Source: a virus. From it: a stretch of DNA of 35,658 nucleotides. The stretch is from positions 1 through 35,658 of the IMG/VR virus record IMGVR_UViG_3300010371_000077; one strand, given 5' to 3'. The position numbers were made by a program, and so were the translations under genes. Shown in pieces: positions 1-35,658 of the stretch; position 1 is the stretch's first letter, and every line of letters starts with the position of its first letter. The notes under the pieces were generated by a model. The model did not search any database. It was given only the letters and a program-made list of their open reading frames with translations, and was not told where the DNA came from.

Positions 1-114
1 CCCTCGCAGCGGCCCCCGCAGCGGCCCCCGCAGCGGCCCCCGCAGCGGCCCACGCAGCGTCCCACGCAGCGGCCCACGCAGCGTCCCTCGCAGCGTCCCA
101 CGCAGCGTCCCTCG
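1..114. repeat. 12-bp tandem repeat inside a coding region
   Basis: About nine copies of a 12-bp unit (GCAGCGGCCCCC with G/T, C/A and C/T variants) run from the left edge to about 114. Read leftward in the frame of the gene that starts at 613, each unit encodes four residues, giving a (R/W/G)(D/A)AA repeat. Variation is mostly at a few fixed positions, which is compatible with a translated Ala-rich helix. The array continues past the window edge, so its full length is unknown. Confidence 0.9.
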
Positions 115-613
115 CAGACGCGGCGCGCGAGCGCGCCGCGTCGAGCGCCGACTGGGCTGCGCTGCATGTGATTGCGTCGACAATTCGCGCGGTCGCTTCA
201 AGTGCTTCCGCTTCCGCCGTTAATCCTGCGAGACGCAACCATGCCGGCGTGTGCACGCGTGCGAGCCAATCGGTTGCCATCCATGCGCGCGTTTCTTCGT
301 CGGCGTCCGTGGTGCGCGTACCAAGCACGCGGGTGATGAATGGCCCGAGCAGGCGCGTACGGTCCGCGTCGCCCCGCTCGTTGTCGGGGAACGCGTCGTT
401 CCACGAAATCCCGAACGAGCGACAAACCGGCGAGATCGACGGATGATCGTCGCCGAATTCCGCGACGCCGTACTTCTCGCGCAGCTCGGGGATGCATGCC
501 GCCGCGCGATTGCTCGCCTCGATAAGGCAGCACTCGCCGTCGTACACGTCGCCGTGACTGCCAGAGTGCAGCACGACTCCGGCGAGATCGAAACCACCGC
601 ACGGATTCGTCAT
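1..613 (-). CDS. Phage protein of unknown function with C-terminal DAA-type repeats (partial)
   Basis: The gene starts at ATG 613, overlapping the upstream stop as ATGA, and stays open to the left edge, so the C-terminus is missing. The product begins MTNPCGGFDLAGVVLHSG. It has a central block with SPVCRSFGISWNDA and LLGPFITRVLGTRT, then AWMATDWLARVHTPAWLRLAGL, and ends in an Ala-rich repeat with (R/W)DAA units. I recall this general layout (a globular part followed by RDAA/WDAA repeats) from actinobacterial and phage hypothetical proteins, but no biochemical role is known to me. It is the last gene visible of a leftward operon of small genes starting at 2449. Confidence 0.8.
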   Translation of the reverse strand, partial: MTNPCGGFDLAGVVLHSGSHGDVYDGECCLIEASNRAAACIPELREKYGVAEFGDDHPSISPVCRSFGISWNDAFPDNERGDADRTRLLGPFITRVLGTRTTDADEETRAWMATDWLARVHTPAWLRLAGLTAEAEALEATARIVDAITCSAAQSALDAARSRAASARDAAWDAARDAAWAAAWDAAWAAAGAAAGAAAGAAAR

Positions 614-1029
614 GCTACATCCCTCACCGTGTCGGTGATGCAAAAGTCAGCGTGCGCGTGTAAAATCTCGCGCTCGTCACGGGTGTCGTCGCCGATCCAG
701 CGCACGGTTGCGTCGGTCGCGCGCTCGATCGCGTGTCCGCAGTCGGCGCACACTATGGGTGTGCCGTTCTCCTCCGCGACGAGGAACTGCAGCGCCACCC
801 AGGCGCGGTCCATCGAGACCTCTGCGGCGTCGCGTACGGATTCCGGCAGCGCGGGGACGGCCTCGAGCAGGTGCCTGAGCAGATCCTGCATCACCGCCTG
901 TTCGCGCCCCACGGCGCGCACCAGCACGCTGACCGTTGGGTCGTCCGTCGGCTTGGTGAGTACGCGGTCGGTAGCCGCGCGCAGCTGCGCGACTGTCGTG
1001 ATGCGTGGGTCCATCGTAAGCGCCCCCAT
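610..1029 (-). CDS. Hypothetical phage protein with CxxC motif
   Basis: 139 residues from ATG 1029, which has AGGA eight bases upstream. A GTG at 1059, also with an AGGA, would add 10 residues, and a later ATG at 1014 is possible. The N-terminal half (DPRITTVAQLRAATDRVLTK) looks helical. The C-terminal half contains VCADCGHAIERATD, a CxxC pair that could be half of a metal site, and ends near HAHADFCITDTVRDVA, which offers further His and Cys ligands. Its stop overlaps the next gene by four bases, indicating translational coupling. Function unknown. Confidence 0.7.
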   Translation of the reverse strand: MGALTMDPRITTVAQLRAATDRVLTKPTDDPTVSVLVRAVGREQAVMQDLLRHLLEAVPALPESVRDAAEVSMDRAWVALQFLVAEENGTPIVCADCGHAIERATDATVRWIGDDTRDEREILHAHADFCITDTVRDVA

Positions 1030-1132
1030 GATCGCAATCCTGTAAAAGTTGGTCTTCACTTGCTCGTTCCTCGTGCGGCGCTACGTTTCAGATAGCGACA
1101 GGGGCCGCGTGTCCCGTCGTCACCATCACGGC

Positions 1133-1163
1133 GCCCGGACTCTCTCGACAAGAATCCCCGGGC
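1133..1163 (-). other. Intergenic hairpin
   Basis: On the minus strand GCCCGG...ATTCT pairs with AGAGT...CCGGGC around a 7-base loop, with a two-base G bulge and one G-T wobble. It lies in the 144-bp gap between the genes ending at 1174 and starting at 1029. There is no T tract behind it, so it is not a convincing intrinsic terminator. It could be an mRNA-processing or stability structure. Nothing else is evident in this gap. Confidence 0.35.
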
Positions 1164-1173
1164 GTTCGTGCTA

Positions 1174-1452
1174 TCAGCCTACAAACCGCTGCAGCTCGTG
1201 CTCGTCCGGCTCGTCCATCGCATCGAGCGCGGCGTCGAACCGCCGGAGCGCTCGGATCTGTTCCTGGTCGTCGTTGACCGGGCGATACGGCGCCTCCTTC
1301 GACGCGAAGCGATCCCGGCGATCGCGCTCGTCCATCGCGGCGAGAGCTTCCCAACGGGGTACCGTCACCGCGAGCCACGCGCCGACCCATACGCCCAAGC
1401 CGCCCACCATCAGCGTGGCGAAGAGGACGCGCTCCCAGAGAGACAAGATCAC
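1174..1452 (-). CDS. Small membrane protein
   Basis: 92 residues from GTG 1452, which overlaps the preceding stop as GTGA. A single hydrophobic segment lies near the N-terminus (about residues 8-30, with LFATLMVGGLGVWVGAWLAV). It is followed by a charged cytoplasmic-looking tail rich in Asp, Glu and Arg (DERDRRDRFASKE, DEPDEHELQRFVG). The predicted product is an inner-membrane protein of unknown role. It sits next to a second one-TM protein, and the two may act together, for instance in superinfection exclusion, but nothing in the sequence proves that. Confidence 0.7.
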   Translation of the reverse strand: MILSLWERVLFATLMVGGLGVWVGAWLAVTVPRWEALAAMDERDRRDRFASKEAPYRPVNDDQEQIRALRRFDAALDAMDEPDEHELQRFVG

Positions 1453-1709
1453 GGGCGCATCCTCCGCTCTTTCCGGATTGCGCGCTGTCCGGCGAGAAAG
1501 ATCGGATCGTCGTCGGGCGGCAGCCGCTTGCCCTTGTCGTCGAGCCCAACGCGCGAGAGAACCCGCGCCCGCTCCGCGCGCTCGGTGACGTCGCGGCGAC
1601 GGCCAAACTCCCACGCCAGGCCGAGCAGGACCACGACGGCGACGATGGATGCGATGACAACCAACGCGTGAAACATCGAGACGAGCAGGTCGATCGTGTC
1701 GGGACTCAT
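1449..1709 (-). CDS. Small membrane protein
   Basis: 86 residues from ATG 1709, which overlaps the upstream stop (ATGA). One strong transmembrane helix is visible (about residues 12-30, FHALVVIASIVAVVVLLGLA). It is followed by a very basic patch (EFGRRRDVTERAERAR), so the positive-inside rule predicts N-out, C-in topology. The C-terminal part, DDKGKRLPPDDDPIFLAGQ, resembles no family I recognise. It is coupled by four-base overlaps to the genes on both sides. Confidence 0.7.
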   Translation of the reverse strand: MSPDTIDLLVSMFHALVVIASIVAVVVLLGLAWEFGRRRDVTERAERARVLSRVGLDDKGKRLPPDDDPIFLAGQRAIRKERRMRP

Positions 1710-2188
1710 GCCGTCCTCCGGAGTATCCGCGGCGCGAATTGCTGGCGCAGCGCGTGGTGGGTGATGCACATGGCTGCGCGCGCTACCTGCGCACTTGCTT
1801 CGCGGAGCATGTTGAGCGTTGCGCTCGAGCGATCGCCGCCGGCATAGGCCAGCTCCGCGCAGCGCAGATCGTAGTCGGCACGCGCCTCCCGGCTGATGGC
1901 GTCATCGAGCGGTATGTCCGCGCTCCGCGACGGGTCGCGCGCGATGCAGGCGTCGCCGAACTCACCCCAACGGCCGTTCGCGCCGAGCACGCGGGCTACG
2001 GTCTCGGGGGCTCGGCTCTTGCCGCTCTGAATGTGCTTGTGGTCCCGCTGTGCCTGTCGGTCGCCCGTTCCGCGACGTGCGTCAGGGTTAGGCTTTAGCA
2101 GTATGTCGCGCAGCACGTCCGCGTGGTCAACCGTTGCGACGATACGGTGGTTGATTCGCGGTGGTGGCGACCCGTTGTTTGATGGCAT
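1706..2188 (-). CDS. Hypothetical protein
   Basis: 160 residues from ATG 2188. The N-terminal third is basic and polar (KPNPDARRGTGDRQAQRDHK), and the rest looks alpha-helical (DDAISREARADYDLRCAELA, NMLREASAQVARAAMC). There is no signal peptide or TM segment. It sits six bases after the HTH gene of the same operon and overlaps the next gene by four bases. A nucleic-acid-binding or early regulatory role would fit the location, but no motif supports it. Confidence 0.65.
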   Translation of the reverse strand: MPSNNGSPPPRINHRIVATVDHADVLRDILLKPNPDARRGTGDRQAQRDHKHIQSGKSRAPETVARVLGANGRWGEFGDACIARDPSRSADIPLDDAISREARADYDLRCAELAYAGGDRSSATLNMLREASAQVARAAMCITHHALRQQFAPRILRRTA

Positions 2189-2194
2189 GGTCCG

Positions 2195-2449
2195 TCACCC
2201 CACCTTCGCGACGGGGCGGCCGGCTTCGTGCAGGAGCTCGCGCCACTCCATTTCGGTGCCGCCGAGTTCCGCGATAAGGGCGGCGATGTCACCGGGACTC
2301 GGTGCGCGCTTGCCATTGATCGTCGCGCTAAAGTTCGTGCGCGCGCGTCCGTGTTTCAGTGCGATTTCGGCGGGGCTCGCACCGAGTGCTTCCTTGATCG
2401 CTGTCGGTATGCTCGCGCCCGCTTCGATAAGTCGGCGAACCTTGTCCAT
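2195..2449 (-). CDS. Small helix-turn-helix DNA-binding protein, Cro/CII-like position
   Basis: 84 residues from ATG 2449, with GGGGGA a few bases upstream. I prefer this over the upstream TTG-like extension, which would run into the divergent promoter. The sequence IPTAIKEALGASPAEIALKH followed by RTNFSATINGKRAPS reads as an HTH: a helix, a turn, then a recognition helix with Arg and Asn. EMEWRELLHEAGRP follows. It is the first gene of the leftward operon, divergent from another HTH gene at 2530. That arrangement is typical of a phage switch, with this as Cro/antirepressor and the other as repressor, or the reverse. Confidence 0.7.
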   Translation of the reverse strand: MDKVRRLIEAGASIPTAIKEALGASPAEIALKHGRARTNFSATINGKRAPSPGDIAALIAELGGTEMEWRELLHEAGRPVAKVG

Positions 2450-2504
2450 CGTTTCCCCCGTATATTTGCGCCATGCGACGCGACTAAATCCGTCGTGTCT
2501 GAAT

Positions 2505-2524
2505 ATTCTATAATCTTCTAGAAT
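2505..2524. promoter_or_regulatory. Dyad operator candidate between divergent HTH genes
   Basis: ATTCTA at 2505-2510 and TAGAAT at 2519-2524 form a perfect 6-bp inverted repeat with an 8-base spacer. Two short perfect palindromes flank or overlap it: GAATATTC at 2501-2508 and TTCTAGAA at 2516-2523. The site overlaps the -10 of the rightward promoter and the spacer of the leftward one, which is where a switch repressor would be expected to bind. Confidence 0.55.
2509..2514 (+). promoter_or_regulatory. Rightward -10 element (TATAAT) for the repressor-like gene
   Basis: A consensus TATAAT at 2509-2514 has no good -35 at 16-18 bp. The expected start, near 2521, is within about 10 bases of ATG 2530, and no Shine-Dalgarno is present, so the message would be nearly leaderless. 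Leaderless or near-leaderless repressor mRNAs, as for lambda cI from PRM, are known in phages. Confidence 0.5.
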
Positions 2525-2529
2525 TGTCA

Positions 2530-2967
2530 ATGGGCGAATCGCAGGGAGATTCCGAACTCGTTAAACGGATGGTGAAGGCGACCGCCGGAATGTCCCGTCA
2601 GGAGCTGGCGGAACTGCTCGGCGTGGACGCGTCATACGTCACGCACATCCGGAACGGCCGAATTCCCACGCGGGTCAGGAAGGAGATCAAGACCCGGATC
2701 GTCGCCTATCTGAATTCCGTTCCGTCGGCCGGGGAGGGTGCGGCCGGCCCGGTCCATCCAGGCGGCGTCAGCGGGTATGATGCTGGCTATGCCGCCGCGC
2801 TGCTCGAGCTCATAGAGGCTGATGCCCGGCGAATCGCCGAACGCGCGTCCTTGGCGCGGATGCGCCTTGCCGGCATGGCGACGCCGCCGGCCGATCCCGA
2901 GTTTCCGGCGCCGATCCTCACGCCCTTAGCGCCCGAGGGCGAGGGCGAGGAGCAGCGGCGCGCATGA
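2530..2967 (+). CDS. HTH transcriptional repressor-like protein
   Basis: 145 residues from ATG 2530; a TTG at 2524 would add two. An HTH is clear at about residues 20-50: SRQELAELLGVDASYVTHIR followed by NGRIPTRVRKEIKTRI, the Xre-type pattern of Q-x-LA-x-x-LGV-x-x-S-x-V. The C-terminal 80 residues (GYDAGYAAALLELIEADARRIAER) look helical and may mediate oligomerisation. No LexA/CI-type Ser-Lys peptidase motif is seen, so RecA-driven autocleavage is not supported. It diverges from the HTH gene at 2449 and shares an operator region with it. Confidence 0.75.
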   Translation: MGESQGDSELVKRMVKATAGMSRQELAELLGVDASYVTHIRNGRIPTRVRKEIKTRIVAYLNSVPSAGEGAAGPVHPGGVSGYDAGYAAALLELIEADARRIAERASLARMRLAGMATPPADPEFPAPILTPLAPEGEGEEQRRA

Positions 2968-2979
2968 CGTCCGGACGTC
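2966..2979. other. 14-bp perfect palindrome between convergent stops
   Basis: GACGTCCGGACGTC is a perfect 14-bp palindrome. It lies between the TGA of the rightward repressor-like gene (2965-2967) and the TAG of the leftward gene that ends at 2979. It has no loop and no T tract, so it is a poor hairpin terminator. It may be a protein-binding site or a weak bidirectional pause. Confidence 0.45.
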
Positions 2980-3269
2980 TAGCCGAGCAGCTGCAGGGGG
3001 ATGCCGTTTACTCTTGCGGAGATCCTGCCCAGTTCGGCGAGGTACTGAGCGTCGACAAGCACGACGGACATGGTGGATTCGAAAACGCGGGTGCCGGACG
3101 CATCGAATATGACAAATGACCGCTGACCTGTGAACGGGGCCTGCTCCTCATGGACCCCCCGCATGGCAGTCGGAGGCCCTTCGCGGACGCGGTCACGGTT
3201 TACCTCGGCGACGGCTGCAACACGTACTCCAACGGCCTCCTCAGCCACAGGAACGAGTGCGATTGACAT
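2979..3269 (-). CDS. Hypothetical protein (leftward)
   Basis: 96 residues from ATG 3269. The composition looks protein-like: alternating Val/Ala and charged residues at the start (MSIALVPVAEEAVGVRVAAV), then FTGQRSFVIFDASGTRVFES and VVLVDAQYLAELGRISARVN. That suggests beta strands followed by a helix. There is no clear Shine-Dalgarno. The frame stays open further upstream to 3749, but that part is antisense to the lipoprotein gene and is rejected. It is convergent with the repressor-like gene. No family recognised. Confidence 0.5.
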   Translation of the reverse strand: MSIALVPVAEEAVGVRVAAVAEVNRDRVREGPPTAMRGVHEEQAPFTGQRSFVIFDASGTRVFESTMSVVLVDAQYLAELGRISARVNGIPLQLLG

Positions 3270-3401
3270 TGGTGTTCGAATGTTTGTTCGGGGTGTTTTT
3301 GGTGACTTTGCGTTAGGGTCACATCGTACAGAAGCCCGGACGCTTGCGCCAGAGTAGATTTTCCCGGCGCGAACGAAATCCCTCTGCAGTGAGGTAGACG
3401 T

Positions 3402-3725
3402 ATGACGGTGACACGAATTCGCCTTCTCGCGTTGGCAGCACTTACGGCGTGCGCATCCGCCGGCACGGAGTTCGACCCAAACGTCGTCGACAGTCTGACC
3501 GCGGGAATGACGGTCGCGCAAGTAGATGCGAAGCTCGGAAAGCCGAATGGCGAGGTGTTCGCCGCCGACGGGCGACGCGTTCAGACATGGATGTATTCGC
3601 ATTCGAACATGCTCTCGGGCGGCTCCAGCGCTCGCACGCTCGCGATCCTGTTCGACGCGGACGGCAAGATGGTGCGCGTGGCGAGCAAGGGCCAGACGGA
3701 CATGCGCGTAAACGGCGCCCCGTAG
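3402..3725 (+). CDS. SmpA/BamE-like small lipoprotein
   Basis: 107 residues from ATG 3402, with GAGG eight bases upstream. The N-terminus is a lipoprotein signal (basic RIR, hydrophobic LLALAAL, lipobox LTAC with Cys17). The mature part, VDSLTAGMTVAQVDAKLGKP followed by a beta-rich stretch (RRVQTWMYSH, ARTLAILFDADGKMVRV), matches the small alpha/beta SmpA/OmlA/BamE-like fold. It should be exported and lipid-anchored in the envelope. In a phage such a moron-type lipoprotein may cause superinfection exclusion or block receptor function. This is inference only. Confidence 0.7.
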   Translation: MTVTRIRLLALAALTACASAGTEFDPNVVDSLTAGMTVAQVDAKLGKPNGEVFAADGRRVQTWMYSHSNMLSGGSSARTLAILFDADGKMVRVASKGQTDMRVNGAP

Positions 3726-3738
3726 GCCGCAGGGCTGC

Positions 3739-3978
3739 GTGACCCCCACTCCCTACCACCCCCGCGCCTGGTCGGTCGAGCGGCTGCACCGCGCCATCGG
3801 CAGCCGGCTCGTAACGCTGCTACAAGCGTCGACGGCGACCGGGATCGCGGAGGACCGAATCACGGCTCTCCTCCACAACGGGGCCGAGCCTACCGATGCG
3901 GAGCGGGCAACGATCGCGGCATGGGCCGACCAGCTCGAGCGGGGCGAGTCCTCGGCGCGCGGGATCAGGCTCGCGTGA
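3739..3978 (+). CDS. Small HTH-like protein 1
   Basis: 79 residues from GTG 3739, preceded by AGGG, 13 bases after the lipoprotein stop. The sequence RLVTLLQASTATGIAEDRIT followed by ALLHNGAEPTDAERATIAAW has the spacing of a small Xre-like HTH, in which TGIAEDRITALLHNG would be the turn and recognition helix. It overlaps the next gene as GTGA, and that gene is also HTH-like. The pair lies just upstream of the 4210 promoter and is a candidate regulator of it. Confidence 0.6.
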   Translation: MTPTPYHPRAWSVERLHRAIGSRLVTLLQASTATGIAEDRITALLHNGAEPTDAERATIAAWADQLERGESSARGIRLA

Positions 3979-4169
3979 CCGATCCGCCAGAGACCCCCGC
4001 CGACGTCCAGCGCGCAATCGATGCCGGACTGGCCACGTGGGAGGAGATCACCGCGGCTCTGGCCTCCCTCGGGCTGTCAGAGGCAGCGATAGCGGAGTGG
4101 AGGGCCGGGAATAGGACGGTGGGAGAGGTCGTGATTGACCGGGTCGCCCGAGGGCTGGACGGGCCGTAA
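3975..4169 (+). CDS. Small HTH-like protein 2
   Basis: 64 residues from GTG 3975, coupled to the upstream gene by a GTGA overlap. The sequence DAGLATWEEITAALASLGLS then EAAIAEWRAGNRTVGEVVID reads as an HTH-like helical domain with AAIAEWRAG as a possible recognition helix. It is followed by the 147-bp regulatory gap with promoter and inverted repeat. Size and position recall anti-CRISPR-associated (Aca) autoregulators, although Aca genes usually lie downstream of acr genes. Function inferred from context. Confidence 0.6.
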   Translation: MTDPPETPADVQRAIDAGLATWEEITAALASLGLSEAAIAEWRAGNRTVGEVVIDRVARGLDGP

Positions 4170-4203
4170 ACACCTGATTGACGAATTTGCGGGGGTATGA
4201 TAT

Positions 4204-4237
4204 TGGGTATTGACACAGGGCATACCCAGTGTAAATT
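4204..4237 (+). promoter_or_regulatory. Promoter with overlapping 7-bp inverted-repeat operator
   Basis: A -35 TTGACA (4210-4215) is followed by 16 bases and TAAATT (4232-4237, 4/6), giving an expected start near 4244. TGGGTAT (4204-4210) and ATACCCA (4222-4228) form a perfect 7-bp inverted repeat with an 11-base spacer. It brackets the -35 and is placed for repression by a dimeric HTH protein. This promoter should drive the genes from 4317 to 6584. Confidence 0.65.
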
Positions 4238-4241
4238 CAGT

Positions 4242-4270
4242 GTGTCGGGGTCGCTCAGACCGACCGACAC
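4242..4270 (+). other. 5'-leader hairpin
   Basis: GTGTCGG (4242-4248) pairs with CCGACAC (4264-4270), and an inner TCG/CGA pair extends the stem around a CTCAGAC loop. If transcription starts near 4244, the hairpin sits at the very 5' end of the mRNA, where it could protect the message from 5'-end-dependent decay. It ends 46 bases before ATG 4317. Confidence 0.45.
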
Positions 4271-4316
4271 CACCTGAGGCACCGGCCGAGAGGCGCGGTA
4301 TACAAGGAGAGAGATT

Positions 4317-4655
4317 ATGGCCACCACGACGACTACCCCAGCGCAGCGCCACTTCTACGCGATCTCGCACGCATACGGCAAGCGCACCGTGCACGCAAAC
4401 ACAGGGCGCCGGATCGGTCAGTACTACGCGTTTGCGACAGCTGCTGAGCGCGATGCCTGGGTCGACGCTGACGATAGCTACAATCGTCACCCAGAGGGCA
4501 CCCGCGAAGCGATCAGTGGATCAGACCGCGAGCTGCGGGGCAACCTCCGGCGCGCAGAGACCGAGATACGTCGCCGGATGGAACCCCTCACGTTGGACCG
4601 CATCTGGGATGAGGCCGGTGTCCGCGAGTGGTATGAGATCGATGGGGAGTTTTAA
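4317..4655 (+). CDS. Hypothetical small early protein
   Basis: 112 residues from ATG 4317, behind a strong AAGGAGAGAG ribosome-binding site, the best in this operon. The product is charged: FYAISHAYGKRTVHANTGRR, then AFATAAERDAWVDADD, a short motif I have seen in many phage small proteins, and a C-terminal helix rich in Arg/Glu (RELRGNLRRAETEIRRRM). There is no TM or metal motif. It is the first gene after the repressed-looking promoter in a locus that ends with an AcrVA2-like gene, so it is an anti-CRISPR candidate by location only. Confidence 0.7.
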   Translation: MATTTTTPAQRHFYAISHAYGKRTVHANTGRRIGQYYAFATAAERDAWVDADDSYNRHPEGTREAISGSDRELRGNLRRAETEIRRRMEPLTLDRIWDEAGVREWYEIDGEF

Positions 4656-4678
4656 GCAGGTCCGTTACGCGGAGTCCA

Positions 4679-4693
4679 CCGCCGAGCAGGCGG
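4679..4693 (+). other. Short GC hairpin between genes
   Basis: CCGCC (4679-4683) and GGCGG (4689-4693) enclose GAGCA in the 73-base gap after the 112-residue gene. No T tract follows, so it is probably not a terminator. Confidence 0.25.
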
Positions 4694-4728
4694 CTAGTAA
4701 TCACACTCACAGCAACGGAGACACGGCA

Positions 4729-4968
4729 ATGACGATGACAGAGACGATGACAGCCCGCGCGCGGGTCCGCGCGGAGATCGCTGAGCAGGTCGCGTCACAG
4801 GACTGCTACGACGCGAGCGCGACGGACAAGCTCACCAACGCACTGTGCACAATTTTCGAGATCGTACGCGCGGGTCACGACAACACCGGCGGCACAGATC
4901 ATCTGCTCGTAATCAACGAGCTCACCCGCGGCGCACTCGCCGCATATCGAGACGAGGCAACGGTCTAG
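4729..4968 (+). CDS. Hypothetical small helical protein
   Basis: 79 residues from ATG 4729, with GGAG eight bases upstream. It starts with a Thr/Met-rich stretch (MTMTETMTARARVRAEIAEQ). The remainder looks all-helical and acidic (DCYDASATDKLTNALCTIFE, LLVINELTRGALAAYRDEA). The stop overlaps the next start by one base (TAGTG). No family recognised. It is co-transcribed with the AcrVA2-like gene. Confidence 0.7.
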   Translation: MTMTETMTARARVRAEIAEQVASQDCYDASATDKLTNALCTIFEIVRAGHDNTGGTDHLLVINELTRGALAAYRDEATV

Positions 4969-5399
4969 TGGCACAGTCAAACAAGCGCAGTATCTACGTA
5001 ACCGACCGGCTCCGGGATACTCTGGGGCCGGTCGGCGAGGACTCCGGCAGCGTGGTCACGCTCTCGGGCAGGATCACGACTATCGCCGACCGCTACGCCG
5101 AGATCGTCAAATCCGCGCGCATCCTCACGCAGTTTACAGACGCGGAGTGGATGCTGCTCCGCGACGCGCTCAACGGCACACTGCACGAGCCTGCAGCAAC
5201 AATCCGCGAGCTGTGGCAGGGAGTAGAGGACGCGATCACGCTCGACGGGCTCGCAGATAAATGGAGCGTGGACGGCGCGGATCTCATAGCGAGATTGCGC
5301 GCGTTGCGGTTTGACGAGGAGTGCGCGTTGGTCGAGACTGTTGAGCAGTGGTGGATCGCCAACGGAGCGGCACGGATAACTACCGACGCGGTCGAGTAG
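4968..5399 (+). CDS. Hypothetical protein next to the AcrVA2-like gene
   Basis: 143 residues from GTG 4968, which shares a base with the previous stop. The sequence SNKRSIYVTDRLRDTLGPVG then SGSVVTLSGRITTIADRYAE resembles the N-terminus of plasmid and phage proteins with a ribbon-helix-helix-like start (IYVTDRL...). A helical C-terminus contains ALVETVEQWWIANG. The RHH idea is weak but would make this a possible regulator. It lies five bases before the AcrVA2-like gene. Confidence 0.65.
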   Translation: MAQSNKRSIYVTDRLRDTLGPVGEDSGSVVTLSGRITTIADRYAEIVKSARILTQFTDAEWMLLRDALNGTLHEPAATIRELWQGVEDAITLDGLADKWSVDGADLIARLRALRFDEECALVETVEQWWIANGAARITTDAVE

Positions 5400-5403
5400 C
5401 GGC

Positions 5404-6584
5404 GTGACGAGTGACACAGCACCGCGACCGTTTATGTTGTTACGTGGCGCCGAGCAGGCGTGGGGTCGTCAGGTGTGGCGCCAGATTGACCGCGCACGGG
5501 CACGATGGATCGATGCCGACGCCAGAGGTCACCGCGTGCCGTGGTCGTCGTGGTGCTACGTGCCGCGCGAATTGGTGACACACACGTTGCTCGGTGACGA
5601 GACCGGACCGGACTCCTCGCCACGACCGATCACATTGAGCCAACTCGCTACAACAACGGCGCTCGCGGCGTGGCGTATGGGCAAACCGCTCTACCGCTAC
5701 GATCCGACATTGTACGACGCGTTGAGGCAAACACCGTTGACGGACGTGGTGCTGCCGGCAGAGGTATTCACGCGCCTGCCGCACTGGGGCGTGTACATCG
5801 AGACGCCGGATCTCACGATACGGCTACCCTCAATGGGCGACGTGCGCACGGGCTCCGTCAATGTGGTCGGTATGTTCGCGGCGCTGGACGACGCGCCTCA
5901 GCGGAGTACGATGTTCGGGCGCACAATAGCGCGCCGTCCGCCGCGCCTCATAATCGTCCTGGACGTGGAGGAGCAGGACGGAGATCGCGGCTCCGTGCGC
6001 GCACCCGTCCCAATCCAACTGACGCTCGACCGTGACGTTTGCGACGGTCTGACGGACGGATGGGCTGCCGCGATCGGCGAGGTTTACGCGCCGTATCTAC
6101 GTCAACATCCGGAGGAGTCCGAGCGGGCAATGCGCGAGGCAAGACGGGTCGCGCACTCGCTCACAGACGAGATAGCGCCGCTCCTGACACTGATACTCTA
6201 TCTGTGCAGCGAGCAGCCTGATTTGATGGGCGTGATGCCGCCGCCGGATGGCGTCACGGCGGGCGGGCCATCGGCCAAAATGATCGCAGCGCACAACATC
6301 ACCGAGTGGATGGTCGGATCGCGCATCGGTGCAGCGTTGCGAGCTGGTGCCCCCCAGGATGGGAGGAGCGTACTGATCGCGTTGGGAATTACCCTCTCGT
6401 GCGGCCGCATATGCGTCGCGCGCACTGGCACACGTTTTGGACTGGGCCGCGCAATGAGCCGGAGAATCGAGTGCCGCGTCTCAAGTGGTTGCCGCCGATC
6501 CCTGTCGCGGTTACCTGGGACGACGTGCCGAGACTGCCAGCTGATACGCACACAGTCAAACTGTGGGAACCGCCAGACAATTAA
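5404..6584 (+). CDS. AcrVA2-like anti-CRISPR protein, frame changed at a C6 run
   Basis: The 5' part (GTG 5404) encodes the N-terminal and middle regions of an AcrVA2-like protein, including LPHWGVYIETPD and TLILYLCSEQPDL. The conserved C-terminus (YPLVRPHMRRAHWHTFW then PRLKWLPPIPVAV) is in the next frame, ending at TAA 6582-6584. The frames join across six Cs at 6350-6355. A -1 step on CCC there would give about 393 residues, against about 322 for AcrVA2 of Moraxella bovoculi. Unshifted, the first frame continues to 6603 with an unrelated tail. AcrVA2 has been reported to lower Cas12a by acting on it co-translationally. The target of this divergent homologue is unknown. The frame change could be programmed slippage, a phase-variable or inactivating indel, or a sequence error. 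The match is from recalled motifs, not a search. Confidence 0.75.
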
Positions 6585-6587
6585 TCC

Positions 6588-6618
6588 CGAGGGGCGTCAT
6601 TAACACCGGCGTCCCTCG
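6588..6618. terminator. Hairpin between convergent operons
   Basis: CGAGGGGCG (6588-6596) pairs with CGTCCCTCG (6610-6618) over nine positions with one G-T wobble and a 13-base loop. It lies directly after the AcrVA2-like gene and before the end of the leftward operon. It lacks a clear T tract, so it may be a weak or bidirectional terminator. A further dyad, ATAACG-GATA-CGTTAT at 6648-6663, abuts the leftward stop. Confidence 0.45.
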
Positions 6619-6664
6619 ATTGCGTCAGTTCGCGCGCCGGAATTGATATAACGGATACGTTATG

Positions 6665-6856
6665 TCAGATCACTCGCGGCGTCCCACACCGATCGCACTC
6701 CGCGCCGAATCCCCACTCCCTGCAGTAGATATTCGCGCACATCGTCGGCACGTCCGGAGGCTCGCGCCGCGTCCGGTACTTGAGCACGTGCGCCGGCAAC
6801 GGTGCGCTTGGATCGTGCTCGATCACGGTGTAGAGCAGGACGTCGGATCCGCGCAT
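6665..6856 (-). CDS. Small protein with zinc-ribbon-like Cys motif
   Basis: 63 residues from ATG 6856, two bases after the preceding stop. The C-terminus MCANIYCREWGFGAECDRCG has four cysteines in a C-x4-C and C-x2-C pattern that could bind zinc. The N-terminal part, DVLLYTVIEHDPSAPLPAHV, looks like a small beta unit. It is the last gene of the 29-kb leftward run and converges on the AcrVA2-like gene. Function unknown. Confidence 0.55.
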   Translation of the reverse strand: MRGSDVLLYTVIEHDPSAPLPAHVLKYRTRREPPDVPTMCANIYCREWGFGAECDRCGTPRVI

Positions 6857-6858
6857 GG

Positions 6859-7071
6859 CTACGCGGTGGGCGGGAAGATGCTGCGCGCCAGAAATCGGGA
6901 GAGCGTTACATGGTCGAGAGCTGCAACAGCTCGGCGCGCCACATCGAGCACGCGTCCGGTTCGATGACTCGGCCGCCGCACAAACGCCATGCACGCGAGC
7001 CGGTGCGCAAGGTTGGCCGAGAGATAAACGGCGGCCGCGTCGACCTCCCACGCGGGAAGAGAGTAAATCAT
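6859..7071 (-). CDS. Hypothetical small protein
   Basis: 70 residues from ATG 7071, 13 bases after the upstream stop, with only a weak ribosome-binding site. The sequence is MIYSLPAWEVDAAAVYLSAN, then HRLACMAFVRRPSHRTGRVL and VARRAVAALDHVTLSRFLAR. It is helical and basic with no membrane segment or known motif. The frame fits tightly between two other leftward genes, which is the main support for it being real. Confidence 0.5.
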   Translation of the reverse strand: MIYSLPAWEVDAAAVYLSANLAHRLACMAFVRRPSHRTGRVLDVARRAVAALDHVTLSRFLARSIFPPTA

Positions 7072-7084
7072 CGCGCGGCCGCGA

Positions 7085-8050
7085 TCACGGTGGCACCGTC
7101 CATGATGCATCGAACGCGTTGAACGTCGGGTCGGGAAAGTGCGAGGCATCCATCGTGACCGCGACCAGCCGCAGTACGCGATCCGCCGGAATGGCGGGAT
7201 TGTATGCTGCAAGCCATGACGTCGCGGTGCGAGCTGCGATCGCTCCGCCGTTCGCCGCGCACTGGCCCCACGGATCTCCGCCCCAGCAACTGCCGGCGAC
7301 CTCGGTCTCCTGCGTTCGCGCGCGCGTGCCAACGGCGGGCACATATCTGAGAACGGACTGCAGCACGTACGCGTGCGTCGAGTCGGCCGCGCTCGAGATC
7401 GCGAAGTGCGCGTAACGCTGAGCCGTGTCCACAGTCCCGGGCTTCCACGCGTTGATCGCGGTCGCGACGAGCGTCGTGAGCCCCGCTCGCGAAAGTGCGG
7501 CCGCGTTGCTCGGGGCGATCACGTGACCGTTGACCACGGTGAGCGACGGCACGACGTAAGATGTCGTCGCGGAGTCCGGCGGCGAGAGAATCGCCACTGC
7601 TCCGTGACCGGCCTCGGGGTGAGTCAATACCTGGCGTATCATCGTTGCCGGTCCGCAGAGCACGAGCGGCGCCGACGTCGAGCTTGCGGGTCGCAGGACG
7701 ACCGGGCGATATGAGACAGTGTCTCCCGCGACGCGGATTGTCGACAAGTCTCGAATGTCCACGACGATCGCTTCCGGCGCGGTGATGGGACACTGCCACT
7801 GATGCACCGCCGCGAGCGTATCGACAGTGCCGACCGGCGGCGGTGCGTGCGTCGTATCGACCGGCGTCGTCGTGTCCTTGGGAGTGGAATCGACGCGCGT
7901 TGTGTCGACTGGCGGTGGTGGCGGTGGTGGCGGAACGTTCGGTGACTTGACCGTCACCGCAACGATCATGGCCGCGATCGCCGCCAGGGCAAGCGACGAA
8001 GCCTTGAGCTTCGCGCGCTTGCCGGTTGGGTCTGTAACTGGCGTCGTCAT
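7085..8050 (-). CDS. Membrane-anchored protein with Pro-rich VDTT linker
   Basis: 321 residues from ATG 8050, which shares one base with the upstream TAA. After a short cytoplasmic start, a hydrophobic segment (about residues 18-35, LALAAIAAMIVAVTV) acts as TM or uncleaved signal. It is followed by eight prolines and a VDTTRVDSTPKDTTTPVDTT linker. The remaining 240 residues form an extracytoplasmic-looking domain with QCPITAPEAIVVDIRD, AILSPPDSATTSYVVPSLTV and GSCWGGDPWGQCAANGG (paired cysteines). No enzyme family recognised. The lysis-module position suggests action in the envelope. Confidence 0.7.
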   Translation of the reverse strand: MTTPVTDPTGKRAKLKASSLALAAIAAMIVAVTVKSPNVPPPPPPPPVDTTRVDSTPKDTTTPVDTTHAPPPVGTVDTLAAVHQWQCPITAPEAIVVDIRDLSTIRVAGDTVSYRPVVLRPASSTSAPLVLCGPATMIRQVLTHPEAGHGAVAILSPPDSATTSYVVPSLTVVNGHVIAPSNAAALSRAGLTTLVATAINAWKPGTVDTAQRYAHFAISSAADSTHAYVLQSVLRYVPAVGTRARTQETEVAGSCWGGDPWGQCAANGGAIAARTATSWLAAYNPAIPADRVLRLVAVTMDASHFPDPTFNAFDASWTVPP

Positions 8051-8382
8051 TACGGTTGCGCCGCCGGTGTCGCCGGAGTGCTGACCGCTGCGATCTCGCT
8101 TGCGACCTGCGTCTCGGTGGCGATGGTTGTATCCGCCTGGGATTCCCATGCGGTGAGTTCTGCGGCCTGCGCCTGGTTGGCGGCCGTGAGCTGACTGATC
8201 GCGGTGTCGCGACCCGCGATTGCGGCGGTCACGCTGGCGAGCTGTCCCGATGCCGTTGCGAGTGCGGCGGACGAATCTGCGAGCTGCTTCCTGGTTGCCA
8301 CGAGTTGCTCCTGTAGGTCGGTGATAGTTGAGTCAGGTCTGATCCACTGCGCGACCGCCTGACGGATGGAATACCAACTCAT
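8050..8382 (-). CDS. Coiled-coil protein
   Basis: 110 residues from ATG 8382, overlapping the neighbouring stop. After MSWYSIRQAVAQWIRPDS, almost the whole protein is heptad-like (LQEQLVATRKQLADSSAAL, LTAANQAQAAELTAWESQAD), ending in an Ala/Pro/Thr tail. A long parallel coiled coil is predicted. It lies between two membrane-associated genes of the lysis region and could be a spanin-like or structural factor. Unproven. Confidence 0.65.
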   Translation of the reverse strand: MSWYSIRQAVAQWIRPDSTITDLQEQLVATRKQLADSSAALATASGQLASVTAAIAGRDTAISQLTAANQAQAAELTAWESQADTTIATETQVASEIAAVSTPATPAAQP

Positions 8383-8552
8383 TGTTTGCGCTCCTCTGGA
8401 TCGGTGAGGGCGAGCACGATCCTGCCGAGCCGAAGCGCGACGCCGCGCCAGTGATCGCGGGGTTTGTGCGCGGCTTCGATGCGCGCCTTGTGCACCGCTG
8501 ATTGCGCGATGCTCCGGATCTCGCGCACTTGCTCCGTAGTCGCGTTAATCAG
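8379..8552 (-). CDS. Hypothetical small protein, non-canonical start
   Basis: About 57 residues: INATTEQVREIRSIAQSAVH, then KARIEAAHKPRDHWRGVALR and LGRIVLALTDPEERKQ. No ATG, GTG or TTG is available at the upstream junction. A CTG at 8552 would overlap the previous stop as CTGA, in the style of the neighbouring couplings. A GTG 10 codons in is the alternative and would give 49 residues. The stop overlaps the next gene by four bases. A basic, helical protein of unknown role. Confidence 0.5.
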   Translation of the reverse strand: MINATTEQVREIRSIAQSAVHKARIEAAHKPRDHWRGVALRLGRIVLALTDPEERKQ

Positions 8553-9235
8553 AACACCGCCGCCACGGCGGCGACACCGGCGAGCGCGGTGGCAACGCCC
8601 GCGAGAAATAGCACGGCATCCGAGTGCTTCGGCTTGGCTTCCGCTTCGGCTGTCCGCGCCTCGGCTGCCGCGAGTTGCTTCCGGTAGTCGACATCGATCG
8701 ACGAGTCCATCTCGATCTGCAGCCGGAGCCCTGCGTTTTCCTCGGTGAGCCCCAATATCCGCGTCGTGTCGACTTCGTGACGCCGATCCATCGCGGCGAC
8801 GAGTGAATCGTTGACGAGATTCATCTGCGCGAGCTGCTTCGTGAGCTCGACCGGGATCGGCACGGCGATGACGCCGGTGTCGGTCTGGACGCGCGCCGTG
8901 TCGCCGTGCAGCACCAGGCGCCCGCGCGCGGTCGTTTTCCGCGCGCGGGCTTCGTCGACCACGTGCTGCGCGGAATCGGATTTCAACGCGAGCCCGGCGT
9001 TCCGCACGTGCATCGAATCGTTCTCGCGCTTGATCGGTGCGACCTTGGCGAGCGCTTCGGCCATCGCGGATTCCGCGCGACGCTCCGCAACCTTCGCCGC
9101 CGCCTGATCTTTCGCGGATTGCGCGTTCTCGCCCGCGCGATAGATGCCGAAGCCGAGCAGCGTGACGAGTACCACGCACGCGAACGTGATGACCATCTTC
9201 GGATGGTCGACGAGTGCGGGAATGATGGCGCTCAT
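8549..9235 (-). CDS. TM / coiled-coil / TM protein, spanin-like candidate
   Basis: 228 residues from ATG 9235 (ATGA overlap). An N-terminal membrane segment (about residues 12-34, MVITFACVVLVTLLGFGIY) precedes a long charged helical region (AKDQAAAKVAERRAESAMAE, DYRKQLAAAEARTAEAEAK). A second hydrophobic stretch closes the protein (AVLFLAGVATALAGVAAVAA). One TM plus a periplasmic coiled coil next to an endolysin is typical of i-spanins (Rz). The C-terminal TM is unusual for that class, so this assignment is tentative. Confidence 0.6.
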   Translation of the reverse strand: MSAIIPALVDHPKMVITFACVVLVTLLGFGIYRAGENAQSAKDQAAAKVAERRAESAMAEALAKVAPIKRENDSMHVRNAGLALKSDSAQHVVDEARARKTTARGRLVLHGDTARVQTDTGVIAVPIPVELTKQLAQMNLVNDSLVAAMDRRHEVDTTRILGLTEENAGLRLQIEMDSSIDVDYRKQLAAAEARTAEAEAKPKHSDAVLFLAGVATALAGVAAVAAVF

Positions 9236-9834
9236 GTGACGAACTCCCCGTTGCGCAGGAATCCGTGCCAGTTGTGCGTCTGAATCGATCCCGCGCCCGC
9301 CTGACAGCTCACGCCGTTCTTGTCGACGGTGAAGTTCGGGGCTTCGCCGTGGCGCACCCAGCACTTATGGACGTTGTCGTCCTTCATCGTGCAGTTGCTT
9401 GCGCGGCCGTCAATCATCCAGTCACCGCCGCCGGGGCACTTGGCGACATAACAGCGACCGTCCGCACCGCACCATCCGGGAGTGTCCTCGCACCATTCCG
9501 CGCGCCAGATCGCACCTTCGGGCGCGGTGCGTAGCGTCGTGAGCTCGCCATTGTCCGCGCGCCGATAGATCCGATCCATGAATACCTGCCAGTGATCGAA
9601 GTCCTGAAACACATAGCCGTCGTCGGCGACAGCGGGCCAGCGCGGATCGTCGTGCGGTGGCTGCTCCTTGGCGATAGGCTCGCTCCAGTTCCCGTCAGCG
9701 TCGAACGTGATTTGCGCGACGCCGATCTCGTTCATGGCGTTGTGGTAGCTGCCGGCATCGCCCCATGCGCTGTTGCGGCGCAGGTATATGCGAGCTTGAC
9801 CCGTGGCCTCGATTAGGAACGCGCGGACGCTCAT
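9232..9834 (-). CDS. Cys/Trp-rich protein of unknown function
   Basis: 200 residues from ATG 9834 (ATGA overlap). It starts MSVRAFLIEATGQARIYLRR. The centre has YVFQDFDHWQVFMDRIYRRA. The C-terminal half is rich in cysteine and tryptophan (EWCEDTPGWCGADGRCYVAK, ASNCTMKDDNVHKCW), suggesting a disulfide- or metal-stabilised domain. It lies inside the lysis module, two genes after the putative holins. No signal peptide is apparent. I do not recognise the family. Confidence 0.6.
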   Translation of the reverse strand: MSVRAFLIEATGQARIYLRRNSAWGDAGSYHNAMNEIGVAQITFDADGNWSEPIAKEQPPHDDPRWPAVADDGYVFQDFDHWQVFMDRIYRRADNGELTTLRTAPEGAIWRAEWCEDTPGWCGADGRCYVAKCPGGGDWMIDGRASNCTMKDDNVHKCWVRHGEAPNFTVDKNGVSCQAGAGSIQTHNWHGFLRNGEFVT

Positions 9835-10100
9835 ACCGTCGGCCTCTTGCGGAAGGTGGCGTGTATCCAGTGCGCGGCATCCATCACCGGCTCCCGTAGC
9901 CACGGATGCGGCTGGCGTAGATAGAGCCAGAGCGCGGACAGCGCGTTGCCCGCGAGGATCAGGATTGTTTGCACCTCGCTCGGATGTTGCGCAAAAATCC
10001 CGACCGTCGAGGCTCCGGGGAACAGCGCCGCGGCGATCGTGAGCAGAGAGCGGACAATCGCGCCGGTGTCGAGTGTCGAGTTGCCCTGTGCGTCAGTCAT
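9831..10100 (-). CDS. Two-TM protein, holin candidate
   Basis: 89 residues from ATG 10100. Two hydrophobic segments are visible: IVRSLLTIAAALFPGASTVG at about 13-35 and VQTILILAGNALSALWLYL at about 43-62. A short basic C-terminus (HATFRKRP) follows. Size, two helices and its place after the endolysin fit a class II holin or a pinholin. The neighbouring 68-residue two-TM protein is the other candidate, so one may be the antiholin. Confidence 0.6.
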   Translation of the reverse strand: MTDAQGNSTLDTGAIVRSLLTIAAALFPGASTVGIFAQHPSEVQTILILAGNALSALWLYLRQPHPWLREPVMDAAHWIHATFRKRPTV

Positions 10101-10303
10101 GATCTGAAATTCGTGGTGAACACGTATACCAGAAACCACGCGACATAGAGCGCCAGAATGGCGACCGGGATCTCGATGGGAACGAGAACAAGCCACCATG
10201 ACACGGAAGTCGCGTGCGTGATCTTGGCAGCGATTATCCCCGCAGTGGCGACAATCCAAAACGCTGCGATCGTAAAGACGATAACTGCCGTTTCTCCTTT
10301 CAT
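10097..10303 (-). CDS. Two-TM protein, holin/antiholin candidate
   Basis: 68 residues from ATG 10303, which overlaps the endolysin stop and has GGAG just upstream. Helix 1 is VIVFTIAAFWIVATAGIIAA and helix 2 is WWLVLVPIEIPVAILALYVA. Short termini carry few charges. Immediately after the endolysin and before another two-TM gene, this is a typical holin/antiholin position. Confidence 0.6.
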   Translation of the reverse strand: MKGETAVIVFTIAAFWIVATAGIIAAKITHATSVSWWLVLVPIEIPVAILALYVAWFLVYVFTTNFRS

Positions 10304-10806
10304 GCGGCCCTCGGCGTTACGTATCCAATGACGCGAGTGAGATCCACGGTCTTGAGCGTCGCGAGTTCGCCGTTGCGCGAGAAGCCCGCGCCAGAAGTGT
10401 TGCCCTCGAAATCCATCTTGATCGGTACGATCGACGCGAGACACACGCCGATATGCTCGGCCGGCTCGTGGCCGTTGTTGCCGTAGAGCACGGCGCAACC
10501 GAGTGTGGGTTCGCCGGTGAAAAGATTCTCACGCAACGCCCACTGTCGCCACGTTTCTGCAATCGCCGGATGCCATCCGCGAGCATTGTCGACCGGAGGC
10601 ACCGCTGCGCCGCAGTCGGCCCACACTGTTGCAGTCCAGAGCGCGCACCAATACGATGCCAAGGGAACGCCCCAGCGTTTACACATCGCGTCTATCTCAG
10701 GCGAGCGATTCGAGAGCGGCGGATTTTCGAGGATGGGGATGTCCTGCTGCGCGCGACGGATGATCGCCTGCGCGAGATCCGGGGTGTCGGCGGGAATTAC
10801 GATCAT
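10300..10806 (-). CDS. Endolysin, CHAP/NlpC-P60-type amidase/peptidase
   Basis: 168 residues from ATG 10806 (ATGA overlap). The core fits small CHAP-like phage lysins: RSPEIDAMCKRWGVPLASYW, a catalytic Cys54 in the YWCALW context, then GCAVLYGNN and His118 in AEHIGVCL. FEGNTSGAGFSRNG follows, as in TIGR02594-type proteins. The expected activity is cleavage of peptidoglycan stem or cross-bridge peptide bonds. No signal peptide is seen, so export would need the neighbouring holin candidates. No separate wall-binding domain is evident. Confidence 0.75.
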   Translation of the reverse strand: MIVIPADTPDLAQAIIRRAQQDIPILENPPLSNRSPEIDAMCKRWGVPLASYWCALWTATVWADCGAAVPPVDNARGWHPAIAETWRQWALRENLFTGEPTLGCAVLYGNNGHEPAEHIGVCLASIVPIKMDFEGNTSGAGFSRNGELATLKTVDLTRVIGYVTPRAA

Positions 10807-11273
10807 GCGCGCGCCCTCGGCTTTCTGCGTCGCGCCGGCTGTTGCTGCTGCGCCTCGATCGCGCCCACGACGCGATCAACGAGCGAGCCCTGTTTCTCGA
10901 TCCGATCCTCCATGCGCTCCATGGTGTGCGACACGTTCGACATTGTCGTCTCGAGCTTCACCAGAATGCGGGAGAATTGCGGCCATTCGTCGAGGATCTT
11001 GCCCTGCGCGAGAGCGGACGCCGAGAGCGCCCTGACCGTGTCCTCCAACGCTTCCGTCTTGGCGTACCACGAATCGCGCTCCTGGGCGTCGCGCGCGAAG
11101 ATCCGCTCCCGCAAATGCTTTTCGAGCTGCGCGCTGCACTGCTTCATCGCGGCAACCCATCGTTCGTTTCGCCACGGACGGATCAGCGCCCATACCCAAC
11201 CGATGGCGATACTGATCGCGCCAATCCATTTCGCCCACAGCGGCACGTCCGGTATGTCGAGAGCGAACGGCAT
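10803..11273 (-). CDS. TM plus coiled-coil protein, first gene of the lysis module
   Basis: 156 residues from ATG 11273, the first start after the intrinsic terminator at 11304-11345. The ATG at 11315 lies in the terminator stem and is rejected. One TM lies at about residues 12-30 (WAKWIGAISIAIGWVWALI). A long helical region follows (AQLEKHLRERIFARDAQERD, LETTMSNVSHTMERMEDRIE), ending in a basic QQQQPARRRKPRARA tail. It could be an i-spanin or a holin-associated protein. It overlaps the endolysin gene by four bases. Confidence 0.6.
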   Translation of the reverse strand: MPFALDIPDVPLWAKWIGAISIAIGWVWALIRPWRNERWVAAMKQCSAQLEKHLRERIFARDAQERDSWYAKTEALEDTVRALSASALAQGKILDEWPQFSRILVKLETTMSNVSHTMERMEDRIEKQGSLVDRVVGAIEAQQQQPARRRKPRARA

Positions 11274-11303
11274 CGGTTGTAACCTGTTGAGGGTGAGAAC
11301 ACG

Positions 11304-11345
11304 AAAAACGGCCATCGCGCCCCTGTGCTTCGGGGCGAAATGGCC
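11304..11345 (-). terminator. Intrinsic terminator A upstream of the lysis module
   Basis: On the minus strand GGCCAT (11345-11340) and CGCCCC pair with GGGGCG and ATGGCC (11315-11310), separated by a two-base internal loop and an 8-base apical loop. A T5 tract (11308-11304) and CG follow. It is a clear Rho-independent terminator, about 60 bp downstream of promoter-like element A and about 30 bp before the first lysis gene. Confidence 0.8.
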
Positions 11346-11407
11346 GTGGTCAAACGGTCTGGTCTGGCGATCTCTGTCGAGCTAAAAACTGTCTACATCG
11401 TGCTGCT

Positions 11408-11436
11408 AGTGTACACCAAAACAAGCGACCGCGCCA
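11408..11436 (-). promoter_or_regulatory. Promoter-like element A
   Basis: TACACT (11413-11408) is preceded at 17 bp by TGGCGC (3/6 to TTGACA). The element GTGTACACTAGC and downstream words (ATGTAG, TCGCCAGACCAG) are shared with cassette B at 30315-30445. Transcription from here would run about 95 bases into terminator A. The -35 is weaker than in B. Confidence 0.5.
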
Positions 11437-11448
11437 GCGGGAAAGTAC

Positions 11449-11652
11449 CTACGCTATCACCTGACAGAATATCCGACGCCTGCCGGTCGAGGGCGGCTTG
11501 GTGAGCACCATCAGGAATGCCTGCGTGAGTCGAGCGTTCGCGTTCGTATTCTCGGTGAGCGCCAATAGCTCGGCCTGGGTGAGGCGAGCCTTGGCGCCTG
11601 TATTCTCAGTGAGCGCAAGGAGTTCGGCCTGAGTGAGGCGGTTCGCTGCCAT
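11449..11652 (-). CDS. Small protein of 18-residue repeats
   Basis: 67 residues from ATG 11652, two bases after the tail-protein stop. It contains RLTQAELLALTENTGAKA, then RLTQAELLALTENTNANA, then a degenerate third copy (RLTQAFLMVLTKPP), then a basic end. Similar short proteins made of R-x-TQ-x-x-x-E-x-L repeats occur near tail genes in many siphophages. A helical trimer or virion-decoration role has been suggested by their shape, but I know of no proof. The last gene of the tail module before terminator A. Confidence 0.65.
   Translation of the reverse strand: MAANRLTQAELLALTENTGAKARLTQAELLALTENTNANARLTQAFLMVLTKPPSTGRRRIFCQVIA
11525..11640. repeat. 54-bp direct repeats in the small tail-adjacent gene
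   Basis: Two full units (11525-11578 and 11579-11632) and the start of a third (from 11633) share GTGAG(G/T)CGAGC and GCTCGGCCTG-like segments at exact 54-bp spacing. They encode the 18-residue protein repeat. Differences are mostly silent or conservative, so the units are probably under protein-level selection. Confidence 0.8.
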
Positions 11653-11653
11653 C

Positions 11654-12736
11654 TTAGCTCACGACCTTGAACAGGAGCTCCATGGCGTTGACGTTGGTCG
11701 GCGTGAGCGCCGATCCGGTGGCGTCAAGCGTCCGAATGTCCTGCGTGTACGCATATGCGCCGGGCGCTCCACGCGTGGTGCCGAACGCGTTCGTACTGCT
11801 ATCCCGTATCCCTGCGGCGCAGGTTCGCGCGGTCGCATCGTCTTTTTCGTACTGTGCGACCATCGCGACGGCCGTGACACCCGTGGTGCCGCTCGCGAGA
11901 TCATCCAACGCAAAGCTGATAATGTCGCCCGGGGTGGCGTCCGCGACATAACTGGTGTTGCCATCAGCAGGACGATCGTTGACGGCCGTATACGGTGAGC
12001 CACCCGTGCCGCCCGTTTGCGTGAACGTCCCGACGTTGCCAGTGCCCGCGCCGCTGGGAAATAAGGTCTGCACGCGCTTATCACCATAGTGCTCGAACGT
12101 CGACGAGGCAGGCGTCCCCGCGCCACTCGAGCCGGTGCGACTCCCCGCGTCGTACATAACGACGTCGTCATAGTTTGATGCGCCGCTCGCGTTGTTCGCG
12201 GTGAGCTGCACCTTGGCGACACCCGACCCCACGACGGACGAACCACGCGTGTTGAGAGCGTTGGACGAAAGGACGCACACCCCGTCAACCCAAACGTCAA
12301 TCGTGCCGGCGCTCGGGTCGACGTTGAGCTGCGCCTCGAAGTGGTGATTTGTTCCCGTGGCGAGCAAGACCCCGGCCGCGCTTGTCGCGAGGAGAGTGCT
12401 GACATTCCCGCGATAGAGGGATATGGAGCCGTCGACGTTCGCGGTAATGGCGGCCTGCGCAGTTCCCGCCGAGTCGCTGAATACGATCATCGTGAGGCGC
12501 GCCGTCGTCGTGAGCGCCACGCCGAAGGCAATCCCAAATGTCACCGTCGACGCGGAGACCGTCTTGATCAAACCGGTCGCGTTTGGGCTTCCGCCGATGC
12601 CGCCGAAGCGCCCAAAGTTCGTGCCCACGGTTCCACTCGTGCTGTCCCAGAGAGTAGTGGCCGGGAACGCTACGGACGTGCTCGCGGCGCTGCAATACTG
12701 CTCAAACCCGTCCAGGAATATCGGCGCCAGACTCAT
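11654..12736 (-). CDS. Tail spike or minor tail protein with lectin-like fold
   Basis: 360 residues from ATG 12736, two bases after the J-like stop. It starts MSLAPIFLDGFEQYCSAAST, a DGFEHY-type opening common in phage virion proteins. A beta-rich LamG/concanavalin-like stretch follows (HHFEAQLNVDPSAGTIDVWV, YDDVVMYDAGSRTG). The second half (FEHYGDKRVQTLFPSG, SPYTAVNDRPADGNTSYV) is also typical of these tail proteins. Likely a surface-exposed tail-tip or side protein involved in host binding. Confidence 0.65.
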   Translation of the reverse strand: MSLAPIFLDGFEQYCSAASTSVAFPATTLWDSTSGTVGTNFGRFGGIGGSPNATGLIKTVSASTVTFGIAFGVALTTTARLTMIVFSDSAGTAQAAITANVDGSISLYRGNVSTLLATSAAGVLLATGTNHHFEAQLNVDPSAGTIDVWVDGVCVLSSNALNTRGSSVVGSGVAKVQLTANNASGASNYDDVVMYDAGSRTGSSGAGTPASSTFEHYGDKRVQTLFPSGAGTGNVGTFTQTGGTGGSPYTAVNDRPADGNTSYVADATPGDIISFALDDLASGTTGVTAVAMVAQYEKDDATARTCAAGIRDSSTNAFGTTRGAPGAYAYTQDIRTLDATGSALTPTNVNAMELLFKVVS

Positions 12737-12738
12737 CC

Positions 12739-15633
12739 TTAACTCCGCAGGATCTTGAGCGCGAAATCAGCGCGCGTGATAGTCGTGGCCGATGTGACGA
12801 CAAAGCGGAACACGTCTCCGACGGAGACGGCAGCCGTCCAACCGGTGAGCGTTGAGTCCGTGTGCTCGTTGCTGCTCGAGATCGCCATCGGCGCGCTCGC
12901 ACTGATCTTGGTCCATGTGCCGTAGTTACCGCGTGCCGCCTTGTAGACATCGACGCTAATGGAGCCGTTCGGGTTCCCGCCGATCCACGACTCCACGATT
13001 GTGCCCGCGCACGGCATGGCCGGAGTAACGGCTTCCCACGTGTTGTCGAGCACCGCTGCCACACCGTCCATCGTTCCGCCGACGCTCACGTACGCAACGA
13101 TGGCGGCCTCGACAAAGGCAGTCGTCGCGACCTGGGTCGTGTTGGTTCCCGGTGCTGCGGTCGGCGCGGTCGGCGTGCCCGTAAGCGCAGGAGACGCGAG
13201 TGGCGCGGCGCCCGTTACCTGTGCCACGGTGTAATCGCCGGATGCGGGCGTGACTGCACCGGTGCGGGTGTTGAAGCTTGCCACGCCCGCGGTAGGCGCC
13301 AACACCTGCAGCCAGTCGGCGAGCGTGCCCGGATTGTCCGTCGAAAGAATAAACGTCTCGGATATATCCGTCCGAATCGCGACATCACCCCGCTGCGCCG
13401 TAAGTGCGAGCATTGCGGCCTGCGACGCAACCACGAACGGCTGCGAGATCGCGAGAGGCGGAATCTGCGACGTCGGTATGAGCCCCGACCCGTCGAGCGT
13501 CGCGACGCCAGAGGCCGCGCCCTTTTGCGAAAGCGGGATGTAAGTGCCGGGCGCGGCGTTGTTGTTCGTCACCTTGGCCATCGCCGATTCGAGCGGCACG
13601 GCGTCCGACGTATACGCGAACGCCGAGACGTAAACGAACTCACCCGCTGCGAGCGTTACGAGTGTGCCGGTTGTGCCGGCCTGACCCGCGGATAGGCCGG
13701 CCGCGCGCGTTGTGGCCGCGCTCGGATACGCGACTTTGCTCGCTGCGATCTTGACGCCCGTGGTTAACGGATCACCGACCCAGTCGACCGTGACGTTGCC
13801 CGAGCCGTCGACGTTGATGCTAAGCTTGGGCGCGGATGGCGCTGCGAGCGCAGCGACGGTAATCGTTCCCGTGATCTCGGCGGTGTTCCCCTGCTGATCG
13901 GTGTATTGCACGCGCCAGTTGACGACCGTGGGATGGCTCGCCTTGGTGATCACGACAGAGTACGGCGTCACGATCTGCGCGAAGTCTGTCCATGCACTCG
14001 CCACGCCGCCGCCGACCTGAGTCTGGTATTGCACTCCGTGCGAGGCGAGCACCACGCCGGACGGATCGTCAACGTCCAGGGTCAGCGTTTCATCCGTCGT
14101 GGTCTCGACCGTGCTTTCGTCCACGTTCGGCGACGACACAACGGCGCTCGGCTGCAAAGGCGCAGGCGAGCCGGAGCCTGATACGATGCCGACCATTGAG
14201 CCGGTCGAGAAGAACACATCCTCGGCCGCCGTGACGTCGATCTCGCCGGTAGTAAAATCACCATAGTCGATCGCCGCGACGCGCATCACCGTGTCCGGGA
14301 TCCCGTGTAGCGCTGAGCGCAACAGGAAGGGCGCGCCCTTTGTGAACAGGTACGCCGATCGGTCGACTTTGAATGTTGCCTTGGCGAATGGGAGCGTGAG
14401 TGCGCGTCCTTCGCGCTGTGCGATCGCGGCGACCGTGGTCGCGTCGGTGATCGACGGCATCGCGATCTCTTGCCAGCGCTCCTCTCCGCTCGCATCGACG
14501 GCCGCGGGATTCTGCCACGTCGCGACGTCGTCCACATAACCCTTGGCGCGATTCGTAAACGTGATCTTGACGCCCGTCGGAAGATCACGATACGTCGTCC
14601 GCGTGAATTCCAGCTCGCGCGCGTTCAACTCCGGACTCACGACCGGCAGATTCGCCACGACGTAATCCTGCCGCACCAGCCGAATCCCGATCAGTCCGGT
14701 CAGGGGATCGGTGTATATCGATGCGTCGATGTCGGCAAGTATCTCGGCAATCGCGTCGGTCGCGAGCTGCGCCGCGTCAGACAGCACCTTCGATATGCCG
14801 AGCCCCTCGGCCTGTATCGTCGCCGCGGCGGCTGCCCAGGATGGCCCAAGCGCCGCGGTCGGCATCGCCAAACCCCACCACGTGTCGGTCAGTATCTCGT
14901 AGATGCACTCGACAGGGTTGGCGTCGAGACCGCCGGACATTGCGCCGTGGCCCAACAGATTTGGGCAGCGCTGAATCTCGAAGTGGATCGCCTTGAGTTG
15001 CGACGACGTCCCCCAATAGAACGGACGGGTCGGCGCTTCGGGGCTGTTGTCGGTGAACACCGCATAGCAGAGACGCTTGTACGGAGGCGATGTGTTCGCC
15101 ACCGGATTGAGCGTACTATTCGCGACCTGCGTGTCGGTCCCGTACTGCAACTCCATCGTCCCCGCGATGCCGCCCTCGTGATCGGGGCCGCCGAATATTC
15201 CGTCCGCGACGATGGTTATCTGGCGCATGAGCCCGTCGCCTGGCAACACGGACGGCAGCGCAGGATTGAGTACCGCGTATCCTCGATTCGACGCGGGCGC
15301 ATATGCCGCGAGCGAACGGGTATTGTCGACGATAATGTCGACGAGTTTGTCGATCGGCCCGAAGCATATCCCGAGGCCCATGTGCGCGTGGTAAGTGAAG
15401 CCCGCGTCCTGGCCCTTCTTGGTGAACTTGTACGCCTGCTGGCCACTCCACCAAATCACGTTGGGCTGCACCTTGGCCGTGCCGAATACGACGGGCACCG
15501 GAAGGGTAGGATCGGCGGTCGGCGGGCTAAAGTTCCCGGGCGAAGCTCCGCTCCCGCCGCGTTTCGCAAGGAGCACCGATGCCGTGATCGATAGCGCGAG
15601 CTCGACGATAAGCTCGATCAAGAACGCCCACAT
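12739..15633 (-). CDS. Tail tip / host-specificity protein (J-like) with fibre C-terminus
   Basis: 964 residues from ATG 15633, which joins the upstream stop as TGATG. An earlier in-frame start at 15741 would overlap the DUF2163-like gene by over 100 bp and is rejected. The N-terminus is hydrophobic (FLIELIVELALSITASVLLA). Residues about 40-490 form the conserved tip/hub region (PVVFGTAKVQPNVIWW, AHMGLGICFGPIDKLV, PVECIYEILTDTWWGL). Fibronectin-III-like beta repeats follow. The C-terminal 240 residues carry fibre motifs (ATLDGSGLIPTSQIP, GDYTVAQVTGAAPLASPALT) and a receptor-binding end. It closes the tail tip and probably sets host range. Confidence 0.8.
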   Translation of the reverse strand: MWAFLIELIVELALSITASVLLAKRGGSGASPGNFSPPTADPTLPVPVVFGTAKVQPNVIWWSGQQAYKFTKKGQDAGFTYHAHMGLGICFGPIDKLVDIIVDNTRSLAAYAPASNRGYAVLNPALPSVLPGDGLMRQITIVADGIFGGPDHEGGIAGTMELQYGTDTQVANSTLNPVANTSPPYKRLCYAVFTDNSPEAPTRPFYWGTSSQLKAIHFEIQRCPNLLGHGAMSGGLDANPVECIYEILTDTWWGLAMPTAALGPSWAAAAATIQAEGLGISKVLSDAAQLATDAIAEILADIDASIYTDPLTGLIGIRLVRQDYVVANLPVVSPELNARELEFTRTTYRDLPTGVKITFTNRAKGYVDDVATWQNPAAVDASGEERWQEIAMPSITDATTVAAIAQREGRALTLPFAKATFKVDRSAYLFTKGAPFLLRSALHGIPDTVMRVAAIDYGDFTTGEIDVTAAEDVFFSTGSMVGIVSGSGSPAPLQPSAVVSSPNVDESTVETTTDETLTLDVDDPSGVVLASHGVQYQTQVGGGVASAWTDFAQIVTPYSVVITKASHPTVVNWRVQYTDQQGNTAEITGTITVAALAAPSAPKLSINVDGSGNVTVDWVGDPLTTGVKIAASKVAYPSAATTRAAGLSAGQAGTTGTLVTLAAGEFVYVSAFAYTSDAVPLESAMAKVTNNNAAPGTYIPLSQKGAASGVATLDGSGLIPTSQIPPLAISQPFVVASQAAMLALTAQRGDVAIRTDISETFILSTDNPGTLADWLQVLAPTAGVASFNTRTGAVTPASGDYTVAQVTGAAPLASPALTGTPTAPTAAPGTNTTQVATTAFVEAAIVAYVSVGGTMDGVAAVLDNTWEAVTPAMPCAGTIVESWIGGNPNGSISVDVYKAARGNYGTWTKISASAPMAISSSNEHTDSTLTGWTAAVSVGDVFRFVVTSATTITRADFALKILRS

Positions 15634-16493
15634 CAGAGCACGCTCCCAGTAAAGGGGTTGCGTATCGGAACGTGCGTATAGCCCTGGAAGTGATCGTAAT
15701 TGCCGAACTGCGTGATGCACGCGGCGTCCGACTTGATGCACCCTTCTGTGACCGAGACCGCGTCACCCGGCTTGGCGTCGTCGAGCCGTTGCAATAGCGT
15801 GATGGTGCCAGCCGCGCAGTCCTGGTCGATGATCGTCTTATGCTGGTTGCCGCTCTGGATGGATCCGGCCTGGAGGCGCCCGTGCCCGTATGTCGCGACG
15901 TCGCCCGCGAAGATGGCAGCGGTCGTATCGTCGAGCACGATCACAGTGCGCGAGATGTCCACGGCTTTGATCGTTGCGGCGTGCGTGTGCGACGGACGGT
16001 CAGCCTGACAGCGAGTCCCGTACAGTGCATTGTTGCACGTCTGCTGATAGAGCACGACCAGGAGTTTCCGCTGCACCATGTCCTGATAAGGACCGCACTG
16101 CAGCGTGGCCGAGCTGTCGCCCAGCTTCGCGGTCTTCACCTGGCCTGCGAACAACGCGGGATATGTCGGGAGCGCGACGTCGTCCCGTTGCCAGCCGTAA
16201 ATCGTGAGAGCGACCGGCGTTGACGGAGCCCCGGTCGCGAACAGTTGCGCGATCGCGTTATCGCGCTCGACCGTGATGTCGATGTTTTGGGTCTTCGCTT
16301 CCTCGTTCGATGCGTAGTGTCCGCGCGCCAACGGCATCGGCACGTACGTCGCAGGTGCGCCGCCGTTCACGCCGGCAATTGTCGCCGTGACGGGTGCGCC
16401 GGCCGACGTCCAGAACCACTCCGTTGAACCCAACGCGAAGTGATACAGCTCGACGGGCTTGCCGCCCGCGCCAGCGTAGTCAGTGTATGGCAC
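15633..16493 (-). CDS. BR0599/DUF2163-family tail hub protein
   Basis: 286 residues from GTG 16493 behind GAGAGG; an in-frame TGA just upstream excludes a longer start. Family signatures are the cysteine pair CNNALYGTRC (about 152-161) followed by QAD, and near the C-terminus GCIKSDAACITQFGN then YDHFQGYTHVPIRNP. This family lies next to the tip protein in D3112-like phages and in gene transfer agents (hub/baseplate). The cysteines may bind an iron-sulfur cluster in some relatives. The gene order here agrees. Confidence 0.8.
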   Translation of the reverse strand: MPYTDYAGAGGKPVELYHFALGSTEWFWTSAGAPVTATIAGVNGGAPATYVPMPLARGHYASNEEAKTQNIDITVERDNAIAQLFATGAPSTPVALTIYGWQRDDVALPTYPALFAGQVKTAKLGDSSATLQCGPYQDMVQRKLLVVLYQQTCNNALYGTRCQADRPSHTHAATIKAVDISRTVIVLDDTTAAIFAGDVATYGHGRLQAGSIQSGNQHKTIIDQDCAAGTITLLQRLDDAKPGDAVSVTEGCIKSDAACITQFGNYDHFQGYTHVPIRNPFTGSVL

Positions 16494-16529
16494 GTGCCTC
16501 TCGCGTCATTCGGGCCGTCATGGTGGAAG

Positions 16530-17180
16530 TCATACAAACGACCCCGGCGTTTCGTACGGCAATTCCACGAACGGCAGCACGGCGGTGACGACGCCAGGGA
16601 CCGAGTAATCAAGTGCCACGCTGTCGGCGTCGAGTCGTGCGAACTTGAGAAGCGACACGCGATAACTGGCGGCCGGAAACGTGGGGCCGAAATACGCGGC
16701 GTCGGTCCTCACGAGAACGGTCCCGTCGCCGTTGTCGGTCGCGGCGCCCACGCTCATCGGCGCAACGACGAGTCCGTAAATCCCGCCTGCGCCCGGAGGA
16801 ATTACAGCCACGTGCCGCGCGGCATTGGTGCCCAAGAGCGCCATTCCGGACGGTCCGGGGTGGAGCACGGTGATGCTCGACGTCACCGAATCCGGTACGA
16901 CGGTGAGCACGAGATCATCGTTCCACGTCGGCACCCAACACGGCAGGTATCGCCCCGCGCGCTCGGCCAGAAACGATTTGAGCGTCGCGATCTCGGCCCG
17001 CGACCGCGCCACATAACGAAACGATTTGGTCCACGATTGATAGCGATCGCCCCACGCAACGCCGAACACGCCCGCCGGATTCTCGACGAACGCACCGAAA
17101 CGCCGCACATGATCGCCCGCGTCGTTGGTGGCGCGGTCCGGCGTGAGGTCCAGGAGCGTCGACCCGATGTAGGTGGTCAT
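16530..17180 (-). CDS. Minor tail / baseplate protein
   Basis: 216 residues from ATG 17180 (ATGA overlap with the upstream gene). It starts MTTYIGSTLLDLTPDRATND and has RYQSWTKSFRYVARSRAEIA, then FLAERAGRYLPCWVPTWNDD, a pattern of tail proteins that precede BR0599. The order tape measure, two such proteins, hub, tip resembles that of D3112-like phages and GTA gp12-gp15. A DUF2460-like role as distal tail protein is possible but not established. It ends 36 bases before the hub gene. Confidence 0.6.
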   Translation of the reverse strand: MTTYIGSTLLDLTPDRATNDAGDHVRRFGAFVENPAGVFGVAWGDRYQSWTKSFRYVARSRAEIATLKSFLAERAGRYLPCWVPTWNDDLVLTVVPDSVTSSITVLHPGPSGMALLGTNAARHVAVIPPGAGGIYGLVVAPMSVGAATDNGDGTVLVRTDAAYFGPTFPAASYRVSLLKFARLDADSVALDYSVPGVVTAVLPFVELPYETPGSFV

Positions 17181-18466
17181 GCGACCACCCGGAATTGCAG
17201 CGGCGCGCGCGCGATGAACGACCCAGCGCGCGAAACGTCATGGTCGGGCACCAGTACCGCGCGCTTGATCGGTATAATGCGCGATCCCTCTTTCCACGTC
17301 GCCGCTGTATTGGCCGTCAATGTGATCTGTGACGCCGAGTCGACGGAGAGCACGGTGGCCAACTCCCACGCGCCGGGGCGCTGGTAAAAGAGAATCTCGC
17401 CGCCCGCGACGATGTCGACGCCCACCGTATTGATCGGGAGCACCGATGAGCCGGCGACAAAGTCCGCCGTCATGTCCTGCGCATCCGGCCACCACGGCAG
17501 CCGGTAGCCGCCCTCGTCATTCGTCCGGAGCAGCGCTTCGATGCGGGCGGCTTCGACCGAATCGAGGGCGACTACGCCAAACTCCAGCACCTCGTCCGGT
17601 GTCAAGCGGAATTGCGATCGCTGCTCGCCTCCGTCTCCGGCGGGAAGAATGGACGTGGTCCACGCCTGATGCACGGTGAGCGCCGCCGCCGGATCCTGCA
17701 GCGCATCGAATACGGTGCCTGCCGTCAGGCCGTCGATGTCGACATATGTCGCGCACGTCTCGGCCAGGAGCTCGAGGTTCAACACTTCGGCCGCCGTCGC
17801 GACTGGCGGGATATTGTCGTTCCATCCATCGCAGCGGAAATGCACTTGCACCCCGGACGGAGTGGCCGTCATCTCGAACCCGTAGAACACTTCGATGACG
17901 AGCCTGCCGCCTGCGGGAACAATGCCGGCGGTGATCGGCACGTATACAAGCCGATTGCCGCTGTAATTGAGGCCATCGCCGCCGCCCACGGCCGTGTCGA
18001 TGTCGCGCAGATAGTCGACGACCGCGCCGGTCGCGTCGACCGCGTACACCGACAGCGCGACGTACATCTGCGCTACGGTGTCAGTGTGCTCGGAGAAGTA
18101 CCCGAACGGCATCACCTGCGCGGGGATCGCGCGCGCGACCGGGAACGGGTCCGTGATGAAATGCGTCAAGAGCCCGCGCCACACGATATTCGTCCCGGTG
18201 TACGCGGCGGTCGGCGTGTTCATCGGGAGGTCGGCGGCCGTTCCGTCTCCGGCATATGATCCATTCCCGCCAGTGCCGCGCGTGGGTGAGAGCGTGCGCG
18301 GTGCGAGCGCGCCGCCAAAGGTGCTCACGGCGTGGAGTGCGGTATCAGTGGGATCGAACACGCGACCCAGAACGGGTCCACCAGGTAACGCGAGAGACTT
18401 CGACACGCCGGTCGTGAATCCTGTGGCCGAGGAAACGATGTCGCGGAAATAGAGTCGCTGGCGCAT
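17177..18466 (-). CDS. Minor tail protein (tail tip region)
   Basis: 429 residues from ATG 18466, two bases after the tape-measure stop. The N-terminal 230 residues are beta-rich (VWRGLLTHFITDPFPVARAI, NRLVYVPITAGIVPAGGRLV, IEVFYGFEMTATPSGVQVHF), followed by ETCATYVDIDGLTAGTVFDA. The C-terminal region ends ADFVAGSSVLPINTVGVDI and SRIIPIKRAVLVPDHD. Its second half looks related in style to the 216-residue neighbour. Likely part of the distal tail. No specific family named. Confidence 0.6.
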   Translation of the reverse strand: MRQRLYFRDIVSSATGFTTGVSKSLALPGGPVLGRVFDPTDTALHAVSTFGGALAPRTLSPTRGTGGNGSYAGDGTAADLPMNTPTAAYTGTNIVWRGLLTHFITDPFPVARAIPAQVMPFGYFSEHTDTVAQMYVALSVYAVDATGAVVDYLRDIDTAVGGGDGLNYSGNRLVYVPITAGIVPAGGRLVIEVFYGFEMTATPSGVQVHFRCDGWNDNIPPVATAAEVLNLELLAETCATYVDIDGLTAGTVFDALQDPAAALTVHQAWTTSILPAGDGGEQRSQFRLTPDEVLEFGVVALDSVEAARIEALLRTNDEGGYRLPWWPDAQDMTADFVAGSSVLPINTVGVDIVAGGEILFYQRPGAWELATVLSVDSASQITLTANTAATWKEGSRIIPIKRAVLVPDHDVSRAGSFIARAPLQFRVVA

Positions 18467-18468
18467 CG

Positions 18469-21400
18469 CTATTTCCGTGCGCCCAACAGGGCCTTGATCT
18501 TGTTCGCATTCGACGCGACGAACTGAAGCAGGGCGCGCGAACCCTTGGGGCTCCGGATGTGCGCCAAGAGCAATCCTTCATCGGCAGATACATGGAGCGT
18601 TCCCATGTCGCCGATGCCGCCCGCGCTCAATGTCGAGAGCATCCCCGTTGCGGTTCGATCCTCGCCCGCGATCCCGCCGCTGGCGAAATGCGGCACATTC
18701 AGGTGCGAGAAATCGCGGATGTTGATAAGCGGCGCGCCCGCATTTAATTGATGCACGGCTGCAGGCGAGATTCGGCGCACCGTGTCGGCGGTGAGTATCC
18801 CTTCGCCATGGGAGAGCATCGCGGGGATGCTGTCGCTCGTGCCGGTGCCGGGCCCAGAGACAACGCCTCCCGACGCGAACCCCAAGAAGCCGAAGCCTTG
18901 CGCGGCGGACAGCGCCTCGGCTGCAACGAGCAACGCAGCCGCGCCGGCCAGGACGCGATCACCGCCGTCCTGCACCGCAACGCCCGCCGTACCCATGGCT
19001 GCGGCCGCGACTATCGTTTTCGTCGTACCCGCATCGTCCTCGATGCCGAACGTCTTTTTGGCGAGCTTGATGCCGTCCAGCACGATCAACTGCGCCAGTA
19101 TCTGCTGGATGCTCTGTACCGCCGAGAGCGCCAACTGACGGAACGCATCGCCCACGCTCGCCGCGGTGTCGATCGTGTTGCCGAGGAACTTCACCAGATC
19201 GTTCTCGAGCGCATTCTGGGCGTCGCTCTTGAAGTTGGCCCACGCGAGCGCTGCCTGGTCGAGCTTGATGCCCATGGTCGAGAGCGACGCGTTGAATGCG
19301 TCGGCCTGCTTGATCAGGTCGGGGTTATTGGCGTCGTGCGCGATCTGCTCCATCTGGGCGCCGATCTCCTGCAGCACCGGGAGCCGCTCGCGCTCGAGCG
19401 CGAGTGTGCGACTCGCCGCCTCGTCGTCGCCGATGGTTCCCGCGTTGTGCAGCGCGTCGATCTGTTGCTTTTGGTTCGCGATGTCGGCCAGCGCGCGGTC
19501 GCCGTCCTGCTTCAGCTTGGCGAAGTCAGCGCTTGCATTCAGCGCGTCGCGCAGCTGATCGCCCACTCTATTCGCACCCTCGATGCCGATGCCCGGAACC
19601 TTTGCCAGCGCCTCGACGACCTTGGCGACCTCCGAGTTGATACGCTTCCGCATCGCCTCAACGGTGTTGCCGGTCGCCGTGTATACGGTCGCTTCGGCAG
19701 CGCCCACGTCGGTCGCGAGTTGCAGTCCGGCTTTGCGTTCTTCCTCGGAGAGTGCCGCCAGCTGCTGGCGCGTTTGATCGTGCAGCTTCGCGATCTTGTC
19801 GGATATGGCGGCCGCGGCCGTCTGCACCTGCCGCACTTCCGCCGGCGTGGACGTCGGCGTGCTCAGAATTGCCTGGCGCTCGCGCTCGAGATCGGCGGCT
19901 TCCTTGTCTGCGCCCTGCTGGATGATCGCCGCGCGGCGATCATAGTACGTGGTTAAATCTTCGGTGCCGCGCGCGTATGCCGCGGTGTTCGCCGCCTCCG
20001 CTGCCTTCTCGGCATCCTGCACGCGCTGGATGTCGGCCTGAATCTCGGCGACCAGGGCCGCGATCTGCGCTTTCGCGAGGTTGAGGTCAGGGATCACGAC
20101 TTGCGGCTTTGTTGCCGACGTGCCGTCGCCCGCGACAACACCACCCAGGGCCGCCGCCAACTGCGCCTGCAGCACCGATACGCGATTCTGCGCCGCCTTG
20201 ATCGCGTCGGTGCCAGCATCGGCCTCGGGCACTTCCGATAGTGCGCCGGGAGCCAAGCCAGCACCGCCGGGACCGGTACCCGTCGCACTGTGTATTCGCG
20301 TCTGTGGACGCTCGGCGTCGGCGAGATCGGCCTCGGCTTGCGCGAGCGCGATCGACAGCTGCTTGGCCTGCAGCTCGAGGGCGGTCTGTCGCTCGTCGTT
20401 CAGCTTTTTGAGCGACGCTGCGACCGCGTCATATCCCGCGCTCTCGTCGCCCAGCGCTTTGGCATAGTCCGGGCTCAGGTCGCGCAATTCCTGCGTGATC
20501 TTCTTGAGCTTCTCTTTCGCGGCCTCTACCTGCGCGGCCGAGAGCTTGCCGGAATCGAGCGCACGCACTTCGCGCTCGTACTCTTGTGTGAGCGCGTTGA
20601 CCTTGGCCGCCTGGTCGGCGGTTGCGCGGACGGCATCGATCTGTGCATCTCGCTGTTGCTTCTCGTGCTCGTACACGACGCCCAAGACGGTAGCGAGCGC
20701 GACCAACGCCGTCACAGCGAGCCCGACCGGCGTCGCTTCGGTTATGAGCGCGATTCCGCCGCCGATCACTTTAACGGCGACTGATACCGCCGTCGCAGCT
20801 GCAGCGATCGCGATCACGTAGTCGGCGACACGCTTCACGCTGTCCGGTGTATCTGCAATGAGCGTCGTCAGGCCGTGCGCGAGATCGGTGATGCCCGGGA
20901 CCATGTGGCTCGTCACCTGTTCGGCGACGCCCACGATCGCGGCCTTTAGGTCCACCATCTGCGCTTCGAGCGCCTTCGCCTTGGCGATGGCGTCCTGGTC
21001 GAATACCTGACCCAGCTCCTTGGCGCGCGCGGTGATGGCGTCGAGCCCTTCACTCGCAACTGCGCGGAGCGTCGGGAGCAACGTCTGCGCGTTGCGGCCG
21101 AATATCTGCTGCAGTGCCGCCGACTTGCCGAGGCCGTCCGCGTATTGCGCTTGTGCGACCGCGACCTTGACGAACAGCTCCTCCGGTTTCAGTCCTGCGA
21201 GATCCGAGACCGAGAGCCCGATCGCTTTATATGCCTCGGCGATCTTGCCGTTACCCTGCTGCGCTTCTGACTGGCTGCGCGAAAGCCCGCGGAATGCCTG
21301 CGCCAGATCCTCGGTCTGTCCGCCCGTCTCGCGCGTGACGAGCCCCAGCGACGCGATCGACTGCGCGCTCGCGCCGGTTTCTTCCGATAGTCGAATGATC

Positions 21401-21684
21401 TGGAGCTGTGCTTCGACGCCCGATTTCGCGAACTCGAGCAACTTCTCGGCGGCAAGTGCGGTGACAATGAGCTCCATTCCCTCGGACAACTTCCGGACGC
21501 TCCCGTCCGTCTTCTCCGCGGCGTCACCCGCCTGCCTGGAATTCGATGCGTGACGAGCGAGCGCGTCGCCGGACGATTTGACCGACGCGGTGTTCTTGTC
21601 GATCGATTGCGTAAGCTGATCGACGAGCGCCTTGCCGCCGGCGTCCTGGCCGGTGATTCGGATTACGACATCTTCGTCGCTCAT
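18469..21684 (-). CDS. Tape measure protein
   Basis: 1071 residues from ATG 21684, the longest gene here. It sets tail length and is ejected with the DNA. Helical and Gln/Ala-rich throughout, it has a hydrophobic block at about 285-345 (YVIAIAAAATAVSVAVKVIG, TPVGLAVTALVALATVLGVV). Long coiled-coil stretches follow, and a second hydrophobic region lies near residue 930. The C-terminus has the usual FASGGVVSGPGTGTSDSIPA followed by MLSHGEG. A common scaling of about 1.5 A per residue predicts a tail near 150 nm. It lies 13 bases after the frameshifted chaperone stop. Confidence 0.9.
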   Translation of the reverse strand: MSDEDVVIRITGQDAGGKALVDQLTQSIDKNTASVKSSGDALARHASNSRQAGDAAEKTDGSVRKLSEGMELIVTALAAEKLLEFAKSGVEAQLQIIRLSEETGASAQSIASLGLVTRETGGQTEDLAQAFRGLSRSQSEAQQGNGKIAEAYKAIGLSVSDLAGLKPEELFVKVAVAQAQYADGLGKSAALQQIFGRNAQTLLPTLRAVASEGLDAITARAKELGQVFDQDAIAKAKALEAQMVDLKAAIVGVAEQVTSHMVPGITDLAHGLTTLIADTPDSVKRVADYVIAIAAAATAVSVAVKVIGGGIALITEATPVGLAVTALVALATVLGVVYEHEKQQRDAQIDAVRATADQAAKVNALTQEYEREVRALDSGKLSAAQVEAAKEKLKKITQELRDLSPDYAKALGDESAGYDAVAASLKKLNDERQTALELQAKQLSIALAQAEADLADAERPQTRIHSATGTGPGGAGLAPGALSEVPEADAGTDAIKAAQNRVSVLQAQLAAALGGVVAGDGTSATKPQVVIPDLNLAKAQIAALVAEIQADIQRVQDAEKAAEAANTAAYARGTEDLTTYYDRRAAIIQQGADKEAADLERERQAILSTPTSTPAEVRQVQTAAAAISDKIAKLHDQTRQQLAALSEEERKAGLQLATDVGAAEATVYTATGNTVEAMRKRINSEVAKVVEALAKVPGIGIEGANRVGDQLRDALNASADFAKLKQDGDRALADIANQKQQIDALHNAGTIGDDEAASRTLALERERLPVLQEIGAQMEQIAHDANNPDLIKQADAFNASLSTMGIKLDQAALAWANFKSDAQNALENDLVKFLGNTIDTAASVGDAFRQLALSAVQSIQQILAQLIVLDGIKLAKKTFGIEDDAGTTKTIVAAAAMGTAGVAVQDGGDRVLAGAAALLVAAEALSAAQGFGFLGFASGGVVSGPGTGTSDSIPAMLSHGEGILTADTVRRISPAAVHQLNAGAPLINIRDFSHLNVPHFASGGIAGEDRTATGMLSTLSAGGIGDMGTLHVSADEGLLLAHIRSPKGSRALLQFVASNANKIKALLGARK

Positions 21685-21697
21685 CGTGGCACTTCAC

Positions 21698-22356
21698 TCA
21701 CTGAGTGCGAAGGATGTACGGCACGTCCGGCGGGCGCGATCCTTTGGCGGGCGCCTGCGTCCAGATCAGTGTGTTCCACCGATGCGACTCCGCGGCTTTC
21801 GCGCGGAGCCAGTCGAGATACGCGAGCAATCCTTCGCGGATTGGCCACGTCAGGACGTGCTCGATGCGCTCGGGGTCGAAACCCGCGAGCTCGCGGACGA
21901 CGACGTTCCAATCTCCACAGTCGATGTCGGCCCGGTCTCGCCACTTGGGGCCGTTGTACTTTGGCCCGTCGAAAAGCTCGGGGAAGGCGGCGACGATCTC
22001 GCCGCTCTTAGAAAAAAACTCAGCAACTCCGTGGCGACGAGGTCGGAGAGTGCGACAAACTCGTCGGGATTGGTGAGGTTACCGAAATATTCAGCGTTGG
22101 CGGCCGCACGCGCTGGCGACCATTTCACGCCGCGCTCGACGAGCAAGCCCGCGAGCAGCTTGGGCACGCAACCGGTGCCGAACACGCGCGCGATGAATGC
22201 CGCGAGATCGTCGCCCGGCTTGTCCAGTCCCGCCGAATACACGATGTCCATCACGTACGCGTGCTGCGCAAACGTCAACCACTCGGGGGGCGCAAACTGC
22301 CTCCCCCCGAGCGTGATAACGCCGCGCGCTTCTGATACTTCCGCTTCCGCGACCAT
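21698..22356 (-). CDS. Tail assembly chaperone, G-T-type -1 frameshift fusion
   Basis: From ATG 22356 the zero frame gives a G-like protein (GVITLGGRQFAPPEWLTFAQ, then GTGCVPKLLAGLLVERGVKW, NLTNPDEFVALSDLVATELL). A -1 step at T7 (22018-22012) enters a coding frame that runs to TGA 21700-21698: EIVAAFPELFDGPKYNGPKW, LAGFDPERIEHVLTW, LLAYLDWLRAKAAESHRWN, PPDVPYILRTQ. The fusion is about 219 residues. Without the shift the frame runs to 21850 with a low-complexity Ser/Pro end (168 residues). Lambda G/GT chaperones use the same trick; both proteins bind the tape measure during tail assembly. Confidence 0.85.
21987..22018 (-). promoter_or_regulatory. Programmed -1 ribosomal frameshift site
   Basis: The slippery heptamer T-TTT-TTT lies at 22018-22012 in the correct X-XXY-YYZ phase. 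Six bases later (CTAAGA) a perfect 7-bp stem begins, GCGGCGA (22005-21999) with TCGCCGC (21993-21987) around GATCG. Spacing and structure are close to ideal. The downstream frame is clearly protein coding, so frameshifting is well supported. Confidence 0.85.
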
Positions 22357-22362
22357 GCCGCG

Positions 22363-23130
22363 CTACCGGATGATCTGGCGGAAGTAGGGCTCGGTCGGAT
22401 GGTTCACGTAGTCGGCGATGGCGCTTCCGTCGAGCGTCCACGACCCGTACTTCGTGTCGATCAGTCCGACGGCCGCGGTCGGGGCGAGATTGACCTTCCA
22501 CGCCTCAACCTCGACGATCGGCCCGGCACTCGGATCGCCGACGAAGCGGATGTAGCACTGCATGAGCGGCGTCGTCATGCCGCGGATCGTGTCGAGATTG
22601 ACTACGGCATACGAATAATCCGCCGTAGCCGCGGTGCCGGCGACAGCGGCGCCGGTCGGGAGGAAGTAGATGCGCCCGACAACCGCATCGACGGTGTAGT
22701 CCGTGCCGGCGACGAGCGTGGTTACGCCCTGCTTGATCACCACGGCGGAAATGCTGCGCTTGGCGACCGCGAACCAGCGACCGAGCTTAACGCTCGCGCA
22801 GAACGGCTCGGCCGTCACGGTGCTGGCGGTCTGAACGATCGTGCTGTTGTCGCCGCCCAGGGCGAGCGCCGCCAGCTCCTTGGTGAACTCGCTCCCCGTG
22901 ATCTTGATACCGGACTCGACCTGACTCACGGCCGTGGCGTACAGGCCCGCGGTGTGATCGCGTCCCGAGAACTGCGTGATGACGGTCGGCTTGGGCGTGA
23001 TCTCGAACAGCTCGACGTTGCCCATGTCGAGCTCGCCCGTGCGGTTGCCGCTCGCGTCCAGGCGATCGATGTAGACGATACCCTTGCCGAGTAGCAGGTT
23101 CGCCGGATTCGGTGCAATCTGCGTTGTCAT
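22363..23130 (-). CDS. Major tail tube protein
   Basis: 255 residues from ATG 23130. It begins NPANLLLGKGIVYIDRLDAS and has GNVELFEITPKPTVITQFSG, then AVSQVESGIKITGSEFTKEL, with alternating beta strands, an ADYSYAVVNLDTIRG segment, and a C-terminal EVEAWKVNLAPTAAVGLIDT. This beta-rich pattern and the position just upstream of the chaperone and tape measure fit the siphovirus tail tube protein that stacks as hexameric rings. The C-terminus is short, with no Ig-like domain. Confidence 0.75.
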   Translation of the reverse strand: MTTQIAPNPANLLLGKGIVYIDRLDASGNRTGELDMGNVELFEITPKPTVITQFSGRDHTAGLYATAVSQVESGIKITGSEFTKELAALALGGDNSTIVQTASTVTAEPFCASVKLGRWFAVAKRSISAVVIKQGVTTLVAGTDYTVDAVVGRIYFLPTGAAVAGTAATADYSYAVVNLDTIRGMTTPLMQCYIRFVGDPSAGPIVEVEAWKVNLAPTAAVGLIDTKYGSWTLDGSAIADYVNHPTEPYFRQIIR

Positions 23131-23133
23131 CGG

Positions 23134-23319
23134 TTACTCCTTGCCCGCGACGTTCGCGGTGCTGGTGGAAAGGCTGGACGATGCGCCGGCGGATCCGCTG
23201 GACGCGATTGCGCCGTTCTCGGCGAGCCACTTGGCGGTGGACTCGTCGACATCGATCACCGCACCCGGCTCCAGATCCCGGCCGGCGTGGGTGTGCTTTT
23301 TGGTCAGTGTGACTTTCAT
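23134..23319 (-). CDS. Small conserved phage protein near the tail genes
   Basis: 61 residues from ATG 23319, overlapping nothing and ending three bases before the tail tube start. MKVTLTKKHTHAGRDLEPGA followed by VIDVDESTAKWLAENGAIAS is a typical small beta-helix unit found beside head-tail genes (DUF7210-like in layout). A Ser/Thr/Ala-rich tail follows. The 119-residue protein at 24982 has a related unit (VKLIAKKTILLHPDDAE...). Function unknown. Confidence 0.7.
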   Translation of the reverse strand: MKVTLTKKHTHAGRDLEPGAVIDVDESTAKWLAENGAIASSGSAGASSSLSTSTANVAGKE

Positions 23320-23381
23320 CGGGATCTCGCTGTGGAGTGTGGAGTGGTGCGGTGCTACGTGTCGCTACGTGTTGCTGTGTC
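23320..23381. other. Short gap with 10-bp tandem repeat
   Basis: The 62-base gap holds GCTACGTGTC and GCTACGTGTT in tandem, plus GTGGAGT repeats. No promoter or terminator is evident. The CTACGTG word also occurs in cassette B, which may be coincidence. Confidence 0.3.
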
Positions 23382-23900
23382 TTACTGCGTGCTGCGTGGT
23401 GGTAGTCCAGCGTCGTACGCGTAAACCGGGAGCGTCATATCGACGGCCCATATGAGCACACCTCCCGTCGCCTTGACCGGTTCGTGGCTCAGCTCGAGCA
23501 CATCGTCGCGCCCATTGGCGAGGCCGACGACCGAAGCACCCGGCGATCTGCTCGCGATCGGGAACTCGTCCAGCCACAAGAGCATCGCTTCCGGGATCCG
23601 CGTCATGTGGCGCTGTATCTCGGCCATGTCGATACCGCGGAACGCGTACGACAGCACAATTCCGTGGCTCGCGGTGCGGCCGCCGTGGGCATCACGTAAG
23701 CCTGTTTTGCTCGGACGCGCCCACGTGACCGAGAGCGCCGGGAATTGCAGCTTGACCGCTTCGGCTTCCGTTTGCCACCAGTCGTAAACGGCGAACGTGT
23801 TTATGAGCGCGATCGCGTATTTCGCGGCGATGAGATCGATCTTGGCCGGAAGCGTTGCGATAGCGCTCGCCTTGATCTCGTCCAGGACAGTCTGGATCAT
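23382..23900 (-). CDS. Tail terminator / neck-type protein
   Basis: 172 residues from ATG 23900 (ATGA overlap). It reads MIQTVLDEIKASAIATLPAK, then YAIALINTFAVYDWWQTEAE, LQFPALSVTWARPS and DVLELSHEPVKATGGVLIWA. That is a helix then beta sheet order typical of small tail-completion or terminator proteins. In position it lies between the gpG-like protein and the tail tube. The assignment rests on order and fold impression, not a signature motif. Confidence 0.55.
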   Translation of the reverse strand: MIQTVLDEIKASAIATLPAKIDLIAAKYAIALINTFAVYDWWQTEAEAVKLQFPALSVTWARPSKTGLRDAHGGRTASHGIVLSYAFRGIDMAEIQRHMTRIPEAMLLWLDEFPIASRSPGASVVGLANGRDDVLELSHEPVKATGGVLIWAVDMTLPVYAYDAGLPPRSTQ

Positions 23901-24511
23901 GCGACAGCCACCGCCCTGCCGTCAGCGGCGCGCGGCGCGCGTTGCGTTGTACGCTGGCCCTGACCTGCAGCGGGATCGAACCCTCGGAGGTAATTCGCGA
24001 TCGGCGGGATCACGTCGGTGCGAACAAACGCCGCCGGCAGCCCCAGGAACTTGCGCGTCGCCTGGTTCGGTCCAGCGTAACCCCTCCCGTGCTCGTCCTC
24101 GACGTTGGTGCCAAACGTGAGAGTCGTAGCCGACGCGGCGGCAATGCTCCACTCTGCGTCGGGGAGCGTGAGCGAGTTGCGGAGCGCGAGAGTCCAGTGG
24201 AGTATGCGCTCGACCGGCCCCTCGCTCGACGGCAACCGATAATGCCCGTGCCTGTGCTCCCGATCATAGACGGTCTCGGCGGCGAGCGGCTTCCACGCAG
24301 CCCCGAGCGGCGCGCCCTTGTTGTCAAAGACACGAGCCTCGAGCGCGCGGAGATTTGCCGTCACCACTTCCCACGCGGGACGCAGATCGTCCATGTTCTC
24401 GTATGCGCGAACGGCGAAATTGCGCACACCCTGACCGTCGACGTTGAGCGTGATCTTCGCAAACAGTCCTTCGTTGCGCGCCGCACGCCCCGAGAATGAT
24501 GTGATCGCCAT
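23897..24511 (-). CDS. Virion morphogenesis protein (Mu gpG / Phage_tail_S-like)
   Basis: 204 residues from ATG 24511, which joins the upstream stop as TGATG. The core ARVFDNKGAPLGAAWKPLAA and RILHWTLALRNSLT, then TTLTFGTNVEDEHGRGYAGP and TRKFLGLPAAF, is the signature of the Phage_tail_S/gpG family (morphogenesis of head-tail junction). The N-terminal start (NVDGQGVRNFAVRAYENMDD) is also typical. It is involved in joining heads and tails. The C-terminal 20 residues are Arg/Ala-rich. Confidence 0.75.
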   Translation of the reverse strand: MAITSFSGRAARNEGLFAKITLNVDGQGVRNFAVRAYENMDDLRPAWEVVTANLRALEARVFDNKGAPLGAAWKPLAAETVYDREHRHGHYRLPSSEGPVERILHWTLALRNSLTLPDAEWSIAAASATTLTFGTNVEDEHGRGYAGPNQATRKFLGLPAAFVRTDVIPPIANYLRGFDPAAGQGQRTTQRAPRAADGRAVAVA

Positions 24512-24966
24512 CAGTAGGTACTCAGGTTGCCGATCGCCTGATCGGATAGCGCTGGCGTCCGAAGGTTGTCGGGCGACGTCGATCCAACGCGGATCTTCTC
24601 AACGACCGTTGCCGCGAACTGATCCGGCAGGAGATCGATCTCGGATACGACCTCGGTGTACGCGTCCTCATACGGCTGGGTGAGCTTCATCACGTCGACC
24701 GCTGCATAGCCGATCGATGCGCGGCGCAACACCCACGCGGCCACCTTCTTCACGATACCGCGCTTGAGCAACGTGGCGGCATCGGTGCCCGCGCCTGGCT
24801 CGACGCCCAGGCTACGCACGACGCGCACGCGCAGCACCGTCGTCACGTCCTGAATCTCGGCCGTGACTTCGGTGTCGGTCGGAGTTGTCGCACCGCTAAA
24901 GCCCGCTTGAAAGAGCGACCTCAGTTCGTTGGCGACATCCGCGTGTACGGCGTACGTGGCTGGCAT
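24511..24966 (-). CDS. Head-tail connector, gp6/gp36-like
   Basis: 151 residues from ATG 24966. It is mostly helical: NELRSLFQAGFSGATTPTDT, then VTAEIQDVTTVLRVRVVRSL and GIVKKVAAWVLRRASIGYAA, ending in AYTEVVSEIDLLPDQFAATV. Size, helix content and place directly after the capsid block match the connector (DUF1320 in Mu-like phages, gp6 in HK97). The product should sit below the portal. Confidence 0.65.
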   Translation of the reverse strand: MPATYAVHADVANELRSLFQAGFSGATTPTDTEVTAEIQDVTTVLRVRVVRSLGVEPGAGTDAATLLKRGIVKKVAAWVLRRASIGYAAVDVMKLTQPYEDAYTEVVSEIDLLPDQFAATVVEKIRVGSTSPDNLRTPALSDQAIGNLSTY

Positions 24967-24981
24967 CGGCGCGGTCTCGTC

Positions 24982-25341
24982 TTACTCGGCGTCGTTCGCG
25001 TCTTCTGCGGACGCTTCGGCTGCGCCCTCCGGAGATCCCTCCGGAGATCCTTCTGTCGCTGCTTCCGGCGCTGCTTCGCGAGCGGCGTATGCTTCGGGCG
25101 TCTCGGCCTCGCCGTCACGAACGAGGATCGCCGCGGCCTTCTCGTCCGCGATCTCGAACGGCTGGCCGGGCTGGACGAATCGGCCCAGCAGTCGTCCCTC
25201 CGCATCGTCGGGATGCAGCAGAATGGTTTTCTTTGCGATCAGCTTCACGGTCTCGACCTCGATTGAGGGATCTGCCGACGAACCGGCACCAGTTGCGGTG
25301 CCGGCCGTCATGGCAGAGTGATTTCGATTTCTGCGGCTCAT
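24982..25341 (-). CDS. Acidic head-region protein
   Basis: 119 residues from ATG 25341. After a short Ser/Thr-rich start, a compact unit reads VETVKLIAKKTILLHPDDAE then RLLGRFVQPGQPFEIADEKA. The last 45 residues are low complexity and very acidic (PEAATEGSPEGSPEGAAEAS). A 12-bp direct repeat (TCCGGAGATCCC) encodes the GSPE repeat. Similar small proteins (Mu gp35-like in position) follow the capsid gene. Role unknown. Confidence 0.6.
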   Translation of the reverse strand: MSRRNRNHSAMTAGTATGAGSSADPSIEVETVKLIAKKTILLHPDDAEGRLLGRFVQPGQPFEIADEKAAAILVRDGEAETPEAYAAREAAPEAATEGSPEGSPEGAAEASAEDANDAE

Positions 25342-25354
25342 TTACTTGCGGCCG

Positions 25355-26332
25355 TTACAGCGAGTTGAGCACGTTGGTGAGCGTGTACGCCGCACCGTCG
25401 ATCAGCTTCCGCTCATCGCTGTACGTGCGCGCATCGAGGTACAGGGTGCGCTCCCGAGTCTCGTAGTCCTGCGTGATCACCTGGCCGTTGGTGCTCCGTG
25501 CAGCGCCGCGGAATGCGTTCTGCCACACGTACGTGTAGCCGAATGCTGGAGCCTGGCGCATCGGAGCGTTCGGGCGCCAGAACAGCGTCACGTTGTCGCT
25601 CCACACGCTCGAGAGCGTGCCGGATTTGAAGGCGCCCGACATCGCGCCCGCGAGCTGGCTCGACGCCGGAACGAGAATGTTCTCGACACCGAAGATGAGC
25701 TTGAACGCCTCGATGTTGAGCACGCCGGGGACGAGGGTGGTGGATCCGCCGGTGATGAACGACTTCACGTCGGCGTTCTGCTTGAGGAACTCCATCACCT
25801 CCCACGGCACGATCGCGTAGTTGGGGCGCTTCCCGATCTTGTTCTTCACCGCGAACTTGGCTGCGTTGATGTTCGTGAGCGGTGTGGAGTTCGCCTGATC
25901 CCACTTGGTGCCGGGAGACGACGTGCCGGTGACACCGGCGCAGATCGCGGCGACGCGCACTTCGCGGTTCAACAGCAACCGCTCGGTGACGAGGTTCGTC
26001 TTCGTCACCTTGACCTCGTACGGCGCGCCCTCGGCGTTGTCCGCATCGACTTCGTCGTCGTGGATGGTGACGCCCTTGGCGCGCTCGAAGGTGCCGTACA
26101 TATCGTCCTGGAACTCGGCCTTGACGATTCCCGGGCGCTGACCCATTCCGATCTTGTCGTCGCCGTTCGCGTCCGGCTGCAGCGCCGACATGTCGTTCTC
26201 GAGGATCTTGCCGTGCTGCTTCGGCACGAGCAGCGTCGGGAGCACCTGCTCCGCGATGTAGTCGTCGTTCTTGTAGTCGACCGACACCTGCGACAGGCGG
26301 GTGTCGATGACAAGCTGTTTTGGTGAGGGCAT
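25355..26332 (-). CDS. Major capsid protein
   Basis: 325 residues from ATG 26332. Long strands and loops are typical of an HK97-fold capsid protein: the N-terminal arm MPSPKQLVIDTRLSQVSVDY, an E-loop-like DDMYGTFERAKGVTIHDDEV, NYAIVPWEVMEFLKQNADVK, VENILVPASSQLAG and FWRPNAPMRQAPAFGYTYVW. It lies downstream of the protease/scaffold and decoration genes, as expected. It should form the icosahedral shell after cleavage of scaffold by the protease. Confidence 0.8.
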   Translation of the reverse strand: MPSPKQLVIDTRLSQVSVDYKNDDYIAEQVLPTLLVPKQHGKILENDMSALQPDANGDDKIGMGQRPGIVKAEFQDDMYGTFERAKGVTIHDDEVDADNAEGAPYEVKVTKTNLVTERLLLNREVRVAAICAGVTGTSSPGTKWDQANSTPLTNINAAKFAVKNKIGKRPNYAIVPWEVMEFLKQNADVKSFITGGSTTLVPGVLNIEAFKLIFGVENILVPASSQLAGAMSGAFKSGTLSSVWSDNVTLFWRPNAPMRQAPAFGYTYVWQNAFRGAARSTNGQVITQDYETRERTLYLDARTYSDERKLIDGAAYTLTNVLNSL

Positions 26333-26375
26333 GGCCCGGGATCTCCGTTACGTGTGAGTGAGTGTGGTGGCTGCG

Positions 26376-26771
26376 TTACGGCGCGACGTCCAAGCCCGAG
26401 AGCCGGATCACAGGAACGAGCTCGCCCGCTGCCGCTGCGGCGGACAGTGCGCGTGCCTGGTAGTGCTTGGTCGACACTGCGGTGATCCAGCGACCGGTTG
26501 CATCGACCGTGAGATACGCGTGCAGCGCGAACGCCGCACCCGCCAGCACGTAGCATGTGCCGCCGTGTCCGACGTGCACGGAGACTCCGTCGTTCTGGTT
26601 CGCCAACTGATCCAGCGCGACGACGCCCTCGACGAACGCGTCGAGCGTGGGGAGCGTGACGCCGCCCTCGGATGCGCCGGCCATCACGCCCATTCCGGGC
26701 GTGAGCTGCGTCGCCGACTCGTTGTTGTAGCCGATGACGTGGAGCGACGGCGTGATGTGTTTCGTGTTCAT
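26376..26771 (-). CDS. Capsid decoration protein, DUF2190-like
   Basis: 131 residues from ATG 26771, three bases after the protease stop. The beta-barrel signature is TLDAFVEGVVALDQLANQND, then VSVHVGHGGTCYVLAGAAFA, HAYLTVDATGRW and AAAGELVPVIRLSG. It resembles the DUF2190 family of small capsid-stabilising proteins encoded between protease and major capsid protein, as lambda gpD is in position. Expected to bind the outside of the mature head. Confidence 0.65.
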   Translation of the reverse strand: MNTKHITPSLHVIGYNNESATQLTPGMGVMAGASEGGVTLPTLDAFVEGVVALDQLANQNDGVSVHVGHGGTCYVLAGAAFALHAYLTVDATGRWITAVSTKHYQARALSAAAAAGELVPVIRLSGLDVAP

Positions 26772-26774
26772 GGG

Positions 26775-27947
26775 TTACTTGCTCCCGGTGGAGGTTGCGG
26801 CCTTCGCCTTCTCGTCGGCCAGTTCGCGCTCGGCGAGAATGAGTGCGTCGCCGAACTTCATGTCCTTGTTCTCCTTCTTGATCTTCTTCACGCGCTCGTC
26901 GAGCAGCGTGTCGTAGTCCTTGTTCGCGTCCTCGCCTTCGGTTGCCTTGCCTTCGCCGATCGGCACCACCTTGGGCATCGCTGCCAGGATCTCTTTCGTC
27001 GCGGTGACGACGGCTGGCGTGTCGCTCAAGAGCTTCAGCCGGAAATCCGGCTTCTGCGCTGGCGTGATGTGTCCGGTGCGGAGACGCTCGTCGAGCAACA
27101 CGTCGGCGTCGCGCTCGCGGTCCTTCCGGGTGAGCGTGGCGTTCTGTTCGGCCAGCGTCTTGACGGACGCTGCGATCTCTGCCGGCGTGGCCGTCTCGGC
27201 CAGATTCACGACGCCCCGAATCGTTGCGATTGCGGTCGTGCTTGCCGTTGCGTTGTCGGACAGCGTGCGGGCCGACTGGATCTGGCCCTGCATCACTCCG
27301 ACGGCCGCCACGATCTCAGGCTCCGACGCGTCGGGCTTGAGACCGAGTTTTTCTGCGATGGTCTTCATGGGGGTCTCGGTGGTTAGTTGGACTGCGTCGA
27401 ACTCGGCGAACAACTGCGTTGTCCCGCGCACTCGCGCATCGTGCGCGTCGCCGAGCGTGAGCGGGTGCATCCCTTCGATGTAGGGCGTGTTGGTGAGCGC
27501 GAAGCCCTTGAACACCTTGCCGACGAGCTTGCCCGTCGCCTTGTCGTGGTATCGCGTGTCGAAATCGGCCGAGGTGTAGCGATACTCTTTCGCCTGGATC
27601 TTCTCGCGCGCGGGTTTGGTGGGCTCGAACAGCGCCCACAGCTCCGTGTCGTTGTTCCGGAGCTCGAGCTGCGTCACTTCGCCTGCCGCGATCGCGTTAC
27701 CAGAACCATCGGCGCGCGCGATGCCGTGATCGTAATCGGCGTATACGAATTGCCGCGCGCCAGCGTCGAAGTTCTGTTTGAGCTCGCGGAGATCGGCCGG
27801 CGTGATCGCCATATCGCCGTACGACGGATGCTTCCACGCGCCAGTGGCCAATACCTGCTGCCACGTCGCTGACGCATCGGCGAGCAACGCGACGGGCGCC
27901 GTGAAGTGGTAGCGAGAAGGCGATTGCACTGTGGTTTGCATCGTCAT
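26775..27947 (-). CDS. Mu gpI-like head maturation protease / scaffold
   Basis: 390 residues from ATG 27947 (ATGA overlap). The first 190 residues match the Mu-like protease: FVYADYDHGIARADGSGNAI, LWALFEPTKPAREKIQAKEY, RYTSADFDTRYHD and GFALTNTPYIEGMHP. The rest is helical scaffold (EKLGLKPDASEPEIVAAVGV, ADVLLDERLRTGHITPAQKP, charged C-terminus). An in-frame ATG 27368 (Met194) lies exactly at the start of the scaffold part. In Mu, gene Z is an internal in-frame product of I in the same place. It cleaves scaffold and capsid N-termini during maturation. Confidence 0.8.
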   Translation of the reverse strand: MTMQTTVQSPSRYHFTAPVALLADASATWQQVLATGAWKHPSYGDMAITPADLRELKQNFDAGARQFVYADYDHGIARADGSGNAIAAGEVTQLELRNNDTELWALFEPTKPAREKIQAKEYRYTSADFDTRYHDKATGKLVGKVFKGFALTNTPYIEGMHPLTLGDAHDARVRGTTQLFAEFDAVQLTTETPMKTIAEKLGLKPDASEPEIVAAVGVMQGQIQSARTLSDNATASTTAIATIRGVVNLAETATPAEIAASVKTLAEQNATLTRKDRERDADVLLDERLRTGHITPAQKPDFRLKLLSDTPAVVTATKEILAAMPKVVPIGEGKATEGEDANKDYDTLLDERVKKIKKENKDMKFGDALILAERELADEKAKAATSTGSK

Positions 27948-30304
27948 GCGGCCATCCCTTGCGCGTCACCCTGACCGCTGCCGTCGCCGGTGCCGCTCGC
28001 GAGGGCGTAGATGTAAACGCAGCGGCAGTGATCGCCGCCCTCGCACTGTGGATCAGGCAAGTCGGGCGCGGATGGATCGCCGAAGTCGTATTCATCGCCA
28101 TCCTGGGCGGCGCAGACATCGCACGTATTGCTGTCGAGCACGGCACTACGCGTCTGCGTCTGTATATCCGACCCGAACAGCTGGCCGGTTTCGACGCGGC
28201 CCTGACCGAAGGACACGTTCAACACCTGCGACACGCGGGACTCGACAGCGCCGACCGAGCGGTCTTCCAGGTCGCTCTGGACGCGTTGCGCCAGCGCGTT
28301 GAAGTCGATCGCGTCGGCACCGGCGCTTCCCGCGTTCGCCGCTTCATCGCGGACAGCCGACAACGCGGAACGCTGCGCACCGACTTCGCGCGCGTTCACC
28401 TCCTGCGTGGTCGCGACGTCGACAAGCGAGCGAAGGAATGCCGCGAGGCCGCCGTACAGATCGGGCTCGGCAAGCCAACGCTTGAGTAGGCGCTCGGCCA
28501 GCGTGCGAGGTGCGGGACCGCTGGCGCGGGGCGCGGGCGGCGAGCTCACGTCGAGGCCCTGGCGGCCGAGCTCAGTGAGGACGGACTCGCGACCCAACGC
28601 CTCGGCGCGCTGCGCTGCACTCGCGATCGCCTTTTTAAGAGCGGTGACGAGCCTTGGAGGTACGGCGACAGCGGTAATCTGCGCGGTCAAGACTTCGCCG
28701 CCTTTCTCGGCGAGCGCCTTGACCTGCGACACGAGCGACGTATCGATCTGCTTCAAGACGTCATGCACGTCGGCCGATGCGCGAACGGCTTCACGGTCCA
28801 GCGCGTCGGACAAGAGCGCGGGCTTCATCGCCGTCGCTTCCAGTGCCACGACCTTCGCCGGACGCAAGCGCCCGATGTGGTCAGGCGCGAGCGCTGTGGG
28901 ATCGACGGAGGCGCCGTTTGCCGGATCGGACAGTGTTGCCGTAGCAGCTGCGCCAGGCTCGCCATTGCCCGGTCCCGGGATCGGTGACGCTGGCGAGCCC
29001 GCGCCAACGCCGGGCGAGTTGGGTGGAACGCGCTTGGTGCCCTCCGGAACCGGCGGAAGCGCAGAGATTGCAGCCCGCGCGTTGATACGCTTGGCGAGTT
29101 CCTCGACCGTGATCTCGGGTAGCTCGAGCTCGTCGCGTAGCGCGACCATGTCCTCGGGCTCGAGCTTGAGTCCGGCCGTGACAGCCAAGCCGATCGCCGT
29201 GAGCAATTCCTGCACGCCGGCCAGCGTCACGCGAACGGTGAGCGCCGGCACCTCAACCGACTCGCCGAAATTCCAGCGCACGAAGGGCGTCAATATCTGT
29301 CGGCGCACCAGTGTCGCCAACCGCTCAGCCGATCCTTGCAACGCGCTCCGCAAATTCTCGGTGAACGACACGCCCAACGCGCGGTTGCCGGTATTGCCGC
29401 TCGTGCCGAGTTCGGTGAGCTGGCTCAGCGTGTTTTTCGCGATCTCGGCCGCGAGCGACGCGAGTTCCTCGACTACTCCGGTCGCGTTCGGAACGTTGCC
29501 GCCCTTGATGTCGAGGGTCGTGCCGAACGGCACCGCGAGATAAGTCGACGATCCGCTCCGGAAGTTCTCGAGCGCCTCGTTGATCGCTATCTTGACTTCG
29601 TCGTCCGCGCCCTCGGGATACACGGCGGTCGGAGTGCCTGCGCCGAAGCGGTCATGGTGCCAGAGGCGCGTCTTCCGGATCGTGTCCCGCTCCAAAAACG
29701 CGCGATAGCTCGATCGTATGAGCGCCGTGCCAGAGTAATCCGAGCCCTCGCGCTGATTCACGGCCAGCAACAGGTTGTCGACCGGGACATCGATCTCGAT
29801 GTATCCCTTGTCCATGTCGTTGGTGTACTGCGTGAGGAACAGGGGCTTGCGCGCCTCGTCCAGCTTGAACGTGCGCACCGATTCCGGGCGGATGCGCGTG
29901 ATCGACGTGCAGTGCACGCGACCGTCAACGTCGGAGTAATTCCAGAGCGGCTCGGCGGCCGCAAATCCGAACTGGAAATAGCTGAGCAAATGCTCGAGGA
30001 TGTCCTCGAACAGCGGCGGATCATACGGCGCCGTCTGGTCGCTCGAGAACAGTTCGTCGCGGCACGCCTCGGCCACGTCGTCCTCGCCGTCCACGTCCCA
30101 CCGCGCGCCCAGGATCGGCTTTTCGATCGCCGCGAGCGACACGTTTACCGCTCCATCGCCGCGCCGCATCCGCGTGTAGACGCGAGCACGCTGCGCCATG
30201 AACTGCAGGGCCGTGACGTACTCGTCGCCGACGACCTCGCGATTGATGGTCGTCGTGCCCGTTGCGGCGATCGGAAGCGGTAAGTCCTTCGGCGAAGGGG
30301 CCAA
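27944..30304 (-). CDS. Portal (DUF935) fused to MuF minor head domain
   Basis: 786 residues. The first start in frame is TTG 30304 (an in-frame TGA is four codons upstream), with no good ribosome-binding site. The start is inside the leader after terminator B. Residues about 1-450 are a DUF935-type portal (YVTALQFMAQRARVYTRMRR, YFQFGFAAAEPLWNY, DVPVDNLLLAVNQREGSDYS, LTELGTSGNTGNRALG). A Pro/Gly linker follows. The C-terminal region is MuF-like, ending in TQTRSAVLDSNTCDVCAAQD and CEGGDHCRCVYIY, with clustered Cys. In Mu these are two genes; here they are one polypeptide. The portal forms the packaging ring, and the MuF part is ejected or stays inside the head. Confidence 0.8.
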   Translation of the reverse strand: MAPSPKDLPLPIAATGTTTINREVVGDEYVTALQFMAQRARVYTRMRRGDGAVNVSLAAIEKPILGARWDVDGEDDVAEACRDELFSSDQTAPYDPPLFEDILEHLLSYFQFGFAAAEPLWNYSDVDGRVHCTSITRIRPESVRTFKLDEARKPLFLTQYTNDMDKGYIEIDVPVDNLLLAVNQREGSDYSGTALIRSSYRAFLERDTIRKTRLWHHDRFGAGTPTAVYPEGADDEVKIAINEALENFRSGSSTYLAVPFGTTLDIKGGNVPNATGVVEELASLAAEIAKNTLSQLTELGTSGNTGNRALGVSFTENLRSALQGSAERLATLVRRQILTPFVRWNFGESVEVPALTVRVTLAGVQELLTAIGLAVTAGLKLEPEDMVALRDELELPEITVEELAKRINARAAISALPPVPEGTKRVPPNSPGVGAGSPASPIPGPGNGEPGAAATATLSDPANGASVDPTALAPDHIGRLRPAKVVALEATAMKPALLSDALDREAVRASADVHDVLKQIDTSLVSQVKALAEKGGEVLTAQITAVAVPPRLVTALKKAIASAAQRAEALGRESVLTELGRQGLDVSSPPAPRASGPAPRTLAERLLKRWLAEPDLYGGLAAFLRSLVDVATTQEVNAREVGAQRSALSAVRDEAANAGSAGADAIDFNALAQRVQSDLEDRSVGAVESRVSQVLNVSFGQGRVETGQLFGSDIQTQTRSAVLDSNTCDVCAAQDGDEYDFGDPSAPDLPDPQCEGGDHCRCVYIYALASGTGDGSGQGDAQGMAA

Positions 30305-30323
30305 TTTCTGAGGTCAGGGAACG

Positions 30324-30364
30324 AAAAAAGGCCACCCGGCTCCAGAGATCGGAGCTGAGTGGCC
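30324..30364 (-). terminator. Intrinsic terminator B upstream of the portal gene
   Basis: On the minus strand GGCCAC (30364-30359) and GCTCC pair with GGAGC and GTGGCC (30335-30330), with a three-base internal loop and a 7-base apical loop. A T6 tract (30329-30324) follows. It lies about 45 bp after promoter B and about 20 bp before the portal start. Stem ends, T tract and following bases resemble terminator A. Confidence 0.85.
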
Positions 30365-30414
30365 GTGGTTGCGGGCCTGGTTGGCGAGCTGACTACATGA
30401 TGCTACGTGGCGCT

Positions 30415-30443
30415 AGTGTACGCGAGTTACCGCGCGGCGTCAA
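30415..30443 (-). promoter_or_regulatory. Promoter B
   Basis: TTGACG (30443-30438), a 17-base spacer and TACACT (30420-30415) make a good sigma-70-type promoter. The TGA stop of the upstream gene lies within the -35. Expected start near 30408, so the primary transcript would be about 85-90 bases and end at terminator B unless read through. GTGTAC and CTACAT words are shared with cassette A. Confidence 0.65.
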
Positions 30444-30646
30444 GGTTTGATGGGAATCCAGCGGCGACCATCGGGCTGCTCGAGGACGATCTCGCTACCC
30501 ATGCGGCGTTGCTTTCCGCATAGGCACGTGTCCCGGCCGATGACGAAGATGTGAGTCGGTTCGTCATCGTCCGCGTACCTGCGCGGGCATGTTGGCCGCG
30601 CGCCCTCACCCGTTGCGTCGGCGCCGGAAGTCGTCCATTGCGTCAT
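30440..30646 (-). CDS. Small Cys-rich protein
   Basis: 68 residues from ATG 30646 (ATGA overlap). After a Gly/Ala/Thr start, TCPRRYADDDEPTHIFVIGR followed by DTCLCGKQRRM supplies three Cys and a His, a plausible small zinc knuckle as in many phage accessory proteins. The C-terminus is VLEQPDGRRWIPIKP. It ends right at promoter B. Function unknown. Confidence 0.65.
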   Translation of the reverse strand: MTQWTTSGADATGEGARPTCPRRYADDDEPTHIFVIGRDTCLCGKQRRMGSEIVLEQPDGRRWIPIKP

Positions 30647-30975
30647 CGCTCCTCCGCTACAATGTCGCGTATCTCGCTGCGGACGCGCTGAACGTCGACA
30701 AGTGGGTCCGTATTCGCGTCATCCCACGGCGCGACCGATGTGCCCGCAATAGTCGCTGAAGTATGAGACTCCCCCGAAAGACGGATAGTCATCACGCGCT
30801 TGCGGATGTCGTGCTCAACCGTCAGGCCGATGCTGCCGAGGCCGCCTTCGTCGTACTTCTGGAGTTCATCTTCGGAAACTTCAATCTCTGTGAAGCCAAG
30901 ATTAAGCAGCGCGCCGGCGCATGCGATGGCGAGGCGTCTGTAGTCTCCCGCGTCGAGCTTCCGTCCTTGAGTCAT
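30643..30975 (-). CDS. Hypothetical protein between terminase and portal
   Basis: 110 residues from ATG 30975 behind a strong GGGAGG site. It reads DAGDYRRLAIACAGALLNLG, FTEIEVSEDELQKYDEGG and LTVEHDIRKRVMTIRLSGES, an alpha/beta mix. It overlaps the next gene by four bases. It begins 21 bases after the terminase stop. No family recognised. Confidence 0.65.
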   Translation of the reverse strand: MTQGRKLDAGDYRRLAIACAGALLNLGFTEIEVSEDELQKYDEGGLGSIGLTVEHDIRKRVMTIRLSGESHTSATIAGTSVAPWDDANTDPLVDVQRVRSEIRDIVAEER

Positions 30976-30996
30976 CGTTTCCTCCCTCTCGCAAAG

Positions 30997-32760
30997 CTAG
31001 TACTCCCCGCCGATCGCCGCGAGCACCATGCTCGGCGTCGTTTTGGGCAGTGGTTTGGTTTCGCGCCCCGGCTGGTAAATCCGGTTGATCACCTGAGTGG
31101 TCTGGTCGACCTGGTCGTCGTGGCTGCCAGCCGGGAACGCCGCGTGCTCCTCGATGTAGTTGTGCACCCATTCAGCCATGTCCAGCCCGAGCGCATCGTT
31201 CCTGACCGTGCGTGTGGACACGTAGCGCGGATCCAGCCACGAACCGGAAACCTCTGCAATCTTCCGCCAGTAGCGTGCGCGCTCCAATGCGAGCCCGACC
31301 CCCGGCAGGAATACGTTTCCCGCCTCGATGATCGGCGACGCCGCATGTGCTCGCGTGATTTTGCCACCATCGGGGTCGATCGGAATCAAGCCCGGGATCT
31401 CGCGCTTTAGCGTGTCGATCACGGCGGTCCCGTTGGCTTTGTCCTCGACCAGCTTCATCGACATGCGCGGCCACGCGATGCAGACGGCTTTCATCCCGGC
31501 GAGTGTGTTGACGAAGCTCAACCGCGCGCGAATCTGGTCGAGCAGGTAGAGGTCGGCTTTCAACCGACCCCACACGCCGAACACGACGAAATCGGTTCCT
31601 TTCGTGTCCTTGAACGTGCAGTCGAGGGACAGCACGATCTGCTGGATGACGGGCGGCATCTTCTCGTAGAACTTCCACCACGTGCGCTGAAATATCCCGC
31701 CGTCCGCGACGCTCGGGTTCTGTTGATGCTGCGCCTCGTAGTCGGCCGAACCGAGATCGGTTTTGATTTCTTCCACGACCGATTCCGGGAACATGCCCGG
31801 AAAGAGCAACTCGCCGCGCTTCTGGCGCGGATCCTTCCATCCGATCGAGGTCCGCGACTGGCGCTCGGGTATGTACTCGGTCGGCAAACACAGGTGATCG
31901 TAGCCGCCGCGGCGGAGCTGCTTGCCGGCCAGGTCGTCGTGGTGCAACCGCTGCATGATGATCACGCGGCAATCGCGCTGCTTGTTGTTGAGTCGCGTGG
32001 ACATCCCCTTGAACCACCAATCGGCTGCCTTCTCGCGCCGCTCCTCGATGTATCGGTGCAGCACGTTAAGCGGATCGTCGACCACCACGATGTTACCACG
32101 GTGGCCTGTCGAGCCGCCGCCAACCGTCCGCGCCAGGCGCTCACCCATCCGCGTGTTACGAAAATATCCCTTCACGTTCTGGTCGCTCGACATCTGCCAG
32201 TCGGGCGCGAACGTCTCGCGATACCAATCCGATTCCAAGAGGTTGCGACATTTGACCGAGTCGCGAATCACGAGCTCGTCATCGTACGATGTGAAGATAA
32301 AGCGCGCGCCGGGCCAGAACGTCCACACCCACGCGGGCCAGAATACGCAGACGAGCAGCGACTTCATGTGTCCGGGCGGCACGTTGACGATCAGATCTTG
32401 TAGCGCAGCGGCCAGTGCCCACGCGAGCGATTTAGGATCCTGATACGGCCCCATCGTCTTGGGCTGCGCGTGCCGCGTCACGGCTTCCAGGTGGAGCGCG
32501 ATGGCGTCGACGTGCCACCCCGAAACGAACGGCGTGTCAGGTTCCAGCACGTGCCAGCCGCCTTCCACGAAAGAAGCGAGCGACACCGTCGGGTACCTGA
32601 GATCTCCGGCTTCGATTATCGGTTCGTCGTCGGTCTCCGCTTCGCTGTCGTCCTCGCCGAACACGTCGTCGAGTGCCGCAGCCCAGGGGTCGCCCGACTG
32701 CGCAACGAGATACTCCTCGAGCGACGGTCGGGAGCTCGACGAGCTAAGGACGGATGCCAC
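30997..32760 (-). CDS. Terminase large subunit
   Basis: 587 residues from GTG 32760, overlapping the small subunit by 17 bases. The ATPase has Walker A NVPPGHMKS (126-134) and Walker B IVVVDDP (224-230). The C-terminal nuclease is RuvC-like with LSLDCTF (Asp380), LVEDKANG (438-444) and SHDDQVD (546-552), a Mg-binding acidic triad. It packages DNA into the head through the portal and cuts the concatemer or chromosome. The first 80 residues are Ser- and acid-rich. Walker A has His-Met where Arg-His-Gly is common. Confidence 0.9.
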   Translation of the reverse strand: MASVLSSSSSRPSLEEYLVAQSGDPWAAALDDVFGEDDSEAETDDEPIIEAGDLRYPTVSLASFVEGGWHVLEPDTPFVSGWHVDAIALHLEAVTRHAQPKTMGPYQDPKSLAWALAAALQDLIVNVPPGHMKSLLVCVFWPAWVWTFWPGARFIFTSYDDELVIRDSVKCRNLLESDWYRETFAPDWQMSSDQNVKGYFRNTRMGERLARTVGGGSTGHRGNIVVVDDPLNVLHRYIEERREKAADWWFKGMSTRLNNKQRDCRVIIMQRLHHDDLAGKQLRRGGYDHLCLPTEYIPERQSRTSIGWKDPRQKRGELLFPGMFPESVVEEIKTDLGSADYEAQHQQNPSVADGGIFQRTWWKFYEKMPPVIQQIVLSLDCTFKDTKGTDFVVFGVWGRLKADLYLLDQIRARLSFVNTLAGMKAVCIAWPRMSMKLVEDKANGTAVIDTLKREIPGLIPIDPDGGKITRAHAASPIIEAGNVFLPGVGLALERARYWRKIAEVSGSWLDPRYVSTRTVRNDALGLDMAEWVHNYIEEHAAFPAGSHDDQVDQTTQVINRIYQPGRETKPLPKTTPSMVLAAIGGEY

Positions 32761-33349
32761 GGATCTTGTTGTTGATTCGCTTAATGATGCGCGCCGCCAC
32801 GGTTTCGTCGGCCACGTTGTCCCGGATCTCGCCTTCGATCACGCGCTCGGTCGCGAACAGGAACCGGCGCAACTGATCGTACGTGATCGCGTTCCGGCTC
32901 TGCATCGTGACGACGCGCTCGGCCATCCGGCTCAATCGCTCGGCGAACTCGACGGCGTTGGTGACGTCCAACTCTGTATCCGTCTCCGCGCGCTCGATGA
33001 AATCCTGCAACAGCCCGCGCACGAGCGCGATCTCGGGCAGGATGTTGAGTGGGTCCGGCTGATCTTCGTGTTGCTTCACCAGGTCGCGGATGCGCGCGGA
33101 CGCGACGTTCTCGTAACGCCTGCGCATTCCGTGCACGACCTTGGTGTCGCCCCCTCCGTCGTGGAACTTGCAGCGACCGGTGCCGTTGTGCTCGGTGCGC
33201 AAACCCGCCTTGTTCCGGCAATATTTCTTGCGGCGAGGATTCCAGGCCCGGCAGTAGTAATTGGGCTCGAGCTTGCCCTTGTGCTCGGTCGGAATCTCGC
33301 GATCGTCGGGAACGTCGTCCGGTGTCGGCACTTCGGCGACCGCAGTCAC
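32744..33349 (-). CDS. Terminase small subunit candidate
   Basis: 201 residues from GTG 33349 (GTGA overlap). The N-terminal third has a Cys/His set: NYYCRAWNPRRKKYCRNKAG, then GTGRCKFHDGGGDTKVVHGM. That is a zinc-binding pattern found in many phage small terminases, followed by a helical region (ILPEIALVRGLLQDFIERAE, EFAERLSRMAERVVTMQSRN). Position directly upstream of the large subunit supports it. Its role would be to bind the pac/cos site and stimulate the ATPase. Confidence 0.75.
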   Translation of the reverse strand: MTAVAEVPTPDDVPDDREIPTEHKGKLEPNYYCRAWNPRRKKYCRNKAGLRTEHNGTGRCKFHDGGGDTKVVHGMRRRYENVASARIRDLVKQHEDQPDPLNILPEIALVRGLLQDFIERAETDTELDVTNAVEFAERLSRMAERVVTMQSRNAITYDQLRRFLFATERVIEGEIRDNVADETVAARIIKRINNKIRGIRP

Positions 33350-33711
33350 TTTGCCCCCGGCATGTGCAGCCCGAAAAACGCGATTACATCGGGCAAATCC
33401 ATGCGCTCGTGCTGTATCAGCTCGACTTCGTCCGCGTTGACATCGAGCACGAGGAGCCAGTTTCTATCCATGCGATACACCCAGAAATGCGCGGCGCATC
33501 GCGTGTGCGGATCGATCGCGTCCCGGTGCGCGCATTGTGGCGTCGCAGCTATCGGCCGGTCATGGATTTTGATCGGCTCGTGGTGGTACGGGCATCGTAT
33601 CAACTCCTGGTGCGCCGGCGCGAATCTCCGCACGCGTAGCATGCCGTCGAGCCAGTACAAGCCGCTCGGCGCTGCTGCCTGCGACTCCGGACGTGCCGCG
33701 ATTGCGCTCAT
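33346..33711 (-). CDS. Hypothetical protein next to terminase, His/Cys-rich
   Basis: 121 residues from ATG 33711; a GTG 33726 would add five. The centre reads RCPYHHEPIKIHDRPIAATP then QCAHRDAIDPHTRCAAHF. Its clustered Cys and His could bind a metal. The second half (FWVYRMDRNWLLVLDVNADE, VELIQHERMDLPDVIAFFGL) is an alpha/beta unit. The start is just downstream of a GTGTACACT element that may serve as a leaderless promoter. Function unknown. Confidence 0.65.
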   Translation of the reverse strand: MSAIAARPESQAAAPSGLYWLDGMLRVRRFAPAHQELIRCPYHHEPIKIHDRPIAATPQCAHRDAIDPHTRCAAHFWVYRMDRNWLLVLDVNADEVELIQHERMDLPDVIAFFGLHMPGAK

Positions 33712-33717
33712 GACGTC

Positions 33718-33726
33718 AGTGTACAC
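33718..33726 (-). promoter_or_regulatory. GTGTACACT element before the terminase gene block
   Basis: GTGTACAC (33719-33726) is a perfect palindrome and contains TACACT on the minus strand (33723-33718), six bases before ATG 33711. It matches the element in cassette A (TTGG-GTGTACACT context). No good -35 is seen at 16-18 bp. It is either a weak promoter or a protein-binding site shared by three leftward modules. Confidence 0.4.
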
Positions 33727-33750
33727 CCAAGCGCGTGCGAAGTGTGAGGG

Positions 33751-34011
33751 TCACTTGGTTTTGGGCACTTCGTCGTAGCATCGCTGGCAGAGATGTACGT
33801 CGTCGTCGGTGTAGCGGACAGCCGGACGAGCGTAGCAGCCCTCGCAGTCGTCGAATGCACGGCGGGAGTGGTTGAAGCCCGCGCGGACTCCGCGAACGAA
33901 ATGCGTCCGACTGATCTTGCGGGCCACCTCTCGCCAGAGTGCGCCGGTAATCAGCCCCGACAGGAGCATCGCCAAGCCGAATGCGAAGAACGCCGCCGTT
34001 TCACCTCCCAT
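33751..34011 (-). CDS. Membrane protein with zinc ribbon
   Basis: 86 residues from ATG 34011, with AGGA upstream. One TM lies at about residues 5-25 (AAFFAFGLAMLLSGLITGAL). A basic linker (REVARKISRTHFVRGVRAGF) is followed by DCEGCYARPAVRYTDDDVHL and CQRCYDE, two CxxC pairs that form a zinc-ribbon-like module. Predicted to be membrane anchored with a cytoplasmic zinc domain. Role unknown. Confidence 0.7.
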   Translation of the reverse strand: MGGETAAFFAFGLAMLLSGLITGALWREVARKISRTHFVRGVRAGFNHSRRAFDDCEGCYARPAVRYTDDDVHLCQRCYDEVPKTK

Positions 34012-34264
34012 CGGAATCCTCTCCGGTATTGCCGAGTAGAAGAGCGATGGCGGAGTCACGCTTGCGAATGCATTTCCGGCAGAGTCGCCGGTCGTGAATG
34101 TCAGTCGGCGTCCCGCACTTCTTGCCGCTTCCGTCCCAACGAACGACCATAGGGCCGTAGCAGCCCTTAACTGCTTCCCGGAGTGCATCGAGGGCAGCCT
34201 TATCGACGAGCTCGCATTGCGCGGGGATCGGGGTTTGAGTGGACGGGACGTAGCCATTCGTCAT
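34001..34264 (-). CDS. Small Cys-rich phage protein
   Basis: 87 residues from ATG 34264. It reads AQCELVDKAALDALREAVKG, CYGPMVVRWDGSGKKCGTPT and IHDRRLCRKCIRKRD. Several Cys pairs (CRKC) suggest a metal-binding module. It overlaps the 34200-34408 reading frame by 65 bases and the next gene by 11. The longer open frame upstream is probably only the start of the 34408 gene before its frame change. Confidence 0.6.
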   Translation of the reverse strand: MTNGYVPSTQTPIPAQCELVDKAALDALREAVKGCYGPMVVRWDGSGKKCGTPTDIHDRRLCRKCIRKRDSAIALLLGNTGEDSDGR

Positions 34265-34408
34265 GGCGCACGCACCACACCACAGATCGAATCCCGTTGC
34301 CGTGTGAAACGAACAGGCACGCAGTGTCGAGGCCGACGTACTTAGCGGGGCATTGGAGATCGACGCAGAATTCCCAGCGAGTGTTGAGGGTACTGTGCTA
34401 TCGGGCAC
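34200..34408 (-). CDS. Small gene apparently interrupted by a -1 frame change
   Basis: A GTG at 34408 has a strong GGAGG nine bases upstream but encodes only MPDSTVP before the frame loses protein character. The -1 frame downstream carries a convincing protein: NTRWEFCVDLQCPAKYVGLD, then TACLFVSHGNGIRSVVWCVR, HDEWLRPVHS, ending at TAA 34202-34200. That frame has no standard start after the TAG at 34400-34398. One missing base near the CCC at about 34395 would explain it. TAG readthrough from the 34661 gene, which is in the same frame, is the other option. Function unknown. Confidence 0.5.
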
Positions 34409-34661
34409 TGGATGGGACCTCCACGCGGACGTAGCTGTATCGCTTGGGCTTGTGCCAGCCGTTACAGACCTGATTCGGGTCGGACGCTGCTGCTGTAATG
34501 GCCATCTGTTGCTCTCGGCGGAGGCGGCGCAACGTGGGCACGAGAACGACCGTCGCAGTCCCGCCACAGAAATACAAGAATCCGCCGTCTCTCGCGTCGA
34601 ACCGTGCGGGCTGCCCGTCCAGCGTGTGCATGTACATCGTGCGCGTCTTTGGCTTAGCCAT
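34398..34661 (-). CDS. Hypothetical protein, early-module neighbour
   Basis: 87 residues from ATG 34661, behind AAGG and overlapping the previous stop by eight bases. It reads MAKPKTRTMYMHTLDGQPAR, then FDARDGGFLYFCGGTATVVL and VPTLRRLRREQQMAITAA, with a C-terminal NGWHKPKRYSYVRVEVPSS. It looks like a small beta unit with a basic helix. The TAG stop is followed in frame by more coding sequence, see the 34200-34408 entry. Confidence 0.6.
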   Translation of the reverse strand: MAKPKTRTMYMHTLDGQPARFDARDGGFLYFCGGTATVVLVPTLRRLRREQQMAITAAASDPNQVCNGWHKPKRYSYVRVEVPSSAR

Positions 34662-35148
34662 TTGCCTTACCCTGGTTGGATTGAGATTGAGCGGCGATGA
34701 TGGTTGTGACGGCCGCACGAACGCCCGTCAAGAATGCACGCTTGAATAAGCCGCTCGGCCCATCGTAGGATTCGGAGCAATTCTCCGCCCATGCAGGCGA
34801 GGGGTCAGGTGCTTCGATCATGCGAAGATTGGCGATAATCGTTTGATCCCGCTCCCGTTCTGCGCTCTCTAGACGGGAGCGAAGGGCGGTGACTTCGGCT
34901 TGTAGCCGTGCTACAAATTCGCCGGAGAACCAAACACCATTAGCGTCTCGCGTCGCGGTCAACTCTGCTATCTCTCTGGCCTGTGAGTCGATACGGTCAA
35001 GCATTGCGCGCTCCTGCGGATGCACGCCCACCTTCATAGCGCCCATATCGACGAGCCAGCGTAGCGATCCGTTGAGCCATCCGTGCGTGTAGGTCACGCC
35101 ACCGACTGATACAGGCCCGCGTTCCGTAGCCTCGGTTATCTCAGCCAT
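34654..35148 (-). CDS. Coiled-coil hypothetical protein
   Basis: 164 residues from ATG 35148. It reads YTHGWLNGSLRWLVDMGAMK, then a coiled coil (ERAMLDRIDSQAREIAELTA, RLQAEVTALRSRLESAERER). The C-terminal part is SPAWAENCSESYDGPSGLFK. Coiled-coil proteins of this size are common in the early or accessory part of phage genomes. Role unknown. Overlaps both neighbours by a few bases. Confidence 0.65.
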   Translation of the reverse strand: MAEITEATERGPVSVGGVTYTHGWLNGSLRWLVDMGAMKVGVHPQERAMLDRIDSQAREIAELTATRDANGVWFSGEFVARLQAEVTALRSRLESAERERDQTIIANLRMIEAPDPSPAWAENCSESYDGPSGLFKRAFLTGVRAAVTTIIAAQSQSNQGKANG

Positions 35149-35658
35149 TTGTACTCTCGGTAGATGGGTTGGACGTGATGATTATCTCGCGATCGCGGCG
35201 CACCCTGCTGCCCTTCCACTCCACGTTGCAACAGTCACGATGCCAGCCGGGGTGTCCAGTCTCTTGCACGCAGCGCCAACCACCGGCAGGCCCCTCGCTT
35301 CGAGTCGCACGACATTGTTCAGGGTTGAGGGCTGCGGTGCCCGTCCCGTATTGCGCAGCGTGCTTTGCCATTCCGTTGTCTATCGCCTCGCGCAACGAAA
35401 GCCCTTCCGCGAGACCGCCGAAGTCCCACTCCAGCGTGTACCAGTAGCCGTCTCGGTCGGTTGACGTTCCGTCGTCAGTGTGACGTGCTCCACACTTAAT
35501 CACCCAGTCCAGCCGTTTGCTATCTGCTTCTGCTTTTGAGAGAGCGGAGAGGATGGTACGGATGGAAGCGCCGATTTCGCGATCATAGCCGACGGAGAGG
35601 CTGTAATCTTCCGCAACCTGGCCCAGCCTCGCTTTCGCTGCTTCTACCTGTTCAGGCG
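35141..35658 (-). CDS. Hypothetical phage protein (N-terminus outside window)
   Basis: The frame is open to the right edge, so the gene starts outside the window; a GTG at 35503 is internal. At the edge the protein reads PEQVEAAKARLGQVAEDYSL and LSALSKAEADSKRLDWVIKC, helical and coiled-coil-like. YWYTLEWDFGGLAEGLSLRE and AIDNGMAKHAAQ follow, then a Cys-rich end (RCVQETGHPGWHRDCCNVEW). A layout of coil, then LDW, then REAID-x-x-MAK is familiar from phage accessory proteins. Function unknown. Confidence 0.65.
   Translation of the reverse strand, partial: PEQVEAAKARLGQVAEDYSLSVGYDREIGASIRTILSALSKAEADSKRLDWVIKCGARHTDDGTSTDRDGYWYTLEWDFGGLAEGLSLREAIDNGMAKHAAQYGTGTAALNPEQCRATRSEGPAGGWRCVQETGHPGWHRDCCNVEWKGSRVRRDREIIITSNPSTESTNG

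Follow-up and report, generated by a model that had tools for sequence, protein, structure and literature searches.

A tailed phage, known from an IMG/VR record of 35,658 bases that we took whole as the window of this analysis, carries an AcrVA2-like gene whose parts lie in two reading frames. A preliminary description of this DNA read the gene as a divergent relative of AcrVA2, the Cas12a inhibitor of Moraxella, and proposed that it is expressed by slippage, phase-variable or recently inactivated. The locus poses two questions: whether the split is a way of expressing the gene, and what an intact product would act on. We consider it likely that positions 4968–6584 form a two-gene anti-CRISPR-like cassette, the second gene of which belongs to the AcrVA2/FinQ family and was broken by a slip or an error, not by a programmed frameshift (Table 1).

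The split gene and its phage setting

The terminase, portal, protease, major head, tape-measure and tail genes of the window are encoded on the minus strand, and the AcrVA2-like gene lies in a plus-strand region on the left side of the window. Positions 2524–2967, on the plus strand, give weak matches to phage transcriptional repressors and possibly encode a regulator of this left region. The minus strand also holds a tail assembly chaperone region (21701–22362), in which an open reading frame at 22362–21853 contains TTTTTTTC at 22018–22011 and is followed by a −1-frame continuation to 21701, just ahead of the tape-measure gene. This layout is the usual one for a programmed −1 frameshift and, judged from the sequence, the phage appears to use −1 frameshifting there.

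Table 1. Features of the two-gene region in the window
Feature	Positions	Strand	Remarks	Basis
AcrIE10-like gene	4968–5399	+	Putative start near 4968; longest open reading frame starts at 4845	Profile matches
AcrVA2/FinQ-family N-terminal and middle parts	5404–6354	+	Frame 0; residues 1–317	phrog_6160 (E = 7e-21); family HMM
Six-C run (CCCCCC)	6350–6355	+	Site of the −1 family frame change	Sequence; switch of family match
C-terminal part	6356–6584	+	−1 frame; HxRRxHWH core at 6408–6431	phrog_6160 (E = 2.5e-13); 7ci1; L001; invariant residues
Out-of-frame tail of the frame-0 open reading frame	6358–6603	+	About 81 residues; made if the frame is unchanged	

That the two parts of the gene meet at six Cs, as had been noticed from the letters, was confirmed by the open reading frames, by matches to the phrog_6160 profile and by a scan of all frames with a family model. 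The gene starts with a GTG four bases past the stop codon of the gene upstream, and its frame-0 open reading frame (5404–6603) encodes 399 amino acids. LPHWGVYIETPD (5776–5811) and LYLCSEQPDL (6196–6225) are both read in frame 0; RPHMRRAHWHTFW (6402–6440) and LKWLPPIPVAV (6480–6512) are both read in the −1 frame. This frame stays open between 6222 and a stop at 6584 and carries the conserved C-terminal part with its RPHMRRAHWH stretch. The N-terminal part covers positions 38–269 and the C-terminal part positions 284–319 of the 322 in the phrog_6160 profile; because both parts match in colinear order, the split is not a chance juxtaposition. In the family-model scan the last frame-0 match ends at 6354, beyond which frame 0 gives no family match, and the first −1-frame match begins at 6366. 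The frame therefore changes at the C run, which is the longest homopolymer within the gene, or just after it.

By profile homology, and by the modelled fold of its nearest relative, the window gene is a member of the AcrVA2 family, which bears out the relationship proposed in the preliminary description. A profile of the window N-terminal part and seven relatives, with no Moraxella sequences included, matched AcrVA2 in the PDB with E = 2.6e-36 over positions 20–318 of 323; a 59-sequence family profile matched it with E = 1.5e-52, and the C-terminal fragment alone matched it with E = 8e-4 (7ci1). The C-terminal motif RPHxRRxHWHxxW is common to both proteins. Foldseek comparison supports the relationship for the intact gene product of the nearest relative (L001, about 42% identity), which was used in place of the joined window product: its AlphaFold2 model (pLDDT 81.5, pTM 0.83) has AcrVA2 as the sole significant PDB match (7ci2, E = 1.2e-14; next best, 0.3). 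Pfam, NCBIfam and PADLOC offered no usable family. PDB matches of the C-terminal fragment to WW-domain, Nedd4-type proteins rest on a PPGWEER segment beside the C run and are absent with family profiles, and we regard them as chance. Identity between the window N-terminal part and the Moraxella/Shewanella branch of AcrVA2 is just 16–18%, and the function may therefore not be shared.

The core that is lost from the frame-0 product is the most conserved segment of the family. In L001 numbering, its invariant or nearly invariant residues are H334, R336, R337, H339, W340, H341, G346 and W360; across 77 non-redundant relatives, H334, R336, H339 and W360 are invariant and H341 is present in 97%. The break falls ahead of this core in a variable, poorly conserved linker. 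The window keeps all the invariant residues in the −1 frame, and the frame-0 product, which contains none of the invariant or nearly invariant ones, ends in unrelated residues. Compared with L001, the C-terminal part shows 72% identity across 60 codons, has no stop and carries 8, 11 and 35 mismatches at codon positions 1, 2 and 3, respectively. Such a pattern is that of a protein kept in the −1 frame, and at the level of codons this part still looks selected.

Origin of the frame break

The frame break is limited to this record: 85 relatives are complete at both gene ends (77 when non-redundant), and all of them, including L001, are encoded in a single frame. One continuous reading frame thus runs through every complete relative but not through the window gene, and we take the split as the sign of a broken copy or a consensus error, not of a separate family. 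The same comparison tells against slippage as a mode of expression, one of the options in the preliminary description. Because no relative is split and no stimulatory RNA structure was found after the C run, where folding is no better than that of shuffled sequence (z +0.55 and +1.37), a conserved programmed frameshift is unlikely. Such a frameshift at C CCC CCA would yield two products, with and without the core. After a −1 slip, the zero-frame CCC codon can again pair with CCC, the C-terminal part appears to be under selection in the −1 frame and the same phage seems to shift frame in its tail chaperone gene. However, the slip site also lies outside the usual A/T-rich bacterial motifs, and we judge this reading highly improbable. 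Separate translation of the C-terminal part from a GTG at 6306 was considered and set aside, as inspection by eye revealed no convincing ribosome site.

Since the C-terminal part shows no decay, the break is most likely either a recent slip, leaving an inactive and perhaps phase-variable allele, or a consensus error, an alternative that the preliminary description had also named, and it is probably ordinary. We give not quite an even chance to a real break, in which a recent slip in the C run switched the gene off, possibly reversibly through phase variation. The break sits at a homopolymer, and loss at the same linker is seen in bacterial copies of the family, one with an in-frame stop (L071) and three without the C-terminal core (L077, L101 and L105), so that such loss does occur in nature. 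Switching between six and seven Cs is known in bvgS of Bordetella. Six Cs are nevertheless short for a contingency locus, a second allele was not seen and none of the relatives is split at this site. An error in the consensus at the C run, with the virus gene really intact, is plausible but somewhat short of an even prospect: it would fit the position of the break in the longest homopolymer, the undecayed C-terminal part with its full set of invariant residues and the intactness of every complete relative. The rest of the record, by contrast, carries no indel-prone sign. About 21.7 kb of other genes contain 14 runs of at least five bases within intact genes, which speaks mildly against indel-prone sequence, and each structural gene with a comparator in a related locus (L122) matches it in one frame.

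Near-identical DNA was not found in the phage records searched, a set from which such records may be missing, and a degenerate DNA pattern of the C-terminal motif matched solely the L001 contig. An AcrVA2-like gene was present in 0 of 27 records of terminase-related phages, and close phage relatives therefore offered no counterpart to the C run. Unless it is shown to be a switch, the frame break is of little importance.

The AcrIE10-like neighbour and the CRISPR type

The gene that precedes the AcrVA2-like gene, with four bases between them, appears to be AcrIE10-like, the relation being remote (E about 1e-7 to 1e-9). A profile of this gene from four phages matched AcrIE10 in the PDB (9m71, 9m7t, 9uer and 8ji9 chain D; E about 2e-7) with no other notable match, a separate 11-member profile matched it with E = 1.4e-9, and hhalign gave a probability of 95.8%; the alignment spans nearly the whole of AcrIE10 (101 residues). 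An AlphaFold2 model from eight sequences was poor (pLDDT 74, pTM 0.66) and had no Foldseek match. An assignment by eye as a ribbon–helix–helix regulator was rejected, because Pfam was empty and AcrIE10 fits better.

The pairing recurs. An AcrIE10-like gene lies upstream of the AcrVA2-like gene in the window and in L001, L024 and L033, and downstream of it in L027, L044 and the L032/L035/L074 group, for which the AcrIE10-like match is weak (E about 1e-3). In a tree, the window groups with L001 and L024 (0.96), and L033 groups with L027 (0.96) despite their opposite gene orders; the linkage therefore either arose several times or survived rearrangement. A search with the AcrIE10-like gene alone returned eight viral loci, three of which have an adjoining AcrVA2-like gene, and the gene stands without such a neighbour in L161–L163 and L166–L170. 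In PLSDB, 2,413 plasmid records contain AcrIE10 itself, of which 2,309 come from Klebsiella.

The label of an anti-CRISPR is upheld indirectly, through the AcrIE10-like neighbour, and that of a Cas12a inhibitor is not. A genome scan yielded 46 family-carrying genomes, and Cas12a was detected in none of them; this test concerns family carriers at large and not the host of the window phage. The same Cas12a model found the protein in 9 of 149 Moraxellaceae; the family occurs in six of these 149 genomes and overlaps with Cas12a in one, plus one remnant. The target of the window gene may not be Cas12a. We examined CRISPR co-occurrence in 399 evenly drawn Pseudomonadota genomes, with the centre genome excluded from the counts. 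Type I-E Cas7 was present in 6 of 17 carriers and in 28 of 381 others (odds ratio 6.9, one-sided Fisher p = 0.0016, phylogeny ignored), and in 4 of the 13 stronger carriers taken alone (p = 0.015, phylogeny ignored); two of the Cas7 overlaps (G267 and G598) are remnants. Type I-F Csy3 showed no excess in the same sample (1/17 carriers versus 26/381 others). This distribution agrees with the AcrIE10-like neighbour and suggests that many members of the family may act against type I-E systems.

FinQ, proposed working and known systems

FinQ of IncI plasmids, the F-plasmid fertility inhibitor, is by profile homology a member of the same family as AcrVA2 (E = 1.1e-47, with a profile made without FinQ). 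Among the papers searched, none mentions FinQ alongside AcrVA2 or anti-CRISPR. FinQ has been described as terminating transcription at many sites in the F tra operon (PMC8744291). AcrVA2 is reported to read the nascent N-terminal LSKT peptide of Cas12a and to trigger translation-dependent decay of Cas12a mRNA (PMC13131331), and is the reported first prokaryotic factor to destroy an mRNA through reading of the nascent protein. On these accounts both proteins reduce the mRNA of one selected operon, and we infer that they share a mechanism.

The family is broad: degenerate scans retrieved 48 viral and 50 bacterial loci, in addition to 21 phage and 26 plasmid records. In one finQ locus (L002, 3725–4819; NZ_CP123589.1), the annotated FinQ start seems late, as both the open frame and the match to the family extend at least 60 residues further upstream. 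Azohydromonas australica (G030) has an unusual accumulation of six family matches, at least three of them near full length (three loci were fetched), and a Blastocatellia bacterium has two AcrVA2-family genes separated by a few kilobases (L102 and L103; JAJTWZ010000024.1). On the Thioflavicoccus plasmid pTHIMO01 (L004/L159), a family member closes a BREX defence cluster, immediately following brxL and one small gene.

AcrIE10 binds Cas7e and blocks Cascade assembly (PMC13131331), and the first gene of the cassette would by analogy bind Cas7 and stop the assembly of Cascade. An intact second gene product, by analogy with AcrVA2, would recognise a particular nascent protein during translation, holding the emerging peptide with its N-terminal and middle domains, and would trigger decay of the corresponding mRNA; the C-terminal His/Arg core may carry out or recruit the attack on the mRNA. 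Under ordinary decoding, this record would give a second protein without the core, which is predicted to be inactive because the core is left out, unless the run is misread or variable.

A rival reading keeps the second gene as an AcrVA2-family mRNA silencer but gives it a non-CRISPR target, for example the conjugation genes of a rival element, as with FinQ. The presence in the family of FinQ, which lowers F tra transcripts (PMC8744291), the many plasmids with family members and the lack of Cas12a in the carrier genomes point that way, whereas the repeated adjoining of AcrIE10-like genes and the co-occurrence with type I-E Cas7 point to CRISPR; we regard a non-CRISPR target as somewhat unlikely. 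Phages and plasmids of hosts without Cas12a commonly carry AcrVA2 homologues, for which the AcrIE10-like neighbour, the co-occurrence with type I-E and the inclusion of FinQ in the family supply concrete candidate targets: type I-E cas genes and F tra genes. If these targets hold, mobile elements would have in mRNA silencing a general means of countering defence systems and rivals. More broadly, and as a tentative proposal that we think quite unlikely as it stands, the AcrVA2/FinQ family may consist of widespread mobile-element silencers of chosen mRNAs during translation, with the AcrIE10-paired branch silencing type I-E cas mRNA and FinQ likewise acting on F tra mRNA. If so, one cassette would block Cascade both at its making and at its assembly, and FinQ, which has been regarded as a transcription terminator since the 1980s, would act on F tra mRNA as AcrVA2 does on its target. 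It is these family links, rather than the break, that are worth following.

Among known systems, AcrVA2 of Moraxella (PDB 7CI1/7CI2) resembles the window gene in full-length profile homology, in fold, as modelled for L001, and in the RPHxRRxHWHxxW motif. The window gene differs from it in an N-terminal part that is about 17–18% identical, in the frame break and in its neighbours, and nothing here points to a Cas12a host. To phrog_6160, which both window fragments match in order, PHROGs assigns no function. ORF43 of Shewanella phage vB_SbaS_Y11, a putative AcrVA2, is a phage-borne family member like the window gene; it has been reported as AcrVA2-like, and a type I-E system was noted in a Shewanella genome (PMC10846135). 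Unlike the window gene, ORF43 is intact, is nearer to Moraxella AcrVA2 and has no AcrIE10-like neighbour among the genes shown. For AcrIE10 of Klebsiella plasmids (PDB 8JI9, 9M71), the likeness to the upstream product extends over nearly all of the protein, but the homology is remote and, in the Klebsiella plasmid checked, AcrIE10 adjoins other genes. FinQ of IncI plasmids shares with the window gene its family and C-terminal core and is reported to lower the mRNA of its target operon (PMC8744291); it differs in being plasmid-borne and in having the F transfer genes as its target, and its mechanism has been described as transcription termination, whereas that of AcrVA2 is co-translational decay.

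Follow-up and report, generated by a model that had tools for sequence, protein, structure and literature searches.

In phages lambda and 21, the pR'-tR'/Q system places a sigma70-type promoter, a short leader and an intrinsic terminator before the late and lysis genes, and in lambda the Q gene precedes pR'. Two operons of phage HK022 each begin with one of a pair of cis elements; these put sites form structured RNA before the terminators of early operons. In Pseudomonas aeruginosa, a single antiterminator, AlpA, acts on two operons, including lysis genes, the terminator lying immediately ahead of the first gene (PMC7969949), and GafZ is responsible for antitermination of the phage-like structural cluster of the Caulobacter gene transfer agent (PMC11150451).

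The window, i.e., the whole stretch of 35,658 nt analysed here (IMG/VR virus record IMGVR_UViG_3300010371_000077, GC 64%), contains two short cassettes, A and B, that share features with each of these systems. As in lambda, and judged by sequence, a late promoter has an intrinsic terminator behind it, ahead of the first late gene; as with the AlpA targets, two operons including lysis are preceded directly by terminators; and as with put, paired cis elements front two operons of one phage. By analogy with the lambda and AlpA layouts, one phage antiterminator may act at both cassettes. We consider it probable (about 0.6) that A and B are paired late-gene control elements, loading cassettes for a common antiterminator, B serving the head and tail genes and A the lysis genes.

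Structure of the Two Cassettes

The late genes are read leftward in the order ORF C, TerS, TerL, two small ORFs, cassette B, portal, protease, major capsid, tail genes, cassette A and lysis (Table 1). Elsewhere, the window contains a CI-like HTH gene (2524-2967, plus strand), a promoter-like TTGACA-16-TAAATT at 4210 (plus) overlapping a TACACT at 4233 (minus) in the region ~4210-4250, and about ten tandem repeats of 12 bp (CCCNCGCAGCGG) at the contig end (1-120).

Table 1. Cassette elements and adjoining genes in the window
Feature	Position	Strand	Remarks
Endolysin	10300..10806	-	Weak PHROG endolysin match; stronger in G011 homologue
First gene of presumed lysis module	10803..11273	-	G011 homologue at same place (37%); adjoins endolysin
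Cassette A, whole	~11444 to 11304	-	-10 box, leader, hairpin with U-tract, then first lysis gene
A, terminator	11304..11347 (hairpin 11347-11308)	-	Stem with 1x1 mismatch, then U-tract; compensatory changes across cassettes
A, leader	11348..11401	-	54 nt from predicted start ~11401; box TCGCCAGACCAG at 11370-11359
A, GTACACTAGC	11405..11414	-	-10 box TACACT (11413-11408) and initial bases; invariant in four cassettes
A, TTTCCCGCTGGCGC block	11431..11444	-	Covers -35 position; non-coding, after upstream gene's stop codon; identical in A of G011
Portal gene	27944..30304	-	First gene behind B; phrog_113; TTG start at 30304 uncertain
Cassette B, whole	30443-30324	-	TTGACG-17-TACACT, leader, hairpin, U-tract, then portal
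B, terminator	30324..30366	-	Second strongest terminator-like hairpin; shape as in A
B, leader	30367..30408	-	42 nt from predicted start ~30408; box TCGCCAACCAG at about 30387-30377
B, GTACACTAGC	30412..30421	-	-10 box TACACT (30420-30415); shared with other cassettes
B, -35 box TTGACG	30438..30443	-	17 bp from TACACT
ORF C	33346..33711	-	121 aa, Cys/His-rich; 84% identical in G011; positional candidate antiterminator

The initial annotation had described a leftward TACACT promoter-like element, a strong terminator and then a lysis gene, and the present analysis bears this out: no other terminator-like hairpin in the window, on whichever strand, is as strong as that of cassette A (9 bp, a 1x1 mismatch, 6 bp and an 8-nt loop; about -29.9 to -30.5 kcal/mol, z = -6.2). 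The stem is followed by the U-tract GTTTTTCGT, and the first lysis gene lies ~35 nt further. The RNA would measure ~92 nt from the predicted start to the stem end and ~98 nt with the U-run included, in agreement with the default transcript of about 95 bases that had been suggested. A generic terminator scan missed cassette A, the mismatch in the stem being the probable reason. Upstream, 17 nt separate TTTCCCGCTGGCGC from TACACT; there is no TTGACA-like -35 box in A, and a conserved CTGGCG lies at 18 bp from the -10. An in-frame ATG at 11315, in the 3' arm of the hairpin, recurs in G011 (L045 1455, MAVFR...), and it may provide the first lysis gene with a second start codon, giving a dual start in both phages.

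On the leftward strand, TTGACN-15..19-TAnnnT occurs just once, in cassette B, and this holds for the window and for G011 alike; the hairpin of B is followed by TTTTTTCGT. Among terminator-like hairpins, A ranks first and B second (-26.2); the next leftward hairpin scores -19.8 and the best rightward one -23.7. The portal gene behind B has neither an ATG nor a GTG start in the window, and in the more distant relative G008 a CTG is the sole start that takes in the conserved portal N-terminus (L037 10148).

In local alignments within the window, each cassette has the other as its best match, with a score of 44 (30 for the next non-overlapping stretch); 0/5000 dinucleotide shuffles reached this score, none exceeding 34, and GTACACTAGC is expected 0.012 times per window. 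The words that had been listed as common to A and B were confirmed in part: GTGTACACTAGC (11416-11405, minus strand) has a near copy at 30423-30412, but TCGCCAGACCAG reads TCGCCA-ACCAG in B, and the shared word ATGTAG, found as ATGTAG or ATGTAA in three cassettes, is missing from cassette B of G011. A start-stop (AUG-stop) function of this word, lacking in the fourth cassette, was dropped. Between the hairpin and the start codon, none of the four cassettes of the two phages has a TAnnnT -10-like motif; the first genes would therefore depend on read-through, as previously claimed for the lysis genes, and a lysis promoter located after the hairpin finds no support.

Conservation in Related Phages

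The pattern GTACACTAGCN{35,62}ACCACGGCC was searched in 2.9 million viral contigs and matched two, L040 by chance and L041, which is part of the IMG/VR phage G011 (30,795 b); both cassettes are present in G011 and were found again with a second pattern. One precedes the lysis genes and the other precedes HNH-TerS-TerL-portal-capsid. G011 (L045 and L046) has the lysis genes, tail-end genes, ORF C and cassettes in common with the window, and its head module is unrelated (compared with window 24000-33000): the head proteins belong to phrog_9, 12 and 10 in G011 versus 38, 113 and 1005 in the window, and none of the window head proteins matches G011. To judge from these sequences, the difference is a clear mosaic exchange adjoining cassette B, and the same pair in front of non-homologous head modules indicates that the cassette outlived the replacement of the genes behind it. 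The anatomy of promoter, leader, terminator and lysis gene, with a twin in B, as originally described, thus holds beyond the window, next to unrelated head genes.

Cassette A aligns with its G011 counterpart with a score of 119 and cassette B with a score of 82, both above A versus B, which suggests that the A/B duplication predates the split of the two phages. The features common to A and B, namely GTACACTAGC, the leader box, ACGGCCA...TGGCC and the T-run, are kept in both phages; across the four cassettes, the -10 is invariant, and the -35 region, leader box, hairpin and U-tract are conserved. In the stem alignment (n = 4 cassettes), 96% of cells pair, falling to at most 48% in slid versions. 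Changes on both sides occur in 4/13 stem pairs, a level reached by 4/500 shuffles; with as few as four sequences, these counts are indicative only. A covariance model applied to 537 kb found exactly four full cassettes, two per phage; its other matches were reverse-strand hairpins or weak, L052 (23.6 bits) being a terminator only. The full cassette is carried by only two phages, which counts against the paired-antitermination interpretation.

A deeper relative, G008 (30,232 b), is syntenic with the window (portal 59%, TerL 56%) and has strong hairpins before the portal and shortly after the tail genes, before genes presumed by position to be lysis genes. These hairpins (L037 10097-10135 and L038 14340-14380, followed by TCACATCCC) occupy the two places of the cassettes, match each other better than anything else (score 50, with shuffles reaching 35 at most) and have the same shape, with an outer stem, one 1x1 mismatch and a 5-bp inner stem. 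Neither a U-tract nor a recognisable TACACT accompanies them, which again weakens the case for paired antitermination. A paired hairpin at both sites appears to be old, and its terminator role in G008 is only putative.

Scans with the TerL protein gave 34 loci, only G008 being syntenic; with the portal, MCP and ORF C as queries, matches were confined to G008 or G011 except for one 23% MCP match (L043), and a scan with the endolysin protein found nothing. L040 and L047 and eight GTDB pattern matches were rejected as chance matches without cassette anatomy. Genome searches for a host with the portal, the pattern, the cassette model and ORF C found none; the search of 369 genomes of the class of G012 with the cassette model and ORF C was empty, a result that proves little. 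The terminase of G011 is nearest to those of Marinobacter and Burkholderia phages; based on this affinity, a proteobacterial host with ordinary sigma70 promoters and U-tract terminators is plausible.

ORF C as a Candidate Antiterminator

In lambda, the Q gene precedes pR', and in G011 ORF C similarly precedes cassette B, its stop codon lying almost directly before the TTGACG. ORF C is thus a candidate antiterminator, on the grounds of where it lies and how well it is conserved. Pfam, PHROGs, PDB and phage records gave no match for it, and its AlphaFold model (mean pLDDT 55) is too poor to use, with no recognisable fold. Searches for a Q-family gene gave no Pfam, PHROG or PDB match for ORF C or the scanned early genes and none to lambda Q; both contigs are possibly incomplete, and the factor may therefore be a different early gene. 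A TACACT lies 5-6 nt before the ORF C ATG in both phages (window 33711-33753; G011 contig 22115-22160, minus strand), and TGACCCTCACAC is also conserved upstream of ORF C; if this TACACT acts as a promoter, the ORF C mRNA would be leaderless.

Discussion

Grouped by its likely mode of action, the locus is plausibly a pair of pR'-tR'-like switches, one on the head operon and one on the lysis operon, rather than a proven case of Q or AlpA antitermination. Unlike lambda, each phage here has two cassettes, for head/tail and lysis genes; the stem ends ~80-92 nt from the start, about half the distance in lambda; and no protein of a known Q family was found. A hexamer resembling the -10-like pause sequence of lambda's initial transcribed region (AACGAT) is present after the -10 in two of the four cassettes, as CACGAT and CATAAT, and not in the other two. 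Of the -35/-10 spacers, where lambda has its Q binding element, those of the B pair are alike at about 10/17 positions, those of the A pair are not, and no element is common to all four; the AlpA element GGGACGN5GGTA, situated between -35 and -10, is absent from all four spacers. No AlpA relative was found, and the AlpA system differs in being bacterial and chromosomal. An 11-nt part of the A-type block, CCCGCTGGCGC (11431-11441), equals part of the GafZ binding element (PMC11150451); that element is a palindrome between -35 and -10, whereas CCCGCTGGCGC overlies the -35 position in A and does not occur in B, and the match may be chance. In comparison with put, the hairpin here is itself terminator-like and the operons are late.

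If the cassettes work as paired antiterminator-loading elements, host RNA polymerase would start at TACACT, make a leader RNA of ~80-98 nt and, by default, stop at the hairpin. A phage protein from the end of early transcription would recognise the cassette, through promoter DNA and/or leader RNA, and load onto the polymerase, which would then pass the terminator. One common factor, perhaps ORF C, would in this manner turn on the head and tail genes from B and the lysis genes from A.

The poor -35 of cassette A counts against this scheme, and it also fits an ordinary boundary, in which the hairpin only ends the upstream operon, TACACT is weak or idle and the downstream genes are reached via terminator leakage. 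Both hairpins do lie at operon borders; however, the promoter stands before the hairpin, the two are conserved as a unit in four cassettes and no promoter motif lies past the hairpin, so that we regard such a boundary as distinctly unlikely. The conservation of the leader box and hairpin, in spite of a distance from the -10 that varies by ~10 nt and of differing -35/-10 spacers, would also be expected if the cassettes act via RNA instead of promoter-DNA loading, the nascent leader box and mismatched hairpin being recognised by an N/nut-like RNA-binding phage protein or, as with HK022 put, by the polymerase; the persistence of the one-mismatch hairpin shape in G008 without a U-tract points the same way. 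But the pre-hairpin leaders fold no better than shuffles, so the stably folded RNA that put has between its promoter and the first terminator was not found, an Rfam search gave no match, and the promoter is conserved as much as the leader; recognition through RNA is accordingly judged unlikely. Two short paralogous units sharing a leader box and terminator might, finally, give rise to stable small RNAs with a function at other sites, in which case the placement of the units in front of operons would be incidental; phage leader RNAs can act as small RNAs, IsrK of Gifsy-1 being an example (PMC4825925). Such a role seems very improbable, given that G011 keeps both operon-start positions despite the replacement of the head module and that G008 has hairpins at both places.

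A new kind of system is conceivable, though rather unlikely, where a phage factor outside all known families, ORF C being one possibility, would read the leader box and mismatched hairpin in RNA at the two late operons, the stop signal serving as the loading signal; the G008 hairpin would then have kept loading after the loss of the U-tract.

If the paired-antitermination interpretation is true, late-gene control in phages without a recognisable Q would be split over two cassettes, head/tail and lysis genes each being switched by one factor. The cassette stayed in place when an unrelated head module replaced the one behind it, which suggests that it is a portable control plug, and paired cassettes could help to locate unknown antiterminators by position.
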